Source: Deltaproteobacteria bacterium
GTDB taxonomy: Bacteria > Desulfobacterota > GWC2-55-46
Assembly (NCBI GenBank): GCA_016177845.1
Contig: JACOUO010000007.1
Location: 1-64,000, forward strand
Direction: 5' to 3'
DNA: 64,000 nucleotides
This document shows positions 1 to 64,000 of the stretch, one piece after another (the stretch's first letter is position 1; each line of letters starts with the position of its first letter). The notes under the pieces are model-generated. The model was given only the letters and a program-made list of their open reading frames with translations, did no database searches and had not been told where the DNA came from. The position numbers and the translations under genes are program-made.

Positions 1-1
1 G

Positions 2-553
2 CTTGGCGTATTTGCCGCTGCCCGTGATGTAACAGCCCAGAAGCAGGCATCTCAGTATGCCAGAAGCCTTATTGAAGCATCTCTTGACCCACTCGTCACC
101 ATAAGCCCCGAAGGTAAAATAACTGATGTTAACGAAGCTACAATCAAGGTTACGGGTATTGCCCGGGGGAAGCTGATAGGGACTGATTTTTCAAACTATT
201 TTACAGAGCCTGAGAAGGCAAGGGAAGGGTATAAGGAAGTGCTGGCTAAGGGTTATGTGATGGATTATCCGCTGACCATAAGACATAAAGACGGAAAGCT
301 TACGGATGTCTTATACAATGCTTCCGTATATAAGGATTTTGCTGGCAATGTGCTTGGTGTATTTGCTGCTGCCCGTGATATTACAGCCCAGAGAAAAGCG
401 GAGGCGCAGGTAGCTGAGCAGCGTGCGAGGGAATTGGAAAGATTAGTAGAACTTGAAAGGTTCCAGAAGCTAACGGTTGGAAGAGAATTAAAAATGATAG
501 AACTGAAAAAGGAAATTGAGGAGCTAAGGGCAAAGCTTGGCGGTTCAATATGA
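2..553 (+). CDS. Tandem PAS-domain sensory protein, C-terminal part
   Basis: The reading frame is open from the left edge, so the gene starts outside the window. The visible part is the end of one PAS/PAC unit (LGVFAAARDVTAQ), one complete PAS domain (LIEASLDPLVTISPEGKIT onward) and a second PAC end (LGVFAAARDITAQ), followed by a ~45-residue charged helix. The two PAC ends lie exactly 351 bp (117 codons) apart and are nearly identical in DNA, so this is a recent in-tandem PAS duplication. The stop overlaps the ATG of the next kinase gene (ATGA), which suggests translational coupling. It is probably a ligand- or redox-sensing input partner of the kinase downstream. No catalytic domain is visible in this part. 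Confidence 0.8.
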   Translation, partial: LGVFAAARDVTAQKQASQYARSLIEASLDPLVTISPEGKITDVNEATIKVTGIARGKLIGTDFSNYFTEPEKAREGYKEVLAKGYVMDYPLTIRHKDGKLTDVLYNASVYKDFAGNVLGVFAAARDITAQRKAEAQVAEQRARELERLVELERFQKLTVGRELKMIELKKEIEELRAKLGGSI

Positions 554-1953
554 TTTCAAATAAAATAGAAATTGGATCGGAAGAGAGAATCAAGTCATTA
601 CAAGGTGTCCAGAAAGCTATCTTCAACATCCTCGAGGATTCCAGCGAGGAAAAGGAGCGGCTTAAGGAAGTCCAGCGAGCTGTCCTGAATATCCTGGAAG
701 ATTTCAATATGGAGAGGAGCCGTCTTCAAATAATGCATAGAGCCACCTCTAATATCCTTGAGGATTTCAGCGAGGAAAAGGAGCGGCTTAAAGAGAGCCA
801 ACGGGCTGTACTTAATATTCTGGAGGATTTAAAAAAGTCAGAGGAGAAATACAGGAGCCTTGTCGAGAATTCTCTGGTCGGTATTTTCAATGCCAATTTT
901 GAAGGAGACTTTATTTATCTAAACGAAGCCTTGGCAAGGCTATACGAATTTGATTCCCTTGATGAGGCTACAAGGGAAGGAGGACATGTTGCTGGGTTCA
1001 GGAATAAGGCCGCAAGGGACAGCTTGATAGAAATATTAAAAAGGCAGGGTAGGATTGAGGGGTTTGAATTCGAGGAGGTCACTAAAAAAGGGAACATAAG
1101 GAATGTGCTTTTAAGCGCGAGGCTTGGCGATGAGGTTATAGCAGGGATGGCAATTGACATCACCGACCGAAAACGCATGGAAAAGGAAATACGGCAGCTC
1201 AACATTGAGCTGGAGCAGAGGGTAGAGGAAAGGACAAAGGAGCTGAAGGCAGTAGCTGAAGACCTTGCAGTCACAAATAAGGAACTGGAAACCTTCACTT
1301 ATTCCGTTGCTCATGACCTCCGCACGCCCCTAAGGCTTATAGAAGGCTTTAGCATGCTTCTGTTAAAGAAGCAGAAGGAAAAGCTTGAGCCAGCGGGGCA
1401 GGACCAGCTAAATAGGATCAGGGGTGCGACAAAGCGCATGAATCAACTTATAGACGATCTGCTGAACTTCTCCTATGTGATGCGGGCCGAGTTGAATTAC
1501 GAGGCCGTGAACTTAAGCGGAATGGCTACTGCAATAATAGGGGATTTAATGAAGGCAGCACCTGAGAGAACGGTTGAATTCAGGGTTACTGGAGGTTTAA
1601 AGGCGCGCGGGGATGTAAAGTTGCTCAGGATTGTGCTTGAAAATATTATTGGTAATGCCTGGAAATATACTTCGAAAACTGAAAATGCCAATATAGAATT
1701 TGGAATGCTTGATTCTGATAATGGAAAATCAACTTTCTATGTCAAGGACAACGGAGTAGGATTTGAGATGCAGTACGCTAACACCATCTTTGAACCTTTC
1801 CACAGGCTCCATTCCGCTGAAGACTTCCCAGGCACAGGTGTGGGCCTTGCAACGGTAAAGAGGATAATAGAGCGCCATGAGGGCCGGGTATGGGCAGAGA
1901 GCGCATCCGGTAAGGGGGTAACTATCTTCCTTACCCTGCGCAAGGAGCCATAA
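550..1953 (+). CDS. PAS-domain sensor histidine kinase
   Basis: The protein has 467 residues and no membrane segment, so it is a cytoplasmic kinase. Residues ~20-103 are four back-to-back 21-residue repeats with the core (A)xxNILEDxxxE; 21 residues is three heptads, so this is probably a coiled-coil spacer. A PAS domain follows (~98-205), then a second coiled coil, HisKA with the phospho-acceptor in VAHDLRTPLR (His255), and HATPase_c with the N-box (ENIIGNAWKY), G1 (DNGVGFE) and G2 (GTGVGLATV). It overlaps the upstream PAS gene by 4 bp and the downstream receiver gene by 1 bp, so the three genes form one unit. The HisKA/ATPase part closely resembles the kinase at 40934-43582. What it senses is not evident. 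Confidence 0.92.
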   Translation: MISNKIEIGSEERIKSLQGVQKAIFNILEDSSEEKERLKEVQRAVLNILEDFNMERSRLQIMHRATSNILEDFSEEKERLKESQRAVLNILEDLKKSEEKYRSLVENSLVGIFNANFEGDFIYLNEALARLYEFDSLDEATREGGHVAGFRNKAARDSLIEILKRQGRIEGFEFEEVTKKGNIRNVLLSARLGDEVIAGMAIDITDRKRMEKEIRQLNIELEQRVEERTKELKAVAEDLAVTNKELETFTYSVAHDLRTPLRLIEGFSMLLLKKQKEKLEPAGQDQLNRIRGATKRMNQLIDDLLNFSYVMRAELNYEAVNLSGMATAIIGDLMKAAPERTVEFRVTGGLKARGDVKLLRIVLENIIGNAWKYTSKTENANIEFGMLDSDNGKSTFYVKDNGVGFEMQYANTIFEPFHRLHSAEDFPGTGVGLATVKRIIERHEGRVWAESASGKGVTIFLTLRKEP

Positions 1954-2381
1954 TGGGGAAATCGATACTTCTTGTTGAGGACAGCCGGGATGCTGTGGAA
2001 CTCTCAAGAAATGCTCTGGAAGGCTGTGTCTATCCAGAAGGGCTTGTAGTCGCTTATGACGGGGCAGAAGCCCTTGAGTATCTGTCAGGCACTGGCAAGT
2101 ATGAGGGCAGAAACTTAAATGAGATGCCTGATTTGATTTTACTTGACCTCAGGCTTCCCAAAAAGAGCGGCTTCGAGGTCCTTGAGTGGATACGAAAGGA
2201 GCAACGGACAAAGCATATTCCCGTGGTGATTTTGTCGGTTTCCAATTTCCCTGCAGACATACAAAAGGCCTATGAACTTGGGGCGAATAGCTATGTCAGG
2301 AAGCCGGGGGATTTCGATGAGTATATCAGTTTTTTGAAAAAAGGATGCGATTACTGGCTGCATGTAAATTTAAAAGTGTAA
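1953..2381 (+). CDS. Rcp1-type single-domain response regulator
   Basis: A 142-residue receiver domain with no output domain. The acidic pocket is ED at residues 9-10, the phospho-acceptor is Asp65 in ILLDLRLP, and the conserved Thr/Ser position (SVSN) and Lys (VRKPGDF) are present. The long loop before Asp65 is typical of the Rcp1 subfamily that partners phytochrome-like and PAS kinases. Its ATG overlaps the kinase stop codon, so it is almost certainly the cognate phosphate acceptor. It probably acts by protein-protein contact. A close paralogue lies at 40508-40933. Confidence 0.92.
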   Translation: MGKSILLVEDSRDAVELSRNALEGCVYPEGLVVAYDGAEALEYLSGTGKYEGRNLNEMPDLILLDLRLPKKSGFEVLEWIRKEQRTKHIPVVILSVSNFPADIQKAYELGANSYVRKPGDFDEYISFLKKGCDYWLHVNLKV

Positions 2382-2589
2382 ATTATTAGAAGGTAGAAAA
2401 ACATAGTCTTAAAGAGGTAGACTTTTATATAAGTTTTGATAGGCACTCAATGGGAAACCAATTTTGATAGAAGAGTTTTTGCAGAATATGTTTGGGAAGA
2501 AAGATTCCTTCTGTGTCTAAAAAGATTGTATTCTTACGAGGTTTCCCTTGAGCGGTTATATAAAACCTGGAGCAGAGAAGATAAAATTA

Positions 2590-2669
2590 TGCGTGAAAAA
2601 GTTTTGTCGGGCGTCTCGTCCGGGGAGCCAGAAAATAACAAAAGGGGGCGTATTATACGCCCCCTTTTG
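2590..2669 (+). repeat. ~80-bp duplicated element, copy 1
   Basis: This segment aligns with 4594-4679 over its whole length. Shared blocks are TGAAAAAG, a GCGTC core, GGGAGCC (GGGGAGCC here), a short A-rich stretch and the G5/C5 terminator hairpin. The copies differ by scattered substitutions and single-base gaps, so they are not a recent duplication. They lie in direct orientation about 2 kb apart and bracket the acquired genes between them. An open frame (2436-2672) runs through it but ends inside the hairpin and looks fortuitous. Confidence 0.6.
2641..2669 (+). terminator. Intrinsic terminator of element copy 1
   Basis: A perfect 12-bp stem (AAAGGGGGCGTA / TACGCCCCCTTT) with loop TTA is followed by T residues. 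The A-tract on the other side lets it work on both strands, so it can end both the kinase operon from the left and the GNAT gene from the right. Confidence 0.85.
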
Positions 2670-2751
2670 TAGTTGTGTGTTTTTAAGGTTCGGCAAATCG
2701 GTTTGAAGTAAAGGATTACCGGCGCTCTTAAGCGTGCAACTCTATAGAGTA

Positions 2752-3258
2752 TTATTCTTTTGCGGAAAAAGCATGGTGAAAAACCACAGCCCCCTGAGCC
2801 TTGTCATTATCAAAGGGCAGGGCAAGAAAGTACTCCTGCGGAACACCCTCAAGGATTAAACCCGAGGAGTTTCTGAAGCCGAACCGTTCATAGTATTTAG
2901 GTTCGCCCACAAGAACACAGCCTTTAGCCCCTGATTTTTTCAGCAAAGATAGTCTCTTATTAATGAGGGCTTTCCCGATACCTTGTTTCTGATGTTCCGG
3001 TAAAACAGAAACAGGGCCAAGGCCATACCAATTATGAGTGCCATCGGAAATGCTTACCGGAGAGAATGCTACATGGCCTATTACTTTTCCCTCAATCTCA
3101 GCGACCAGTGAAACAGTAAGCGCATTATCAGCACGCAAGGCAATTATTATGAATTGCTCGGTCTGATTACTGTGCGGATGATTTGCAAAGGCCGCTTTAG
3201 TGACCGCGGATATTGCTTCAATATCCGACTCAATCTCATTACGGATGATCATATTCAA
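2752..3258 (-). CDS. GNAT-family N-acetyltransferase
   Basis: The protein has 168 residues, a full single GNAT domain. It opens with the usual IIRNEIESDIEAI strand-helix. The acetyl-CoA loop is VLPEHQKQGIGKALI (Q-x-x-G-I-G), and the late motif YYERFGFR is typical of the YhbS-like branch (COG3153). These enzymes acetylate small molecules or protein N-termini; the substrate is not predictable here. It may start at either of two nearby Met codons. It stands alone on the minus strand between AT-rich intergenic DNA and the terminator of repeat copy 1. Confidence 0.85.
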   Translation of the reverse strand: MNMIIRNEIESDIEAISAVTKAAFANHPHSNQTEQFIIIALRADNALTVSLVAEIEGKVIGHVAFSPVSISDGTHNWYGLGPVSVLPEHQKQGIGKALINKRLSLLKKSGAKGCVLVGEPKYYERFGFRNSSGLILEGVPQEYFLALPFDNDKAQGAVVFHHAFSAKE

Positions 3259-3568
3259 TTCCTATTTACTTCTTGGTTTATATAGTGCCGTTTTTTCGTC
3301 CACGGATCAAAATTCCCTTCAGATTACTTGATATCTAAACAAAGTGTAGCTATCCATTGTTATGAATCTTATCTTTCCCAAATGCAAAGGTCAATGCCGG
3401 GCAGATTATTGGTGGACTTTTTTCATCAGAAAACAAAAAATAAAAAATATCGTTCTCCAACCAAAGGTGCATTTATCGGTATAAAATCGTAATAACAATA
3501 TATACAATCTTATGGCTTATAACATTTGGGGTGCTTTGTATTACTGACAGAATTGGAAGAATGAGAGG
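3259..3568. other. AT-rich spacer without a gene
   Basis: About 310 bp between the GNAT gene and the attC site. It is clearly AT-richer than the cassette that follows. I see no coding frame, tRNA or convincing hairpin; it must contain the GNAT promoter, but I cannot point to it. Confidence 0.5.
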
Positions 3569-3638
3569 CCTAATGGCCAAGCTCAGCCGAGGAAGGTCGC
3601 GTAGCGGCCTGTCATCGGCTGGAGCGCTTCGTCAGGTA
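3569..3638 (-). other. Integron attC recombination site
   Basis: On the minus strand, 30 bp after the stop of the dihydrofolate-reductase-family gene, lies a ~70-nt imperfect palindrome with attC architecture. R'' is ACCTGAC (3632-3638). The left inner arm is GCTCcAGCCGA (3616-3626), the right inner arm TCGGCTGAGC (3582-3591), and R' is ATTAGGC (3569-3575). The inner arms pair perfectly except for one unpaired C in the left arm, the extrahelical base that marks attC sites. The R boxes are slightly degenerate (a G:T pair). No integron integrase is in the window. Confidence 0.72.
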
Positions 3639-3667
3639 ATGTTGCTCTTCGATTGTTTGTCACGCTA

Positions 3668-4222
3668 CTACGAATGAGGCACCTCATATCGGAGTTCTGC
3701 GAACGCCGCTCCATAGGTCGTTGCCGATATCAATTTTAGTGGCGGTGTCACGATCTTTCGCGGCAGGAGAGGCGATCCGCTGCCCAGGGTTACCGACGTC
3801 ACCTGGACAATCAATTCGTCGAGTAATCTGTGATCATAAAATTGGCCGGCCAACTCTCCGCCACCAACGATCCAGACATTCTTGTCGACTGCTGCGGTGA
3901 CCATTTGACTGTGCACAGGCCTGACATCGCCCCTAACAAAACGTATGTCTGCGCCGTGTACTGCAGGAAGCGAACGCGAGGTGAAGACCCAGGCAGGTTG
4001 CTCGTAGGGCCACGGGCGCGGCTTGGCCGACTCCGGGTGAATCTGATTACGCAGGATCCACTCGTAAGTGGTTGACCCCATCGCAATGGCACCGACCTCA
4101 CGGATAAAGGCCGGGTAGCTCGTACCCTCACCCTCCCCGAACTGGAGCAGCCAGTCGAGAGAGTTCTCAGGTGCCGCTATGAACCCGTCCAGGCTCGAGG
4201 CCACATAATACTGCGTCTTCAT
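3668..4222 (-). CDS. Dihydrofolate reductase family (RibD C-terminal) protein, integron cassette gene
   Basis: The start is taken at ATG 4222 (MKTQYYVASSLDGFIA), which has AAGGAG nine bases upstream; an in-frame ATG 30 bp earlier lacks this. The ~184-residue protein has the DHFR/RibD-C fold signature: the substrate-side YYVASSLDGFIA strand and the NADPH-binding IVGGGELAGQF. Such proteins are NADPH-dependent reductases of pterin- or pyrimidine-like substrates; the real substrate is unknown. Its base composition is GC-richer than the flanking DNA. With the attC site directly downstream it has the structure of a single integron gene cassette, a common carrier for this family. Confidence 0.85.
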   Translation of the reverse strand: MKTQYYVASSLDGFIAAPENSLDWLLQFGEGEGTSYPAFIREVGAIAMGSTTYEWILRNQIHPESAKPRPWPYEQPAWVFTSRSLPAVHGADIRFVRGDVRPVHSQMVTAAVDKNVWIVGGGELAGQFYDHRLLDELIVQVTSVTLGSGSPLLPRKIVTPPLKLISATTYGAAFAELRYEVPHS

Positions 4223-4355
4223 TATCAATCGTTCTCCTTGGAAATAAGCCATTGGGCAATTTATGTTTACTACTTGCTGTGCGCATAGCTAAATACCGCG
4301 TGCCACATTTTGCTCGTATCTATTTACTTTAGCTTTGCCCTTATTTTTCGTTCTG

Positions 4356-4480
4356 TCAAATGGCGCCAAGCGTGGTCGGCGAGATCTTCAAAATATTCAG
4401 AATCTGAGAGACCCTTGCACTCGAAATTCCAAGTTCCCTGGCTATGGCCGCTCTTGAAGCATACCCCCCCCATCTTCCAG
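4356..4480 (-). pseudogene. Remnant of an HTH protein (recombinase/transposon-type)
   Basis: One minus-strand frame reads SRAAIARELGISSARVSQIL followed by NILKISPTTLGAI and a stop. This is a helix-turn-helix sequence of the kind found at the C-terminus of site-specific recombinases and phage or transposon regulators. There is no start codon or upstream domain in this frame, so it is a truncated relic. It sits between the cassette and repeat copy 2, consistent with a decayed mobile element. Confidence 0.45.
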
Positions 4481-4593
4481 CCCCTGTTGCCATTGCATAG
4501 CAAGTTCAGCTGGATTGGCATATAGCTACTTCTGTGGCTTAAAAGACTTTTTTTAGCTGGAGGGATATTCTTTAACGGGGCAGAAAAGGCAAG

Positions 4594-4679
4594 CTGGCGC
4601 TGAAAAAGGTTCGCTGAGCGTCCTTCCCCGGGAGCCGGTAATAAAAAAGGGGGAGCGTATTTTACGCCCCCCTTTTTTC
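4594..4679 (+). repeat. ~80-bp duplicated element, copy 2
   Basis: Homologous to 2590-2669 (see there). This copy begins GGCGCTGAAAAAGG, contains the GCGTCC core and CCCCGGGAGCCGG, and ends in a hairpin with a longer T-tract. It marks the right edge of the accessory islet. Confidence 0.6.
4643..4679 (+). terminator. Intrinsic terminator of element copy 2
   Basis: The stem GGGGG(A)GCGTA / TACGCCCCCC has loop TTT, an A-tract before it and six T residues after it. As in copy 1 it can act on both strands. Confidence 0.8.
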
Positions 4680-4782
4680 ATTGGACTGTGTTTTTCATGC
4701 ACCTCGACTCCTCTCAAGAAGGCATGGCCGGGTCAGCGGACGGACTTGGAAAGCAAAAAATTGAACTCTCCTCAAACGCAAA

Positions 4783-4815
4783 CGAGGGGTTACAGCTTTT
4801 TACTGTAACCCCTCG
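4783..4815 (-). terminator. Terminator of the SBBP-repeat protein gene
   Basis: A perfect 13-bp stem (CGAGGGGTTACAG / CTGTAACCCCTCG) with a 7-nt loop lies about 30 bp after the stop of the large minus-strand gene. On the minus strand it is followed by TTTGCGTTT. The stem is similar to the one at 59774-59806. Confidence 0.8.
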
Positions 4816-4844
4816 TCCAATCCTATTGCTTTCGCCAGTTATTG

Positions 4845-7800
4845 TTATTGGCACGCCTGCGCATTTTTTAGGCTGGCTGCCATTCTTATAAGGTCGGCAG
4901 CCTGCGTGCCTGTAATGGACTTGCCAGACTGGGCGTTCACCTCGTTTATGAAAGCGTCTACCTTATTGCAGGTGGCCGGCGAATAAGTTCCGCCTGCAGT
5001 CGCAAGGGCGTTCTGTAATTTGGCGGATAGACTGTTCATTACGCCCTGCGTCAGGTTATAGCTTTCAATGACGCTTATAAGATTGGCTATAATCTCGCCG
5101 GGGCCAAGGACAGTTACGTAAAACCCTGTTGTTGAGCTGTTTGCGGCCCAATCGGTAGCTGTGCAGGCTACTGCGGTCGTGCCTATGGGGAATGTGCTGC
5201 CCGATGCCGGTGCGCAATTTATGGCCGGGCTCGGGTCAACCGCATCTGCCGCGGTTGCCGTATAGGTTACCGAGGCGCCCGCAGGACCTGTGGCGTTTAC
5301 TGACATATTGGACGGAACAGTAATGACGGGTGCGGTGGCGTCCACGCCAATTACTATTGTGAAGCTATTTGTTTCGTATATGCCCGTAGAATCGGAGACC
5401 CGGGCGGCGAACCCGTATATCCCGGAAGACTCAGGCGTGCCGCTTATCTCTCCTGTTGCCGGATTCAATGAAAGCCCGGTAGGCAGGCCTCCTGAGGGCA
5501 GGTTCCATGCATAGGGCGCGATGCCGCCTGTTGCCGCGAGGGTCTGGCTGTAAGCAAGGCCGACAATGCCTTCAGACAGCGCAGCCGCTGGAATTGCGAG
5601 GTCGCTGACCGTCGGGCCGCTGAGTGTAGCTGAAGACGGGAGTCTTGCCGAGCCTGTCCCGTCAGATGTCTCGAAATAGTAGTCATGCGAGCCTATGCCC
5701 AGGGTGGTAGCGAATGTAAACTGCTCGCCATTGGTGTAATCGCCGTCATTGAGGGTCACCGCTGCACCGGTATCTGCCGACATAGCGCTGCAGGTCCCGT
5801 CCACGCATACCCTCATGTATGAGGGGGCGCTATTATCGGCGTCGGTATAAACAGTCTTGTAAGTGAATATCGTTGAGGCCGTGCCGATATTCGGTTCTAT
5901 CGCGTCCGCATAGCCGGGCTCGGATGGATAGGCAAGGGAAGGGGCTGCATTAAATCTTATTTTCGCAATGAAGGCATCATTACTGGTTGCTTTAGCCTGC
6001 AAGGGCGAAACCGTAGGAAAGTCGGTGGACAAAACCATGCCTGTTATGTAGGCATCCCCGGTCGAATCGACCGCTATGGCGTAACCCTGATCATGATTAC
6101 TCCCCCCGAGGTAGGTCGAATAGACAAGGCTGCCAATTGGGCTTATCTTCGTAACGAACGCGTCAAAAAGGCCTGACTTCGCCTGCATGGCGGAGGAAGT
6201 AGGGAAATCAATGGAAGAAGTATAGCCGGTAACATATGCGTTTCCGGTTGAATCGACTGCAATGCCTCTACCGTAATCATAATTACTTCCCCCCAGGAAA
6301 GTCGAATAGTCGAGTCCGCCGGAGGGGCTTATCTTTGTGACGAACGCGTCAATACTGCCGCCTGCGTGAGCCGGCTGCAAAGCCGAAGCCGTAGGGAAGT
6401 CGTAGCCCCATGTCATCCCCGTTATATAGGCGCCCCCGGTTGAGTCGACCGCGATAGCGTAAGCCCACTCATTATACCATCCTCCGATGTGAGTTGAATA
6501 AACCAGGCTGCCTGTGGGGCTTATCTTCGTAATGAACGCGTCAGCGGCGGAGCTTGAGTAAGGCCCCTGTATGGCCGAGGCCGTGGGAAAATCGGACGAG
6601 CCCGTATACCCGGCAATATATGCGTTCCCGGCAGAATCGACTGCGATGCCGTTACCCTGGTCCGTAGCGCGCCCGCCGAGATAAGTTGAATAGACAAGGG
6701 TGCCTGATGGGCTTATCTTAGTAACGAACGCATCACCCCAAGGATTGGATGTGTTTGCGTAAGATCCCTGCATAGCCGAAACTGTAGGGAAGTCGGTGGA
6801 GAATGTTACCCCCGTAACATAGGCGCTCCCGGTTGAATCGACCGCTATGCCTTGACCGCGCTCATCATCGCTTCCGCCAAGATAGGTAGAATATACGAGT
6901 CCGCCTGTGGAGTTTATCTTCGCTACGAACGCATCACCATATTTTGCGTTAGCCTCCTGTATGGCCAAGGCCGTAGGGAAGTCGGTGGAGGATGTCTGTC
7001 CAGTAATATATGCGTTCCCGGCAGAATCGACCGCGATGCCGTTACCCTGGTCCGTAGCGCTCCCGCCGAGATAGGTTGAATAGACAAGAGTGCCTGAGGG
7101 GCTTATCTTCATAACGAAAGCGTCTTGAAAATCCGCGATAGCCCCTTGCAAGGCAGCGGCAACAGGAAAGTCGGCAGACCGTGTATAGCCGGTGACATAG
7201 GCGCTTCCGGCCGTATCGACCGCGATGCCTTGGCCCCAATCACCACTACTTCCACCAAGGTAGGTCGAGTAAACCAGGTACGGGTCTATTACGAGTTCCC
7301 GTTTTTTGTCGTACGAAGCGACATCGAAACCGTATGCGAATTTACCTTTGTTGGAGAGGACCTTGAACTTCCCGTCGATCTCTTTTCTCTGTCCGTCTAT
7401 CTCCTGGTATATATAGGGCTTCTTCTGGTGTATGGTCCCTTCCTTGAGCGTAATCTCCATGTCGCCGTTCTCGAGGACCCTGAGCCCCTTTATGCCCTCA
7501 TAGGCAAATTTTACATTCCGGTAGTCGGCACCCGGTTTCACTATGACATCGTATTCAAGCTGCGTGTTATTTCCATAGTACTTTATATCAATACCCTGAT
7601 AAACCTCTTTATATAATATTCCGCCGTAAGTGGGGACGCTTGTCCTCCACTTTGACCTGTCTTTGCCGACGAAGTAATTGACCTTGCCTTCGAGTTCGTC
7701 TGTAGCGGTTATCTTTGAATTTTTGTTGGAGCCGGGCAGGGAGAGCTTAACGAGTTCGGATTTCGCGTCGAATCTTTCGTCCTCAAGGGCTTTCTCTATA

Positions 7801-8114
7801 AAAGGTTTGCTTCTGTCTTGAGCAACGCGCCTTGTGAGGTTAAGGTAGACGCCGTCATTCGTGAAGTATGTGGCATGCCCGCTTCCTTTTTCAAAGTACC
7901 TTACCTTCTTTTCGAGCTGGCCTGCGTTCTTTATAAAATACAGGGGTAGTTTGCCGAAGTCGTTATGCAGGGCGGCAGTCCCACCTGCAACCGGGCTTTT
8001 TAATGGCTCATCCTTCTTTTTTTCTAAATTATGCGCATCATCTGCCCATCCGGTTCCTGCAAGCAAGGTTAAAACAGCCAACAGCAAAGCAAGAAAAGAG
8101 CCTTTGCGTTTCAT
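4845..8114 (-). CDS. Large secreted SBBP-repeat beta-propeller protein with Ig/HYR and FIMAH domains
   Basis: The start is set at ATG 8114, preceded by GGAGGCGTC; upstream in-frame Met codons lie beyond the leader terminator. The ~1089-residue protein has a signal peptide (MKRKGSFLALLLAVLTLLAG, cut near GWA-DD). A ~200-residue N-terminal region of the type common before SBBP repeats contains YFIKNAGQLEKKVRYF. About eight SBBP repeats follow (core YSTYLGGS-D-G-GIAVDS-G-AYVTG-T-S-DFPT, roughly 60 residues each), forming a propeller. Next come a stretch around DADNSAPSYMRVCVDG, a putative-Ig repeat (GLPTGLSLNPATGEISGTP), an HYR domain (DATAPVITVPSNMSVNATGP) and a C-terminal ~80-residue FIMAH-like domain (QGVMNSLSAKLQNAL ... 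FINEVNAQSGK). It is exported and probably surface-associated; its ligand is unknown. Monocistronic. Confidence 0.9.
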   Translation of the reverse strand: MKRKGSFLALLLAVLTLLAGTGWADDAHNLEKKKDEPLKSPVAGGTAALHNDFGKLPLYFIKNAGQLEKKVRYFEKGSGHATYFTNDGVYLNLTRRVAQDRSKPFIEKALEDERFDAKSELVKLSLPGSNKNSKITATDELEGKVNYFVGKDRSKWRTSVPTYGGILYKEVYQGIDIKYYGNNTQLEYDVIVKPGADYRNVKFAYEGIKGLRVLENGDMEITLKEGTIHQKKPYIYQEIDGQRKEIDGKFKVLSNKGKFAYGFDVASYDKKRELVIDPYLVYSTYLGGSSGDWGQGIAVDTAGSAYVTGYTRSADFPVAAALQGAIADFQDAFVMKISPSGTLVYSTYLGGSATDQGNGIAVDSAGNAYITGQTSSTDFPTALAIQEANAKYGDAFVAKINSTGGLVYSTYLGGSDDERGQGIAVDSTGSAYVTGVTFSTDFPTVSAMQGSYANTSNPWGDAFVTKISPSGTLVYSTYLGGRATDQGNGIAVDSAGNAYIAGYTGSSDFPTASAIQGPYSSSAADAFITKISPTGSLVYSTHIGGWYNEWAYAIAVDSTGGAYITGMTWGYDFPTASALQPAHAGGSIDAFVTKISPSGGLDYSTFLGGSNYDYGRGIAVDSTGNAYVTGYTSSIDFPTSSAMQAKSGLFDAFVTKISPIGSLVYSTYLGGSNHDQGYAIAVDSTGDAYITGMVLSTDFPTVSPLQAKATSNDAFIAKIRFNAAPSLAYPSEPGYADAIEPNIGTASTIFTYKTVYTDADNSAPSYMRVCVDGTCSAMSADTGAAVTLNDGDYTNGEQFTFATTLGIGSHDYYFETSDGTGSARLPSSATLSGPTVSDLAIPAAALSEGIVGLAYSQTLAATGGIAPYAWNLPSGGLPTGLSLNPATGEISGTPESSGIYGFAARVSDSTGIYETNSFTIVIGVDATAPVITVPSNMSVNATGPAGASVTYTATAADAVDPSPAINCAPASGSTFPIGTTAVACTATDWAANSSTTGFYVTVLGPGEIIANLISVIESYNLTQGVMNSLSAKLQNALATAGGTYSPATCNKVDAFINEVNAQSGKSITGTQAADLIRMAASLKNAQACQ

Positions 8115-8154
8115 GACGCCTCCTGGAATGCGGGTTAGAGTAAACAACGGAAAT

Positions 8155-8206
8155 AAAAAAAGCCCCAAAAAGGAGGGTGCCTGCCTTTTTGAGGCTTCAT
8201 CGCCTC
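8155..8206 (-). promoter_or_regulatory. Leader attenuator of the SBBP gene (terminator plus competing hairpin)
   Basis: Between promoter and start codon the minus-strand transcript can form a 13-bp hairpin (arms 8184-8196 and 8161-8173, AGCCTCAAAAAGG / CCTTTTTGGGGCT) followed by six U residues, a full intrinsic terminator lying before the coding region. Immediately upstream is a second hairpin, GAGGC-GATGAA-GCCTC (8191-8206), whose 3' arm is the 5' arm of the terminator. The two cannot coexist. That is the design of a riboswitch or attenuator; I do not recognise a known aptamer. Confidence 0.6.
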
Positions 8207-8242
8207 TTTAATAAAAAGCCGTCGTCAGCTTGTTTTTAAATC

Positions 8243-8270
8243 ATTTTATTAAATAAATAAAGAATGTCAA
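8243..8270 (-). promoter_or_regulatory. Sigma-70 promoter of the SBBP gene
   Basis: TTGACA (8265-8270), a 16-bp spacer and TAAAAT (8243-8248) on the minus strand. Transcription should start near 8236, giving a ~120-nt leader that contains the attenuator. A small hairpin, AGCTG-ACGA-CGGCT (8217-8230), lies at the very start of the leader. Confidence 0.7.
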
Positions 8271-8516
8271 GTTTCAATGAATATCGCGAAACGAAAGCTT
8301 CTATCGGCAGAAGAATGAGGCGGCCACGATTCTACCTCAATCGGCGCATTCGTTATAATTTCGAGCGAGCGAGATACTGCGGGGTGGTTAATGATAGCTG
8401 GTTACAGTAATTCCTCCAAAAAGGCAATATTCTTAAAAGAAAACTTCTTTATCGGAAGCGCCAAAGGCGGATCATCCCTCCTTGTAACCGCTTGCTTCAA
8501 GACAGTAATTTAACAA

Positions 8517-9596
8517 CTACACGGCCTTTTTTTGAATCCAGCAGCCCGGGTCTGCCTTGAAGGGGCTGCCGGTCATAGCATAGGAGAGGCATTTGAGCCC
8601 ACCGGCGCACAAAGCCGAGTAGAGGCAGCTCTCGCATCCCTCCGAAGCGCGGCTGCGGTCTCTTAGCCTTTTAAATATTTCGCTATCGTTATACAGATCA
8701 GCAAGCGTTGCTTCTGTCAGGTTTCCCGCAGCTATCGGCAAGCGACGGCACGGATACAGGTCGCCGTTAGATTGTATCGTTATCAGCGAGTCCCCGGCGG
8801 TGCAGCGGTACGGCCTTTCTTCAGAAAAAAGAAACTGGAGCGCACGTTGCATGGAAACCTCGGTCCTGTTGAACAGGGTGAGAATGGAGCGGCCACGTGA
8901 GCGCTTCATGATTTCTAGGAACTCTTTGGTCTCAACGGGCGTAAGGGCCTGTGAGCGCATATGAGAGCCAGCGCCGGCAGGTATCAGGCGGTCCGCCCAA
9001 ACGCGGTCTACCTTAAGGCTGCGGCCGACAGCAGCGACTGCGCCGAATTCCCTATAGTTGGCCCTGTGTGCCGTGAATGAGACGAGGACCCTCAGCCCCT
9101 CTTTCTTCAGGTGCCTTATGGCCTCTACTGTCTTTGCATAGCTGCCTTTTCCCCGTATGCCGTCGTGCGTGGCTTCAACGCCTTCAAGGCTCACCTGCAC
9201 GAATTTCGGCCCCAGTGAACGCAGTCTTCCGGCTACTTTCTTATCGATGAGACTGCCGTTGGTAAGGATGGAAAAACTGAAGTCTTTTTTGTGCGCCCGA
9301 AATAATTCGAGTATCTCGAAAAAATCTTCTCTTGCAAACGGCTCACCCCCGCTGAGTGTGATGTGCCCGAAGCGTTTAGCCCCACCCTTCCATGTCTTGA
9401 GGAGCTCTATGTACTGGCAGATTATATTCATTATCATGTTGAATGAAAGCTCTGCCCCGGAGTAGCCCTCCTGATAACAATGCGCGCACCTCAAGTTGCA
9501 CCGCTCGGTTATATGCCACTGCAAAAGGAGCTGTCGGCCGTCTCCATCTTCATGGCAAGTGCCGCTCTGCCATGGAAATACTAATCTCCGCCACAT
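8517..9596 (-). CDS. Radical SAM/SPASM protein, candidate peptide or protein maturase
   Basis: The start is set at ATG 9596, nine bases after GGAGGAGG. An ATG at 9632 is possible but lies further inside the preceding gene. The ~359-residue protein carries the [4Fe-4S]/SAM motif ERCNLRCAHC (Cys33, 37, 40), the SAM-contact LSGGEPF, and a C-terminal SPASM domain with seven or more cysteines (YRCTAGDSLITIQ, DLYPCRRLPIAAGNL, EGCESCLYSALCAGGLKC, PGCW) for auxiliary clusters. This is the architecture of RiPP and enzyme-maturing radical SAM proteins. The gene overlaps by 16 bp the upstream gene, whose product ends in a Gly/Cys-only tail; the coupling suggests that tail as substrate. This partner assignment is inference. 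Confidence 0.85.
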   Translation of the reverse strand: MWRRLVFPWQSGTCHEDGDGRQLLLQWHITERCNLRCAHCYQEGYSGAELSFNMIMNIICQYIELLKTWKGGAKRFGHITLSGGEPFAREDFFEILELFRAHKKDFSFSILTNGSLIDKKVAGRLRSLGPKFVQVSLEGVEATHDGIRGKGSYAKTVEAIRHLKKEGLRVLVSFTAHRANYREFGAVAAVGRSLKVDRVWADRLIPAGAGSHMRSQALTPVETKEFLEIMKRSRGRSILTLFNRTEVSMQRALQFLFSEERPYRCTAGDSLITIQSNGDLYPCRRLPIAAGNLTEATLADLYNDSEIFKRLRDRSRASEGCESCLYSALCAGGLKCLSYAMTGSPFKADPGCWIQKKAV

Positions 9597-10477
9597 CCGC
9601 CGCACCCTCCTCCGGAGCATCCGCCTGAACAACCGCTACTGCCACCGCATCCGCCGGAGCATCCTGAGGTCCCTGTAGCGTTCCTCTTGAATGCTTCGCT
9701 GTATTGTGGATACAAAGAACTGACAGACAGATGTCCCGCGCCGTATAAAGCAACAAGGAATGCCGGGTCGACCCCTTCAGGCAAAGTCTGCCTCTTGAGC
9801 GTCCACCTGAAGCGCTCTCGCAGGTTTTTTAAATAATCGCGCCCAAGCCTGGTGAGGTGCTTCCTCTTTTTAAACATTAAAAAAAGAATGGCCTCCGAGA
9901 TTAAAAAGGATATCACGAGGAAGGCTACCGGCTTGCCATGTGTGACCCCGAGATAGAGCTTGAGCCCTCCCGGAACCGCAATCAGCGCCCCGAAGAACAG
10001 CGCTATCCGGTTCACGCCTCTTTGCTGAACTTTGCTTCTGAGGAGATGGCACCGTTCAAGCCCCGCCCTGACATTAACAAGATGTGCTTCGACCCTTGTC
10101 CTGAAACCCCTGTCCCTGAAAAGAACCTCTGGCGTGCGCGGGGTTGAAAGAAAAGCCAGTACCTCCGCGTCGAGTGCAGACAGCCCTTGAGGGCGGACTT
10201 TGCCCGCGTCGCGGACGCGCATCTTCTTTGTTTCATTTTCTACGAAAACCAGGCCCATTTTCATCAGGCTGAAAACCCTGGACCGGATGACCGAATTGAC
10301 CCCGCCCTGTAACACGGCTATAGCTACCGGGTCCAGACAAGCCCCCTCATCGAACGCATGAGAGGAAGAGCCGTCGGCATCAGTCAACAGCCTCATCAGG
10401 AAAATACAGAGCAGCGAAAAGGCTAAAAAGATCCAAATAAATACCGGCCCCGGTATCTGTCTTAAAAATTCAACCAT
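9581..10477 (-). CDS. Membrane protein with Gly/Cys/Ser-only C-terminal tail (TIGR04222-like)
   Basis: The protein has 298 residues. It has an N-terminal membrane segment (VFIWIFLAFSLLCIFLMRLL), a ~110-residue soluble domain (DPVAIAVLQGGVNSVIRS; LSALDAEVLAFL), a pair of membrane segments (IALFFGALIAVPGGLKLYL and PVAFLVISFLISEAILFLMF), a short helical domain, then a tail of ~30 residues made almost only of Gly, Cys and Ser with six Cys (GCSGGCGGSSGCSGGC and on). The arrangement matches what I recall of the TIGR04222 family. The tail is encoded by the DNA that contains the ribosome-binding site of the overlapping radical SAM gene. Function unknown; the tail looks like a modification or metal-binding target. 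Confidence 0.8.
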   Translation of the reverse strand: MVEFLRQIPGPVFIWIFLAFSLLCIFLMRLLTDADGSSSHAFDEGACLDPVAIAVLQGGVNSVIRSRVFSLMKMGLVFVENETKKMRVRDAGKVRPQGLSALDAEVLAFLSTPRTPEVLFRDRGFRTRVEAHLVNVRAGLERCHLLRSKVQQRGVNRIALFFGALIAVPGGLKLYLGVTHGKPVAFLVISFLISEAILFLMFKKRKHLTRLGRDYLKNLRERFRWTLKRQTLPEGVDPAFLVALYGAGHLSVSSLYPQYSEAFKRNATGTSGCSGGCGGSSGCSGGCSGGGCGGCGGD

Positions 10478-10720
10478 CTATATGCTTTCCTGTACTTAAT
10501 ATACTATTTACTGAACCGTCATATATTTTATCGTCTATAAAAAGTTTTTCTTTAAAGGGGGCTGGCAGGGCGGGAATTTTACTGGAGGGGAAAACTTGTC
10601 TTTAGAAGATTGACTTTACCCGTGGCCAAAATTGATCTTATCTTCCTTTCTGTTGTGGAGTGACCAGTCCGGGGCCAGATTAAACAAAAGGGTCAGCTAA
10701 AAACCGGCCCTCTTTTTATT

Positions 10721-10954
10721 CTAATTCATTGCGTGGGTTTCGCGGGAAAAGGTATTCAGGCCTCCTGGCCTTTAAAGCCTTCACACCCCACCAGAACATG
10801 TTGCCGCCGCGCACGATAGCGTATATGCCTGTTGCAATGGCGGCCATGCCCGCCATTGCAACAGAGGACATTACGAAGAGCCCTGCTGTTATTAGACCGG
10901 TTACATACTGAGTATATGAAGGGACAGAATATTCCTCGCAAAATCATACTCCAC
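10721..10954 (-). pseudogene. Frameshifted small membrane protein
   Basis: A minus-strand frame from ~10940 down to the stop at 10721 reads SVPSYTQYVTGLITAGLFV, a second hydrophobic stretch (MAGMAAIATGIYAIVRGG), NMFWWGVKALKARRPEYLFP and a stop. It has no start codon, but a GTG-initiated frame just upstream reads VEYDFARNILS and would join it after a single frameshift near 10930. It therefore looks like a broken ~77-residue two-helix membrane protein gene. A sequencing error or a frameshifting site are alternatives. Confidence 0.4.
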
Positions 10955-10974
10955 CTCTTCGATCTATTCGTAAT

Positions 10975-11260
10975 CTAACATATCGCATAATTAGGATCCA
11001 AATCTATGGCCCTACCGAGACCCGCATCGGCTTTGCTTTTTTCCCCTGTCTCCTTATAGGCCACAGAACGAACATAATAGGCATCAGCGTAATTCGGGTC
11101 CAGCTCAATAGCCCTCGTGCAATCAGCTATAGCATTGTAGTACTCTTTTTTACCAAGGCAAGCCGAGGCACGCTTGCCTATAAGTTTGCGGATTCAAGAC
11201 AATATTCACAGACCTGGTCAGGTCGTCTAAAGCCTTATCGAATAAGATTGTCTGAATATA
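10975..11260 (-). pseudogene. Frameshifted TPR-repeat protein remnant
   Basis: Two minus-strand frames each encode clear TPR sequence. FDKALDDLTRSVNIVLNPQT followed by YRQACLG is encoded at ~11245-11165; GKKEYYNAIADCTRAIELDP, then NYADAYYVRSVAYKETGEKS and RAIDLDPNYA, at ~11160-10978. A single frameshift near the A-run at 11150-11160 joins them. No start codon or upstream domain is seen, so this is a truncated, decaying end of a tetratricopeptide protein. The neighbouring frameshifted membrane gene shares its orientation, so an old operon is probably degrading here. Confidence 0.55.
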
Positions 11261-11265
11261 TGTTT

Positions 11266-11640
11266 TTTACGGGAGAGAGGCTGGATCTTAAAATCAGAAT
11301 CGGGCGAGAAGTGTCTCATCTTTCTTCATCCATCAGAGCTGTTCCTGCTATCGTGATGGTTCTTTAATGTGGCCAGTCGAAAAAGGCGCTTACAGTTGAA
11401 GAGCTTGATGAGCTGAACTAAGGATTGCAAAAAAAAAGAAAAACAAATATAATAACTTATAAAGTTTTGTTGCTTAAAATTCCGATGGAAGGATTAAGAA
11501 ATAAAAGAGAAAAGAGTTTTTAATTTTTTGCCCTTTATTCCCCCTGCGATAAAAACCCAATCACCTTCGTCTTCTGTTTTCTCTGTTTTTCTCTTTTCAC
11601 CTGAGCGCAATATCCTTCTCATTCCGTAAGGAAAAATATC
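11266..11640. other. Intergenic DNA without a recognisable gene
   Basis: An AT-rich stretch between the TPR remnant and the kinase gene with only short open frames. An A/G-rich tract near 11503-11515 has an inverted counterpart near 11588-11600; otherwise I see nothing. Confidence 0.4.
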
Positions 11641-11706
11641 CTGTTGACAAATGTAATCAGTAAAATCAAAAGGACCAATTTTTTATCTTAACCATGGAGA
11701 AAATCG

Positions 11707-13152
11707 TTGGATAAAGGAGAGCTGTTGCTTACAGCCGAACAAAAAATAACTGCGATTATGGATGGGACCTGCGAAGGTGTGACAATTATAGACAGGGACA
11801 TGAAAATCATCTGGGTGAATTCTGTCGCGGAATCGTGGCTGGGAGCGCTTAACGAAGTAAAAGGCTCATACTGTTACAGTATATATCGCAATAGAAATAA
11901 AATATGCAAAGATTGCCCGGTAGTAAAATCATTTAGGACAGGAAAGATTGAAAAAGCCGCAGAGTTCTCCTGTTCGTTAAAAGGAGGGAAAAAATACTTT
12001 GAGCTGGAGGCGTCCCCGATACGGAATGAAAAGGGAAAGGCGATAGCTGTAGCGATGGTCACCCATGACTTTACTAGAATACTTGAACTGGAAGATAAGT
12101 TTAAGGAGAGCAGCAGCAGGTTCAGGGCGATTATTGACGGTATTGGCGACGGAATATCAATAATAGACGAAGAGTTCAATATAAAAAGGGTTAACAAGGC
12201 TGTGCTTGGAATTTTCAATAAAAGTGACTTCTCGGAGGTCCTTGGAAGAAAATGCTATCAGCAATATTACAGCAAGAATGCTCCGTGCGACGACTGCCCT
12301 GCTCAGAGGACATTCCTTGAAGGCAAGAAAAGCTATTCTAAAAGAATATGGCGGGACGGCAAGGAAAAAAAGGTCTTCGATATTTCGACCTTTCCGATAA
12401 AGAACGGCGGAAATGTCAGCACAGTAATAGAGTGCTTCAGGGACATGACAGGAATGGTTAATCTTGAGGACCAACTGCTCCACTCCGAGCGGCTGGCGGG
12501 GGTCGGGGAGCTCGCGGCCGGAATCGCGCATGAATTAAGAAATCCTCTGAGCATTATAAGCAGCTCAATTCAGCTCTGCCTCAAGAAGCACGATGTGAAT
12601 GAGGATGTCAAGAGGCACCTGATGATAATCTGGAAAAATTCAGAGAACGCTAACAGGATCATCAGCGATCTGCTTGATTTCGCAAAGCCTTCCATTATGT
12701 CGCTCAAGCCCGGTAACATCAATAATGTGCTTCAAAGAGTCTGCAATCTGGTCCAAAGCCGCTGTGCCAAACAATCAATCAAGCTTAATAAGAAACTCCA
12801 GAAGACAATGCCCGAGATGATACTTGATGAAAAGAGGCTGGAGAGCTCTTTCATAAATTTCATCCTGAACTCAGTGGATGCGATGCCGGAAGGCGGAAAC
12901 CTTTTGGTAAAGGCATATCATGACCACAGGCAGGCGGAGATAGAGGTGAGCTTTTCAGATACGGGAAAGGGGATTCCCTCTGAAAACTTAGGCAGGATAT
13001 TTGACCCTTTCTTTACAACTAAGGCGAAAGGCACCGGGCTGGGCCTTTCAATAGCCCATAACGTCATCGTCTGCCATAAAGGCAAAATCGATGTGCAAAG
13101 CGAAATCAACAAGGGGACCACAATAACCATCAGGTTTCCCGCAAGCAAATAG
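11707..13152 (+). CDS. NtrB-like PAS-PAS sensor histidine kinase
   Basis: The start is TTG at 11707, with GGAG seven bases upstream; the nearby ATG at 11694 runs into a stop. The 481-residue soluble protein has two PAS domains (about residues 10-120 and 135-245). Each carries a C-x2-C pair in the same place (KICKDCPV and APCDDCPA), an unusual feature that could bind a metal or cluster or act as a redox switch. HisKA (AAGIAHELRNPLS, His275) and HATPase_c (NSVDAMPEGG, DTGKGIP, GTGLGLSIAHNV) follow. It is 4 bp from the sigma-54 activator gene downstream, so the two form an NtrB/NtrC-type system. Their position directly before the gas-vesicle operon suggests they control it. Confidence 0.9.
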   Translation: MDKGELLLTAEQKITAIMDGTCEGVTIIDRDMKIIWVNSVAESWLGALNEVKGSYCYSIYRNRNKICKDCPVVKSFRTGKIEKAAEFSCSLKGGKKYFELEASPIRNEKGKAIAVAMVTHDFTRILELEDKFKESSSRFRAIIDGIGDGISIIDEEFNIKRVNKAVLGIFNKSDFSEVLGRKCYQQYYSKNAPCDDCPAQRTFLEGKKSYSKRIWRDGKEKKVFDISTFPIKNGGNVSTVIECFRDMTGMVNLEDQLLHSERLAGVGELAAGIAHELRNPLSIISSSIQLCLKKHDVNEDVKRHLMIIWKNSENANRIISDLLDFAKPSIMSLKPGNINNVLQRVCNLVQSRCAKQSIKLNKKLQKTMPEMILDEKRLESSFINFILNSVDAMPEGGNLLVKAYHDHRQAEIEVSFSDTGKGIPSENLGRIFDPFFTTKAKGTGLGLSIAHNVIVCHKGKIDVQSEINKGTTITIRFPASK

Positions 13153-13156
13153 GTGC

Positions 13157-14542
13157 ATGATGGACGGCAAGAAAGAATTGATTTTGATAGTTGATGATAA
13201 TGAGGATATGTGTCAGGTGCTCACGGAGATCCTCGAATACGAGGGTTATGAAGTCATGGTATCAAAGGATGCAAAAGCAGCCTTAAAGGGGTTTCAGAAG
13301 AGGCGCCCTGAACTTGTCCTTCTCGATATGAAGCTCCCTGAGATGGATGGGTTTAAGGTGCTCGAAGAGATTAAAAAGATAAATAACGATTCGCTCGTAA
13401 TAATGCTCACTGCCTATGGTGAAGTGAAAAGCGCCGTGCGCGCCATGAAGCTCGGGGCTTATGATTATATAACCAAACCATTCAATAATGACGAGCTGCG
13501 AATAGTGATCAAGAAGGCGTTGGATGCTGGACGGCTTGTGAAAGAAGTCGCTGACTTGAAGAAAAGGCTTGAGGACCGCTTGCCCGGACAGGAGCTGAAA
13601 GGGGAGTCCCCTAAATTCTGCCATGTCCTTAAACAGGTAAAGACGATAGCGCCTACAAATATAACGGTAATACTTCAGGGAGAGAGCGGAACGGGCAAGG
13701 AAGTAATCGCCAGAATGATACATGCTGAAAGCCTGAGAAAAGAGATGCCCTTTATTGCCATCGACTGCGGGACTCTGCCGGAGACTTTGGCTGAAAGTGA
13801 GCTTTTCGGGTATGAAAAGGGCGCATTCACCGGAGCAGACTGCCGCAAGGAAGGCCAGTTTGAAATGGCAAAAGGCGGAACTTTGTTTTTAGATGAGATC
13901 ACAAACCTATCGGATTCTGTACAAGCCAAGCTCCTGCGTGTGATACAGGAGAGAAAGATCCATCATCTGGGAGGCAAAAAGGATATTGAGATCGATGTCA
14001 GGATAGTGGTCGCCACAAACCTTGATTTTGCCGCAGAGGTAAATAAAGGCAGCTTCAGGGCAGACCTCTACCACAGGCTCAATGAGTTCTCTATAGAAAT
14101 ACCGCCGCTCAGGGAAAGGCAAGAAGATATAATGCCGCTTGCGCTCCATTTTCTGGATGAGGCTAACCGGGAATTCAAGAAGGAAATAAAAGGGATTTCC
14201 AATGAAACGGTAAAGATTCTTCTGGATTATAAATGGCCGGGGAATATAAGAGAAATGAGGAATGTCATCAGAAAAGCCGTTGTCCTGACCGACTCCGACC
14301 GGATAATGTCTTCGATTCTGCCGTCAATGAAAACAGATAATTCGTTTGATCAGGGCTGTCAGCAGGTCCTTGATAACGGAACATCTCTTAAGGAATTAAA
14401 GGGCAAATTGACAAGGGACCTTGAACGGCAAGTAATTGAAAAGGCTCTTGAGCAGGCCAAGAACAATAAGTCGCAGGCAGCAAGAATACTTAAAATAGAC
14501 CGGATGACCCTTTACTCGAAGATGAAGGCCTTCGGGCTTTAA
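13157..14542 (+). CDS. NtrC-family sigma-54-dependent response regulator
   Basis: The 461 residues comprise a receiver domain (phospho-acceptor Asp57 in VLLDMKLPEMDGF, Lys in YITKPF), a central AAA+ domain with Walker A GESGTGKE and an intact GAFTGA loop (EKGAFTGADC) that contacts sigma-54, Walker B TLFLDEI, and a C-terminal Fis-type HTH (NNKSQAARILKIDRMTLYSK). It therefore binds upstream of -24/-12 promoters and drives open-complex formation by ATP hydrolysis. It is followed by a terminator and then by a clear sigma-54 promoter in front of gvpA, its most likely target. Translation could begin at either of two adjacent ATG codons. Confidence 0.95.
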   Translation: MMDGKKELILIVDDNEDMCQVLTEILEYEGYEVMVSKDAKAALKGFQKRRPELVLLDMKLPEMDGFKVLEEIKKINNDSLVIMLTAYGEVKSAVRAMKLGAYDYITKPFNNDELRIVIKKALDAGRLVKEVADLKKRLEDRLPGQELKGESPKFCHVLKQVKTIAPTNITVILQGESGTGKEVIARMIHAESLRKEMPFIAIDCGTLPETLAESELFGYEKGAFTGADCRKEGQFEMAKGGTLFLDEITNLSDSVQAKLLRVIQERKIHHLGGKKDIEIDVRIVVATNLDFAAEVNKGSFRADLYHRLNEFSIEIPPLRERQEDIMPLALHFLDEANREFKKEIKGISNETVKILLDYKWPGNIREMRNVIRKAVVLTDSDRIMSSILPSMKTDNSFDQGCQQVLDNGTSLKELKGKLTRDLERQVIEKALEQAKNNKSQAARILKIDRMTLYSKMKAFGL

Positions 14543-14561
14543 AGTGTATGTCTCTCCTTAC

Positions 14562-14594
14562 AGAGTGTAGAGCCTCCGCTACACTCTTTTTTTT
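14562..14594 (+). terminator. Terminator after the NtrC-like regulator
   Basis: A 9-bp stem AGAGTGTAG / CTACACTCT with an 8-nt loop and eight T residues. It separates the two-component genes from the gas-vesicle operon. Confidence 0.9.
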
Positions 14595-14688
14595 ATTTCA
14601 CTTCTAAAATCAATCAGACCATAAGCCCAAAAAAAACGACCACGCAGGAAACAAAGGGTTTGTCTCAAATATGAAGATGAAATCCATT

Positions 14689-14704
14689 TGGCATGTATGT
14701 TGCT
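14689..14704 (+). promoter_or_regulatory. Sigma-54 (-24/-12) promoter of the gas-vesicle operon
   Basis: TGGCATGTATGTTGCT fits the sigma-54 consensus TGGCACG-N4-TTGCW with one mismatch and exact spacing between the GG and GC. Transcription should start near 14715, giving a ~50-nt leader before gvpA. The gene immediately upstream encodes a GAFTGA-type sigma-54 activator. Its binding sites should lie at about 14596-14688, where I see only a weak dyad (TTTGTCTCAAA). Confidence 0.8.
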
Positions 14705-14764
14705 TTGTATATAGTACAAAGCCGTTAAGGTCTTTTAATCCAAAAAAGAGAGGAGGTGAGCTAT

Positions 14765-14980
14765 ATGGCAGTCGAGAAGAACATGGCTTCTTCCAGCCTC
14801 GTAGAGGTAGTGGACAGGATCCTTGACAAGGGCATCGTTATAGATGCATGGGCAAGGGTATCGCTTGTAGGTATCGAGCTTTTGGCGATAGAAGCGAGAG
14901 CAGTATGTTCGTCTGTTGAGACCTTCCTGAAATATGCCGAAGCAATAGGTCTTACAGCGACAGAGTCAGCAACAGCGTAA
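14765..14980 (+). CDS. gvpA: Gas vesicle major structural protein GvpA
   Basis: The start is ATG 14765, eight bases after a perfect AGGAGG; the frame is open from a GTG at 14756 but that codon lies inside the Shine-Dalgarno. The 71-residue protein has the GvpA core: an N-terminal helix [18 protein letters not shown], a beta-hairpin [18 protein letters not shown] and a C-terminal helix [14 protein letters not shown]. It assembles into the ribbed gas-permeable shell. It is the first gene of the cluster, with the best ribosome-binding site, as expected for the most abundant product. A short spacer with a stable hairpin follows. Confidence 0.96.
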
Positions 14981-14985
14981 CAGGT

Positions 14986-15001
14986 TCTCGCGAAAGCGAG
15001 A
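14986..15001 (+). other. GNRA hairpin downstream of gvpA
   Basis: TCTCGC-GAAA-GCGAGA: a perfect 6-bp stem closed by a GAAA tetraloop, 6 bases after the gvpA stop and without a T-tract. It probably protects the gvpA message from 3' decay so that gvpA mRNA exceeds that of the distal genes, rather than acting as a terminator. This role is inference. Confidence 0.55.
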
Positions 15002-15127
15002 GATCTCGGGCGCATCCTTTGGGTGATAGAGGCACTTTTTCTAAGCCCCCCTATCAAGAAGGCCTTAAGCATGCTCTGGAGATCTCGTCCATTATCTTAA
15101 ATCCAAAACACTGCAAGGGGAAGATTT

Positions 15128-15763
15128 ATGGTACATCCCGATTATATTAGCTCAGGGCTTGAAATCGTCGAATCTTACGAAAAGAGATTAAAGATTATTA
15201 TGGACCTCATAAATGAGGCTGCAGGTTTTGTTGATGAATATACCTCGGAACAGGATTCCATGCTGATGAGCCTCAGGCAGATTCTTGCGAAAAAGGAAAA
15301 CCTTAGAAAGAAGGACTTCGATACGCATATTGAGTGCATACTGAGACACAGGGAGGAGATGAGGGCGGAGCTGAAGGAGACTTTTGGCGTCCTGTGGAAA
15401 GAAGAAGGGGAAATAGTAAAAAGGCTCAAAGATATTTTTATAAAAGGCGCTCCGAAGGATTTCGAATCCATTAAAAATGAATATATTCCGCATATGAGGG
15501 AAAGGGAAGGGGCAGTTGCGAGATTTATAATGAGACTGCAGATTGACCAGGCTGAATTGTCCGCTGAGCTCAATGAGCTTCTTTCAAAAGGCGAGAACCT
15601 GCGCTTAAAGGACTTCAGAAAAGCCATAAAGGAATTTAAGTTTCTGCAGCATGGAGAAAGTAATCGCGCAGCAAAGATCGTTGAGAATTTTGAAAAGATA
15701 AGGATGGATATCATGGGGCAATGGCATAACCTCTGCTCCGTATATGAAAAGAGCGCAGTATAA
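15128..15763 (+). CDS. Coiled-coil protein of the gas-vesicle cluster, internally duplicated
   Basis: I do not recognise the family. The 211 residues are almost wholly helical and charged, without signal peptide or membrane segment. Two similar halves are visible: ILAKKENLRKKDFDTHIE in the first and LLSKGENLRLKDFRKAIKEF in the second, each followed by a helix with HREE/HGES and then a Phe-ending segment. AAGGGG stands seven bases before the ATG. It lies between gvpA and gvpN, where accessory shell or regulatory proteins such as GvpC occur in other species. A structural or scaffold role is plausible but unproven. Confidence 0.8.
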   Translation: MVHPDYISSGLEIVESYEKRLKIIMDLINEAAGFVDEYTSEQDSMLMSLRQILAKKENLRKKDFDTHIECILRHREEMRAELKETFGVLWKEEGEIVKRLKDIFIKGAPKDFESIKNEYIPHMREREGAVARFIMRLQIDQAELSAELNELLSKGENLRLKDFRKAIKEFKFLQHGESNRAAKIVENFEKIRMDIMGQWHNLCSVYEKSAV

Positions 15764-15819
15764 CTTTTGTCATTTCAGGCATCGCATCAAATCACAAGAG
15801 CTTTAACAAGGAGGGAGCC

Positions 15820-16329
15820 ATGGCATTATCAAATGATTTCAGGGCAATGGTACAGGATATATCGGCTTCATATGATGTAAGAAAAGGGGAGCTTTCCGCG
15901 CTGAGACACCAGATGCACAAAATGCTTGATGAGTTCAGGAAAGAGAAAAAAGAAGAATTCAAGAAGCTCGGCGACGAGAGGAAGAAGGAAATCTCAGACA
16001 TAAAGCAAAGGGTCTCTGACTTGAAACATGACCTAAGGGCTTCACTTCAGGAATTCAGAAAGACAACCTTCGCAGAGATACATAAGGGCGCGGAGGAAAG
16101 GAAAGAGGAAGTTTCCCATGCGCTTAAAACCTTCAGGAAAGAGGTGCTCAATACCTTCAGGCATGAACGCGAGGATATGGCATCCAGCTGGCAGGAGCTT
16201 GTGGCGTCAATGAAGGAAAAAAGGGCTGGCAAGGAACCCGGGCATTACGAAAAGACAGGCCCTGAAAAGGCAGTTCACGAAAAAAGAGCGCATCACAAGA
16301 ACAGGAAGGCTGCAAAGACCCGTCATTGA
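15820..16329 (+). CDS. GvpC-like coiled-coil protein with 40-residue repeats
   Basis: A 169-residue, highly charged helical protein with a strong AAGGAGGG ribosome-binding site. A 30-residue segment starting LDEFRKEKKEEFKKL (36) recurs 40 residues later as LQEFRKTTFAEIHKG (76), with DERKKEIS / EERKEEVS at matching positions. A shorter third copy begins LKTFRKEVLNTFRHERED (102). A basic His/Lys-rich tail follows (EKRAHHKNRKAAKTRH). GvpC, the strengthening protein clamped on the outside of gas vesicles, is likewise built of amphipathic helical repeats and encoded next to gvpA. Sequence identity to GvpC is not evident, so this is an analogue by architecture and place. Confidence 0.8.
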   Translation: MALSNDFRAMVQDISASYDVRKGELSALRHQMHKMLDEFRKEKKEEFKKLGDERKKEISDIKQRVSDLKHDLRASLQEFRKTTFAEIHKGAEERKEEVSHALKTFRKEVLNTFRHEREDMASSWQELVASMKEKRAGKEPGHYEKTGPEKAVHEKRAHHKNRKAAKTRH

Positions 16330-16441
16330 TTCAGGAATTGTCCGTAAGATCTTTTAGAATAAAAGAACCGGCCCGGCATTTTAAAAAGGGCCTGCTGAAT
16401 CAGCCTAATTGAATCCGATATGAATGGAGGTAATCTTCTCT

Positions 16442-17425
16442 ATGGTCTCAAATGAATATACAACTGTTCTGGAGCCCCGCAGCATGCCTGAATTTGTGGA
16501 GACACCCTATGTGAAAGGAGTTACAGAAAGGGCTTTCGCATATATCAAAGCGGGTTTTCCGGTTCACTTCAGAGGGTCTTCAGGCGCAGGAAAGACAACC
16601 CTTGCAATGCACCTCGCCGCAAAGATTGGCAGGCCCGTAGTAATCCTTCATGGAGATGAGGAGCATTCCACTTCCGCGCTTATCGGCGCCGAACAGGGCT
16701 ACAGTAAAAAGAGAGTGGTCGACAACTTCATCCATTCGGTACTTAAGACTGAAGAAAGCATGCAGAAGACATGGGTTGACAACCGGCTGACACTGGCCTG
16801 CAAATACGGATTCACCCTTATATACGATGAGTTTACCAGGTCCAGGCCTGAGGCCAATAACATCCTGCTTTCAATATTGCAGGAAAAGGTAATGGACTTG
16901 CCCGGGGCTAAAGACGGCTATATAAAAGTTGATCCTAATTTTGTAGCCATATTCACCAGCAACCCCGAGGAATATGCCGGCGTATACAGGAGCCAGGATG
17001 CCCTGAGGGACAGGATGGTGACCCTTGATCTCGATTACCCGGACAGGGAGACGGAGATAGCAATAACAATGTCTAAATCCGGGTTTAAAAGGGCTGATTC
17101 TGAAAAGATAGTCGATGTCGTAAGGGGACTCAGGGATTCGGGGAAATGCGAGTTCGCCCCGACTGTCAGGGGATGCATAATGATAGCAAGGACGCTTAAG
17201 ATAAGAAACGCGTCAGTTGACGCGGACAGCGCGATCTTCAGGGATATATGCACCGATATCCTCGGCTCAGAGACGAGCAGGATTGGCAGCAGGACTAACT
17301 CGGCAAAAATGAAAAAATTTATATTAGACCTGATTAATAAAAACTGCAGAAATGGAAACGGAGCAAAAAACCTAAAAGAAGAGCATGTGGCGGCTGCAGC
17401 CGGAATAATAGACGCTCTCCATTAA
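16442..17425 (+). CDS. gvpN: Gas vesicle ATPase GvpN
   Basis: The start is taken at ATG 16442; an in-frame ATG at 16424 overlaps the GGAGG that serves it. The ~327-residue MoxR-type AAA+ protein has Walker A GSSGAGKT, Walker [11 protein letters not shown], sensor I in [10 protein letters not shown], and the arginine-finger region RDRM. The opening [20 protein letters not shown] is characteristic of GvpN. GvpN is needed for gas vesicles to widen from bicones to cylinders and works with GvpC-type proteins. Downstream genes follow at short spacing. Confidence 0.93.
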
Positions 17426-17439
17426 ATAAGGAGTCGGTT

Positions 17440-17751
17440 ATGCCCAGAAGCATTGCGGGCCTTTCAAAAATAAAAACCGGACAGAAGTCAAAAATAAGAT
17501 CACTGCCCGGTATAACTGAGAACAGCTATCTCGACCTGTATGTGATAAACCTTGAAAAGGGCAGGCTTGAAAAAGAGCTGGAAGCAGTTCTCAAAAGAAA
17601 AACCAGGCTTGAGCATGAACTTAAAGCTGTTGAAAAAGAAATGATGAAGTTAAGAAAAGGAATGCCTACGAAAACAAAGGAAGCTCAAACAATAAGCCGG
17701 GCAAAGGGGAGTAGTCCAAAAACTGTTAAAACGATGATATTGGATTACTGA
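17440..17751 (+). CDS. Small coiled-coil protein of the gas-vesicle cluster
   Basis: The 103-residue protein has a basic N-terminus, a central [20 protein letters not shown] helix running into a long coiled coil ([19 protein letters not shown]) and a disordered basic tail. It begins 14 bp after gvpN, with AAGGAG before the ATG, and ends 1 bp before the first GvpF/L gene. Short proteins with a similar YLELY-type helix occur in other gvp clusters (GvpV-like), but I cannot assign it firmly. It may be an assembly adaptor. Confidence 0.75.
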
Positions 17752-17752
17752 A

Positions 17753-18508
17753 ATGGGAGAGAGTAATTATCTATACTGCATCATAGGCACTGACGAAGCC
17801 CGTAATTTCGGCCCTATCGGCATAGGAGGCGGGGAGATAGAAGTCACAACCCTTGGATTCGAAGGCATCTCATGCGTTATCAGCCGGTCGCCTCAGCTTG
17901 AGTACACTCTTAACAGGGAAAACCTTCTGGCCCATCAGAAGGTGATAGAAAAGGTGATGAAGGAATATACGGTGCTGCCGGTGAGGTTTTCTACCATTGC
18001 CGACAGCCCGGAGAATATTCGCGGGCTGTTAAGGAAAAGGCAGCGTGAATTTAAAAATCTCCTGTCGGAAATGGAAGGCAAGATCGAGCTTGGGCTAAAG
18101 GCTATGTGGAGTGATATGAAACAGGTCTTTAGGGAAATACAGGAGACGGACAACGAGATAAGAAAAATAAAATATAAGATGGCTGCCGGCGGGAATGGAG
18201 GCGCATATCATGAGAGGATCAGCCTCGGCACGATGGTCGCTTCCGCGCTCCAGAGGAAAAAGGATGAAGAGGCCGAAATTATCCTTTCATTGTTCAGGGA
18301 TATCTCCGTAGACATCAAGAGCAACAAGGTTCACGGAGACAATATGTTCCTGAACGCCGCTTTCCTTATTGATGGGATCAGGGCCGCCGAGTTCGACAGC
18401 AGGATAAGGGAGCTTGATGAAAAAAGCAACGAGAGGATGAAATTGAAATATGTGGGGCCTGTCCCGATATTTAATTTCGTAAATATAATTGTTGAATGGA
18501 ATTCATGA
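17753..18508 (+). CDS. gvpF: Gas vesicle protein GvpF/GvpL, copy 1
   Basis: The 251-residue protein has the two-domain GvpF/L plan. The N-terminal alpha/beta domain contains YLYCIIGTDEA, the loop LLAHQKVIEKVMKEYTVLPV and RFSTIADSPENI. A helical middle carries the family mark EGKIELGLKAMW, and the C-terminal domain ends KYVGPVPIFNFVNI. GvpF/L proteins contact GvpA directly, probably at the growing gas-facing end, and are needed for assembly. This is the shortest and most canonical of three copies in the cluster (see 22208 and 23595). It starts directly after the preceding stop. Confidence 0.93.
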   Translation: MGESNYLYCIIGTDEARNFGPIGIGGGEIEVTTLGFEGISCVISRSPQLEYTLNRENLLAHQKVIEKVMKEYTVLPVRFSTIADSPENIRGLLRKRQREFKNLLSEMEGKIELGLKAMWSDMKQVFREIQETDNEIRKIKYKMAAGGNGGAYHERISLGTMVASALQRKKDEEAEIILSLFRDISVDIKSNKVHGDNMFLNAAFLIDGIRAAEFDSRIRELDEKSNERMKLKYVGPVPIFNFVNIIVEWNS

Positions 18509-18532
18509 AATTTAACAAAGCGGAGTAAGAAT

Positions 18533-19069
18533 ATGCCTGCAAAAAAAAAGACCACCAATGAAAGAGAAGCTCATGAAAAGGATTTTGACCTGTTCGGAAA
18601 ATCCTCGCTTGGAGGATTTTTCAAAGGTCTTACCGACCTCATAGACATTGCCGCGAAAGCAGCAGAAAAAGGAGAAGCCCTGAAAGGCGGGGGCGAGATA
18701 AAGGGCCCCGGAAAAGATATCAAGGGAGTATACGGGTTCTCAATAAAGACGCTTGCAGGCAAGCCCTTTTTAGAGCACTTCGGCAATATCAAGGAAACCC
18801 CGCAGGGGCCTGTAGTGGAAGAGGTGCGGGAGCCGATAGTCGATGTATTCGATGAAAAAAAGAACATAATCGTGATAGCGGAAGCCCCGGGCATTGAAAA
18901 GAAAGACATAAGAGTTGAGGTAAAGGAAGACGCGCTTGACATCAGGGCTTACGGCAATCAAAGAAAATATCACAAGGAAGTAAAGCTGCCTTCACGGGTA
19001 AAGGCTGAAACCCTTGAGTACACATACAAGAACGGCGTTATTGAAATAAAACTTTCAAAGGCGGCCTGA
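18533..19069 (+). CDS. gvpH: Hsp20-like gas vesicle protein GvpH
   Basis: The 178 residues comprise a basic N-terminus, a ~60-residue Gly/Lys-rich region ([20 protein letters not shown]) and a C-terminal alpha-crystallin domain of about 85 residues ([20 protein letters not shown] ... [12 protein letters not shown]). Small heat-shock proteins of this type (GvpH) accompany many gvp clusters and may keep GvpA or the accessory proteins soluble. A second, shorter Hsp20 lies at 26486. It is 11 bp from the CDC48-like gene, consistent with shared proteostasis duty. Confidence 0.88.
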
Positions 19070-19080
19070 CAAAAGGGATT

Positions 19081-21246
19081 ATGGAAAACTCATTGAGCCT
19101 CAGGGTAACTGAATCTGCCCCTAAAGATGTAGGCAGGGGAATAGCCAGGCTGGACCCTTCCAACATGGCTAAACTTGGGATAGAAGTAGGAGATATTGTC
19201 TCAATAGAGGGGAAGCGCTGCACTGTGGCAAAGATTATGCCGATGCGTATCGAGGACCGGGGCAAAGAGGCCATACAGGTCGACGGCCTTATAAGGCAGA
19301 ACGCTCAGGCGGGCCTTGGCGATAAGGTCAAGCTCAAAAAGGCGCATTATAAACCCTGCCAGAGAATCGTGCTCACGCCCGTAACCCACCTGAAGTCTTT
19401 AATAAGGGACTCAAGATATTTATCGAGCCTGCTTGACGGGCTCCCAGCAGTTGAGGGTGACAGGATAAGGGCCAGCCTTTTTGGGGCAAAGGGGCAGGAT
19501 TTCTATGTTACAGCCGTATTGCCTTCTCAAGCCGTCGTAATCAATCCAAAAACAATTATAGAGATAAAGGCCGGGGATAAGAAAGCGCAGGCTGAAAAGT
19601 CACGCGTAACATATGAAGACATAGGCGGGCTCAAAAAAGAGATACGAAAGATAAGGGAGATGATAGAGCTCCCGCTGAGGCATCCGCAGGTCTTTGAGAG
19701 GCTTGGCATAGATGCGCCGAAAGGCGTGTTTCTCCATGGCCCTCCGGGCTGCGGAAAGACCCTTATCGCGAGGGCTGTAGCAAGCGAGACTGATGCTTTT
19801 TTTACGCACATCAGAGGCCCTGAAATAATGCATAAGTTTTACGGCGAGAGCGAGGCTAATCTGAGAAAAATCTTTGATACCGCTTCTGCCAACGCGCCTT
19901 CCATAATATTTATTGACGAGATAGATGCCATAGCTCCGAAGCGCGAGGATATGGGAGGCGAGAAGCAGGTTGAAAGGAGAGTGGTTGCCCAGCTGCTGTC
20001 CTTGATGGATGGGCTGGAGAACAGGGGCCAGGTGATAGTTTTGGCAGCAACTAACCTGCCTAACATGGTTGATCCTGCCCTCAGAAGGCCGGGCAGATTT
20101 GATCGTGAAATAGAGATAAGCATACCGGATAAGAACGGCAGGCTTGAAATACTCACGATACATACGAGAGGCATGCCGCTTGCTTCAGATGTCGACCTTG
20201 AAAAGCTGTCGCAGATAACGCACGGCTTTATCGGCGCTGACCTTGAGGCGCTTGGCAGGGAAGCTGCCATGATCACGCTTCGAAAGGTCTTCCCTACTAT
20301 CGACCTCCATCTGGAGGAGCTTCCCTATGAAGTGCTTAAATCTCTTGAAGTTAAGATGGATGATTTTCTCGAAGCCTTAAAAGAAATAGAGCCTTCGGCG
20401 CTCAGGGAAGTGTTTGTGGAAGTCCCTGACATCAGATGGTCGAATATCGGCGGATTGGACAAAGTGAAACAGGCTCTGCAGGAGGCAGTCGAGTGGCCGC
20501 TGCGTAATTCTGAAATATTCAAATACGCCGGCGCCAAGCCTCCAAAGGGCATTCTTTTATATGGGTCGCCAGGTACAGGCAAAACGCTTCTCGCAAAGGC
20601 GCTTGCAACCGAGAGCGAAGTTAACTTCATTTCAGTAAAAGGGCCTGAACTGATATCCAAATGGGTAGGCGAAAGCGAGAGGGGCATCAGAGAGGTCTTC
20701 CACAAGGCAAAGCAGGCTTCTCCGTGTATCATTTTTTTTGATGAGATTGACTCGCTTGTTCCCAAACGGGGTGGTGGAGAATCTCAGGTCACGGAAAGGG
20801 TGATAAGCCAATTCCTTACGGAGATGGACGGCATAGAGGAATTGAAGGGCGTTGTTGTGCTTGCGGCTACAAACAGGGTCGATATCCTGGACCCAGCACT
20901 TTTGCGCCCCGGCAGGTTTGACCAGATCTTCGAGATTACGCTGCCTGACAAAAAGTCCAGGACCGAGATATTTAAGGTCCATACAAAAGGCAAACCGCTG
21001 TCTAAAGAAGTAGACCTGAAAGAATTATCAGAGCTTACTGACAGGTTTACCGGTTCAGAAATAGAGGCTGTATGCAGGGAAGCGTCTCTTTCGGCTGTAA
21101 GGGAATTCATGTCCAGGAAGGCATTGGCATCAGGAGATAATTTTTCTGCCTCATATCGCGGTCTTGTGATTACGATGGAGCATTTCAAGAGGTCTGTTGA
21201 GGCTTTCAAAAAAGAAAAGGACATTGGGCTAAGGAGCTTGAGATGA
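19081..21246 (+). CDS. CDC48/p97-family double AAA+ ATPase
   Basis: The 721 residues follow the p97 plan. A CDC48 N-domain (residues 1-100, double-psi barrel; [19 protein letters not shown]) leads to D1 with Walker A GPPGCGKT (~220), Walker [16 protein letters not shown] and [11 protein letters not shown], then D2 with Walker A GSPGTGKT (~495), Walker [16 protein letters not shown] and [11 protein letters not shown]. Both modules look catalytically intact. p97-type ATPases unfold or extract proteins from complexes. CDC48-like genes recur in gvp clusters of deltaproteobacteria and relatives, so a role in remodelling or disassembling gas-vesicle intermediates is likely but not shown. GvpH lies 11 bp upstream and gvpG 21 bp downstream. 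Confidence 0.93.
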
Positions 21247-21267
21247 CCTTTTACAAGGCAGGATACC

Positions 21268-21519
21268 ATGGGCTTTATACTTGATGACATTTTGCTCTTC
21301 CCGATCAATGGAGTTGTATGGATTGCCGAAAAGATCAAGGAGTCCGCGGAGGCGGAGCTGCTCGATGATTCGAAAGTGAGTGAGAGATTGATGGCCCTCC
21401 AGATGCAGCTTGAACTTGAGGAGATTACCGAGGAAGAGTATCAAAAAAAAGAGACTGAGCTTCTGGATAGGCTTGAGGAAATAAGGAAATACAAAGAATC
21501 GCATGGCTTAAATAAATAG
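21268..21519 (+). CDS. gvpG: Gas vesicle protein GvpG
   Basis: The 83-residue helical protein has the GvpG opening GFILDDILLFPINGVVWIAE and the following LEEITEEEYQKKETELLDRL that marks the family. GvpG is a small essential assembly protein found in complexes with GvpF/L. It lies 21 bp after the CDC48-like gene. Confidence 0.92.
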   Translation: MGFILDDILLFPINGVVWIAEKIKESAEAELLDDSKVSERLMALQMQLELEEITEEEYQKKETELLDRLEEIRKYKESHGLNK

Positions 21520-21538
21520 ACTGAGGGTGAAAAGAAAA

Positions 21539-21802
21539 ATGCCCAATATCGGAAACATAATCACAATGGCAAGGAACGAAATAAGCGGGATTACAGGCCT
21601 TAAACCTTCATCAACGATTAAGACCGCAAAGGATGAAAAAGGCTGGCATATATTTGTCGAGCTCATAGAAAAACATTCGATCCCGGACGGAATGGATATA
21701 TTGGCCACATATGAAGTTGTTGTAGATGATGACGGCAATCTCCTTGAATTTAACCGCAGGGGGATGCGTAAGAGGATGGATACTCTTGTAACTGAGTGGT
21801 AA
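21539..21802 (+). CDS. gvpO: Gas vesicle protein GvpO
   Basis: The start is ATG 21539, with GAGGGTG about ten bases upstream; an in-frame GTG 12 bp earlier overlaps that ribosome-binding site. The 87-residue protein matches GvpO in its core: GWHIFVELIEKHSIPDGMDI followed by LATYEVVVDDDGNLLEFNR, ending RKRMD. GvpO is a conserved accessory protein, linked to regulation or assembly in haloarchaea and actinobacteria. It lies 8 bp before the next GvpA-family gene. Confidence 0.9.
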   Translation: MPNIGNIITMARNEISGITGLKPSSTIKTAKDEKGWHIFVELIEKHSIPDGMDILATYEVVVDDDGNLLEFNRRGMRKRMDTLVTEW

Positions 21803-21821
21803 GAGCGGTGTGGAGGCAGTG

Positions 21822-22175
21822 ATGGGGAAAAAAGCTTCGATGAACGACAGCAATACTCTTTTTGATGTCGTAGAAAGAATTTTAGACAAAGGCCTGGCGA
21901 TAAACGCGGATATCTCGATCTCAATCGCGGGGACCGAGCTTCTGGGCATAAGAATAAGGGCGGCGTTGGCTTCGTTCGAAACAGCGGCCAAATACGGAAT
22001 GGAGTTCCCTACAGGCATCAACCAGGGGCTTGCGGCATGGCAGGAGGCAATGGAATCGAAAGAGAATTGCCCGGGATGCGGCAAAAGGCAGCTTGTGGAA
22101 AAGCTTCTGAAGGAAGGGTGCCCGTGGTGCGGTTGGATAAGCGCCAGGGCAAAGCTTATCCAGCAGGCAGGTTGA
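21822..22175 (+). CDS. GvpA-family protein with C-terminal zinc ribbon
   Basis: The start is taken at ATG 21822 after GGAGGCAGTG. Residues 11-60 are a GvpA/GvpJ-type core (LFDVVERILDKGLAINADIS, then IAGTELLGIRIRAALASFE). Residues ~80-105 add a four-Cys module, CPGCG (83, 86) and CPWCG (100, 103), which should bind one Zn. The remaining helix is basic. GvpA-family paralogues (GvpJ, M, S) are minor shell or tip proteins that start assembly. The zinc ribbon is not part of the usual GvpA or GvpJ and would sit outside the shell wall. It is presumably a minor component or nucleator. Confidence 0.88.
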   Translation: MGKKASMNDSNTLFDVVERILDKGLAINADISISIAGTELLGIRIRAALASFETAAKYGMEFPTGINQGLAAWQEAMESKENCPGCGKRQLVEKLLKEGCPWCGWISARAKLIQQAG

Positions 22176-22207
22176 AGAGTATCGTTTTATAAAGGTAAAA
22201 AGTTTTT

Positions 22208-23236
22208 ATGGACTACTCATCGAAATACCTATACGGAATCATACCCTTTTCTGAAAACAATCCGGTAACAATTCCTGCCGCGGACAGTGACGGCACGGAA
22301 ATCTCAGCCATACCTTACAGGGACATAGCCTGTGTCGTTTCTGATTACAAGGGCGGTTTTGGCACAGGCGACAGGAAAGCCCTCGTACGGTCCATTCAAA
22401 ACCATCAGGCCATTATGGAAAGCCTGATAAAAGACCGTGAGATAATCCCCATAAAATTTGGCACAAAACTCGACGGAAGAACGGCGATTGAAAATATGCT
22501 GGAATCGGGATATTTCGAATTCCACAGGATACTCGCTTTAATAAAGGGGAAAATTGAATTAGACGTGACGGCTTTTTGGAACAGCCTCGACGCGGTACTC
22601 AAGGAGATAGCCGAGTGGAATGAGGAAATTTGCAGTATCAAATCAGCTATAACAGGCAAACCGTATGAGGATACCATTAGTGACAGGGTAAAGATCGGGG
22701 CTATTATAAAGTCGGCCCTGGATAAGAGAAGAGACGGGATACAGAACAAAATATTTGAGTGCATGCGCAGGGAGGCAGTCGATGCCCATGCGCAGGATGT
22801 TACAGACGACAGGGTGATTTTCAGCGGCGCATTTCTCATAGAAAGGGAAAAGGAGCCGAAGTTTGATGAGATACTGGATGGCTTAAATGAGGATTTCAGG
22901 GGCGCAGTAAATTTCAGATGTGTCTTTCCGCTGCCTCCTTATTCTTTCAGCACAATAGACATAAAAGAAGTCGGGTATGACGAGATATTGAAGGCCAAGG
23001 AAATGCTATCGCTGGGAGATGAAGCTACAGCAGGAGATATAAGGGAATCTTACAGGAATAAAACTCTGGGAACACATCCTGACAAAGACCCCGGCAATCC
23101 AATGCTTGGCGTAATCTTTGAGGAATTGACAAACTCTTACAGGCTCCTGAACAAATTCTGCAATGGGGAAAGGTGTTCATTCAGGCAGAATGATTTCAAG
23201 AGGTTCTTCTACATTGACACGCTGGGCGCCAAGTAA
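22208..23236 (+). CDS. gvpF: GvpF/GvpL protein fused to a C-terminal J-domain
   Basis: Residues 1-255 are a full GvpF/L: YLYGIIPFSENN, HQAIMESLIKDREIIPIKFG, KGKIELDVTAFWNSL and the end VFPLPPYSFSTIDI. Residues ~256-325 read like a DnaJ J-domain: helix YDEILKAKEMLSLGDEATAG, helix II IRESYRNKTLG, the invariant HPD as THPDKDPGNP (His290-Asp292), and helix III FEELTNSYRLLNKF. A short C-terminal tail follows. J-domains stimulate Hsp70 ATPase and deliver clients. A dnaK gene lies 1.4 kb downstream in the same operon, so this GvpF/L is probably the docking co-chaperone. The fusion is unusual for the family, which ends after the second domain (~250 residues). Confidence 0.88.
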   Translation: MDYSSKYLYGIIPFSENNPVTIPAADSDGTEISAIPYRDIACVVSDYKGGFGTGDRKALVRSIQNHQAIMESLIKDREIIPIKFGTKLDGRTAIENMLESGYFEFHRILALIKGKIELDVTAFWNSLDAVLKEIAEWNEEICSIKSAITGKPYEDTISDRVKIGAIIKSALDKRRDGIQNKIFECMRREAVDAHAQDVTDDRVIFSGAFLIEREKEPKFDEILDGLNEDFRGAVNFRCVFPLPPYSFSTIDIKEVGYDEILKAKEMLSLGDEATAGDIRESYRNKTLGTHPDKDPGNPMLGVIFEELTNSYRLLNKFCNGERCSFRQNDFKRFFYIDTLGAK

Positions 23237-23265
23237 GAAAAAAATAAGACGGAGAGATTTGCAAA

Positions 23266-23589
23266 ATGGCGATAGACCTGAACGAAAGTAATCTGAGGCA
23301 AGGGTTGATGTCACTGGTGGTAGCCCTTGTAGATGTCATCAAAGATGTGCTTAAGCATCAGGCCGTGATGAGAATGGAAAGCGGTAATTTAAGTGATGAA
23401 GAAGTTGAAAGGCTCGGAAAAGCTCTGATGGCCATAGAAAAAGAGATTGAAAATATAAAAAAAGATTTTGAAATAACAGAGTCGGTCCATTCCATTAAAG
23501 GCGGGCTTGACGACGCAGTGAATCAGATGTGCTCGGCGTTTATGCCGCCGCTTGAAAAGAACAGGGCTGACTTAACAGGTTTGGAGTAA
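23266..23589 (+). CDS. gvpK: Gas vesicle protein GvpK
   Basis: The 107-residue helical protein has the GvpK signature: ESNLRQGLMSLVVALVDVIK in the first helix, RMESGNLSDEEVERLGKALM in the middle and LDDAVNQM near the end. GvpK is required for gas-vesicle formation; its exact role is unknown. It lies 29 bp after the GvpF-J gene and 5 bp before the third GvpF/L gene. Confidence 0.93.
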   Translation: MAIDLNESNLRQGLMSLVVALVDVIKDVLKHQAVMRMESGNLSDEEVERLGKALMAIEKEIENIKKDFEITESVHSIKGGLDDAVNQMCSAFMPPLEKNRADLTGLE

Positions 23590-23594
23590 TCATT

Positions 23595-24404
23595 ATGAAT
23601 GGAATAAACGCCTTGAAAAATCCTGAAGACGCATACTGCGTAGAAGAGGGCATTTATGTGTATTGCATTGCAGATGGTGAAGCATTCCCATTCCTGAAGA
23701 ATAAAGGCCTCGGAGGCTGTGATGTCTGGACATATAAATGCATGGACCTTTTTGCTGTTTTACAAAACTGCCCTGCCGAATACCTCACCAAAAAAGATGA
23801 AGAGACTTTAAAAGCATGGGTGCTGATTCACCAAAAAGTAATAGATGAGGTTTCAGGAAAATCCGGGGCGCTCCTGCCATTCGGCTTCGGGAAGGTACTG
23901 AATAAGAGAGAGGGCATAACGCCTGTCGAAAGCCTTAAGAACTGGATCGAACAAAACCATCAATCACTCAAAGAGAAGCTTGAAAGGGTCAGGGGCAAAG
24001 ATGAATACGGGATTCAGGTGTTTTTAGATGCTTCCGGTATCCAGGCTGAACTTGCGGAAAATTCCATTGAGATAGCCCGGATTAAGAACGCGATTGCGAG
24101 TTCCTCGGAGGGAATGGCATTTCTTTACCAGGAGAAGCTTTCAAGGCTGGTCAGCGCGGAACTGGAAAGAAAAGCATGCGAATTTTTCAGCATATTTTAT
24201 TCGAACATAAAGGAATTCGCCGATGAGATAAAGATGGAGAGCACAAAGAATTCCGCCCCCGGGAAAAAGATGATTATGAACCTGTCATGCCTTGTCAGTA
24301 AGGAGCAGGTGCAGCTGCTGGGCTATCTGCTGGAAGACATTGAAAAAGACGAGCGCTTCAATGTCAGGTTTACCGGGCCGTGGGCGCCGTATTCTTTTGT
24401 GTAG
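23595..24404 (+). CDS. gvpL: Gas vesicle protein GvpF/GvpL, copy 3 (divergent)
   Basis: A 269-residue GvpF/L-family protein with a ~18-residue N-terminal extension. The core is recognisable in EGIYVYCIADGEAFPFL, LIHQKVIDEVSGKSGALLPF and the end FTGPWAPYSFV. It lacks the usual KIE-L-MFW motif, having RGKDEYGIQVFLDAS instead. It is more divergent than the two other copies, so the three probably do different jobs, as GvpF and GvpL do elsewhere. It lies 18 bp before the third GvpA-family gene. Confidence 0.88.
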   Translation: MNGINALKNPEDAYCVEEGIYVYCIADGEAFPFLKNKGLGGCDVWTYKCMDLFAVLQNCPAEYLTKKDEETLKAWVLIHQKVIDEVSGKSGALLPFGFGKVLNKREGITPVESLKNWIEQNHQSLKEKLERVRGKDEYGIQVFLDASGIQAELAENSIEIARIKNAIASSSEGMAFLYQEKLSRLVSAELERKACEFFSIFYSNIKEFADEIKMESTKNSAPGKKMIMNLSCLVSKEQVQLLGYLLEDIEKDERFNVRFTGPWAPYSFV

Positions 24405-24422
24405 AAATCCTGAAAGGTAAAA

Positions 24423-24656
24423 ATGGAGCCTACGAGGGAAGTAAAAACAACACTTACCGATGTTTTAGACAGGCTTTTGGATAAGGGCCTTGTTTTGAAC
24501 GCAGACCTTGTAATCACGGTCGCCGGTATCCCGCTTGTAGCCATTTCCCTCAGGGCGGCTGTGGCGGGAATGGAAACCATGCTTAAATACGGCGTCATGG
24601 AAGATTGGGATAAGAGCATAAGAGGATTGAATAAGGAGGCAATTTGTCAAAGGTAA
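24423..24656 (+). CDS. Third GvpA-family protein (GvpJ/M/S-type)
   Basis: A 77-residue protein with the GvpA-family core: LTDVLDRLLDKGLVLNADLV, then ITVAGIPLVAISLRAAVAGM and a short Trp-containing C-terminal helix. It lacks the zinc ribbon of the copy at 21822. Paralogues of this size (GvpJ, GvpM, GvpS) are minor proteins thought to cap or start the vesicle. The last 13 bp overlap the start of dnaK, so translation of the two is coupled. Confidence 0.88.
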   Translation: MEPTREVKTTLTDVLDRLLDKGLVLNADLVITVAGIPLVAISLRAAVAGMETMLKYGVMEDWDKSIRGLNKEAICQR

Positions 24657-26476
24657 TCGGAATAGACCTTGGGACCACTTTTTCTGCAGCTGCCTACCTT
24701 GAATTTGGAAAACCTGTCGTTATTCCCGACAAGGACGGACATAAACTCACGCCATCAATCGTAGCAATACTCAATGACGGCAAAAGGATTACAGGAAGGC
24801 AGGCGAGGGCTCAGGCCGAAAGCAATCCTGATGGGACGGTTTTTTCGATAAAGAGGAGGATGGGAAGGAATTCATATATTGATCCTGAAGGGGCTATTAG
24901 TGAAAAAGGTTTGATAACACAGGTCAAAAGGCACATGGGCTCTGACTTCAGGATTAAAATAGGCGGCAAAGAATATACGCCTGAAGAGATCTCCGCGGTT
25001 ATATTAAGAAAGATGAAAAAAGATGCCGAGGATTACCTCGGTGACGAGATAAGTAAGGCCGTTATAAGCGTTCCCGCGTACTTCAATATCACACAGCGTC
25101 AGGCAACACTTGATGCCGGGGCAATAGCGGGACTTGATGTAATAAGGATAATCGATGAGCCTACAGCCGCGGCTCTTGCCTATGGGTTGGATATGGAAGG
25201 GGCTGAAACAGTAATGGTCTGGGACCTTGGGGGAGGGACTTTTGATGTTTCGATATTGGAGCTTGGAGGAGGATTGTTTGAAGTAAAGAGCGTAAGCGGA
25301 GATACATGGCTTGGAGGGGAGGATTACGACCAGCGCTTGGTAGAATATCTTATCGAGGAGTTTAAGAAAGAATATGGAGTAGATGTCTCCGCCGATAAAG
25401 GGGCCATGATAAGGCTTAAGGACGCGGCAGAAAGCGCAAAAATAGAGTTTAGTGAGAGTGAATTTTCACATGTGATTTTCCCGTTTAATGAAAACAGGCT
25501 TGAGGCCTTTCTTACAAGGGGCAAATTCGAAGAACTTACCAGAGACCTTGCGGAAAGGATGAAGGCCCCCACAGAGCGGGCTTTAAAGGACGCAGGGTTT
25601 AAACCGTCTGATATTGACCGGATAATACTTGTAGGAGGCTCCACGCGGATGCCTCGCATACGGCAGCTTTTCAGTGAGATTATGGGCAAGGAGCCGTATA
25701 TTGATATGCACCCTGATGAGGTGGTCGCCATGGGGGCTGCAATACAGGCAGGTATTCTCACTAAGGAAATTGCTAAGAGGATACTTGTGGATGTTACACC
25801 CATATCCCTTGGAATAGAGACCGAAGGAGGGATTTTTACCAGGATAATAGAAAGGAACACAACCATTCCGGCTACAAGAAGCCGGATATTCACGAACTCA
25901 GCGCAAGACCAGGGCTCGATGGAAATCCATGTGCTTCAGGGCGAGAGGACCATGTCAGCTTATAATATTACAATGGACAGGTTTGAGCTTACGGGGATTG
26001 AGCCCGCTCCGAGAGGCGAAGCAATGGTCGATATAAAATTTGAAATAGACGCGAACGGGATATTGCGCGTCTCTGCAACTGATTTAAGGACTGAAAATTC
26101 GAAGTCGCTCCGAATAAGTCCGAGGTTTTATGGCCTTGCTCCGGAGGAGATCGAACGCATGATAAAAGAGGCTGAGAAGTCAAATGAATCGGACGGGATG
26201 GAGAGGGAAAACGCAAAAATCCTTATCAGGGCCAATAACCTGCTGACAGCCGCGGGGATGGCGGCCAAAGACGCATTGTCTGTCATCTGCATTTCTGAAT
26301 CGGCCAAGGTTGAAGAGATGGAAAATATGGGAAGGAAACTTGAGAAAGCAATTTCTGAAGGGAATACTCAACTGATAAAGGACGCTTCTGATAAGCTTGA
26401 GAAATGCATAAAGGTCATTGAGACTGAAATTGAAAAGAAATTCCAAAAAAAAGAGTCGCTGAACAGGGTAGCCTGA
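24644..26476 (+). CDS. dnaK: Hsp70 chaperone (DnaK) of the gas-vesicle cluster
   Basis: It starts at TTG 24644, with AAGGAGG five bases upstream. The 610 residues include the Hsp70 signatures IGIDLGTTFSAAAYLEFGKP, VWDLGGGTFDVSIL and ILVGGSTRMPRIRQLF, a full substrate-binding domain (NTTIPATRSRIFTNSAQDQG; LQGERTMSAYNITMDRFELT) and a shortened helical lid. It lacks the EEVD-like or Gly-rich disordered tail of housekeeping DnaK. Neither grpE nor a free dnaJ is nearby. The only J-domain in sight is fused to GvpF at 22208, so this appears to be a dedicated vesicle-assembly Hsp70. An alternative is a second general DnaK recruited to the locus. Confidence 0.93.
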   Translation: MSKVIGIDLGTTFSAAAYLEFGKPVVIPDKDGHKLTPSIVAILNDGKRITGRQARAQAESNPDGTVFSIKRRMGRNSYIDPEGAISEKGLITQVKRHMGSDFRIKIGGKEYTPEEISAVILRKMKKDAEDYLGDEISKAVISVPAYFNITQRQATLDAGAIAGLDVIRIIDEPTAAALAYGLDMEGAETVMVWDLGGGTFDVSILELGGGLFEVKSVSGDTWLGGEDYDQRLVEYLIEEFKKEYGVDVSADKGAMIRLKDAAESAKIEFSESEFSHVIFPFNENRLEAFLTRGKFEELTRDLAERMKAPTERALKDAGFKPSDIDRIILVGGSTRMPRIRQLFSEIMGKEPYIDMHPDEVVAMGAAIQAGILTKEIAKRILVDVTPISLGIETEGGIFTRIIERNTTIPATRSRIFTNSAQDQGSMEIHVLQGERTMSAYNITMDRFELTGIEPAPRGEAMVDIKFEIDANGILRVSATDLRTENSKSLRISPRFYGLAPEEIERMIKEAEKSNESDGMERENAKILIRANNLLTAAGMAAKDALSVICISESAKVEEMENMGRKLEKAISEGNTQLIKDASDKLEKCIKVIETEIEKKFQKKESLNRVA

Positions 26477-26485
26477 GAGGGCTTT

Positions 26486-26884
26486 ATGATAAGGTCGATA
26501 CCGCCCAGAACGATGCTTGGTAAATTGAGAGGGGAAAAGGATGAAAATAGGCCCGGAGGGGTCTTGAGGTCTGCAAAGCCCAAGGAATGGGTGTATGAGA
26601 CAAAGCCTGCTTTCAAAAGGGTAAAGGCGCCTCTTATCGATGTTTTCAGGGAGGCAGAGGAAGTAAGGATAATAATGGACCTCAGCGGCTTCAGCAGGGG
26701 TGAGATAGATATTGATATTCAGCCTGACAGGTATATTATTTCCGCCGTAAAAGGAGAGCAGGTCTTAAGAGAGGAGATACTTATTCCGCAGGATGTAAAT
26801 CCGTCAGCTGTAGAGGAAAACTATAAAAACGGAATACTCGAATTAGTCCTGCCGAGAGAGAAAAAGGCTGCTGAGGATAAATAA
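26486..26884 (+). CDS. Hsp20-family small chaperone (second GvpH-like)
   Basis: The 132-residue protein has a basic N-terminus and then an alpha-crystallin domain from ~50: APLIDVFREAEEVRIIMDLS, then EENYKNGILELVLPREKK. It is 9 bp after dnaK, with which small heat-shock proteins cooperate by holding clients. Together with the Hsp20 at 18533 it gives the cluster two small chaperones. Confidence 0.88.
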   Translation: MIRSIPPRTMLGKLRGEKDENRPGGVLRSAKPKEWVYETKPAFKRVKAPLIDVFREAEEVRIIMDLSGFSRGEIDIDIQPDRYIISAVKGEQVLREEILIPQDVNPSAVEENYKNGILELVLPREKKAAEDK

Positions 26885-26925
26885 TTGAAAATCCAACAGG
26901 TTCTTCGGACTAAGAAGGAGAAGGC

Positions 26926-27324
26926 ATGGATAATAGATACAGGATTTTAATTCTCGATGATGATGAGAATATCTGCAGTTTTTTGAGAATTTTTTTTGAA
27001 GAAGAGGGTTGTGAAGTTATGACTTCCTTAAGCGCTGAAGAAGGGCTGAAAAAAGCGCTGGAGCAAAGGCCCGACATTGTCTTTGTTGACCTGAGTATCC
27101 CTGAAATGGGTGGAATCGAGGTTTTAAGGAAGCTTAAAAAAAATAACAGCAACATGGCAGTTGTCATGATTACCGGATTTGGCACAATAGAGGGTGCGAT
27201 GAAAGCCATGGAGTGCGGGGCACACGATTATTTAACAAAACCTATCGACATGGATTTCATGAAAGAAGTAGTATCATGCGCTTTGAACTCAGCCCAGATT
27301 AAGGCGGCGGGCATAAGATACTAA
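26926..27324 (+). CDS. Single-domain response regulator in the gas-vesicle operon
   Basis: A 132-residue receiver domain only: acidic pocket DDDEN, phospho-acceptor Asp in IVFVDLSIPEMGG, Thr in VVMITGFG, and Lys in YLTKPID. There is no output domain. It has a strong AAGGAGAAGG ribosome-binding site and lies 41 bp after the second Hsp20. It is probably part of the same phosphorelay as the kinase at 11707, perhaps linking buoyancy to motility or acting as a phosphate sink; that is inference. Confidence 0.88.
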   Translation: MDNRYRILILDDDENICSFLRIFFEEEGCEVMTSLSAEEGLKKALEQRPDIVFVDLSIPEMGGIEVLRKLKKNNSNMAVVMITGFGTIEGAMKAMECGAHDYLTKPIDMDFMKEVVSCALNSAQIKAAGIRY

Positions 27325-27355
27325 ATAGTTTTTTTTATAAACCATGAGAAGCTAA

Positions 27356-28069
27356 ATGAAAAAGCTGATATTTGTCCCTGTCATTCATATGGGAGCTGAT
27401 CTTGGAAGCATAGCCGAAAAAGCTGCTGAAAGGGGCATTTCGGGTGTAGGAGAAGACATTTGGCAAAGACACACAAAAACGATACTCGGTTTTTGGCAGT
27501 CGATAGCAGGTTATTTTGAGACTTTCGACGCCAAGGGAGTGAAGTTATACCAGGACGGAATGATTGCCGATAAAGAACTCGGAGCAAGGATAATAGAAGA
27601 CGGAATAAAAGCTGGAAGTATTAATTTTCGGATATTATCAGATCTTTTGCAAAGGGGGGCTGTTCTTGTCAGGACAGAGGATTTTAAGCTCGTTAAGCAA
27701 GAGCATGACTGGTTTATTGAATTGAGCAAGGCGCGGACGAAAATCGAGAAGATCATAGTTTATCTTCGTTACATTTTAGTAAAGGGGAAACTTCTTAAAA
27801 AAAGGGATAAATACGTAGCGATGAGGATAAACGGAACTTTAAAGAAAAATGAGACAGGGGTTTTGTTTATAGGGGCGAACCATGATGTTGAGAGATGGCT
27901 TGATAAAGATATCGGCATGGTAGAACTTAAGGATAAAAAGAAGCTTATCGAGTATCAAAGAGGGTTTATCCATTGGGATAGGCGTAGAGAAAAATTTGAT
28001 AAATTGGCAGGATATCTTACCCTGCCGGTAGAACGGGAAAAACAGTCTGCAAACCTAAGAGCCTCATAA
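27356..28069 (+). CDS. Unknown protein at the end of the gas-vesicle operon
   Basis: I do not recognise the family. The 237 residues have no signal peptide or membrane segment. The opening KKLIFVPVIHMGADLGSIAE and a central FIGANHDVERWLDKDI give an alpha/beta look with possible His/Asp ligands. The C-terminal third is basic and helical (IHWDRRREKFDKLAGYL). It follows the receiver gene by 31 bp in the same orientation and is the last plus-strand gene of the cluster, so it is probably co-transcribed. A hydrolase-like or TraB-like fold is possible but unsupported. Confidence 0.75.
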   Translation: MKKLIFVPVIHMGADLGSIAEKAAERGISGVGEDIWQRHTKTILGFWQSIAGYFETFDAKGVKLYQDGMIADKELGARIIEDGIKAGSINFRILSDLLQRGAVLVRTEDFKLVKQEHDWFIELSKARTKIEKIIVYLRYILVKGKLLKKRDKYVAMRINGTLKKNETGVLFIGANHDVERWLDKDIGMVELKDKKKLIEYQRGFIHWDRRREKFDKLAGYLTLPVEREKQSANLRAS

Positions 28070-28161
28070 AACAGAATGTTTGCTATAATCTGTGCGACTC
28101 GTGCCACTAAAATACCCAACCCATTTTCCTGCAGTGATTTAAGTTTTAAATGACATTAAGC

Positions 28162-28635
28162 CTACCAAGAGGAAGCCTGCCCTGTTCTTTCCATTTTTCT
28201 TTCGAGGCGTTTTTCAAAAAGGTCGAAGAATTTTGATTGCTGTTCTTTTTTGAGTATAGCCTTCTCTTCAAGGAGGTGCTCCACTACAAGCGCCTGCATC
28301 CTGCCCTGAAGTTCGCTTACATCCGTCAAAACGGCATTGACGGCAGCCCTGTCCTGCTTGTCTGCACGGAGGTGCTCGATGAGCTGTTTTCTCTTCTTTA
28401 CTATCTCTTCCTTTAATTCGCCCGTTGCCTTGCGGAATGCGATGTCCTTCTCCTCTATCATCTTCTGCTGCTCAGGGGTAAGCTCCAGGGTGTTCATCAA
28501 GACACGGCTCTTATGCCCCCTTTCATGATGTGCATGCCCGTTGCCTCTGTAAAAATGATAGCCTAACGCAGTCAGGAAAAGAAAATTGAGCACCAAAGAA
28601 AGTATCAGTATTAATTTTAACGACTTGTCTTTCAT
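28162..28635 (-). CDS. CpxP/Spy-like periplasmic metal-stress protein
   Basis: The 157-residue protein has an N-terminal membrane anchor or signal (LILILSLVLNFLFLTALGYH), a His-rich linker (GNGHAHHERGHKS) and a long helical domain with LTPEQQKMIEEKDIAFRKAT and ELQGRMQALVVEHLLEEKAI, typical of the heavy-metal-resistance/periplasmic adaptor family. It overlaps the anti-sigma gene by 4 bp and so belongs to the ECF sigma operon. It probably senses metal or envelope stress in the periplasm and feeds into the anti-sigma factor. Confidence 0.85.
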   Translation of the reverse strand: MKDKSLKLILILSLVLNFLFLTALGYHFYRGNGHAHHERGHKSRVLMNTLELTPEQQKMIEEKDIAFRKATGELKEEIVKKRKQLIEHLRADKQDRAAVNAVLTDVSELQGRMQALVVEHLLEEKAILKKEQQSKFFDLFEKRLERKMERTGQASSW

Positions 28636-29123
28636 CTGTACTCTCCTTCATCAAAATACGCTCCCGCGATGGACTCGGGGGGAGCAGCCCCAAGGTAATC
28701 AAGAGACATTGAGGCGAATATCTGTTCTGAGTCGGCTGTTGAGATATCTTTTTCAATAAAAAACTTTCCGGCGAAAAAGGCCCCTGAAATTATCTCGATT
28801 GCCAGCACCATGATTATCGCAAACCTTCCTAAATTCGCGGATATTGAAAAAGGCTTCTGATGCCACGGTTTGCCAGAGCCCTGTCCGTAATCTTCGCCTG
28901 TTTGTTCGTCTGAAGCAATCTTTCCCATAATGCCTGCAGCAAACCCCGCAGGCGCTTTGAACCTGTAAGCGCCCCCTACTGCTTCGTGCGCATCCAAAAG
29001 CTCCTGAAACCCGTCCCTGCACGCGGCGCAGTCTTTAAGATGCGCTTCAAGGAGGGCCTTTCTCTCTGCGGCCCTTCCGTCGATATGCTCTGAGAATAAT
29101 GATTGCGCTTCCCTACAATCCAT
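28632..29123 (-). CDS. Zinc-finger transmembrane anti-sigma factor
   Basis: The 163-residue protein has the N-terminal zf-HC2 motif CREAQSLFSEHIDG ... HLKDCAACRDGF (His-x3-Cys-x2-Cys), which grips the ECF sigma factor. One membrane segment (FAIIMVLAIEIISGAFFAGK) and a short periplasmic tail follow. It lies 36 bp after the sigma gene and overlaps the periplasmic sensor downstream, the standard sigma/anti-sigma/sensor layout. Confidence 0.9.
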   Translation of the reverse strand: MDCREAQSLFSEHIDGRAAERKALLEAHLKDCAACRDGFQELLDAHEAVGGAYRFKAPAGFAAGIMGKIASDEQTGEDYGQGSGKPWHQKPFSISANLGRFAIIMVLAIEIISGAFFAGKFFIEKDISTADSEQIFASMSLDYLGAAPPESIAGAYFDEGEYR

Positions 29124-29159
29124 CTGTCTTGCTCCTTACTGAATTAAACGGCAGAAGTC

Positions 29160-29729
29160 TTAATATTGTTCCCTCAAATCCTTAAGCGCCTTTTTAAGCT
29201 CTTCCCTTGCCCTTGATATCCGGGACTTCACGGTGCCCATTGAAATATCCAAGGCCTCGGCTATCTCTTCATATGATAATCCCTCGATATCCTTTAACAG
29301 GATAACAGTCTTAAGTTTTTCCGAAAGCCCGGCTATGGCCTTGAAGATTGCGCTATTTAATTCTTTGGATTCAAGTGATTTATCAGGCCAAGGCGCGGAT
29401 GATTCATCCAAGGCGAAGTCATCTCCGTCAGGCGAGGCCCTGTTCAGATATTCATGGACAGGCCTTCTTTTATGGTCAATGCAGGTATTAAAGGCGATAC
29501 GGTACAACCATGATGAAAAATATGGGGAGGGGCTGAAACCTGAAAGATTCTCATAAAGCTTGATAAATACTTCCTGCGCCGCATCCTGCGCGTCACTGGG
29601 GTTTATAAGCATATATCGGCAGATGTTATAGATCCTGTCCTGATGTCTGCAAATAATTTCCTCAAAGGCGCTCCTGTCGCCTTTTTGAAATCTTTCTACA
29701 AGAAGCCGGTCGATATTTTTATCGATCAT
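29160..29729 (-). CDS. ECF RNA polymerase sigma factor (RpoE-like)
   Basis: The 189-residue protein has region 2 (DRIYNICRYMLINPSDAQDA followed by AQEVFIKLYENL) and region 4 (LSYEEIAEALDISMGTVKSR), and no region 1.1 or 3. It directs polymerase to envelope- or metal-stress promoters and is held by the zinc anti-sigma factor encoded next. Such operons usually autoregulate; the upstream DNA has GGGAACAT followed ~16 bp later by an AT-rich stretch, only weakly ECF-like. Confidence 0.93.
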   Translation of the reverse strand: MIDKNIDRLLVERFQKGDRSAFEEIICRHQDRIYNICRYMLINPSDAQDAAQEVFIKLYENLSGFSPSPYFSSWLYRIAFNTCIDHKRRPVHEYLNRASPDGDDFALDESSAPWPDKSLESKELNSAIFKAIAGLSEKLKTVILLKDIEGLSYEEIAEALDISMGTVKSRISRAREELKKALKDLREQY

Positions 29730-30022
29730 AGATTTATAACGCCGTTATTACAGGTAATGTTCCCTGAAAGTGAGCGAAAAACCTTGTCAAAAAAGGGGAA
29801 TCGATGCGCGGAACCATGAAACCCATTGAAATATATAAAAATTTCCATTCGTGGCAATTATACCAGCACAGCTTTATTTTTTCAAAAGCAGCTTTTTTTT
29901 TGAAATCAGTGATAGAATCTTAATCTATACGGAACATTCCATTGCTTTGCCTCGTTCTTTCAAGAGGACAATAGCTTTATTTAAAGACCTGTAATCTCTT
30001 CTTCAGCAAAATTAAAAGGACA

Positions 30023-30421
30023 ATGAGAATACTTCTGGTAGAAGACGAAAAGGACTTTGCGTCCATATTAAGGCAAGGGCTTGAGGAAAAGGGCCATAAT
30101 GTTTCTGTGGCTCACGATGCCGAAGCGGCCTTGCTTGAAGCAGGCTGCTGCTCTTTCGACCTGTTTATCATGGATATAATCCTGCCTCGCATGGATGGAC
30201 TTACCGCACTCGCCAACCTCAGAAAGAAAAACATATCGTCCCCCGCAATAATCATTACAGCAAGGGTGGAACTCGCAGGAGAGCTCAAGGGAATTGGAAT
30301 GGGGATTGACTCCTGCCTGATAAAGCCTTTTGCCTTCAGTGAACTTTTAGAAGAGATTGACTGCGTAGTGGAACGGTTTAAGGTAAAGCAGAGGGAGCGC
30401 GCGCCGGAGTTAAGTCCCTGA
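30023..30421 (+). CDS. Response regulator receiver protein
   Basis: A 132-residue receiver domain: EDEKD pocket at the start, phospho-acceptor Asp in LFIMDIILPRMDGL, Thr in IIITAR, and Lys in CLIKPFAF. It looks like the N-terminal half of an OmpR-type regulator but ends before any DNA-binding domain. AAAGGA stands just upstream of the ATG. No kinase is adjacent, so its partner is unknown. Confidence 0.87.
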   Translation: MRILLVEDEKDFASILRQGLEEKGHNVSVAHDAEAALLEAGCCSFDLFIMDIILPRMDGLTALANLRKKNISSPAIIITARVELAGELKGIGMGIDSCLIKPFAFSELLEEIDCVVERFKVKQRERAPELSP

Positions 30422-30571
30422 GAATGATTCAATAACAGATAGAAATTTTTAAACCGCCCTTTTTCTGCTTTGATTACCCTTAAAAATCTGCATTCAGTAT
30501 ATCTTGCCTGAGCTGTATCTCACTAAAAAATCTCTTCAGCGAAAGCAAAACTCTATGGGATTGTGGTTTGT

Positions 30572-32344
30572 TTATCTGTTCTTGCCCTTGATGCGGGTGT
30601 CTTTGAAGCCGTATTTTTTAGGGCTGTTCACTTCTTTTTTATTATGGATAGGCGAACCCGCAAGTATGGCCTTCTGTTCCTCTCTCCCTTTGACGCTCTT
30701 TTCCACAAAACATGGCTTGCCAGTAAACGGGTCTCGTTCCGTCCAGTACATGAGGGTGGAATATGTGGACGGGGTAGGAGTAAATACCTGTACCTGCTCA
30801 GGCACGGTGCCAAGCTCCTTCAAGGCGAAGGTCTTAAGCCTCTTCATATCTTCCGTGCCGCAGCCCGGATGCGCGGCCATCAGGTAATACGATAAAAACT
30901 GCCTGAGCCCCGCTTCTTTTGTAAATTTATAAAAAAGCTCCCTGAACTTTAAAAGGGCAGTGCGGTCGCAGCCCGGTTTGCCCATCTTCTCAAGCACGAT
31001 CGGCTCCGAATGCTCAGGGGCTATCTTCATCTGACCTGAGACATGATGAAGGACAAGCTCTTTAAGGTATCTCTCACCGTCGTTTTTATCAGCCAGCACC
31101 AAGTCGTGCCGAATGCCTGAGGCAACGACAACCTTTTTAACTCCGTTGATGGAGCGCAGTTCCTTAAGAATGGAAAGCTGTTCTTCGTGGCCTGATTTAA
31201 GAAGCGGGCAGACCTTCGGGGAGATGCAGCTCTTTTTCGGGCAGCAGCCATGTTTCTCTACCCTGTCGCAGCCGGTTTCGTACATATTCGCTGACGGCCC
31301 GCCAACATCGTGTATCCTTCCCTTAAACAGGGGATGCCTCGTCATCTCTTTTGCCTCGGCAATAATCGAGGCCTTGCTTCTGCTCCTTACGCGGCGGCCT
31401 TCATGTACGGCAATGGCGCAAAAACTGCACTCACCGTAACAGCCGCGGTGCGTAGAGATGGAGAAACGGATTGTCTCAAGGGCCTTTACCTCGCCGTCCT
31501 TGCGGTGGAAGGGGTGGACATCCCGTTCATATCCAAGGCTGTACACCTCGTCAAGTTCCTTCTGAGAGGGATAGAGCGCAGGAGGGTTCTGGATGAGGTA
31601 ACGGTTGTCATGCCTTTGGGCAAGCCTCTGCGCTGTGGCAGGTTCATTGTTATTATAAAATAATATGAAAGCCCTTGTGAAAGCGTTCTTGTCGCTTGCG
31701 GACTCTTCGTATGAAGGCAGTTCCAGACAATTTTCAGGAAGGTCTTTGGAGATATAGCAGAGCCCGCGTACGCCTCTTGGGTCTTTCCCTTCCTTTAAGC
31801 ACTCGGCGAGCTCAACCACGGAACGCTCTGCCATGCCGTAGAGAAGGTAGTCGGCCTTTGCGTCAAAGAGGAGGGAGCGCCTGATGCTGTCCGTACAAAA
31901 ATCATAATGGGATATCCTTCGCAGGCTTGCCTCTATCCCGCCAAGGACAATGGGGCGCGGATTTGTCTTGCAATACCTTCTGATGAGATTGGCGTAGGCA
32001 ATGGAGGCCCTGTCAGGACGCCTGTTGTTTATGCCTCCGGGGGTGTAATCGTCGCTATTGCGCTTGCGGCCTGTTGCTGTGCGGTTGGAGACCATGGAGT
32101 CGATACACCCGCCAGTAACGCCCCAGAAGAGCCGCGGCTCGCCGAGGCGCGTGATATCGGCTTGAGAATTTATATCAGGCTGTCCTATAACGCCGACCCT
32201 GTAGCCTGCGGCAAACAGAACCTTTCCGATTACGGCAACTCCGACATAGGGCGAGTCGATGTAGCTGTCGCCTGTTACCAGTATTACATCGAGGGCATCC
32301 CATCCCAACCCTTCCATCTCTTTTTTTGTTGTCGGCAGAAACAT
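30572..32344 (-). CDS. ygiQ: YgiQ-family radical SAM protein
   Basis: The start is set at ATG 32344 (MFLPTTKKEMEGLGWDALDV), with GAGGAAAAG upstream and matching the usual YgiQ start; a longer frame reaches 32476. The ~590 residues include an N-terminal domain (GDSYIDSPYVGVAVIGKVLF), the radical SAM motif HRGCYGECSFCAI (C-x3-C-x2-C) and a C-terminal DUF3362-like region (AAHPGCGTEDMKRL). YgiQ proteins are widespread, cytoplasmic and of unknown reaction. The gene is transcribed away from the pilin operon, from which a palindromic region separates it. Confidence 0.9.
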   Translation of the reverse strand: MFLPTTKKEMEGLGWDALDVILVTGDSYIDSPYVGVAVIGKVLFAAGYRVGVIGQPDINSQADITRLGEPRLFWGVTGGCIDSMVSNRTATGRKRNSDDYTPGGINNRRPDRASIAYANLIRRYCKTNPRPIVLGGIEASLRRISHYDFCTDSIRRSLLFDAKADYLLYGMAERSVVELAECLKEGKDPRGVRGLCYISKDLPENCLELPSYEESASDKNAFTRAFILFYNNNEPATAQRLAQRHDNRYLIQNPPALYPSQKELDEVYSLGYERDVHPFHRKDGEVKALETIRFSISTHRGCYGECSFCAIAVHEGRRVRSRSKASIIAEAKEMTRHPLFKGRIHDVGGPSANMYETGCDRVEKHGCCPKKSCISPKVCPLLKSGHEEQLSILKELRSINGVKKVVVASGIRHDLVLADKNDGERYLKELVLHHVSGQMKIAPEHSEPIVLEKMGKPGCDRTALLKFRELFYKFTKEAGLRQFLSYYLMAAHPGCGTEDMKRLKTFALKELGTVPEQVQVFTPTPSTYSTLMYWTERDPFTGKPCFVEKSVKGREEQKAILAGSPIHNKKEVNSPKKYGFKDTRIKGKNR

Positions 32345-32458
32345 CTTTTCCTCTTTAACGGCCTCTATGAGGCACAATATTTTATTGTACTCCAACTGTA
32401 ATGTACGGGTCAACTTAAGACCGTATATCATCAGTGAGGCCGCTGGCCGGGTTTGAGA

Positions 32459-32490
32459 TGGGGTGACCTGTGTCACAGGTTTTTACCCCA
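32459..32490. promoter_or_regulatory. Nested palindrome between ygiQ and the pilin operon
   Basis: ACCTGTGtCACAGGT (32466-32480) is a perfect 7+1+7 dyad, enclosed by TGGGGT (32459-32464) and ACCCCA (32485-32490). There is no T-tract on the plus strand, and it lies in the divergent intergenic region ~50 bp before pilV. A regulator-binding operator is more likely than a terminator. Confidence 0.5.
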
Positions 32491-32538
32491 TGAAAGAGTA
32501 AAATTATTCAATAAAGACAGCTAATTAGTTGAGACTAT

Positions 32539-32943
32539 ATGCCAAAAGGAAATGAGAAGGGATTCACTCTGCTTGAATTGCTTATCGCCATGTCCATCTT
32601 GTCTGTCAGTATTCTTGGGCTTGCGACAATGCTCAGTTCCGGCATAGGAACCGACCGTTTCGCCCACATGATCGCGGTAGAGGGCTCAGTAGGCTCTTCG
32701 GTTGTTGAGGAAATTGTCGCGAGAGACCCTTCAGATCCTATCTTTTCTTCCAATATAACAGGGGCTGCATACGACCTTGACCCTGATACGGCTTCTACTG
32801 TCAGGACTGTACAGGGCAGGACTTATTCAGCTACTTATTCCATCTCCGTAAATAATCCTGTCTCAGGCGTATCAAAGATAGATGTAACGGTAATAAACGG
32901 CACAAGGACAGTGAGCTTTACGGCTTTCAAAAGCACTGTTTAA
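32539..32943 (+). CDS. pilV: Type IV pilus minor pilin PilV-like
   Basis: The 134-residue prepilin has the class III leader NEKG followed by FTLLELLIAMSILSVSILGL, the PilD cleavage site (G/F) and the Glu+5 needed for assembly. The rest is a small globular domain (ITGAAYDLDPDTASTVRTVQ). It is the first gene of the pilV-W-X-Y1 operon, whose products form the tip complex that primes pilus assembly. Confidence 0.85.
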   Translation: MPKGNEKGFTLLELLIAMSILSVSILGLATMLSSGIGTDRFAHMIAVEGSVGSSVVEEIVARDPSDPIFSSNITGAAYDLDPDTASTVRTVQGRTYSATYSISVNNPVSGVSKIDVTVINGTRTVSFTAFKSTV

Positions 32944-32960
32944 GGATTCGGGGTGTTTGC

Positions 32961-33854
32961 GTGAACAAAGGCTTTACCCTTATCGAGTTAGTGATAGCGA
33001 TGGCTATACTGGGCGTGCTTACTGCCGGGATGTTTTCGCTCTATAACACCCAGCACAAAGTCACCCATATCGAAGAGGATGTCGTCGATGTCCAGCAAAA
33101 CCTCAGGATGGCCATGGACAGTCTGAGTAAAGACCTGAGGATGGCAGGCTTTGCCCTGACCGGAGGGGAGAGCTCCATAGCTTTGGTCAATAACAACGGC
33201 GGGATTGGCGGGTCTGATATTATGACCATCAACACCGCAGCCGCTTCAGGCATCACTGCCCGCATAGATACAGGCCTTTCAACTACAGTAAGCATGGGAA
33301 CGCCACTCACCTTTACGGTCTCTTCAGGGGAAGAGGCAGGCCTTTTCGTCATTGGAAACGCGGTCAGGATAATCAACCCGGGTGACAGGAGCCAGCCCGC
33401 TGATACGGCATTTACAGTAGACGCGGTAGATGCGGCTGCGCAGACAATCACAATGACCCCGCTGGCAAACGCCGGGGCAGTTGATTTTAAAAGGGGTTTT
33501 CTCATAGCCAAAACAGGGGAGGGCGCCCCTGATACCTTTCCTAATCAGGTTCTCTACTGTCTTGGCCCTTCTTCAAGCTGTGCTCCTTCGGTATCATGCT
33601 CCGTGCAGAATTGCCTGATGAGAATAGTTAATGGTTCGCCCTCTGACAGCTCGGTAATAGCCACTAACATACGGGACCTTCAGTTCAGGTATCTGATTGA
33701 CGGAAGCCAGACCGAGGCTGATGCTCCGTCCAACCTCTCGAAGGTAAGGGATGTAAGGGTTTCAATGACAGGCCAGACCGTTGCTACGGCAGAGCTTTCA
33801 GGCACAGCGAAATTGAGAGAGATGACCGCCGTAGCCAAGCTCAGGAACAGATGA
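32961..33854 (+). CDS. pilW: Type IV pilus minor pilin PilW-like
   Basis: It starts at GTG 32961. The 297-residue prepilin has leader MNKG/FTLIELVIAMAILGVL and, after the helix, QQNLRMAMDSLSKDLRMAGF, a PilW hallmark. The large C-terminal domain has four Cys close together (CAPSVSCSVQNC). It follows pilV by 17 bp and precedes pilX by 9 bp. Confidence 0.88.
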   Translation: MNKGFTLIELVIAMAILGVLTAGMFSLYNTQHKVTHIEEDVVDVQQNLRMAMDSLSKDLRMAGFALTGGESSIALVNNNGGIGGSDIMTINTAAASGITARIDTGLSTTVSMGTPLTFTVSSGEEAGLFVIGNAVRIINPGDRSQPADTAFTVDAVDAAAQTITMTPLANAGAVDFKRGFLIAKTGEGAPDTFPNQVLYCLGPSSSCAPSVSCSVQNCLMRIVNGSPSDSSVIATNIRDLQFRYLIDGSQTEADAPSNLSKVRDVRVSMTGQTVATAELSGTAKLREMTAVAKLRNR

Positions 33855-33863
33855 GGTGCTGAG

Positions 33864-34304
33864 ATGAAGATTGTCAATAATGAAAAAGGCATGGCCCTTG
33901 TAATAGCGCTCATTATCATGTTCATCATGAGCCTTCTTGGGACGATGCTCTATACCACATCCTCTTCAGAGACGAAGGCAGCAAGGAATTACCGCACGAA
34001 GCAGGACGCATTCTACGCGGCAGAGCGCGCTATTGAATACGCAAAGACCGATTCCAATATTTATGCCACCATAGGCTCAGGTTCCGTAAATATCCCGCTT
34101 TCAGGCGTGAGCCTTTCAGCGGGATCAAGCAACGCAAGCGGCACAGTAGAATATCTTGCCAACGGAAACCCGCCAAGAGGGTCGGGTTTGGATGCAACAG
34201 AGTTCGAAGCTAACTTCTATGTCATTTCAGCCGCAGGCACGGGGCCGGCAAACTCAATGACGGAGATGGAGACAAATGTCGCGCGCATTGTCCCTAAAAA
34301 ATAA
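33864..34304 (+). CDS. pilX: Type IV pilus minor pilin PilX-like
   Basis: A 146-residue protein with NNEKGMALVIALIIMFIMSL and then KAARNYRTKQDAFYAAERAI, the conserved PilX N-terminus. As usual for PilX the Glu+5 is replaced (here A/L context). It is inserted in the pilus tip complex with PilV/W. The last 29 bp overlap the start of pilY1. Confidence 0.87.
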   Translation: MKIVNNEKGMALVIALIIMFIMSLLGTMLYTTSSSETKAARNYRTKQDAFYAAERAIEYAKTDSNIYATIGSGSVNIPLSGVSLSAGSSNASGTVEYLANGNPPRGSGLDATEFEANFYVISAAGTGPANSMTEMETNVARIVPKK

Positions 34305-37300
34305 GCTTCTTCAGGCTTCGGTATTTTTCGTGTCAGTTCTTGCGGCCTCAGGTGCATGGGCCCTGGACCAGTATCCCGGGGATACTGTCATTTACGGCTT
34401 GTCCACGGGCTCCATACAGCCCAATGTCCTTATAGTCCTTGATAACTCCGGCAGCATGAGCGACACCATAGTCTCAGGAGCCCCGTATAACGCTTCTACA
34501 GTTTATCCTGCTACTGACGGCTGCCTTGGCGCACCCTGCGAGACCAACAGGGTCTATAAATGGCGCTCGGTTGAGGGCAAGTGGTCCAATTTTATAAGTG
34601 ATGTAAATTCCATCACCTGTTCGACGGCTAAAAACTCCCTCCTTTCTACCGGCATTTATCAAGGCAGTCTCAGGACCTCCGGGGCCTGTTCAGGCAACGC
34701 CGGCAGTTTCGCTACAGGCAATTATATAAATTGGCTCGGCGCAGGCGGAGGCTACCGCGCCAAAATGGAAGTCGCAAAGGAGGTTTTGGCGGACCTTCTA
34801 AGCACGACATCAGGCGTCAGGTTCGGCCTCATGATATTTAACCAGTCCAACGGAGGCCACATTGCGGGCGTGGGCGACAGTTACGGCTACAATGGTTATG
34901 ATGCCTATATTAATGATATGGACGCCATCTTCTCCGGAAGCACTACGAACAGGACAGCCCTCATAAACACGGTCAATAATATAGACCCATCAACATGGAC
35001 GCCTTTGGCTGAAACACTCTTTGAGGCAATGAATTATTTTAAGGGCCAGAGCACCAGCTTTAACGGAAGCATAGTCTATAACACGCCCATACAGTACGCA
35101 TGCCAGAAAAATTATGTAATCCTTATTACGGACGGCATGTCCACTGAGGACAGGAGCCCTGTACTCAGGACCATTTGCAATGATGGAGACTGTGACGGGG
35201 ACGGCTTTGAGCCAGCAGGCGACCCGCAGAAGGTCTATAACTCACAAGGCTCTGACTATCTCGACGATGTTGCCAAATACCTTTATGATAACGACCTTTT
35301 GCCTGACGGCCCTGATGACAGGACAATAGGCAAGCAGAACGCGCTTACCTTTACAGTCGGTTTCGGGCTTGCGGGCGTCACTTATGCTGAGAAGCTCCTG
35401 CAGGAGACAGCCTATAACGGCGGCGGCGCGTATTATTCCACATCATCCACAGCAGGTCTAAGCGAATCCCTCAGGCAGATATTGGCAACTATTGTGGAAG
35501 AGAACACATCGTTTGTCGCGCCTGTGCTTCCGGTCAGCCCTGAGAACCGCACCTACACCGGAGATCGCCTTTACATGGGCTTTTTCAAGCCCAGGAACCA
35601 GGCCTTCTGGAGCGGCAACCTAAAGAAGTACGGTCTTGACACTAATGGCAATGTCGTGGACAGGAACGGGAACCCTGCGACCAATGCCGATGGAAGCATC
35701 AGGGATAATGCAGTTTCCTATTGGGGCATGGTAGCTGACGGAGGCGAGGTGGAAAACGGCGGGGTTGGCGCATTGCTCCTTTCAAGGTCGCAGGCAAGGA
35801 ATATTTATACCTATACCGGGGCCAGCCTTGATCTTATTGCCTCGGGGAACGCGTTTTCGACTTCCAACACAGGGCTTACAGCCGCCATGCTCGGGGTAGC
35901 GGATGACATTGAAAAAAACAAGCTTATAAATTATGTCCATGGAAACGATTCCTATGATGACGACCTCAACGGCGTGACATCAGAGAAAAGGAATTGGATA
36001 CTCGGAGACATACTTCATTCCAAGCCTGTTGTCGTAAGCTACGCGTCTTACTCCGTTGCGAATGAGTCGGATTGCACACAGAATAAATCCGTCGTGTTTG
36101 TGGGCAGCAACGGAGGCATGCTTCATGCCTTTAAGGACTGCGACGGAAGCGAGTTGTGGGCCTTTGTTCCGCCTGACCTGCTTGCAAACCTGAAGCAGAT
36201 GCCTGCGGCAACCCATACCTATTTTGTTGATTCATCGGCAGTGCCGTATATATATGACGCTAACAGCGACGGTACAATAGACTATTCAGCCGGAGACAAG
36301 GCCATAACACTGTTCGGAGAGAGGAGGGGAGGCGGATCCTACTATGCCATTGATGTTTCAAATCCATCTTCCCCGAAGTATCTCTGGAGGCTCAGCTCCA
36401 CTGAAAGCCCTTCAGGAGTAAACACCGACTATTCAGAACTGGCTGAAAGCTGGTCAGAGCCTGTCATAGCCAAGGTCTTTGTTGAGTCGGCAGGAGTTGA
36501 TGTGGTGAAGGTAGCGGCCTTTATCGGCGCAGGCTATGACAACGCCGCAGAGGACCAGGAGCCAGCGGCCTCATCCACAAAAGGCAGGGGAGTGTATGCT
36601 GTTGAGGTTGCCACGCTCACATCAGGCGTGCCCGGCTTCTTCACAAGCGGCAGGAAGATATGGGGCTATACCAATAGTGCTAACTCGCAATTGACAAGGT
36701 CTTTCCCTGCGCAGCTTTCCATTCTCGACCTGAACGGGAACGGGTATGCTGACAGGGTATACGCAGGAGATACGAGCGGCAACATCTGGCGTTTTGATAT
36801 CGGGAGCAAGCTTGTATCAAGCTGGAGCGGTCGCAAGCTCTTCAGGTCTAACCCGGGCGCAGACGCGAGCAGCGGGCGAAAGATGTTCTACAAGCCTGCC
36901 GTAACGCTCGAAGTAGGCTACGAGCTTCTTTTCTTTGGCACAGGGGACAGGGAGCATCCGATTTCAACAGGGGTTGTTGACAGGCTTTACGCCGTAAAAG
37001 ATGCCGGGCAGGCTGTTACAAAGGGGGAGGCTGATCTTTCTGATGTCACTTCTTCGGCATCGGTCAATATATCTTCAACATACGGCTGGTATGTAAAGCT
37101 CGATACGAACAATGCCGAAAAGGCGCTTGCGCCTGCGGCGGTCTTTGGCAAGGTGGCTTATTACACCACTTTCACGCCTGCAACATCTGTAGCCATGTGC
37201 AGCGCGGGAAGCGGCACATCGAGGCTCTACTCGCTTAATTATCTGGACGCAGGCGCTGCGTACAATTATAACCTTGCAAACGATACCTTAAGCGGGGCAG

Positions 37301-37476
37301 TAAAGGATACAACCGACAGGTCAACAGCGGTAGGCACAGGCATTGCTTCAGGAATAGTATCGATAGTGAGCCCAAAGGGATTTACCGCCCTTATCGGCTC
37401 CGGCGGTTCGATAGCCAAGCCGGATGTCAAAAAGAGCGGTTCAAGCATACCCACATACTGGCGGGAGGTGCGCTAA
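34276..37476 (+). CDS. pilY1: PilY1-type pilus tip adhesin
   Basis: The 1066-residue exported protein (signal LLQASVFFVSVLAASGAWA) has an N-terminal von Willebrand A-like domain with MIDAS VLIVLDNSGSMSD and VILITDGMSTE. The C-terminal PilY1 beta-propeller region includes GDILHSKPVVVSYA, SNGGMLHAFKDCDGSELWAF and the calcium loop DLNGNGYADRVYAGDTSGNI. Acidic DGDCDGDGFEPAGDP may be another calcium site. PilY1 rides on the pilus tip, where it acts in adhesion and surface sensing and opposes retraction. It overlaps pilX by 29 bp and is followed 1 bp later by a small exported protein. Confidence 0.93.
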   Translation: MSRALSLKNKLLQASVFFVSVLAASGAWALDQYPGDTVIYGLSTGSIQPNVLIVLDNSGSMSDTIVSGAPYNASTVYPATDGCLGAPCETNRVYKWRSVEGKWSNFISDVNSITCSTAKNSLLSTGIYQGSLRTSGACSGNAGSFATGNYINWLGAGGGYRAKMEVAKEVLADLLSTTSGVRFGLMIFNQSNGGHIAGVGDSYGYNGYDAYINDMDAIFSGSTTNRTALINTVNNIDPSTWTPLAETLFEAMNYFKGQSTSFNGSIVYNTPIQYACQKNYVILITDGMSTEDRSPVLRTICNDGDCDGDGFEPAGDPQKVYNSQGSDYLDDVAKYLYDNDLLPDGPDDRTIGKQNALTFTVGFGLAGVTYAEKLLQETAYNGGGAYYSTSSTAGLSESLRQILATIVEENTSFVAPVLPVSPENRTYTGDRLYMGFFKPRNQAFWSGNLKKYGLDTNGNVVDRNGNPATNADGSIRDNAVSYWGMVADGGEVENGGVGALLLSRSQARNIYTYTGASLDLIASGNAFSTSNTGLTAAMLGVADDIEKNKLINYVHGNDSYDDDLNGVTSEKRNWILGDILHSKPVVVSYASYSVANESDCTQNKSVVFVGSNGGMLHAFKDCDGSELWAFVPPDLLANLKQMPAATHTYFVDSSAVPYIYDANSDGTIDYSAGDKAITLFGERRGGGSYYAIDVSNPSSPKYLWRLSSTESPSGVNTDYSELAESWSEPVIAKVFVESAGVDVVKVAAFIGAGYDNAAEDQEPAASSTKGRGVYAVEVATLTSGVPGFFTSGRKIWGYTNSANSQLTRSFPAQLSILDLNGNGYADRVYAGDTSGNIWRFDIGSKLVSSWSGRKLFRSNPGADASSGRKMFYKPAVTLEVGYELLFFGTGDREHPISTGVVDRLYAVKDAGQAVTKGEADLSDVTSSASVNISSTYGWYVKLDTNNAEKALAPAAVFGKVAYYTTFTPATSVAMCSAGSGTSRLYSLNYLDAGAAYNYNLANDTLSGAVKDTTDRSTAVGTGIASGIVSIVSPKGFTALIGSGGSIAKPDVKKSGSSIPTYWREVR

Positions 37477-37477
37477 G

Positions 37478-37837
37478 ATGGTAAGGATATTCGCGATATG
37501 TGCAACTGTACTTTTACTTGCCGGGGCACAGGCTTTTGCGCTTGAGGAGGAGAACAGGACAGGCGAGTACAGGTTTTTGCAGGGCGTGGTCAGCTCTTAC
37601 AGCTCCTATTCTTTTATCCTGAACGAGAGGCAGGTTATCAACATAGTACATGAGGCAAGATTTTTCGATTCACAGGGCAGGGATTCGGGTTTTACAAATC
37701 TCTCCGAGAACAAATGGGTCTATGTCGAGGGCGCGCCTGCGCACGACGGAAGCATTACTGCCGAGAAGATATATTTTCTTCCCGGATATGTCAGCGCCAA
37801 ACACAGGCATAAATACGGGTTTATGAATCTGCCATGA
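37478..37837 (+). CDS. Small exported protein of the pilin operon
   Basis: The start is ATG 37478, directly after the pilY1 stop and preceded by GGGAGG; an upstream in-frame ATG lies within pilY1. The 119-residue protein has a signal peptide (IFAICATVLLLAGAQAFA) and a beta-rich domain (RFLQGVVSSYSSYSFILNER; WVYVEGAPAHDGSITAEKIY) that reads like a small OB/barrel fold. The family is not recognised. Its position suggests a periplasmic helper in PilY1 or pilus maturation. It overlaps the next gene by 4 bp. Confidence 0.78.
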   Translation: MVRIFAICATVLLLAGAQAFALEEENRTGEYRFLQGVVSSYSSYSFILNERQVINIVHEARFFDSQGRDSGFTNLSENKWVYVEGAPAHDGSITAEKIYFLPGYVSAKHRHKYGFMNLP

Positions 37838-38703
37838 TAAAAATACGCGGACTGAACATGATACTTCCGGCGCTCATTTCATGCGCCCTGCTGCAATCAT
37901 GCGGAAAGCCGGAAAATCAAAAAACAGAGCTGGGCCAGGCTCAGGCCCTGACTGTAGAGCTTGTGCCTGAAGCGGCAAGGGCGGGCGCTACTCTAAGGGC
38001 TATTGTTAAAGGCGCAGAGGAAGCGGCCTACCATTGGGAGCATAACGGGGAAGAAGTAGCCGATAATACAGGTGATACGCTCCAGACAAAAAACTTCAGG
38101 AAGGGCGATAAGGTAAAAGTTGCCGTCCTCTCAAACGGGGGGCAGGCCAATGCAGAGTCAGTGCTTGTAAACTCTCCTCCCTCCATCCGTTCCATAAAGA
38201 TAACCCCCGCCGAGCTTCATTCCGGGGTTGAGGTCAAGGCGGCTGTTGAAGGGTTTGACCCTGACGGGGATACTATCACCTACGAATATCATTGGTTCGT
38301 CAACGGCCAGAGAGATTATTTGCAGACAGGCCCTGCGTTTGAATTGAAAAACTTTAGCAGGGAAGATACAGTCACTTTGAAGGTAACGCCCTTTGACGGC
38401 ACCGAGGCAGGCGAGCCCTTGGAGGCTAAGGCGGGAAAGATTGCCAATACCCCTCCGAAGTTCGTCTCTACGCCGCCAGCTGATTTTTCGGGGATATTCG
38501 TGTACATACCTAAAGTTACCGACCCGGACGGAGACAGCACAGCGCTGACGCTGGTAAAAGGCCCTGAAGGCATGCGGCTCAATGACGGCAGGATAGAATG
38601 GAACGCAAAAGGCCAAAAAGGTTCTTTTGAAATTATAATATCGGCTGATGACGGCAACGGGGGCCAGGCTGTGCAGAGCTTTGAGATGAAGGTGGCGCAG
38701 TGA
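37834..38703 (+). CDS. Lipoprotein with tandem Ig/cadherin-like domains
   Basis: The 289-residue protein has a lipoprotein signal ending LISCALLQSC (lipid-modified Cys) and three beta-sandwich-like units: EAAYHWEHNGEEVADNTGDT, EVKAAVEGFDPDGDTITYEY and FVYIPKVTDPDGDSTALTLV. The DPDGDTIT and DPDGDS loops are typical Ca-binding cadherin/PKD-like turns. It is part of the pilin operon by 4-bp overlaps on both sides and probably sits in the outer membrane near the pilus machinery. Function not known. Confidence 0.8.
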   Translation: MIKIRGLNMILPALISCALLQSCGKPENQKTELGQAQALTVELVPEAARAGATLRAIVKGAEEAAYHWEHNGEEVADNTGDTLQTKNFRKGDKVKVAVLSNGGQANAESVLVNSPPSIRSIKITPAELHSGVEVKAAVEGFDPDGDTITYEYHWFVNGQRDYLQTGPAFELKNFSREDTVTLKVTPFDGTEAGEPLEAKAGKIANTPPKFVSTPPADFSGIFVYIPKVTDPDGDSTALTLVKGPEGMRLNDGRIEWNAKGQKGSFEIIISADDGNGGQAVQSFEMKVAQ

Positions 38704-39179
38704 GAAAGTCCATGCGGCAGACAGGCTTTACTCTTGTTGAAACCCTTGTGGTAGTGGCCATAATGTCGACATTGTCATTGATAGCCATTCCGTATTTTTA
38801 CTCATGGAGCAGTTCGCTTGAGTACAAGGAAGCGGCATGGGGGATTTTATCTGACATGAGGCTCGGCAAGCAGATGGCGCTTTCTTCCAATCTGGAGCAC
38901 AGGGTGGAATTTGATATCGACGGCAAGCGGTTCAGGATTGCAAGGGGTAACCTCTCTTCAGGCAGCACTTCATGGACATCCGTGAAGCCTTGGTCAGACA
39001 TCAAGGAGAGCGTAAACTGGGCAAGCGGGGCGTCGTGCGACGGAACCGCTGACCTGAATGCGAGATTTAAGCCGAACGGGTCTTCAGATTCAGTTGTCAT
39101 CTGCATTAAAAATGCGGATAACGCAGTCAAGCACAGGGTGAATTTAAGTTCCTCAAGCGGAAGGGCCTACATCAACTGA
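38700..39179 (+). CDS. GspH/FimT-type prepilin
   Basis: The 159-residue protein has prepilin leader RQTG/FTLVETLVVVAIMSTL (Glu+5 present), then YKEAAWGILSDMRLGKQMAL, the GspH/FimT helix, and a C-terminal beta domain with two Cys. It starts at GTG 38700, overlapping the preceding stop (GTGA), or at ATG 38712. FimT-type minor pilins contribute to the pilus tip and in some species bind DNA. It is the last gene of the operon. Confidence 0.87.
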   Translation: MRKSMRQTGFTLVETLVVVAIMSTLSLIAIPYFYSWSSSLEYKEAAWGILSDMRLGKQMALSSNLEHRVEFDIDGKRFRIARGNLSSGSTSWTSVKPWSDIKESVNWASGASCDGTADLNARFKPNGSSDSVVICIKNADNAVKHRVNLSSSSGRAYIN

Positions 39180-39425
39180 CCTTTTTATTGGAGAGTTGCC
39201 TTAAACACTGTATAAAGCCTGCCATTACCCTCCCAGTCACTTCCTCTTACTTCCCAGAGTTTTTATTTCTCAGCATTAACTCCCAATATTTTCATTGATT
39301 ATGTGCCGATGCCAAAGAATGTCTATCAGGTCATGGAACAATCCTGGGCAAAGGATATAAACTGTAGCGGTCAGGCGCTCTGGAAATAAGCCGCAGTCCG
39401 GTACTGCCGAATTAATCCTAATAAG
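39180..39425. other. Intergenic region after the pilin operon
   Basis: About 245 bp with no usable reading frame before the terminator at 39426. The stretch 39350-39415 is locally GC-richer and contains short complementary segments (GGCGCTCTGG, CCGCAGTCCGG), but I cannot assign a known RNA. Confidence 0.35.
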
Positions 39426-39455
39426 AAAGACCCCCTTACAAATAAGGGGGTCTTT
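39426..39455 (+). terminator. Terminator of the pilin operon
   Basis: A perfect 13-bp stem AAAGACCCCCTTA / TAAGGGGGTCTTT with loop CAAA. The flanking A and T residues allow termination on both strands. It stands ~250 bp after the last pilin gene. Confidence 0.8.
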
Positions 39456-39552
39456 GCGCTTCAATCATATTGTGCTCATGCCAAAATTCGAACTCTTCTC
39501 CGGACAATATTCAAGTTTAGCGAATATGTTATAATATATGAGAGGCTAAAAA

Positions 39553-40470
39553 GTGAAAGATTCCAAAGAACTCATAAGGGCTATTGAAAAGCTCAGAATC
39601 CATGATCATCTTTGCCTGATTTACGAATCGAGGGAAGAGCAGTTCGCGGCTGTCATTCCCTTTATCCGCATAGGGCTGGAAAAGGGTGAAAAGTGCATAT
39701 ATATTGCCGATGACAACACGTCCGCGCAGGTGCTGGGCGAAATGATCAAAGGCGGTATCAACACGGATGCCGTCATCAAGTCCGGTGCATTAAGCATGCT
39801 TACGAAAAAGGAAGCATACCTCAAATATGGGTATTTTAACGCCGATTGGATGGTTCAGTATTTAAAGAAAGCTGCGGAAGGCGCAAAATCCGCCGGGTAT
39901 TCTGCCCTCAGGGTCACGGGTGAGATGACATGGGTCTTAGGCAATGAGCCGGGAAGCGAACAGCTTATTGAATACGAAGCAAAACTTAATTATCACTTCC
40001 CTGAAAATGATGTTCTTGCACTATGTCAGTACAATCGCGCGCGTTTCAGGCCCGAGATCATTTTGGATGTTATTCGCACTCATCCCATAGTGATTTACGG
40101 GGGAATGGTATGCAGAAACTTCTACTATGTCCCGCCTGATGAACTCCTTAAGCCTGAGCAGAAGTCTCAGGAAATAGAAAGATTGCTGCATAATATTGCG
40201 GAACGTGCAAATCTCGAGGGTATAAGAGCTACTGCGGAAAGGGAATTAAGAAAATCCAATCAGGTGCTAAAGGAGGCGCTCGACAAGGTAAAACTACTGA
40301 GTGGTTTGTTGCCGATTTGCGCCGCCTGCAAAAAGATACGAAACGGTAAAGGGTCCTGGGTCAATCTCGAAAAATACATTTCAGAGCATTCTGCCGCTGA
40401 ATTCAGCCATTCTGTATGTCCTGAATGCGCTGCGGAACTGTATCCTGAATACAAGGATGCGCTAAAATAA
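39553..40470 (+). CDS. MEDS-domain sensor protein with C-terminal Cys motif
   Basis: It starts at GTG 39553. Residues ~15-185 form a MEDS domain (DHLCLIYESREEQFAAVIPF; LRVTGEMTWVLGNEPGSEQL; LCQYNRARFRPEIILDVIRT), the DcmR-type sensory fold that may bind small hydrophobic ligands. A coiled coil (ERANLEGIRATAERELRKSN) leads to a ~55-residue terminal module, LLPICAACKKIRNGKGSWVN ... VCPECAAEL, with two C-x2-C pairs, found at the ends of many PAS and receiver proteins. There is no catalytic domain, so it probably passes a signal by contact with a kinase, for example the divergent kinase operon next door. Confidence 0.87.
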   Translation: MKDSKELIRAIEKLRIHDHLCLIYESREEQFAAVIPFIRIGLEKGEKCIYIADDNTSAQVLGEMIKGGINTDAVIKSGALSMLTKKEAYLKYGYFNADWMVQYLKKAAEGAKSAGYSALRVTGEMTWVLGNEPGSEQLIEYEAKLNYHFPENDVLALCQYNRARFRPEIILDVIRTHPIVIYGGMVCRNFYYVPPDELLKPEQKSQEIERLLHNIAERANLEGIRATAERELRKSNQVLKEALDKVKLLSGLLPICAACKKIRNGKGSWVNLEKYISEHSAAEFSHSVCPECAAELYPEYKDALK

Positions 40471-40507
40471 TTAAAAGCGTTTGTGTCAGTCGTTTTAACG
40501 GCATTGT

Positions 40508-40933
40508 TCAAGGCCTTATATTTATTGAGAGCCAATATTTACAGGCTGTCTGAAGAGAGATGCTGTATTCCTCAAAATCTATCGATTTTTTAATATAGCT
40601 GTTTGCGCCAAGGTCGTAGGCCTTGATTATGTCGCTCTTAAGATTGGAGACCGTAAGGATTACAACCGGGATATATTTCGTGTGCCGGTCTGAGCGTATT
40701 TTTTGAAGCACCTCAAACCCGTTCAATCCGGGCAGTCTGAGGTCAAGCAATATCAGGTCAGGCAGCTTCTCGCTTTCTTTGCCTGTATATCTTCCTGTCC
40801 TGAACAGATAATCAAGCGCCTCCTGCCCATCGGTGGCAACGATCACATCTCCAGTTCTGCATTCCTTAAGCGCAAGCTTTGAAAGCTCAACCGCATCCGG
40901 GCTGTCCTCAACGAGCAGAATTGATTCATCCAT
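40508..40933 (-). CDS. Rcp1-type single-domain response regulator
   Basis: A 141-residue receiver: VEDSPDAVELS pocket, phospho-acceptor Asp in ILLDLRLPGLNGF, Thr in VVILTVSN and Lys in YIKKSIDF. It starts directly after the stop of the large kinase gene, and is very similar to the receiver at 1953-2381, down to SPDAVELS and ALDYL. It is surely the partner of that kinase. Confidence 0.92.
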   Translation of the reverse strand: MDESILLVEDSPDAVELSKLALKECRTGDVIVATDGQEALDYLFRTGRYTGKESEKLPDLILLDLRLPGLNGFEVLQKIRSDRHTKYIPVVILTVSNLKSDIIKAYDLGANSYIKKSIDFEEYSISLQTACKYWLSINIRP

Positions 40934-43582
40934 TTAGCGATGCCCTCCTTTCAGGGTGAAATAGAAAGTCGAACCCTTGCCCGGCTCGCTCTCAGCCCAG
41001 ACCCTGCCTCCGTGTCTTTCGATTATGCGGCGCACTGTGGCAAGCCCGACGCCTGTGCCGGGATACTCGGGAGCTGAGTGCAGTCTTTCAAATGGCTCAA
41101 AGATCCTCTCTGCATGTTTCATCTCAAACCCGATACCGTTATCCCTGACATAAAAGACCTCTTCCTCATCCATGATTTTTGAACCGAATGCTATATCCGT
41201 TATTTCAGTCCTTGAACTATATTTCCAGGCATTACCAATAAGGTTCTCAAGCGCCATCCTTAATAATTTTTCATCTCCCTCTGCCCTTAAGTGTTCCTGA
41301 ACAGAGATTTTTACGGCCCTTTCGGGGTTGGCTTTCCGCAGGTCTGTTATTATTGAAAAGGCGATAGCGCTTAAGTCAATGCTCTCAAGGCTGACTTCGG
41401 AGCGCATCACATAATAGAGGTTCAGGAGGTCGTCTATGAGCCTCCCCATATGGTAGACTGATGCCCTTATCCGGTCGAGCTGATCTTTTCCCGAGTTATC
41501 GAGTTTGTCTTTTTGCTTTTTTATAAGGAGCTGGCTGAAGCCGTCAATGAGCCTTAAAGGCGAGCGCAGGTCGTGCGCCACCGAATATGTGAATGTTTCA
41601 ATTTCTTTGTTCGCAGCTGTGAGGGCGTTCATGGCTTTTTGAAGTTCTATAGTGCGTTCCTCTACCCTCCTTTCAAGTTCGATATTGAGCTTTCTTACTT
41701 CTTCTTCAGCCATCTTCCTCTCGGTAATGTCCTGAACGGTGCCTGACAGGCGCGCAGGATTGCCTCTTTCGTCTCTATCTGCTTCGCCTTGAAGGTGAAC
41801 TATCCTTTCGGCTCCGTCACCTCTGATTATTCGGGCATCTATTGATAAAGGTGTTCCTGAACTAAGTGTTTCTTTTACCGCGTTGATTATCTGCTCCCTG
41901 TCCATAGGATGTATTGATGAAATGAACTCTTCATTTGTATTAAATTCAGTCTCCATCCTGCCGAATATCCTGAAGACTTCATCGGACATGTAGATATAAT
42001 CGGTTTGTATATCCAGTTCCCAATTTCCGATATGCGCTATTTTCTGCGCGTTCTGCAGCCTTTCCTGACTATGCCTTAGCGCCTCTTCGGTTTTTTTAAG
42101 GGCAGTGATATCTGTAGATACTCCGCATATGGCGTATTTCCTGCCGAGCATATCTTTTAGAGGAAATTTTATGGAGAGAAAGGTATGCAGGCCATCCTCC
42201 AGATATATTGTTTCCTCAAATTCCGTGGCCCGGTCTGACTCAAGCGCCTTTAGGTCGTTTGAATTAAGCTCTTCAGCAATCTCTTTTGGAAAAATATCAA
42301 AAACAGTCTTTCCGTAGATATCCTCGCTTCTTTTTTCCAGCAGGTTGGCAAACATGCTGTTTACAAATATGTGCCTGCCTTCAAGGTCCTTGAGATAGAC
42401 AATATTGCCCATGTTGTCCAGTATGGACCTGAGTCTTTTCTGGCTTTCTTCAAGCTCGGATGTCCGTCTCTTTATTTTAGAGGCCATGTCCTTAAAAGAC
42501 TCAGCCAAAACGCCTATTTCATCATGCGTTGAAATAGGGATTCTGATATCGTAATCTCCTGCCGCTATCTCCTCGGAAACTTTTACGAGTGTTCTTATGT
42601 TTGATATTATATGCCTTACAAAATAGAGCACAAGCAGGCTGATAAACCCTGTTACTACAATGAGCAGTGCCAATGCATATTCCTGGTTCCTGAACACCGG
42701 CGCAAAGACTTCCTTGACATCGACTTCCGCAACGAGTGTCCAGCCGAGCGTCGGGAAGCACATTGATGCGCCCTCGACTTCCTCACCCCTATAATCAATG
42801 TATGTCCCGGAAATCTCCTTTCTCTCCTCAAGGCACGCCTTTACGGGAGGAGTATCGATCTTCTGTTTGAGGACTGCATTTTTGATGAAGCGAGACTCGG
42901 TAAGCATCAGCTTGTCCCTGTTTACGAGATATATTTCGAAAGTGTTCCATTGTGAAGCTGGAAAAATGAATGAGAGCGCGCCGAGTTGCCTGATATATTC
43001 ACCGCTGAAAAATTCAGCGAACTTCGAAAGCGGAGTGAACCCGATTATTACGCCAAGCACCTTTCCTTTCTCGCGGCGGCTGTATATCGGCGCAGTAATG
43101 GCAATCTCAGGCTCTCCGTTTAAAGAGGTCTCAACTATGGATAAGTCTTTTAATCCGCCTCTGAAATAATCTTCCTGAGAAATATCCATTCCCCTGAGCG
43201 CGGGGTCCGTAGAGGCCAGCACCCTTCCGTCGCTGGCACTGATTATATTAAGCCGGTACATCATTGTAAGAAGAGGGGCTTTGTACCTGAGCAGATAATC
43301 CGTAAGAACATCTCCTGTTTTCTTTTCACCGGCGCCAAGGCTGTCAAGCGTATTGACGATAAACCCGTCACTCGCAAAATCAACCATGCGCTTTTTATTC
43401 ATCTCAAGGTACATGAGTATGTAGGCCTCTCTTTCATTGGCTATCTGGCTCAGTTCGGCGGTAAGGATTTTTTTTATCTCTGACCTGTTCTTAAGAAAGA
43501 CCGCGAGTATGGCCAAAAGTATGGGAAGTAGAATAATTATAAAAGCTGTCAGTACTTTGTGTGCAAGTGAGAAACGGGGCAT
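40934..43582 (-). CDS. Membrane sensor histidine kinase (Cache-HAMP-PAS-PAS-HisKA-HATPase)
   Basis: In the 882 residues, a membrane segment (VLTAFIIILLPILLAILAVF) leads to a ~280-residue periplasmic double-Cache region (NIISASDGRVLASTDPALRG; AITAPIYSRREKGKVLGVII). A second membrane segment (YALALLIVVTGFISLLVLYF), HAMP (IAAGDYDIRIPISTHDEIGV), two PAS domains (~380-500 and ~510-620), HisKA (VAHDLRSPLRLIDGF) and HATPase_c (ENLIGNAWKY, DNGIGFEM, GTGVGLATVRR) follow. It senses a small extracellular ligand through Cache. The kinase core is clearly paralogous to that at 550-1953. The Rcp1-type receiver follows without a gap. Confidence 0.93.
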   Translation of the reverse strand: MPRFSLAHKVLTAFIIILLPILLAILAVFLKNRSEIKKILTAELSQIANEREAYILMYLEMNKKRMVDFASDGFIVNTLDSLGAGEKKTGDVLTDYLLRYKAPLLTMMYRLNIISASDGRVLASTDPALRGMDISQEDYFRGGLKDLSIVETSLNGEPEIAITAPIYSRREKGKVLGVIIGFTPLSKFAEFFSGEYIRQLGALSFIFPASQWNTFEIYLVNRDKLMLTESRFIKNAVLKQKIDTPPVKACLEERKEISGTYIDYRGEEVEGASMCFPTLGWTLVAEVDVKEVFAPVFRNQEYALALLIVVTGFISLLVLYFVRHIISNIRTLVKVSEEIAAGDYDIRIPISTHDEIGVLAESFKDMASKIKRRTSELEESQKRLRSILDNMGNIVYLKDLEGRHIFVNSMFANLLEKRSEDIYGKTVFDIFPKEIAEELNSNDLKALESDRATEFEETIYLEDGLHTFLSIKFPLKDMLGRKYAICGVSTDITALKKTEEALRHSQERLQNAQKIAHIGNWELDIQTDYIYMSDEVFRIFGRMETEFNTNEEFISSIHPMDREQIINAVKETLSSGTPLSIDARIIRGDGAERIVHLQGEADRDERGNPARLSGTVQDITERKMAEEEVRKLNIELERRVEERTIELQKAMNALTAANKEIETFTYSVAHDLRSPLRLIDGFSQLLIKKQKDKLDNSGKDQLDRIRASVYHMGRLIDDLLNLYYVMRSEVSLESIDLSAIAFSIITDLRKANPERAVKISVQEHLRAEGDEKLLRMALENLIGNAWKYSSRTEITDIAFGSKIMDEEEVFYVRDNGIGFEMKHAERIFEPFERLHSAPEYPGTGVGLATVRRIIERHGGRVWAESEPGKGSTFYFTLKGGHR

Positions 43583-43613
43583 TGGATAAACTCCAAAATT
43601 TTTTGATTAATTA

Positions 43614-43755
43614 GGGAACCTCTGATTAATTCATTGAGTAGTCTTTGCGAGCGCAGCGAAGCAATCTTGTTTTCAGATAAATCAAACAGTTAGAGATTGC
43701 TTCGTCGTTTCACTTCTCGCAATGACAGCAGAAACGAGAATTAATCAGAGCTTCC
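43614..43755. repeat. MITE-like palindromic repeat
   Basis: About 142 bp bounded by inverted ends GGAACCTCTGATTAATTC and GAATTAATCAGAGCTTCC (17 of 18 match). Inside lie GCGAAGCAATCT (43656) and its inverse AGATTGCTTCG (43694), and TTGCGAG paired with CTCGCAA, so the whole folds into a long hairpin. There is no coding frame. The flanks are TTA/TAA-like. This GAAGCAATCT...AGATTGCTTCG type of sequence is a common dispersed intergenic repeat in some bacteria. It lies between the kinase start and nuoN. Confidence 0.7.
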
Positions 43756-43769
43756 TTAAATAAACGGAA

Positions 43770-45197
43770 TCAGCCAAGCGTTGCCGCGGTTATCTGAATC
43801 AGTCGAATGAGCTGCGAAGGATAGATGCCGAGGCACATGAGCATAAGCATGAGCGCGGAGATGGCTATAGTGCCTGCCAGAGGCAATGGAATTTCAATCA
43901 TTTTTTCAGGAACAGCTTCATAGAGGGCGGCTATGATGCGCAAATAATAAAAGATGCTTATGGCGCTGTTCACAACTAAGCTGAAAATAAGCAGCCATAA
44001 GGCCGAATTTACGCCTGCGGAGACAAGATAGAATTTTCCGATAAACCCTGCCGTAAGTGGAATTCCTGCAAATGAGAGAAGCATTGCCGTAAATACGCCA
44101 GAAAGCAGGGGATGAGTTTGAGCAAGCCCCCTGTATTGATCCAAAAACTCTCTTTCTTCATCGGCGCGGGATAAAACCGTAATCACGCCGAATGCGCCGA
44201 TAATAGTAATGAAGTAGGCTGTAAGGTAAAAGCTGACAGCTGTTATGGCAAGCGCGCCGTTTGAAAGGAAGGCGACCAGTAAATAACCGAGATGTGCAAT
44301 CGAAGAATAGGCGAGGACGCGCTTGATGTTGTTCTGGTATAAGGCAAGCAGGTTTCCGGTAAACATCGACGCAACGGCGATTATGGTAAAGACGAGAAAA
44401 AAGCGGCCATCGGCCTGAATATCAATTAAAGTGAAAAAGCGCAGTATAAGCGCAAACACAGCTCCTTTTGAAACTGTTGCTACAAACGCTGAAATCGGCG
44501 CAGGCGACCCTTCGTAAACATCAGGTGTCCACATATGGAATGGTACGAGGGCGAGCTTAAATCCTGCTCCGACTATTATGAGGAGAACCCCTGATGACAT
44601 TGCAAGCGAGCGCACTTGAGAGGCAGAGCTAACGCTGGCAATCTCGGAGAATTCCATTGTGCCTGTTTGGGCGTACACCAGTGCCATGCCGAAAAGCAGG
44701 AATGAAGAGGAAAGCCCCGCAAGCACCAGATATTTAATCCCAGCCTCATTGCTTCGTTCGCCCCTCCTGTAGGCTATCAGGGCATATAGGGATATGCTCA
44801 GCATTTCCAGCCCAAGAAAGAATGAAACGAAGTGGCTGCTTGCCGCAAGCACAGCCGAGCCAAGGACAGCGATAAGAAGGAGAATGTAGAAGGCCTCATG
44901 GCTGCCTTCATGAGTCTTGTTATAGCCGTATGACAGGGCTGTTATGGCAAGTGTCGCGGCAAAGAACAGTCCCATAAAAAAAAGCGCATAGCTGTCGATT
45001 GTAAGAAGGTTGGCTGTTCTGCCGGGCACTGAACCGAAGAGGCCCGCGGTAGTCATAAAAGCAAGCAGGAGCCCCGAAATTGCAAGTACGGCGTTAACTT
45101 CGTGCTTCCTGTAAAAAATATTTACGATCATAATGATAATTGCGAAAGAGGCAATTATGATTAATGGGAATAAATCTATAAGGTCGGAAGCGTTCAT
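43770..45197 (-). CDS. nuoN: NADH-quinone oxidoreductase subunit N
   Basis: The start is set at ATG 45197 (MNASDLIDLFPLIIIASFAI), which overlaps the nuoM stop (ATGA); the frame is open further upstream. The ~475-residue polytopic protein is one of the three antiporter-like proton-pumping subunits of complex I. Conserved features are KYLVLAGLSSSFLLFGMALV and LALVPFHMWTPDVYEGSPAP with the channel Lys/His. Last gene of the nuo operon. Confidence 0.95.
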   Translation of the reverse strand: MNASDLIDLFPLIIIASFAIIIMIVNIFYRKHEVNAVLAISGLLLAFMTTAGLFGSVPGRTANLLTIDSYALFFMGLFFAATLAITALSYGYNKTHEGSHEAFYILLLIAVLGSAVLAASSHFVSFFLGLEMLSISLYALIAYRRGERSNEAGIKYLVLAGLSSSFLLFGMALVYAQTGTMEFSEIASVSSASQVRSLAMSSGVLLIIVGAGFKLALVPFHMWTPDVYEGSPAPISAFVATVSKGAVFALILRFFTLIDIQADGRFFLVFTIIAVASMFTGNLLALYQNNIKRVLAYSSIAHLGYLLVAFLSNGALAITAVSFYLTAYFITIIGAFGVITVLSRADEEREFLDQYRGLAQTHPLLSGVFTAMLLSFAGIPLTAGFIGKFYLVSAGVNSALWLLIFSLVVNSAISIFYYLRIIAALYEAVPEKMIEIPLPLAGTIAISALMLMLMCLGIYPSQLIRLIQITAATLG

Positions 45198-46687
45198 CTC
45201 GTTTCCTTTACTGATGCTGATAAGGACTGCGGTCCAGTCTGCATATTCCCCAATCTGTCCAGTACAGGCTGTGGATAAACTCCAAGCCATAGGATGATTG
45301 CTACCATTGCCGCCATCACTGCCATCTCACGGGTTTTAAAATCAGCTAAGCTCCAATTAAATTCATTAGGCCCGTGAAAGACTCTTTGCATCATCCAGAG
45401 AGAATACGACATTGCCAATATAAGACCAACAGAAGCAATGGAGGCTACGGTTTTATTTGCTCCGAAACTTCCGAGAAGCACAAGAAATTCCGCAATGAAA
45501 TTTCCGAGGCCGGGCAGTCCCAGAGAGGCAAGCGCGAAAAAAAGCATAACAGCCCCGATGCGTGGCGTTGTTGCCCAGAGCCCGCCCATGCGGGCCATCT
45601 CACGGGTATGCATGCGTTCCTGCAGTGCGCCTGCGATAATAAAAAGCGCGCCTGTAGATACTCCGTGGCATAACATCTGAAGGACTGCTCCCTTAAGCGC
45701 GATATCGTTAAACATAAAGACGCCGAGCAGCACAAAACCCATATGGCTTACGCTTGTGTAAGCGATAAGCCTTTTAAGGTCAGTTTGTCCAAAGGCAACA
45801 AGCGCGCCGTAGAGGATGCCTGCCGCTGCAAGGGTAAATATAACGGGAGCTATCACTGAAGACGCGTGGGGGAAGAGCGGTATGATGAAGCGGATCATGC
45901 CGTACGCCCCTGTCTTAAGCAGCAGGCCCGCAAGTATGACGCTGCCTGCGGTAGGGGCTTCGGTGTGCGCGTCAGGCAGCCATGTGTGTATGGGGATGAC
46001 AGGCAGCTTCACGGCAAAGGCTATAAGAAAGCCGAGCATAAGCCACATCTCGGCAGCAGGGCTTAATGTGGTGCCGAGCAGTTGCGTGTAGTCGAATGTA
46101 TAGGCCCCGGTATTTTTCCCATGAATGAAGTAAAGTCCTAAAATGGCGACCAGCATAATAAGGCCGCTTGCCTGCGTAAAGATGAAAAATTTAATTGAGG
46201 CATAAAAACGGTCCTCATGTCCCCATATCGCTATCAGAAAATACATGGGGATGAGCATCAGCTCCCAGAAAAAATAAAAGATAAAAAGATCAAGTGAAAG
46301 GAATGTCCCGATAATGCCGGAAAGAACAGCCAGGAGATTTAAATGAAAAAAGCCTATGCGCTCCCGTATCTCGGTCCACGATGACGCAACCGCTGTTATG
46401 CCGAGAAACACAGTGAGCAAGGTAAGGAGAAAGTTCAGCCCGTCCATGGCAAGATGAAAGTTGATGCCAAGCTGCGGGATCCACTCAAGATTGACCTCGG
46501 CAATCCATTGGCCGCCCTGAGTTGATATTATTGCGTCCGGTTTTATCCACAGGATGAGGAGGAGAATAAAATCAACTGAGAGTGCGGATAGCGCAGCCCA
46601 GCGGGGCAGCATGGGACTGATTTTGCCCAGGTAAAACGAGAGAAGCCCGCCCAGTAAAGGGATTATCACAAGGAGCGTGAGTATCAT
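45194..46687 (-). CDS. nuoM: NADH-quinone oxidoreductase subunit M
   Basis: A 497-residue polytopic, antiporter-like proton-pumping subunit. Recognisable segments are LFIFYFFWELMLIPMYFLIA (with the key Glu), VKLPVIPIHTWLPDAHTEAP and AYTSVSHMGFVLLG. It overlaps nuoL and nuoN by 4 bp each (ATGA), as expected for stoichiometric membrane subunits. Confidence 0.96.
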   Translation of the reverse strand: MILTLLVIIPLLGGLLSFYLGKISPMLPRWAALSALSVDFILLLILWIKPDAIISTQGGQWIAEVNLEWIPQLGINFHLAMDGLNFLLTLLTVFLGITAVASSWTEIRERIGFFHLNLLAVLSGIIGTFLSLDLFIFYFFWELMLIPMYFLIAIWGHEDRFYASIKFFIFTQASGLIMLVAILGLYFIHGKNTGAYTFDYTQLLGTTLSPAAEMWLMLGFLIAFAVKLPVIPIHTWLPDAHTEAPTAGSVILAGLLLKTGAYGMIRFIIPLFPHASSVIAPVIFTLAAAGILYGALVAFGQTDLKRLIAYTSVSHMGFVLLGVFMFNDIALKGAVLQMLCHGVSTGALFIIAGALQERMHTREMARMGGLWATTPRIGAVMLFFALASLGLPGLGNFIAEFLVLLGSFGANKTVASIASVGLILAMSYSLWMMQRVFHGPNEFNWSLADFKTREMAVMAAMVAIILWLGVYPQPVLDRLGNMQTGPQSLSASVKETR

Positions 46688-48570
46688 GGCAATATCACGG
46701 CACAGAGCGCTAAGACCGCGCCCATGGTGATTGCAAACGCATACCAGCGGACCTTTCCTGACTGGCTCAATGCAAGGAGACGGTTTACGCCTTTAAGCGT
46801 TGAAGCTATGCCGAGAAAAGGCTTGTCCAGAAAATCATTCCTGTTGGCCATGACAATCCAGAAAAGAGGCCTGACAAAAAACCTGTCGTAAAAGTTGTCA
46901 AAGCCCCATCCTGAAAACCAGAAACTTTTTAAAGTATTTCCAAATCTGAGGCCGGCAAGAGATTCGGAAATTCCCGGATTGCGGTAATAGATTAAATACG
47001 CAATCAATATACCGGCAAGCGGGGCGAATGCGCCCGCTATTTCGATTTGACTGGCATTGGGTTCTGCAGGTTTTGTCAAAGGCGGCAATGACGAAACCAA
47101 AAATCCTGAAAGGATATGGATATCACCTAAAGACGAAGTGGTTTCAACAAAGCCTGCGGTGATAGAGAAGACAGCCAAAACAAAAAGTGGCAATTTTATT
47201 TTTAAGCCGGGCTTACTTGTCACTTCGGTTTTCGGTTCGCCGAAAAAGACAATGAAGAGCAGGCGAAAGGTATAAAGGGCAGTAAGAAAAGCGCCCAGGA
47301 TTCCAACAGCCCATAATAAAGGACTGCCTGACGGGGAAGTGAATGCGTCATGCAATATCAAATCCTTGCTGTAATAGCCCGCTGTGACAAGCGGCAGTGC
47401 GGATAAGGAAGCGGCCCCCGCGAAAAACACATAGAAAGTAAACGGCAGTTCTTTTTTGAGCCCGCCCATTTTGAAGATATTGTGCTCGTGATCGAGGCTT
47501 AAGATAACCGCACCTGCGCCAAGGAAAAGGAGCGCCTTGAAAAAGGCGTGGGTCATGAAATGAAAGATAGCCGATGACCATGCGCCAACGCCAAGGGCAA
47601 GGAACATGTAGCCTATCTGGCTAATCGTGGAATATGCGAGAATGCGTTTTATGTCAGACTGGGCAAGCGCGCTGAAGGCCGAAATCAGGAGTGTCGCGGC
47701 CCCGATTACCGCGACAAGCATTTTTATTGACGGCGCAAGGTCAAAGAGAGCGTGCGTGCGTGCGATAAGGTAAACGCCCGCTGTCACCATCGTAGCAGCA
47801 TGTATGAGCGCGCTTACGGGTGTCGGGCCAGCCATTGCGTCAGGCAGCCAGGTCTGCAAAGGGAGCTGCGCTGATTTTCCGAGAGCGCCTCCGAGGAGCA
47901 GGGCAGACGCGGCAATGGCAAGTGCGCTGTTGACAGGCCACATAAGCGATGCCCTTGCGATAAGCTCCTGAATCTGCAATGTCCCAAGGCTTGTAAATAA
48001 AAGGAAGATGCCAATGATAAGGGCAGTATCGCCTATTCGTGTGACAATGAATGCCTTGCGCGCGGCATAGCCGTTATAGGAATCGCTGTACCAGAACCCG
48101 ATGAGCAGATAGCTGCACAGCCCCACGCCCTCCCACCCCAGATAGAGCAGAAGCATATTATCGGCAAGCACAAGCACTGACATCGAGCCTACAAAAAGGT
48201 TCATGTAAGAGAAAAAGCGTCTGTAGCCTTCATCCTCTGCCATGAACTCCGTTGAATACAGATGTATGAGAAAGGCTACAACAGTGATCACCATAATCAT
48301 CGTAAGGGAGAGCGCGTCAAGGCGCAGCGCCACTTCAGGGCTGAAGCCGCCTATGAAAAGCCATCTCCAAAGGACTTGCGTATAAGCATTCCCCACAGGA
48401 GGCTCTGAGATGAAATCGATTGCGATAAGTAAAGATATTATTGCAGAAAGCCCGACAGAAGCAGTGCCGATAAGGCCTGCGAGCCGGTTAGACAGGCGAG
48501 AGCCTGAAAAGAGCAGGACTGCGAAGCCCGCAAGCGGAAGCGCTGGAATAAGCCAAAGGAGGCTCTTCAT
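46684..48570 (-). CDS. nuoL: NADH-quinone oxidoreductase subunit L
   Basis: The 628-residue protein is the distal antiporter-like proton-pumping subunit with the long lateral helix at its C-terminus. Markers: NMLLLYLGWEGVGLCSYLLI, SAQLPLQTWLPDAMAGPTPV, HAATMVTAGVYLIARTHALF and YSTISQIGYMFLALG. It overlaps nuoM by 4 bp and follows nuoK by 1 bp. Confidence 0.96.
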   Translation of the reverse strand: MKSLLWLIPALPLAGFAVLLFSGSRLSNRLAGLIGTASVGLSAIISLLIAIDFISEPPVGNAYTQVLWRWLFIGGFSPEVALRLDALSLTMIMVITVVAFLIHLYSTEFMAEDEGYRRFFSYMNLFVGSMSVLVLADNMLLLYLGWEGVGLCSYLLIGFWYSDSYNGYAARKAFIVTRIGDTALIIGIFLLFTSLGTLQIQELIARASLMWPVNSALAIAASALLLGGALGKSAQLPLQTWLPDAMAGPTPVSALIHAATMVTAGVYLIARTHALFDLAPSIKMLVAVIGAATLLISAFSALAQSDIKRILAYSTISQIGYMFLALGVGAWSSAIFHFMTHAFFKALLFLGAGAVILSLDHEHNIFKMGGLKKELPFTFYVFFAGAASLSALPLVTAGYYSKDLILHDAFTSPSGSPLLWAVGILGAFLTALYTFRLLFIVFFGEPKTEVTSKPGLKIKLPLFVLAVFSITAGFVETTSSLGDIHILSGFLVSSLPPLTKPAEPNASQIEIAGAFAPLAGILIAYLIYYRNPGISESLAGLRFGNTLKSFWFSGWGFDNFYDRFFVRPLFWIVMANRNDFLDKPFLGIASTLKGVNRLLALSQSGKVRWYAFAITMGAVLALCAVILP

Positions 48571-48571
48571 A

Positions 48572-48880
48572 TTACCCTCTCATCTTATTGGCGCTGTCGG
48601 CATCAAGCGTCTTTTGTTTTCTGTAGAACTGTAAGGCAAGGGCGAGCCCTACCGCTACCTCCGCGCCTGCCATTGTCAGAATAAACATGAACATCACCTG
48701 GCCGTCAGCCTGCCCCCATTTGTAGCCTGAGGCGATGAACGCAAGCCCGGCGGCGTTGAGCATTATCTCAATGGACATCAGAATAAAAATAATATCGCGC
48801 CGTACGAGCACCCCGACTGCTCCGAGCACAAAAAGGAGAGCGGCAAGCATCAGCGCATGTTCGGCAGGTATTGTACCCAT
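48572..48880 (-). CDS. nuoK: NADH-quinone oxidoreductase subunit K
   Basis: The start is set at ATG 48880 (MGTIPAEHALMLAALLFVLG); the longer frame reads back into nuoJ. The 102-residue, three-helix subunit has the two buried Glu of the proton path, in MSIEIMLNAAGLAFIA and in AGAEVAVGLALAL. It is 1 bp from nuoJ. Confidence 0.95.
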   Translation of the reverse strand: MGTIPAEHALMLAALLFVLGAVGVLVRRDIIFILMSIEIMLNAAGLAFIASGYKWGQADGQVMFMFILTMAGAEVAVGLALALQFYRKQKTLDADSANKMRG

Positions 48881-48881
48881 C

Positions 48882-49379
48882 TTAATCTTGCCTCCCCTTC
48901 TGAGCGATATGGTACACGCCGATAAGCCCGGCAAGAAGGAGAATGGACGCAAGCTCAACCCCAATGGCATAAGGGCCGAACAGCGAGACCCCGATATCTT
49001 TTGGGCTCACGACGCGCAGCGTTGCAGCTTGAGGTCCCGCACTCGTAAGCGCGTATATCAATTCTGAGATAAGTATGAGGCTTAAGACGGCAGGGCCCGC
49101 CCACATCCGAGGCGTCAGGAGCAGCCTTTCCTGTTTTTCTGACTGGGGCCCGGGATTGAGCATCATTATTACAAATACAAAGAGCACCATAATCGCGCCC
49201 GCGTATATGATGACCTCAAGGGCGGCGATAAAAGGCGCGCCAAGAATGTAGAAGATTACGGCAACTGAAAGCAGCGAGACAATTAGATAGAGGAGGGCAT
49301 GCACCGAGTTCGCGCGCGTGATGACCATGATTGTTGAGGCTGCGGCCACGGCTGATGAAATATAGAAAAGCTCGTTCAT
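48882..49379 (-). CDS. nuoJ: NADH-quinone oxidoreductase subunit J
   Basis: The 165-residue, five-helix membrane subunit has the conserved EVIIYAGAIMVLFVFVIMML, the pi-bulge helix region of complex I, and SVHALLYLIVSLLSVAVIFY. It is 18 bp after nuoI. Confidence 0.95.
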   Translation of the reverse strand: MNELFYISSAVAAASTIMVITRANSVHALLYLIVSLLSVAVIFYILGAPFIAALEVIIYAGAIMVLFVFVIMMLNPGPQSEKQERLLLTPRMWAGPAVLSLILISELIYALTSAGPQAATLRVVSPKDIGVSLFGPYAIGVELASILLLAGLIGVYHIAQKGRQD

Positions 49380-49397
49380 TGCAGTTCCTTTTTAAGG

Positions 49398-49913
49398 TTA
49401 GGGCATAAGACTCCTCACATCTACCGGAGGCGTTTCTTTTTGAGCCTCGCCTTTGCCTTTGCCGCCAATGGCAAGCCCGGCGACTTTATAATAATTGTAG
49501 CCGGGGTATTTTCCTGTACCGTTTATAAGCAGGTCTTCTTTTTCATACACCAAAGAAGTGCGGGCGTATTCACTCATCTCGTAATCAGGCGTAAGCTGTA
49601 TGGCGTAAGTGGGGCAAGCCTCCTCGCAGTATCCGCAAAAGATGCACCTTGAGAAATTGATGCGGAAAAATGCGGGATAACGCCTTCCGTCCTTGTCTTC
49701 GGTTGCCTGAAGGGCTATGCAGTCAACCGGGCAGGCAACAGCGCAGAGATAGCATGCCACGCAACGCTCGCCTCCGTCAGGGTCGCGCGAAAGGATAATG
49801 CGCCCCCTCCATCTTGGCGGAAGGTAAGGCTTCTCCTCAGGGTATTGGACAGTGACTCTTTTTTTGAACGCATGGAGAAAGACCTTCCATGCGGCTTTGA
49901 TGAGGCTCAGCAT
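49398..49913 (-). CDS. nuoI: NADH-quinone oxidoreductase subunit I
   Basis: The 171-residue ferredoxin-like subunit has two [4Fe-4S] motifs, [15 protein letters not shown] and [15 protein letters not shown] (clusters N6a and N6b), which carry electrons from NuoG to Nuo[21 protein letters not shown] is typical. The C-terminal tail (~30 residues) is a little longer than in E. coli. Confidence 0.96.
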
Positions 49914-49931
49914 ATGCTCTCCTGAAAATCC

Positions 49932-50885
49932 TTAACTCCATAAAAGAACAATAGCTCCGGTAATCGCGACATTGAGCAGGGAAAGAGGCAGTATGACCTT
50001 CCATCCGAAAGACATGAGCCTGTCAAATCTTATGCGGGGCAGAGACGCGCGCAGGAGAATAAAGACGCATATGAATAAAAGAGTCTTAAGTAAAAACCAG
50101 ACGACAGGAGGCAGCACTGGCCCGAGCCAGCCGCCGAAAAAGAGCGTGGTAATAAGCGCTGAAATAAGAGTGATGCCGAGATACTCTCCGACAAAGAACA
50201 TTCCGAACTTAATCCCTGAATATTCTGTGTGATATCCTGCGACAAGCTCGTTTTCAGCCTCGGGCAGGTCAAAGGGGAGTCGGTGCGTCTCAGCAAGGCC
50301 TGAGATAAAAAAGATAATAAACCCAGGAAATTGCGGAATAAAAAACCATGTATCTCTCTGTGCCTCCACAATGGCGCGCATGTTGAACGAGCCTGAAACT
50401 ATTACTACCCCCATTAGTGAGAGCCCCATGAATACTTCGTAACTAAGCATCTGCGCCGCGCCCCTTAAAGCTCCGAGCAAGGAGTATTTGCTGTTGGAAG
50501 CCCAGCCCGAAAGCGCAAGGCTGTAGATGCTTAAGGACGACATTGCCAGAAAAAAGAGGAGCCCTATGTCAAGATTTACGACCTCAATTGCGGGGGCAAA
50601 AGGAATAACAGCAAAAGACATCAGCACAGCTATCATGATTATGGCAGGCGCGAGGATAAATACAGCCCTGTCCGCAAAAGGCGGCACCCAGTCCTCTTTT
50701 GCAAATATCTTTATCATGTCGGCAATGACCTGAAAGAGGCCGAAGGGGCCGACACGGTTCGGGCCGTACCTGTCCTGCCAGAGCGCAAGAAGCCTCCTCT
50801 CAAGCCATATGAGGCCTGCGCTGACGGTTGTTAGCGACAATAAAATCCCAATGATTGTTATCAGAGGGATAAAAATATTTTTCAT
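49932..50885 (-). CDS. nuoH: NADH-quinone oxidoreductase subunit H
   Basis: The start is taken at ATG 50885, with AGGGG just upstream; an in-frame GTG lies 15 bp earlier. The ~317-residue, eight-helix subunit lines the quinone chamber. Markers: [60 protein letters not shown] and [20 protein letters not shown]. The long leading spacer to nuoG is absent, so translation is coupled. Confidence 0.95.
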
Positions 50886-50902
50886 TTTTCCCCTGATCAC
50901 TT

Positions 50903-53596
50903 TTAATTTTTAAGCTTCAGAACCCTGCCCCAGTTTGGCAGGGTTGTTTTGTTTATCCCATGTAGAGCGGGCAGAGCGGCAATGCCTTTAGGCAGCCCTG
51001 CGATGTGTCTTACCGAAAGCCTGTACTCAGTGAAGTTGATTGTCAGTAAAATCTCGTCTCCCTCTTTTATGTTAAGTTTTTCATTTTCAAGGTTCAGGCC
51101 CAGATATGGTTTTGGGGAAAGCTCGGCAATTCCCGGAGATAAGACGCTTAGTTCCTCTGAGCCGAAGATATGATAGACAGGCACTACAAGCCATTCGTCA
51201 ATGCGGGGCACGAAGGCACTTGGGACAGATGAAAAATATGAGACCTGATTGCCCTGCTGAGGTTCGATGAGCCTTTTGCCCGGGTTGCCCCCCTTGAGAG
51301 GGCCTCCTATTTCGCTTTGAAATTTATTCACCGCCTGAGGGGAATTCCAGCCCGGCGCCCAGGAGCGCGGGATAAGAGGTGAGGGCGGCTGTCCCTGAAA
51401 TCCCTCCATTGAGAATGTAAAAGGTGAATCAGGGTCATGGGGCGGCTTTGGCTCAAAGATAGTTTTATTCGCAGAGATAGCGGTGCGGCCGCTGTAACGA
51501 TGGGGCTGGCGGGCTATCTTCATCCCTGATATTCTAAAATCTTCGGCCGGCGCAATATCTTTGATTCGCTTGAATACAGGGAGGCTTTCAGAGATAGCTG
51601 AAATTACATCATCAATATTTTCCCAACTGCTGGCGTAGGGCAGCCCTTTGATATTAATTATCTCTTTAAGCCAGCGCCAACTCTCCTGAATCATGCCATC
51701 AGGCACAAAGACCTGATAGAAACGCTGAGCGCGGCCTTCGTTGTTTACAAGGGTTCCGCCGGATTCAGCAAAAGCAGCCGCAGGAAGAATGGTTTGCGCC
51801 TTTGACGCTGTTCGAGTGAGGAGATGATCGATGACGATAGTGTGTTTAAAACTATTGAGAAAATTATCTGCGGTATGCGCATCCGTACGCTGATAAAGAT
51901 CATTTTCAAGAATGATAATCAAAGCAGATGTATTCTCCTCGGAATCCCTGAAAGCGTCAGTCAGGCCCTTGACTCCCATTAAGCCGAGCCCGATGCTGTT
52001 GCATTCAGGCACAGCGTAAGAGAGGCTTGCGACCTTTCCTTTTTTGCACAACGCCCATGCGATATTCGCTGCGGCCTGTATTACGGCAATACTTCCGCAG
52101 CCTGTGCCTGAGACAATGAGAGGGTTATTCGCGCTGACAAGGTCTTTGGCGATTCCTGATGCAAGTGAGCGCGCTTCATCTGACAGGCCTTCAGGCATTG
52201 GAACGCTGCTATCAAGCATATGCGTAACTGCAAACCCAAGCCGTGCGATATCATCGGGTGGGGCGTGATAGAGAGCGGCGGCAATGTCATCAAGCTTTGT
52301 GCTGTACGGAGCAGCAACATAAAAGGGGCTATTAATACCTTGAGTGGCTGTTCGTATTGCCGTATCATCCCACTCAGGTATGCGGAGTCTTTTGGCAACT
52401 TCCATCGGCCTTTGTCTTGCTGCCTGCCGTAAGGCAAGGGCCATCATTGGGGCGGTATTAGTTACATCTTCTCCGAGAATAAGCACTGCATCGGATAATT
52501 CGATTTGACGCAGCGAAGGCGAGGGCGCAGGGCTATTCCTGAGTATCCTGATGATTTCCGAGGTCATGAGATAGTCTGCGTCAGATGAGCCGATATAAAA
52601 ATTTTCCGGGCCTGTGAGTGTGCGCAGTAAAAAGTTTGCCTCAAGCGACGCTCTGGGAGAGCCTATGCCGATTATCTTTGAGCCTGAGCTTAAAATACTT
52701 GAGATATGTTTCAGCGCCTCCTGCTTTGTGGAAGGATTGCCGTTTATAATGGGCTCTCTGATGCGCTTGTCAGAATTTACGAACTCATAGCCGAACCTAC
52801 CCCTGTCGCACAGAAAGTACCTGTTGACCTCTCCGTTATAGCGGTTGCGTATTCTTCGAAGTTCTTTATACCGTTCCCCGGGAATGGTATTGCAGCCAAC
52901 GGAACAATGAACGCATATGGATGGCGCGGTCTGCAGATCCCATTTGCGCGTGTAATGCCTCCTTAAAGTCTTATCAGTAAAGACGCCTGTGGGACAGACC
53001 TCAGCGAGATTGCCGCTGAACTCATTTTCCAGTATTCCGTCCGCATGCCGTCCGAAATAAACATGATTGTGGCAGGCGAATACATTGAGGTCGCGCCCGC
53101 CTGCGTAATCACGGTAAAAGCGCACACACCGGTAACATTGTATGCAGCGGTTCATCTCGTGGTTTATCAGAGGGCCGAGGTATTGATTGTTGTATGTGCG
53201 CTTGTTGAAGCGGAATCTGCGGGCAACATGGCCTGTCATCACTGTCATGTCCTGAAGGTGGCACTCACCGCCCTCATCGCAGACAGGGCAGTCGTGCGGA
53301 TGGTTTGTCATAAGCCATTCAATAACATTTGAGCGGAATGCCTTTGCTTCAGGGTCGTCAATGGACAAGCGCGTGCCGTCAGAGGCAGGGGTCATGCAGG
53401 CCATGGCCAGTCTGCCTTTTGTGTCCTGCTCGTTTTTAAATATTTTAACGGCGCACTGCCTGCATGCGCCTACGGAGTGCATCGCAGGATGCCAGCAGAA
53501 GTAAGGCAGGTTAAACCCTAACGAAAGGCATGCCTGCAATAGATTCTGCCCGTCCTTGATCTCATGTTCTTTATTATCTATATAAATTTTTGACAT
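50903..53596 (-). CDS. nuoG: NADH-quinone oxidoreductase subunit G
   Basis: The 897-residue large iron-sulfur subunit carries a [2Fe-2S] domain ([20 protein letters not shown]), the His/Cys-ligated [4Fe-4S] N5 ([19 protein letters not shown]), N4 ([17 protein letters not shown] ... VCPTGVF) and the extra N7 motif ([13 protein letters not shown] ... FLCDRG). A degenerate molybdopterin-oxidoreductase domain follows. The C-terminal ~180 residues contain a Pro-rich linker and a short MopB C-terminal-like fold ([20 protein letters not shown]). It takes electrons from NuoF and is the longest gene of the operon. Confidence 0.95.
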
Positions 53597-53599
53597 GGT

Positions 53600-54883
53600 T
53601 CATCTCCACGGGCACCTCTTCTCAATGATGTGCTGCTCGAACTCGCTTTTAAATAATTTAAGTCCGCTTCTTAATGGCTCCATTGCACCGGGTGCGAGAG
53701 CGCAGAATGTCCTGCCAAGCCATAAAGATTCACCGTGCGTTGCAAGCATTTCAATGTCGCCTGCCTGACCTTGCCCGTTCTCTATGGCCTCAAGGATGCT
53801 TGTTACCCACGGCAGACCTTCACGGCATGGGGTGCACCAGCCGCATGACTCACGCGCAAAGAATTTTTCAAGGTTATGAAGGACTCCTATAGGGCAGGTC
53901 TTATCATCTATAACGACCAGTGTGCCTGTTCCCATCCTGCTCCCGACTTTCGGCACTGAATCAAAATCCATCTTCACATCAAGATGTTCCGCAGTGAGAA
54001 ATTCCGTGGAAGCCCCTCCGGGTATCAGATAGCACAGCTCGTAGCCCTCCTGCATGCCACCCGCGTTCCCTTCAAGTATCTCCCGTATGCTAGTGCCCAT
54101 GGGCAGTTCCCAGAGCCCGGGCTTTTTTACCCGTCCGCTCATCCCGTATATCTTTGTGCCTCCGTCCGTTGAACGGCTGAGCCCCTTGTACCAATCAGCC
54201 CCTCGCAGTATTATGTGGGGGACATTTGAGAAGGTCTCGGCGTTATTGACTACGGTGGGCTTGCCCCATAATCCGCATATCTGAGGATAGGGTGGCTTTG
54301 CCCTCGGTATTGCACGCCTGCCTTCAAGGGCATTCAGTAGCGCAGTCTCTTCTCCGCAGATATAGCGGCCCGCGCTGATGTGCAGATGCATCTCAAGACT
54401 GAAGCCTGAGCCGAGGATATTTTTTCCAAGGTAATTATTTTCATATGCCTCTGTTATTGCCTTTTGCGCCCTTGCCGCTGCAAGCCTGTACTCCCAGCGC
54501 AGGAATATATACGCTATGTCCGCTTCTATTGCGAGTGCGCTTATAATCATACCTTCGATTAGCTGGTGAGGATTAAGCTCTATGAGCATTTTGTCTTTGA
54601 ATGTGCCCGGCTCCATTTCATCCGCATTTGCGATAAGATACTTTGGCCTTGGAGCGTCGTTCCCCATTGGCACAAAGCTCCACTTCATTCCGGTATTAAA
54701 GCCAGCACCTCCCCTTCCCCTTAGGTTGGAGTTTTTTACAATCTCCTGTATCTCCTTCGGAGGCATTTTTAAGGCCTTACGCAGGGCTTGATAGCCGCCT
54801 GTCCTTTCATACTCTTTTATTGTGAGGGCCTCTCCGTCAGGCCGCATATTTTGTGTGAGAGGGCGCTCGCTCATCCCTTCCAT
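53600..54883 (-). CDS. nuoF: NADH-quinone oxidoreductase subunit F
   Basis: The 427-residue subunit binds NADH and FMN and holds cluster N3. Markers: LRGRGGAGFNTGMKWSFVP (NADH), ANADEMEPGTFKDKMLIE (FMN), SAGRYICGEETALLNALEGR, and the cluster Cys in ESCGWCTPCREG and GRTFCALAPGA. It may start at ATG 54883 or at ATG 54874, which overlaps the nuoE stop as ATGA; I leave the longer form. Confidence 0.95.
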   Translation of the reverse strand: MEGMSERPLTQNMRPDGEALTIKEYERTGGYQALRKALKMPPKEIQEIVKNSNLRGRGGAGFNTGMKWSFVPMGNDAPRPKYLIANADEMEPGTFKDKMLIELNPHQLIEGMIISALAIEADIAYIFLRWEYRLAAARAQKAITEAYENNYLGKNILGSGFSLEMHLHISAGRYICGEETALLNALEGRRAIPRAKPPYPQICGLWGKPTVVNNAETFSNVPHIILRGADWYKGLSRSTDGGTKIYGMSGRVKKPGLWELPMGTSIREILEGNAGGMQEGYELCYLIPGGASTEFLTAEHLDVKMDFDSVPKVGSRMGTGTLVVIDDKTCPIGVLHNLEKFFARESCGWCTPCREGLPWVTSILEAIENGQGQAGDIEMLATHGESLWLGRTFCALAPGAMEPLRSGLKLFKSEFEQHIIEKRCPWR

Positions 54884-55344
54884 CCGTATCTTTTAATTAG
54901 CTCGTCTATCTTCTCAGGCGTAAGATTCCAGTAGAGTTCCTCATCTATCATCATGGCAGGGGCTTTGTCGCAGGCCCCAAGGCACGGGATAGGCAGGAGC
55001 GTGAAAAGCCCGTCAGGGCTTGTCTCTCCAAGGCCGATGCCGAGGCGATTTTTCAGATGAGATAATATTTTCTCGTATCCCATTACCCAGCAGCTGACCG
55101 TATCGCAGATAAGTATCACATGAGCGCCTACAGGTTTTCTGAATATAAGATTGTAGAAGGTGGCGACCCCGTCCAGCTCATCGGGCGTCATGCCAAGTAT
55201 TGCGGAAAGGTCCTTGATACCCTCGTCATCTACCCACCCTCTGCTGCGCTGGATGATCTTCAACGCCTCCACGCCTGCAGCCTGCCTGGTCTTATACTGC
55301 TTAAGCTCTTTTTCTATCTCGTGAGTTTCTTTTTCAGAAAGCAT
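54871..55344 (-). CDS. nuoE: NADH-quinone oxidoreductase subunit E
   Basis: The 157-residue thioredoxin-like subunit has [2Fe-2S] cluster N1a: CDTVSCWVMG and, about 35 residues later, CLGACDKAPAM. TPDELDGVATFYNLIFRKPV is a family mark. It lies 14 bp after nuoCD and overlaps nuoF. Confidence 0.95.
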   Translation of the reverse strand: MLSEKETHEIEKELKQYKTRQAAGVEALKIIQRSRGWVDDEGIKDLSAILGMTPDELDGVATFYNLIFRKPVGAHVILICDTVSCWVMGYEKILSHLKNRLGIGLGETSPDGLFTLLPIPCLGACDKAPAMMIDEELYWNLTPEKIDELIKRYGWKG

Positions 55345-55358
55345 ATTGTAATGACTCC

Positions 55359-57116
55359 TTAACGGTCCACATCCCCCATTACGAAATCAATGCTCCCAAG
55401 GATAGCGATGAGGTCGGCTATCTGAAGCCCTTGGCAAAGCTTCGGTACAGCCTGCAGGTGAGGAAAGGATGGGGTGCGTATCCTCGTGCGGTACGAACCG
55501 GTATTGCCGTCACTTATCAGGTAATAGGTGTTATTCCCCTTTGCCGCTTCAATTCCGAAAGCCGCCTCTCCCGCAGGGATCACAGGCCCCCAGCTTACAT
55601 TTAAAAAGTGCGCTATTAATGTCTCTATATCCTGCATTGTCCGCTCTTTACGAGGAGGTGTGGTGAGCGGATGGTCTGCCTTGTAAGGCCCAGTCGGCAT
55701 ATTATCCATGCACTGCTTTATAATCCGCAGGCTTTGGCGCATCTCCTGAAAACGGACTAAGGCGCGGGAATAGCAATCACCGTCTTTGGCAGTGGGGATA
55801 TCGAAGTCAAATTGTTCGTACCCTGAGTAAGGCCTTTTTTTTCTAAAGTCCCATTCAATCCCGCAGGCGCGCAGATTGGGCCCTGTCACTCCCCATTCAA
55901 TTGCCTCATCAATAGTAAGCACGCCTATCCAAACGGTGCGCTCTTTGAAGATTGCGTTTTGCAAAACGACTTTTTCGTATTCCTTAAGCCGTGGAGGGAG
56001 GTAATCGATAAAATCCTTTACAAGCCTCTCCCATCCTTCAGGCAGGTCAGCCGCAACTCCGCCGATGCGGAACCATGCGGGGTGCATGCGAAAGCCGCAG
56101 ATGGCCTCAGTTATCGTATATATGCGTTCACGGTCATTGAATGTCAGTACAACGGGCGTAAGCTGGCCCAGGTCCTGCGCGAATGTGCCGAACCAGACAA
56201 GGTGGCTCGCTATGCGGTACAGCTCGGCGAGCATTACCCGTATTACTTTGGCCTTTTCAGGCACATCTATTCCTGCAAGCGTCTCAACCGCAAGCACATA
56301 AGGAAAATTGTTTAATGAGCCTGCAAGGTAATCTACTCTGTCCGTGTAAGGTATGTATGTATGCCAGGTCTGGCGTTCCCCCATCTTCTCCGCGCCGCGG
56401 TGGTGAAAGCCGATATCAAGTATCGCATTAACAATCTCTTCTCCGTCAAGCTCAAGCATCACTCGCATTATGCCGTGGGTTCCTGTGTGGTGCGGGCCCA
56501 TATTGAGGAACATGAAATCAGTGCCGTTGCCTCGTTGTGTTATGCCCCAATCCTCAGGGCGGAACTTCTGCGCCTCTTCCTCTTTTAAATGTTCCTCTTC
56601 GGTCAGGCTGAATTTACCCTGCTCTGTCCTTCGCGCCGGATATTCTTTTCGCAAAGGATGCCCTTTCCATGTCGGGGGCAGGAGTATCCTTTTCAGGTTC
56701 GGGTGCCCCTCTATATCTATACCGAATAAATCCCAGGCTTCCCGTTCATACCAGTCAGCGGACTTCCATATGTCAGTGATGGTCGGTATTGAAGGGTGTT
56801 CGCCCTTTAGGGGGACTTTAATCCTTATGTCCTCATTGCGCTCAAAAGACAGCAGGTGATAGACAATTGTAAAATCGCTCTCAGGCTGTCCTTGCCTGTT
56901 ATTGCGAATCCGCTCATCGATTGCGGAAAGGTCGTAAAGCATCCTGTACGGCCTGTCCGTCCCTGTTTTGAGATAACGAAGTATTTCGTGAATACGCCCG
57001 CTTGCAGTCCAGAGTGTTGGGATATTGTCTTTTGTAGTCTGTGTTGTGAAAGACCCTTTTCCAAACCTGTTCTCTAATTCCTGAATAATATTTGGACTGC
57101 TCATGGATATTTCCAA
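55359..57116 (-). CDS. nuoCD: NADH-quinone oxidoreductase fused subunit C/D
   Basis: A 585-residue fusion. Residues ~1-185 are NuoC (30-kDa subunit: [26 protein letters not shown]). Residues ~195-585 are NuoD (49-kDa: [39 protein letters not shown]; the quinone-site His/Tyr region; end FVMGDVDR). NuoD forms the quinone site with NuoB and NuoH. Fusion also occurs in E. coli and many others. The start could be ATG 57116 or ATG 57104. Confidence 0.95.
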
Positions 57117-57131
57117 GTGAGTGTTTTAGGG

Positions 57132-57764
57132 TCAGGCTTTATCAGGGGTGCGCAGCTCGGTTGCTTTTTGCCTCTCAAGTCTTTTCAGGTCTCTCATGCA
57201 CGGCATTGCGGGACGCTCAAAACCCTGCGGCCCCGCAGCCCATGACACAGGCCGCCTCTCTTTGCCGATCTGGTCCTGGAGGAGCAGAAGGCCTTCCATG
57301 ACAGCCTCCGGCCTCGGGGGGCAGCCCGGTATATAGACATCTACCGGCATGAAAGAGTCTGCGCCCTGCACCACGCTGTAGATGTCGTACATGCCGCCTG
57401 AGTTGGCGCAGGAGCCCATTGAGATGACCCATCTTGGCTCCATCATCTGCTCGTATAACCTCTTAAGCATGGGCGCGGCTTTTATAAAAACAGTGCCTGC
57501 GATGATTATAAGGTCAGCCTCCCTCGGAGTGCTTCTGATGACCTCTGAGCCGAAACGGGCGATATCGTGTCTGCTCGTAAGGCTTGCGGCCATCTCTATA
57601 TAACAGCACGAAAGCCCGAAGTTAAAAGGCCAGACAGAGTTTTTCCGTCCCCACGCAAGGAGGTCCTGAAGCCTGGAGAAAAAAACGCCTTTTCTCACCT
57701 CTGCCTCGATGGGGTCGTCTTTTGTCAAGAGGGGATGTGCTTCTCTTCCCAAAGGCTCTCGCAT
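57132..57764 (-). CDS. nuoB: NADH-quinone oxidoreductase subunit B
   Basis: A 210-residue subunit holding terminal cluster N2: [10 protein letters not shown] (the adjacent Cys pair), [12 protein letters not shown] and [14 protein letters not shown]. The N-terminal ~35 residues and the C-terminal ~30 extend beyond the core, as seen in many bacteria. It is 48 bp after nuoA and 15 bp before nuoCD. Confidence 0.95.
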
Positions 57765-57812
57765 AAGTCCTCGCGATCTAAAAAGACAAAGGGGAAAAAG
57801 GACAGGTTTATT

Positions 57813-58211
57813 TTATGATTTTGGTACGGACTTTTTGGATGTCACCCAATCAAGGGCGCCCATCCGCCAGAGATAGCATAGAGAAGCGATAAGAATAAAT
57901 ATGAAGACAAGGACCTCTATATAACCTGTCCAGCCCAGTTCACGCACAGATACAGCCCAAGCGTAAATAAATACGGCCTCAAGGTCGAATATCACAAAGA
58001 GCATGGCGACCATATAGTATTTGACATCAAAGCGAAGGCGCGCGGAGCCTGTTGGGGCAATGCCCGATTCATAAGGCTCGCCTGTGACCCTTTCCCTGTG
58101 CCGCTGTCCCAATAGGTAGGAAAGAAGGAGCATGGACGACACCAGCAGCACAACCATTATGAAATAGGCTGCCAAAGGCCACAACGCGGAGTACTTAGCC
58201 GGAGTGTTCAT
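57813..58211 (-). CDS. nuoA: NADH-quinone oxidoreductase subunit A
   Basis: The 132-residue, three-helix subunit has the conserved [20 protein letters not shown] loop and [31 protein letters not shown] precedes its ATG. It is the first gene of the nuo operon, 15 bp after the predicted transcription start. Confidence 0.95.
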
Positions 58212-58232
58212 GAGATACCTCCGTATATAAAA

Positions 58233-58260
58233 ACCTTAGCAGACAGGAAAGGAATGTCAA
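58233..58260 (-). promoter_or_regulatory. Predicted promoter of the nuo operon
   Basis: TTGACA (58255-58260), a 16-bp spacer and TAAGGT (58233-58238) on the minus strand. A start near 58226 gives a short leader with GGAGG before nuoA. The -10 is imperfect, and no other candidate stands out. Confidence 0.5.
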
Positions 58261-58377
58261 GGAAGGGAAGGGGCTTATTGACTGACTTTGAGATTAAGTA
58301 TTTTTGGATTTTTTTGAGAAAAGATATCAAAATGAAAGAAGATTTATTTGCGGATTTTATGTTTAGACTTCCTAAGC

Positions 58378-59706
58378 TTACACTTCATCCGCAATGAGAT
58401 CATAATCTTCGGCCTCTGTGATTGTAACTTCTTTCATCTCGCCGATATTTGCGGAGCCGGTTCTGATAAAGACCGAACCATCGACATCAGGCGCCTGTGA
58501 TGAGGCCCTGCCTTTGAGCTTGTAGCCTTCCTCTTCAGCGCCGGACTCTATCAACACCTGTACGCGTTTGCCGATTATCTTTTCGTTCTTCTCAAGAGAT
58601 ATCGCGCGCTGAGCCTCCATGAGGATATCCATCCTCTCTGTCTTGGCTTTCATGGAGACCTGTCTGGTCATATTATAGGCAGGCGTGCCTTCCTCTTTTG
58701 AGTACCTGAATACCCCAAGCCTGTCAAAGCGGATATCGTTGACAAATGAGAGGAGTTCGTTGAAATCCTTTCCAGTTTCGCCCGGAAAGCCGACTATCAT
58801 CGAGGTGCGAAGCACCACATCAGGTATCTCTAGTCTGAGTTTTTCGATGAGGGTCTCTACTTCTGCCCTTGAATATTTCCTGTTCATGGCCTTTAAGATT
58901 CCTGGGCTTATGTGCTGGAGCGGAAGATCGATGTAGCTTAAGACCTTCTCCTCATTTTTCATTATCGAGATGAGGTCATCTGAGATACGCCCCGGATATA
59001 AATAAAGCAGCCTTATCCACTCTATCCCTTTGACAGGGATGAGCGTTTTAAGAAGCCCCTTTAATTCAGCCCCTCTGTCTGAGCCATAAGAGGTGGTGTC
59101 CTGAGCTATAAGGTTTATCTCTTTTACGCCCTGTTCGGCAAGGGACTCGACTTCTTTTACAACAGAGTCAAGCGGCCTGCTCCTGAACTCCCCACGTATT
59201 GAAGGTATGCTGCAATAACTGCAATGGTTTGAGCAGCCTTCGGCAACCTTCACATAAGCATAGTAGCGAGGGGTGGATAATATTCTTGGTGTAGTGTAGT
59301 CGTGGATGAATGTTGGCAGCCCCACAAGGACCCTTTCGGTAAAGCCGTCTTTTACAGCCTCTCCAATCCTGTGGTATTCGCCTGTGCCTATGAAGCAATC
59401 CACTTCAGGCATGCTCTTGGCAAGGTCGTCTTTATAACGCTGGCTGAGGCAGCCTGTTACGATGAGCTTTTTGCATCTGCCTGTCTTTTTTTGCTCCGCA
59501 AGGCTCAGTATCTCATCAATTGATTCTTCCTTTGCGTCCCCGATAAAGCCGCAGGTATTAACTATAAGGATATCTGCTTCGGATTCCTTTGAAATAATCT
59601 CAAGGCCTTCCTGCTTAAGAATCCCAAGCATTACTTCGGAATCAACGAGGTTTTTCGGGCAGCCGAGGCTTACAAGGCATACTGTCTTTGATTTGGCATT
59701 ACTCAT
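58378..59706 (-). CDS. rimO: Ribosomal protein S12 methylthiotransferase RimO
   Basis: The start is set at ATG 59706 (MSNAKSKTVCLVSLGCPKNL), the usual RimO beginning; upstream in-frame codons read through the promoter. The ~442 residues comprise the UPF0004 domain with cluster Cys (SLGCPKNLVDSE, VNTCGFI, VTGCLSQRY), the radical SAM motif GCSNHCSYCSIPSIRGEFRS and a C-terminal TRAM domain. It methylthiolates Asp89 of ribosomal protein S12. A -35/-10 pair (TTGCCA 59740-59745, TACAAT 59716-59721, spacer 18) would place the transcript start only ~3 bases before the ATG, and no Shine-Dalgarno is seen, so the message may be leaderless. Confidence 0.94.
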   Translation of the reverse strand: MSNAKSKTVCLVSLGCPKNLVDSEVMLGILKQEGLEIISKESEADILIVNTCGFIGDAKEESIDEILSLAEQKKTGRCKKLIVTGCLSQRYKDDLAKSMPEVDCFIGTGEYHRIGEAVKDGFTERVLVGLPTFIHDYTTPRILSTPRYYAYVKVAEGCSNHCSYCSIPSIRGEFRSRPLDSVVKEVESLAEQGVKEINLIAQDTTSYGSDRGAELKGLLKTLIPVKGIEWIRLLYLYPGRISDDLISIMKNEEKVLSYIDLPLQHISPGILKAMNRKYSRAEVETLIEKLRLEIPDVVLRTSMIVGFPGETGKDFNELLSFVNDIRFDRLGVFRYSKEEGTPAYNMTRQVSMKAKTERMDILMEAQRAISLEKNEKIIGKRVQVLIESGAEEEGYKLKGRASSQAPDVDGSVFIRTGSANIGEMKEVTITEAEDYDLIADEV

Positions 59707-59764
59707 AAGAAAATTATTGTAACTTGAAAAAGGGGATCGTGGCAAGATTAACTTAAAAGGGAGT

Positions 59765-59806
59765 AAAAAAGACACAAGGGGCTACGCTTTCATCGTAACC
59801 CCTTGT
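59765..59806 (-). terminator. Terminator of the YHS-domain gene
   Basis: On the minus strand the stem ACAAGGGGTTACG / CGTAGCCCCTTGT (one G:U pair) with a 7-nt loop is followed by GTCTTTTTT. It lies 25 bp after the YHS gene stop and upstream of the rimO promoter. Confidence 0.8.
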
Positions 59807-59829
59807 TGTTTGCGAATAGGTTAATAAAA

Positions 59830-60039
59830 TCATTGACATCTGTATGGCGGCGTTTTAGGCTCCTTCAGTATCTTCTGCCACCATTTCTTTTCCGGGTCAT
59901 TGTGCTGTATCCCGGAATCGAGCTCAAAAGAGTCCTGACAGACCTTTGAGCAGAAGTAAAATGTATCGTGGCCGATGTGGGTCATGAACTCAGCGTTTCT
60001 TTCGTCAACTTCCATTCTGCATACAGGGTCCCGTACCAT
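59830..60039 (-). CDS. Small YHS-domain metal-site protein
   Basis: A 69-residue protein with the YHS pattern MVRDPVCRMEVDER ... YFCSKVCQDSFEL, that is one Cys near the start and a C-x3-C pair, often a copper- or metal-binding module. The C-terminal third (NDPEKKWWQKILKEP) is basic. YHS modules occur in metal transport and chaperones. It sits 62 bp after a second Cys-rich metal-site protein on the same strand, so the two may act together in metal handling. Confidence 0.8.
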   Translation of the reverse strand: MVRDPVCRMEVDERNAEFMTHIGHDTFYFCSKVCQDSFELDSGIQHNDPEKKWWQKILKEPKTPPYRCQ

Positions 60040-60101
60040 AAGTCCCCCTTTCGCTTAAGTTCCTTTACCCTTATTATACTCCTTTTGGGCTTTTATGGGT
60101 A

Positions 60102-60488
60102 CTATCGTTTTGAGGCAAGATACTTCCGCGCGGTCTCGCTTGACTGGAAGTAAAGGGCGGCTCCGTTTTCGCCTTCAAGGATAAACGCCTTTGCCTTATC
60201 CACCTCAACTCCCGTAACAGGGTCTTTTGAGTACCGCATAGAACGGTCGTTTTTCAGGGTTGAGACGCATGCCGGGCAGCACCCGTAATAAATCCTTCCC
60301 TCAAAAGGCACCTTTATCTGAGGCTTGTTCATAACCTCGTCATTTACCATGCACACTATATCCGGCTTTACTGACTGGATGGTGGCTGAATCTTTTTTAA
60401 GCGCCTTTCCCGCTATTGACTCTGCGGCGTAGAAAAACCCAGTTATGAGTACCAATAGGACTGCAATTGTTTTTAATGTCTTAGGCAT
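60102..60488 (-). CDS. Exported TRASH/YHS-like metal-binding protein
   Basis: The 128-residue protein has a signal peptide (LKTIAVLLVLITGFFYAAES), then VCMVNDEVMNKPQIKVPFEG and YYGCCPACVSTL, a Met/Cys-rich motif like the TRASH/YHS families that bind copper or other soft metals. The end (DPVTGVEVDKAKAFILEGEN) recalls NosL-like metal chaperones. GCAGGAGG precedes the ATG. A promoter with a perfect palindrome in its spacer lies upstream, so expression is probably controlled by a metal-responsive regulator; this is inference. Confidence 0.8.
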   Translation of the reverse strand: MPKTLKTIAVLLVLITGFFYAAESIAGKALKKDSATIQSVKPDIVCMVNDEVMNKPQIKVPFEGRIYYGCCPACVSTLKNDRSMRYSKDPVTGVEVDKAKAFILEGENGAALYFQSSETARKYLASKR

Positions 60489-60518
60489 AAATTATCCTCC
60501 TGCCCGAATGTTTCCAAT

Positions 60519-60548
60519 AGTATAATTCTACGGATTGTAGAATGTCAA
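60519..60548 (-). promoter_or_regulatory. Promoter with operator palindrome in its spacer
   Basis: TTGACA (60543-60548) and TATACT (60519-60524) with an 18-bp spacer. ATTCTACAATCCGTAGAAT, a perfect 7+5+7 dyad (60525-60543), fills the spacer exactly. Such placement is typical of a repressor operator or of MerR-type activators, which need a long spacer. The start near 60512 leaves a ~24-nt leader to the metal-binding protein. Confidence 0.75.
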
Positions 60549-60692
60549 GTAATTATTTGATTAATAAAGGTTTTTACAAAAATTACAATGGCGCAGCCTT
60601 CAAGCCTGAATCTATGGAATACTCTATATAAGGCAGGGTCTGCATGCCCCAGCATTTTGATAACGCCCTAATAAGCAAACACGGAGGCAGCT

Positions 60693-61472
60693 ATGAGATA
60701 TATTCTAATTTTAATGGTTCTGTTCGTATGGACGGTTAGCGCTGAAGCAAAGGTTCGTACTGAAACCGTTGAGTACAGGCATGGGGATAAGGCGTTTGAG
60801 GGATTTCTCGCTTATGATGACGCGAAGAAAGGGCCGATTCCCGGTGTAGTTGTTGTGCATGAATGGTGGGGTATAAATGACTACATCAGAGGCAGGGCAG
60901 TCAAGCTTGCCGAGCTTGGTTATGTAGCCTTTGCAATCGATATGTACGGCAAAGGCATAAGGCCGACCAACAGTAAAGATGCACAGGCACAGTCAAGCGC
61001 GCTGGGCAAAAACAGGCAGCTTCTGCGTGAGCGCGCCAAGGCAGGGCTTGAAATCCTGCGGAATAATAAGCTGGCGGATAAAAGCCGCATCGCGGCAATA
61101 GGGTACTGCTTTGGCGGAATGACTGTGCTTGAACTTGCCAGAGGCGGGGCTGATATCTCAGGCATTGTAAGCTTTCATGGGACACTCGATACGCCTGATA
61201 TCAGTGATGCCAAAAATATCAAGGGTAAAGTGCTGGTCTTGACAGGCGCGGATGACCCTGTTGTACCGCCGGATAAGGTGCTTGAATTTGAGAATGAGAT
61301 GAAAAAGGCAGGCGTGGACTGGCAGGTCGATATCTACGGAGGCGCCATGCACAGTTTTACAAACCCCCAGTCCAACAATCCTGAGAACGGGGTCCTATAT
61401 AATGAGAGGGCGGCAAGGCGCTCATGGGAAGCCATGAAGCTTTTCTTAAACGAAGTGTTCGGGAAGGGTTAA
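60693..61472 (+). CDS. Secreted dienelactone hydrolase family protein
   Basis: The 259-residue alpha/beta hydrolase has a signal peptide (YILILMVLFVWTVSAEA). The catalytic triad of the DLH family is visible: nucleophile Cys in IGYCFGGMT, Asp in TGADDPVVPP and His in GGAMHSFTNP; the oxyanion region is VVVVHEWWGINDYI. These enzymes hydrolyse lactones or esters; the true substrate in the periplasm is unknown. GGAGGC lies just before the ATG. Its stop overlaps by 4 bp the end of the convergent comA gene. Confidence 0.9.
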   Translation: MRYILILMVLFVWTVSAEAKVRTETVEYRHGDKAFEGFLAYDDAKKGPIPGVVVVHEWWGINDYIRGRAVKLAELGYVAFAIDMYGKGIRPTNSKDAQAQSSALGKNRQLLRERAKAGLEILRNNKLADKSRIAAIGYCFGGMTVLELARGGADISGIVSFHGTLDTPDISDAKNIKGKVLVLTGADDPVVPPDKVLEFENEMKKAGVDWQVDIYGGAMHSFTNPQSNNPENGVLYNERAARRSWEAMKLFLNEVFGKG

Positions 61473-62296
61473 CCTTTATATGTGAGCACTCTGCCCCACA
61501 CGCTCTTTGTTCCCCATATGCCTGAGCGCAGTGACTCAAGGAGAATTATCTGGCTGTGGTCAACAAACAGGTTTACCTCGGGGCCGTAGTTCTTTATGTA
61601 CCAGCCGAAGACATCAGGGTCTGCGGCCTCGAACATGGTCTTCTCAAGCCCGAGCTCTCTTATAAATCCGCTTATTACATCTGTCCGCCACGAACGGACA
61701 TTTTCTGTTATGCCTTCGGATTCTATCATTATCATGTACGCGCCTGCATCAAGGTGCCGTTTTGCCTGAATCACTGCCCAGCCTGCATCCCCTTTGCCTT
61801 CTGCCTCAAGTTCTTCAACACCGCTTGCTCCGCCTGCGCCGAATTGTATGCCGACTTCTGCCTTTACGAGGAGCCCGGCCTTTTGTATCCGTTCAGTAAG
61901 CCTTACAAGGTCATCCGCAGGGATTGTAATAAAACCCCTTGAGACTTCGATGATGTCAAAACCAAGCCGCTTGCATTCGTCTATATATTGATCAACTGCC
62001 TTGTTTCCCTTTGTAAGTATGTGCTCGATAAACCCGCCTGTGTCCACCTTTACATTGTATCTGTGGCAGGTCTCTATGATTTCTTTTACTGCTTTTGAAG
62101 GCATGAGGCTGAAAGAGCCGCCCGCGAACTTAAGTATGTCTATATGCTCGCCCATAGTCTCAAGCACATCCTCAAGATATCGTCTGCCCATAGGCGTATA
62201 ATACGGGCCCCTTATTTCTGTAAGTCCGATACCGCGCGGTTTTTTATCTCTTTTATTCAGCTCAAGAAAAGAAAAGGCCCTGTCATTGTCAGGCAT
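61469..62296 (-). CDS. comA: Phosphosulfolactate synthase (ComA family)
   Basis: The start is set at ATG 62296 (MPDNDRAFSFLELNKRDKKP), with AAGGAG nine bases upstream. The ~275-residue TIM barrel carries ComA-family segments: RGIGLTEIRGPYYTPMGRRY, ILKFAGGSFSLMP, VDTGGFIEHILTKGN, EVSRGFITIP, AEVGIQFGAGG and NLFVDHSQIILLE. The enzyme adds sulfite to phosphoenolpyruvate to give phosphosulfolactate, the first step to coenzyme M in methanogens and to sulfolactate in some bacteria. No comB or comC is in the window. It follows archease in the same direction with 57 bp between. Confidence 0.9.
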   Translation of the reverse strand: MPDNDRAFSFLELNKRDKKPRGIGLTEIRGPYYTPMGRRYLEDVLETMGEHIDILKFAGGSFSLMPSKAVKEIIETCHRYNVKVDTGGFIEHILTKGNKAVDQYIDECKRLGFDIIEVSRGFITIPADDLVRLTERIQKAGLLVKAEVGIQFGAGGASGVEELEAEGKGDAGWAVIQAKRHLDAGAYMIMIESEGITENVRSWRTDVISGFIRELGLEKTMFEAADPDVFGWYIKNYGPEVNLFVDHSQIILLESLRSGIWGTKSVWGRVLTYKG

Positions 62297-62352
62297 GGTC
62301 AGGCTCCTTTTACCGTATCTCCACAATCGCCTCTTCGGGCTTAACCCTCTTT

Positions 62353-62784
62353 TCAAATATCGAGTATCATGGTCGCCTTCCAGCCGCTATCTGTGTGGTG
62401 CAGGCTGAACATATGCAGTGTTACCGCCTTTACATCCGCGCTTAAGGGGTGTTTTTCAGGGTTGAGCACTTCTCCGTAAGCATTTGCACTGAGCATATAT
62501 TCAGAATCTGTCTGATTTATCTTTACGGAACTGACACGCAACAGGAGTTTTTTAGCGTCTTTATAATAGATAAGTTCATTTATGAAATTATAAAGGAGCA
62601 TATCAAGGGCAGGGTTTGAAACCTCAAAAGATAACTCTTGTTCCTTTTCGATGGTCTCTATATCATCCACCATGACATTCATGGCAGCGTCAGCCGCTGA
62701 GATAAAAAGCTCTTCAAGGCTTGAGCCCCATGCCTCAAATGCAACATCTGCGGTAGCGACTTCCTCAAGATATTTATATGGCAT
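62353..62784 (-). CDS. Archease, RtcB activator
   Basis: The 143-residue protein has the archease opening YKYLEEVATADVAFEAWGSS (metal-binding Asp), AADAAMNVMVDD, FINELIYYKDAKKLLLRVSS and the end ADVKAVTLHMFSLHHTDSGW with WKATMILDI. Archease accelerates RtcB guanylylation and widens its nucleotide use. It begins 6 bp after rtcB, so the pair is co-expressed. Confidence 0.93.
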   Translation of the reverse strand: MPYKYLEEVATADVAFEAWGSSLEELFISAADAAMNVMVDDIETIEKEQELSFEVSNPALDMLLYNFINELIYYKDAKKLLLRVSSVKINQTDSEYMLSANAYGEVLNPEKHPLSADVKAVTLHMFSLHHTDSGWKATMILDI

Positions 62785-62790
62785 CCCTGT

Positions 62791-64000
62791 TTATCCTTTT
62801 ATGTTTCCGATAGGCAGGAGCCTTACGACCCTTTTGCTCAGCCCCGCCTCTTCGGTCGCCTCTACGACAGAGTCTATATCTTTATAGGCGGCACCCGCCT
62901 CTTCGGCAAGCCCTCCCCATGTGACAGTACGAACATAGATGCCCCTGTGCTCCATATCGGCAAGGAGCTTCTGCCCCCTGTACATCCTCTTTGCGTGATG
63001 GCGGCTCATTGTCCTGCCGCTTCCGTGGGCTGTTGTGAAGAATGCCTCAGCCCCTGTTTTAAGGCCTGCCATGAGGTATGAGCCGGTCTCCATGCTTCCG
63101 CCGATGATAACAGGCTGTCCGGCATCTTTATATCTTTGGGGTATATCGGGGCTTCCCGGGGCAAAGGCGCGGGTCGCGCCCTTTCTGTGCACAAGGACAT
63201 CCCTTTCAACCCCGTCTATAAGGTGCTTCTCTATCTTTGCGGTATTGTGCGTCACATCATAGACCATATCCATGCCAAGGTCTTCGGGGGACCTTTTGAA
63301 TACAGTTGAGAATACTTCTCTGATGCGGTGCAGTATGACCTGTCTGTTGGCAAAGGCCATGTTTGCGGCGCACTTCATCGCCTTGAAGTAGTCCTGCCCT
63401 TCGCTTGATTGAAAAGGAGCGCAGGCAAGCTCCCTGTCCAGTACCTTTATGCCGTACTTTCTTTCCATGACATTAAGAAATACCTGTAGGTAATCCGTTG
63501 CTATCTGGTGCCCGAAGCCGCGGCTTCCGCAGTGGAACATTATGGCAACCTGATTGGGTATCGTGATGCCGTAGGCGCGGGCGATTCTCTCATCAAATAT
63601 ATTTTCAGGCTTTGCCACCTGTATCTCGCAGTAATGGTTTCCGCTGCCGAGGGTGCCTACCTGGTCAAACCCTCTTTCAATTGCCTTCTGGCTTACTTTT
63701 GAAGCGTCGGCCCCTTCAAAGCAGCCGCCCTCCTCTGTAACTTCCAGATCATCTTTCCACGCAAGCCCTTTTTTAAGGCACCATTTTGCGCCCTGCTCAG
63801 CCAAATCCCTGAACTCGCTCTGTGATAATTTAATAAATCCGGTGCTTCCTACACCGGAAGGCACTTTGTAGAACAGGGCGTCTACCAGTTCTCTTAGCCT
63901 TGGCTTGACTTCATCATAAGTAAGATTGGTGGTAAGGAGCCTCATGCCGCAGTTTATGTCAAAGCCGATTCCTCCCGGTGATATGACGCCTTTTTTGACA
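62791..64000 (-). CDS. rtcB: RNA-splicing ligase RtcB, C-terminal part
   Basis: The frame is open to the right edge (GVISPGGIGFDINCGMRLLT), so the start lies outside the window; ~403 residues are visible. Metal ligands appear in GFDINCGMR, GTLGSGNHYCEIQ and MFHCGSRGFGHQI. The guanylylated His is in TTAHGSGRTMSRHHAKRMYR, and the end is SVVEATEEAGLSKRVVRLLP. RtcB joins RNA 2',3'-cyclic phosphate or 3'-phosphate ends to 5'-OH ends in a GTP/Mn-dependent reaction, for RNA repair. No intein or frameshift is seen. It is followed by archease. Confidence 0.95.
   Translation of the reverse strand, partial: VKKGVISPGGIGFDINCGMRLLTTNLTYDEVKPRLRELVDALFYKVPSGVGSTGFIKLSQSEFRDLAEQGAKWCLKKGLAWKDDLEVTEEGGCFEGADASKVSQKAIERGFDQVGTLGSGNHYCEIQVAKPENIFDERIARAYGITIPNQVAIMFHCGSRGFGHQIATDYLQVFLNVMERKYGIKVLDRELACAPFQSSEGQDYFKAMKCAANMAFANRQVILHRIREVFSTVFKRSPEDLGMDMVYDVTHNTAKIEKHLIDGVERDVLVHRKGATRAFAPGSPDIPQRYKDAGQPVIIGGSMETGSYLMAGLKTGAEAFFTTAHGSGRTMSRHHAKRMYRGQKLLADMEHRGIYVRTVTWGGLAEEAGAAYKDIDSVVEATEEAGLSKRVVRLLPIGNIKG

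Follow-up and report, generated by a model that had tools for sequence, protein, structure and literature searches.

Two overlapping genes on the reverse strand of the window (the 64-kb stretch of DNA analysed here) raise the question of whether a radical SAM/SPASM enzyme modifies the cysteines of the membrane protein encoded immediately upstream of it. The membrane protein, a 298-aa candidate substrate (9581..10477, − strand), scored 105.9 bits against the NCBIfam model TIGR04222 (cut-off 43) and has the build of that family, with three helices followed by a disordered, low-complexity C-terminal tail. A TIGR04222 membrane protein with a Cys tail belongs to an already named family and is not new: the collection holds more than 3,500 proteins with C-terminal Ser/Gly/Cys-rich regions, subsets of which were proposed in 2025 to be membrane-anchored substrates of MNIO (PF05114) enzymes (PMC12452194). 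The tail of the window protein, SGCSGGCGGSSGCSGGCSGGGCGGCGGD, spans 28 residues (9584..9667, −), is predicted to be disordered and consists of 15 Gly, 6 Ser, 6 Cys and a final Asp, matching the preliminary description of a pure Gly/Cys/Ser tail with six Cys and a terminal Asp. Among 36,532 segments of 28 aa taken from the long open frames of the 64-kb window, to which this measure of uniqueness applies, four contain at least 6 Cys and at least 12 Gly, and all four overlap this tail.

The neighboring gene (8517..9596, −), the candidate tail maturase, encodes a protein with both a Radical_SAM domain (Pfam, E 1.6e-23) and a SPASM domain (PF13186, E 4.5e-9; 8625..8804, −), and its cluster cysteines are invariant in an alignment of eight relatives. 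The open frame was listed as 8517–9632 with a TTG start at 9632, but alignment with the relatives begins at the in-frame ATG at 9596, which is probably the true start, and the interval between the two codons is merely an out-of-frame reading of the tail codons. With this start, the gene overlaps the end of the membrane protein gene by 16 nt (9581..9596, −). A putative ribosome-binding site, GGAGGAGGG (9605..9613, −), is formed from the Gly codons of the tail and places AGGAGG nine bases upstream of the ATG, as expected from the earlier observation that the tail codons double as the ribosome-binding region of the radical SAM gene. Where the two genes are directly adjacent, the distance from tail stop to enzyme start falls between −15 and +6 nt in 12 of 13 pairs, indicating that a ribosome-binding site located in the tail codons is typical of these loci. 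A promoter scan gave no excess over shuffled sequences, and no Rfam families were found in the 64-kb window. Downstream of the pair, a gene at 4845–8117 (−) encodes a large secreted-type protein with a DUF7948 domain, seven SBBP repeats, and HYR and other Ig-like domains; its leader (8150–8230) contains a terminator-like inverted repeat with no Rfam match. By eye, a gas-vesicle-like cluster occupies 14756–22175, with GvpA-like genes at 14756–14980 and 21810–22175, a GvpN-like ATPase at 16424–17425, a GvpF/L-like gene at 17753–18508 and a CDC48-like ATPase at 19081–21246.

The AlphaFold2 model of the membrane protein, built from 30 sequences (pLDDT 83.9), shows the disordered tail along with three membrane helices and a soluble domain built around a helix-helix-hairpin core. 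Hydropathy agrees with the model in placing membrane helix 1 at residues 10–33 (10379..10450, −), membrane helix 2 within a long helix at residues 149–179 (9941..10033, −), and membrane helix 3 at residues 185–204 (9866..9925, −), the last followed by a stretch rich in Lys and Arg. In 29 of 30 TIGR04222 proteins the density of Lys and Arg is higher on the side that carries the soluble domain and the tail, which by the positive-inside rule argues that the tail probably faces the cytoplasm; the 2025 study places it in the periplasm (PMC12452194). Foldseek returned no match to the membrane protein with E < 0.001, and VIA-align gave weak matches over ~165 residues to Golgi phosphoprotein 3 (Z 7.9) and Vps74 (Z 7.4). 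No RRE- or PqqD-like recognition fold appeared in either list, a result that excludes nothing.

Assignment of the radical SAM enzyme to a curated family was rejected, as the best models reach at most 156.5 bits and every one falls below its cut-off: ACGX (TIGR04340) scored highest at 156.5 of the 400 bits required, followed by TIGR04053 (153 vs 395), NirJ (141 vs 515) and SbtM (TIGR04082; 127.7 vs 350), so that the enzyme is not a member of the SbtM family. Its closest relatives by sequence among solved structures are the sactisynthase SkfB and, next, a protein annotated as Radical SAM domain protein (5wgg). Judged by sequence, the enzyme and its relatives form a coherent, uncurated radical SAM/SPASM subfamily. 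A search of 398 genomes, which does not prove absence, found no TIGR04082 members; for the enzyme of locus L009, discussed below, SbtM is the top-ranked model at 151.9 bits.

How regularly the two genes occur together was examined across genomes, most of them metagenome assemblies, so that gene absences are not certain. A contig scan recovered eight loci with enzyme relatives at 49–83% identity, and genome searches added further ones, bringing the carriers of the subfamily to 23 genomes from the window's own family, sulfur bacteria related to Thioploca and Thiomargarita, Nitrospirota, Planctomycetota and SAR324. Of these 23 enzyme-bearing genomes, drawn from several phyla, 16 encode a TIGR04222 protein with a Cys/Gly tail next to the enzyme; counted among the 16 are G750 and G792, where one gene lies between the two and their order is reversed. 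The remaining seven comprise three with TIGR04222 elsewhere, two with short Cys/Gly-ended peptides, one without TIGR04222 and one in which the contig ends; Parabeggiatoa (G345) keeps the enzyme and has no TIGR04222 gene. The preliminary description held that the radical SAM gene and the tailed membrane protein belong together and named as its refutation homologues that mostly lack such a neighbor; the 16 of 23 bear out the former and run against the latter. Co-distribution points the same way. Among 43 genomes of the order of Thioploca, TIGR04222 occurs in 11 of 12 genomes with the enzyme and in 4 of 31 without (p 2.5e-6), and in Planctomycetota (294 genomes) both enzyme-bearing genomes are among the 12 that have TIGR04222 (p 0.0015), these p values taking no account of shared ancestry. 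The pairing of TIGR04222 tails with this radical SAM enzyme is real and well conserved.

Several TIGR04222 genes are distant from the enzyme gene, and tails without an adjacent enzyme are found in G358, in G646 and in the second copy of G347, the enzyme being encoded elsewhere in the genome. G646 carries four tandem TIGR04222 genes within ~4 kb (L127, L130–L132), away from its single subfamily enzyme. Three further Cys/Gly-tailed TIGR04222 genes (L140, L141 and L142, in G557, G439 and G594) have neither the enzyme nor MNIO adjacent; every Cys in these tails follows Gly, giving them the same look as the enzyme-linked ones, and another partner enzyme may exist for them.

No gene for the known alternative partner, MNIO (PF05114), adjoins the TIGR04222 gene of the window. 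Of 18 genomes tested that carry enzyme and TIGR04222 together, 12, including the window's, have no PF05114 gene at all; in the other six an MNIO gene lies elsewhere. MNIO genes are missing from roughly a third of the completed genomes that encode TIGR04222 proteins (PMC12452194). Among Planctomycetota without the enzyme, MNIO is encoded directly downstream in six of nine TIGR04222 genomes checked, abutting or overlapping the tail codons. The radical SAM enzyme thus appears, from gene position, to stand where the unrelated iron enzyme MNIO stands in other TIGR04222 loci. A nucleotidyltransferase-like gene, with weak Pfam matches, is shared by three loci of the MNIO type and three of the radical SAM type, and a profile built from the radical SAM-side proteins alone recovers their MNIO-side counterparts with E values of 6e-53 to 9e-27. 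This protein of ~250 aa was observed beside TIGR04222 at L033, L144, L147 and L148 on the MNIO side and at L074, L075 and L149 on the radical SAM side; none is encoded near the pair in the window. A radical SAM partner of TIGR04222 is unreported in the open literature searched (5.39 million open papers, two of which name TIGR04222, the NCBIfam curators' comment on the family lying outside this search), and the main TIGR04222 paper names radical SAM nowhere but in its reference list.

The tails linked to the two enzymes differ in the residues flanking Cys, as counted within tail limits set by eye. In the 16 tails linked to the radical SAM enzyme, each of the 73 Cys has Gly immediately before it (55.5 expected; 0 of 2000 shuffles reach 73), as has each of the 39 when one tail is taken per lineage (0 of 2000 shuffles), and the residue after Cys is Gly in 68 cases and Ser in five. 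Six MNIO-linked tails show the opposite constraint: 25 of 35 Cys follow Gly, against an expectation of 25.0, and all 35 precede Gly (25.1 expected; 0 of 2000 shuffles). Such differing constraints would be expected if each enzyme reads its tail. One Leu-Cys was found in an in-trans tail, the second copy in G350.

Four genomes in the order of Thioploca have TIGR04222 but no detected enzyme (G655, G673, G654 and G683), and they suggest what happens to the tail when the enzyme is lost. In G655 the enzyme gene is present beside the tail and runs off the contig. G673 retains a broken enzyme gene directly after the tail, AERCNLRCAHCYQDNYARDDLSFEQ followed by a stop, and its tail is thinned of Cys, the middle having turned into a run of 18 Gly. 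In G654 the tail is cut to SGNSYG, with zero Cys, and the enzyme remnant consists of the first codons only (NTKLTNMLLQC, compared with NTVPTNILLQW in the Thioploca locus), while in G683 the enzyme is absent and the tail, GGGYGSN, contains no Cys. In G654, G673 and G683 tail Cys are thus lost or thinned along with the enzyme, and in two of the enzyme-loss cases a gene remnant is still visible.

Short-peptide loci tie the wider enzyme group to Cys-rich C-termini as well. In the Nitrospirota genome G348, the enzyme gene is immediately preceded by genes for two 50-aa peptides ending in NPSGCGCGGGS, and a PqqD-like protein and an S24-type peptidase are encoded after it. Tandem NPSGCGCGGGS peptides together with a second radical SAM gene were observed in Nitrospirota at L009 (4636–9273) and L066 (898–1363), an arrangement that looks like a classical short-peptide version. 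The SAR324 locus encodes a peptide ending in YGGCSGCGGW beside a second radical SAM gene, and gut Bacillota relatives of the enzyme (~31% identity) have downstream a 40-aa peptide, MKEYSAPIIQEEDEMLFTKDVWENFSEGNWCFGCTNCNCN, ending in WCFGCTNCNCN (L012–L017, about 6200–6400), which is likely an uncharacterised precursor. In a tree of 24 enzyme sequences the short-peptide enzymes L009 and L010 group together (88/90) inside the TIGR04222-linked group; 4 of the 21 inner branches listed are well supported, too few for partner switches to be dated.

Taken together, these observations favor the reading that the radical SAM enzyme modifies the tail cysteines of its TIGR04222 partner and that the pair constitutes a minimal modification system, to which we assign a probability of about 0.7. 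Translation would be coupled through the tail codons, such that enzyme and substrate are made together, and the enzyme would act on the Gly-Cys sites of the cytoplasm-facing tail. With a cytoplasmic tail, substrate and enzyme would share the compartment in which a radical SAM enzyme is expected to operate, making export or cleavage unnecessary, and the search for nearby proteases or exporters proposed earlier found none adjacent among the window's open frames. The modified tail would then stay in the membrane, the TIGR04222 protein carrying the substrate and also forming the final scaffold, and by analogy with known thiooxazole peptides the modified Cys would most likely form a metal-binding array. 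The candidate substrate, a 298-aa three-helix protein, is not a short precursor with a leader and a cleaved core, and in this respect the pair departs from a RiPP system. A membrane-anchored substrate, which the preliminary description considered unusual, is the best reading of the locus, although the idea is not new, having already been proposed for MNIO (PMC12452194).

The leading options for the chemistry are a thioether or a thiooxazole. Thioether or C-C links, as anticipated in the preliminary description for a SPASM protein, are only one option, given that the radical SAM/SPASM enzyme SbtM converts Cys to thiooxazole with the loss of four hydrogens (PMC11002830). Thioether crosslinks of the sactionine or ranthipeptide type, joining tail Cys to Gly or Ser/Asp carbons, are a tentative possibility: SkfB is the best match among solved structures, and the tail offers many Gly acceptors with Gly always before Cys, but the likeness to SkfB does not go beyond the general fold, and such crosslinks usually want a fixed donor-acceptor spacing, whereas Cys spacing in the tails ranges from 2 to 15. 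That the product is specifically a thiooxazole (−4 H per Cys), as for MNIO, so that two unrelated enzymes converge on one modification of one scaffold, is a similarly tentative possibility. In its favor, SbtM is among the nearest curated models, and MNIO, the alternative partner, likewise makes 5-thiooxazole (PMC12668002); yet the window enzyme falls far short of the SbtM cut-off and scores higher against ACGX, TIGR04053 and NirJ, and Gly precedes Cys in the radical SAM set where it follows Cys in the MNIO set.

An improbable alternative to modification is that the unmodified tail binds metal or Fe-S precursors and docks or supplies an enzyme that has another substrate. The identical tails without an adjacent enzyme would fit such a role, and the wider enzyme group includes the heme-modifying NirJ and AhbC/D; against it, the subfamily is also found with short peptides that end in Cys/Gly where TIGR04222 is missing from the genome, the tail Cys fade once the enzyme is lost, and the same scaffold has been proposed as an MNIO substrate. 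A tail composition arising merely as a by-product of the Gly-codon ribosome-binding site or of DNA repeats, with no protein function, is very unlikely, for although the Gly codons do supply that site, tails persist where the enzyme is encoded elsewhere (G358, G646, the second copy in G347) or beyond an intervening gene (G750, G792), and the same Gly/Cys tail is kept at loci of 31–71% G+C with different third codon positions, as if selected as protein and not as a DNA repeat.

Modification of the tail by its adjacent enzyme would give a subset of the MNIO-lacking TIGR04222 proteins a dedicated candidate enzyme. The data suggest that the conserved element is the tail and not the enzyme, with one Cys/Gly tail served by two chemically unrelated enzymes. 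A more speculative and rather unlikely extension is that radical SAM/SPASM and MNIO enzymes replaced each other on one scaffold to make the same thiooxazole, yielding an anchored, cytoplasm-facing metallophore array. If true, this would be a non-orthologous replacement of a protein-modifying enzyme, with the radical SAM enzyme as the anaerobic and MNIO as the oxygen-using version; were the products to match, a protein modification would have been reached convergently by oxygen-using and oxygen-free chemistry.

Several known systems invite comparison. DUF2207_C (PF20990) matches 24 of 30 TIGR04222 proteins at E up to 1 (best 2.7e-8; the window protein has no match), which suggests common descent of TIGR04222 as a branch of the DUF2207 membrane proteins; to our knowledge, that family has neither Cys tails nor a maturase partner. 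The ACGX system differs in that no ACGX-repeat peptide lies beside the enzyme gene of the window. SbtM is likewise a radical SAM/SPASM enzyme tied to Cys-containing substrates, but its 516-position model is matched only from ~190 on, and it acts on a short peptide. A Cys-rich sequence, a dedicated enzyme and proposed metal binding of the product are shared with bufferins and other MNIO thiooxazole peptides; these, however, are small secreted peptides with a Sec signal and an MNIO + DUF2063 partner, and the three-helix membrane protein described here has none of these features. The closest parallel is with the TIGR04222-MNIO systems, which share the protein family, the Cys/Gly tail, a partner gene abutting the tail codons and, in some cases, the nucleotidyltransferase-like gene. 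They differ in that Cys always precedes Gly on the MNIO side and always follows Gly here, and in that the predicted partner here is a radical SAM enzyme, which is the new part.
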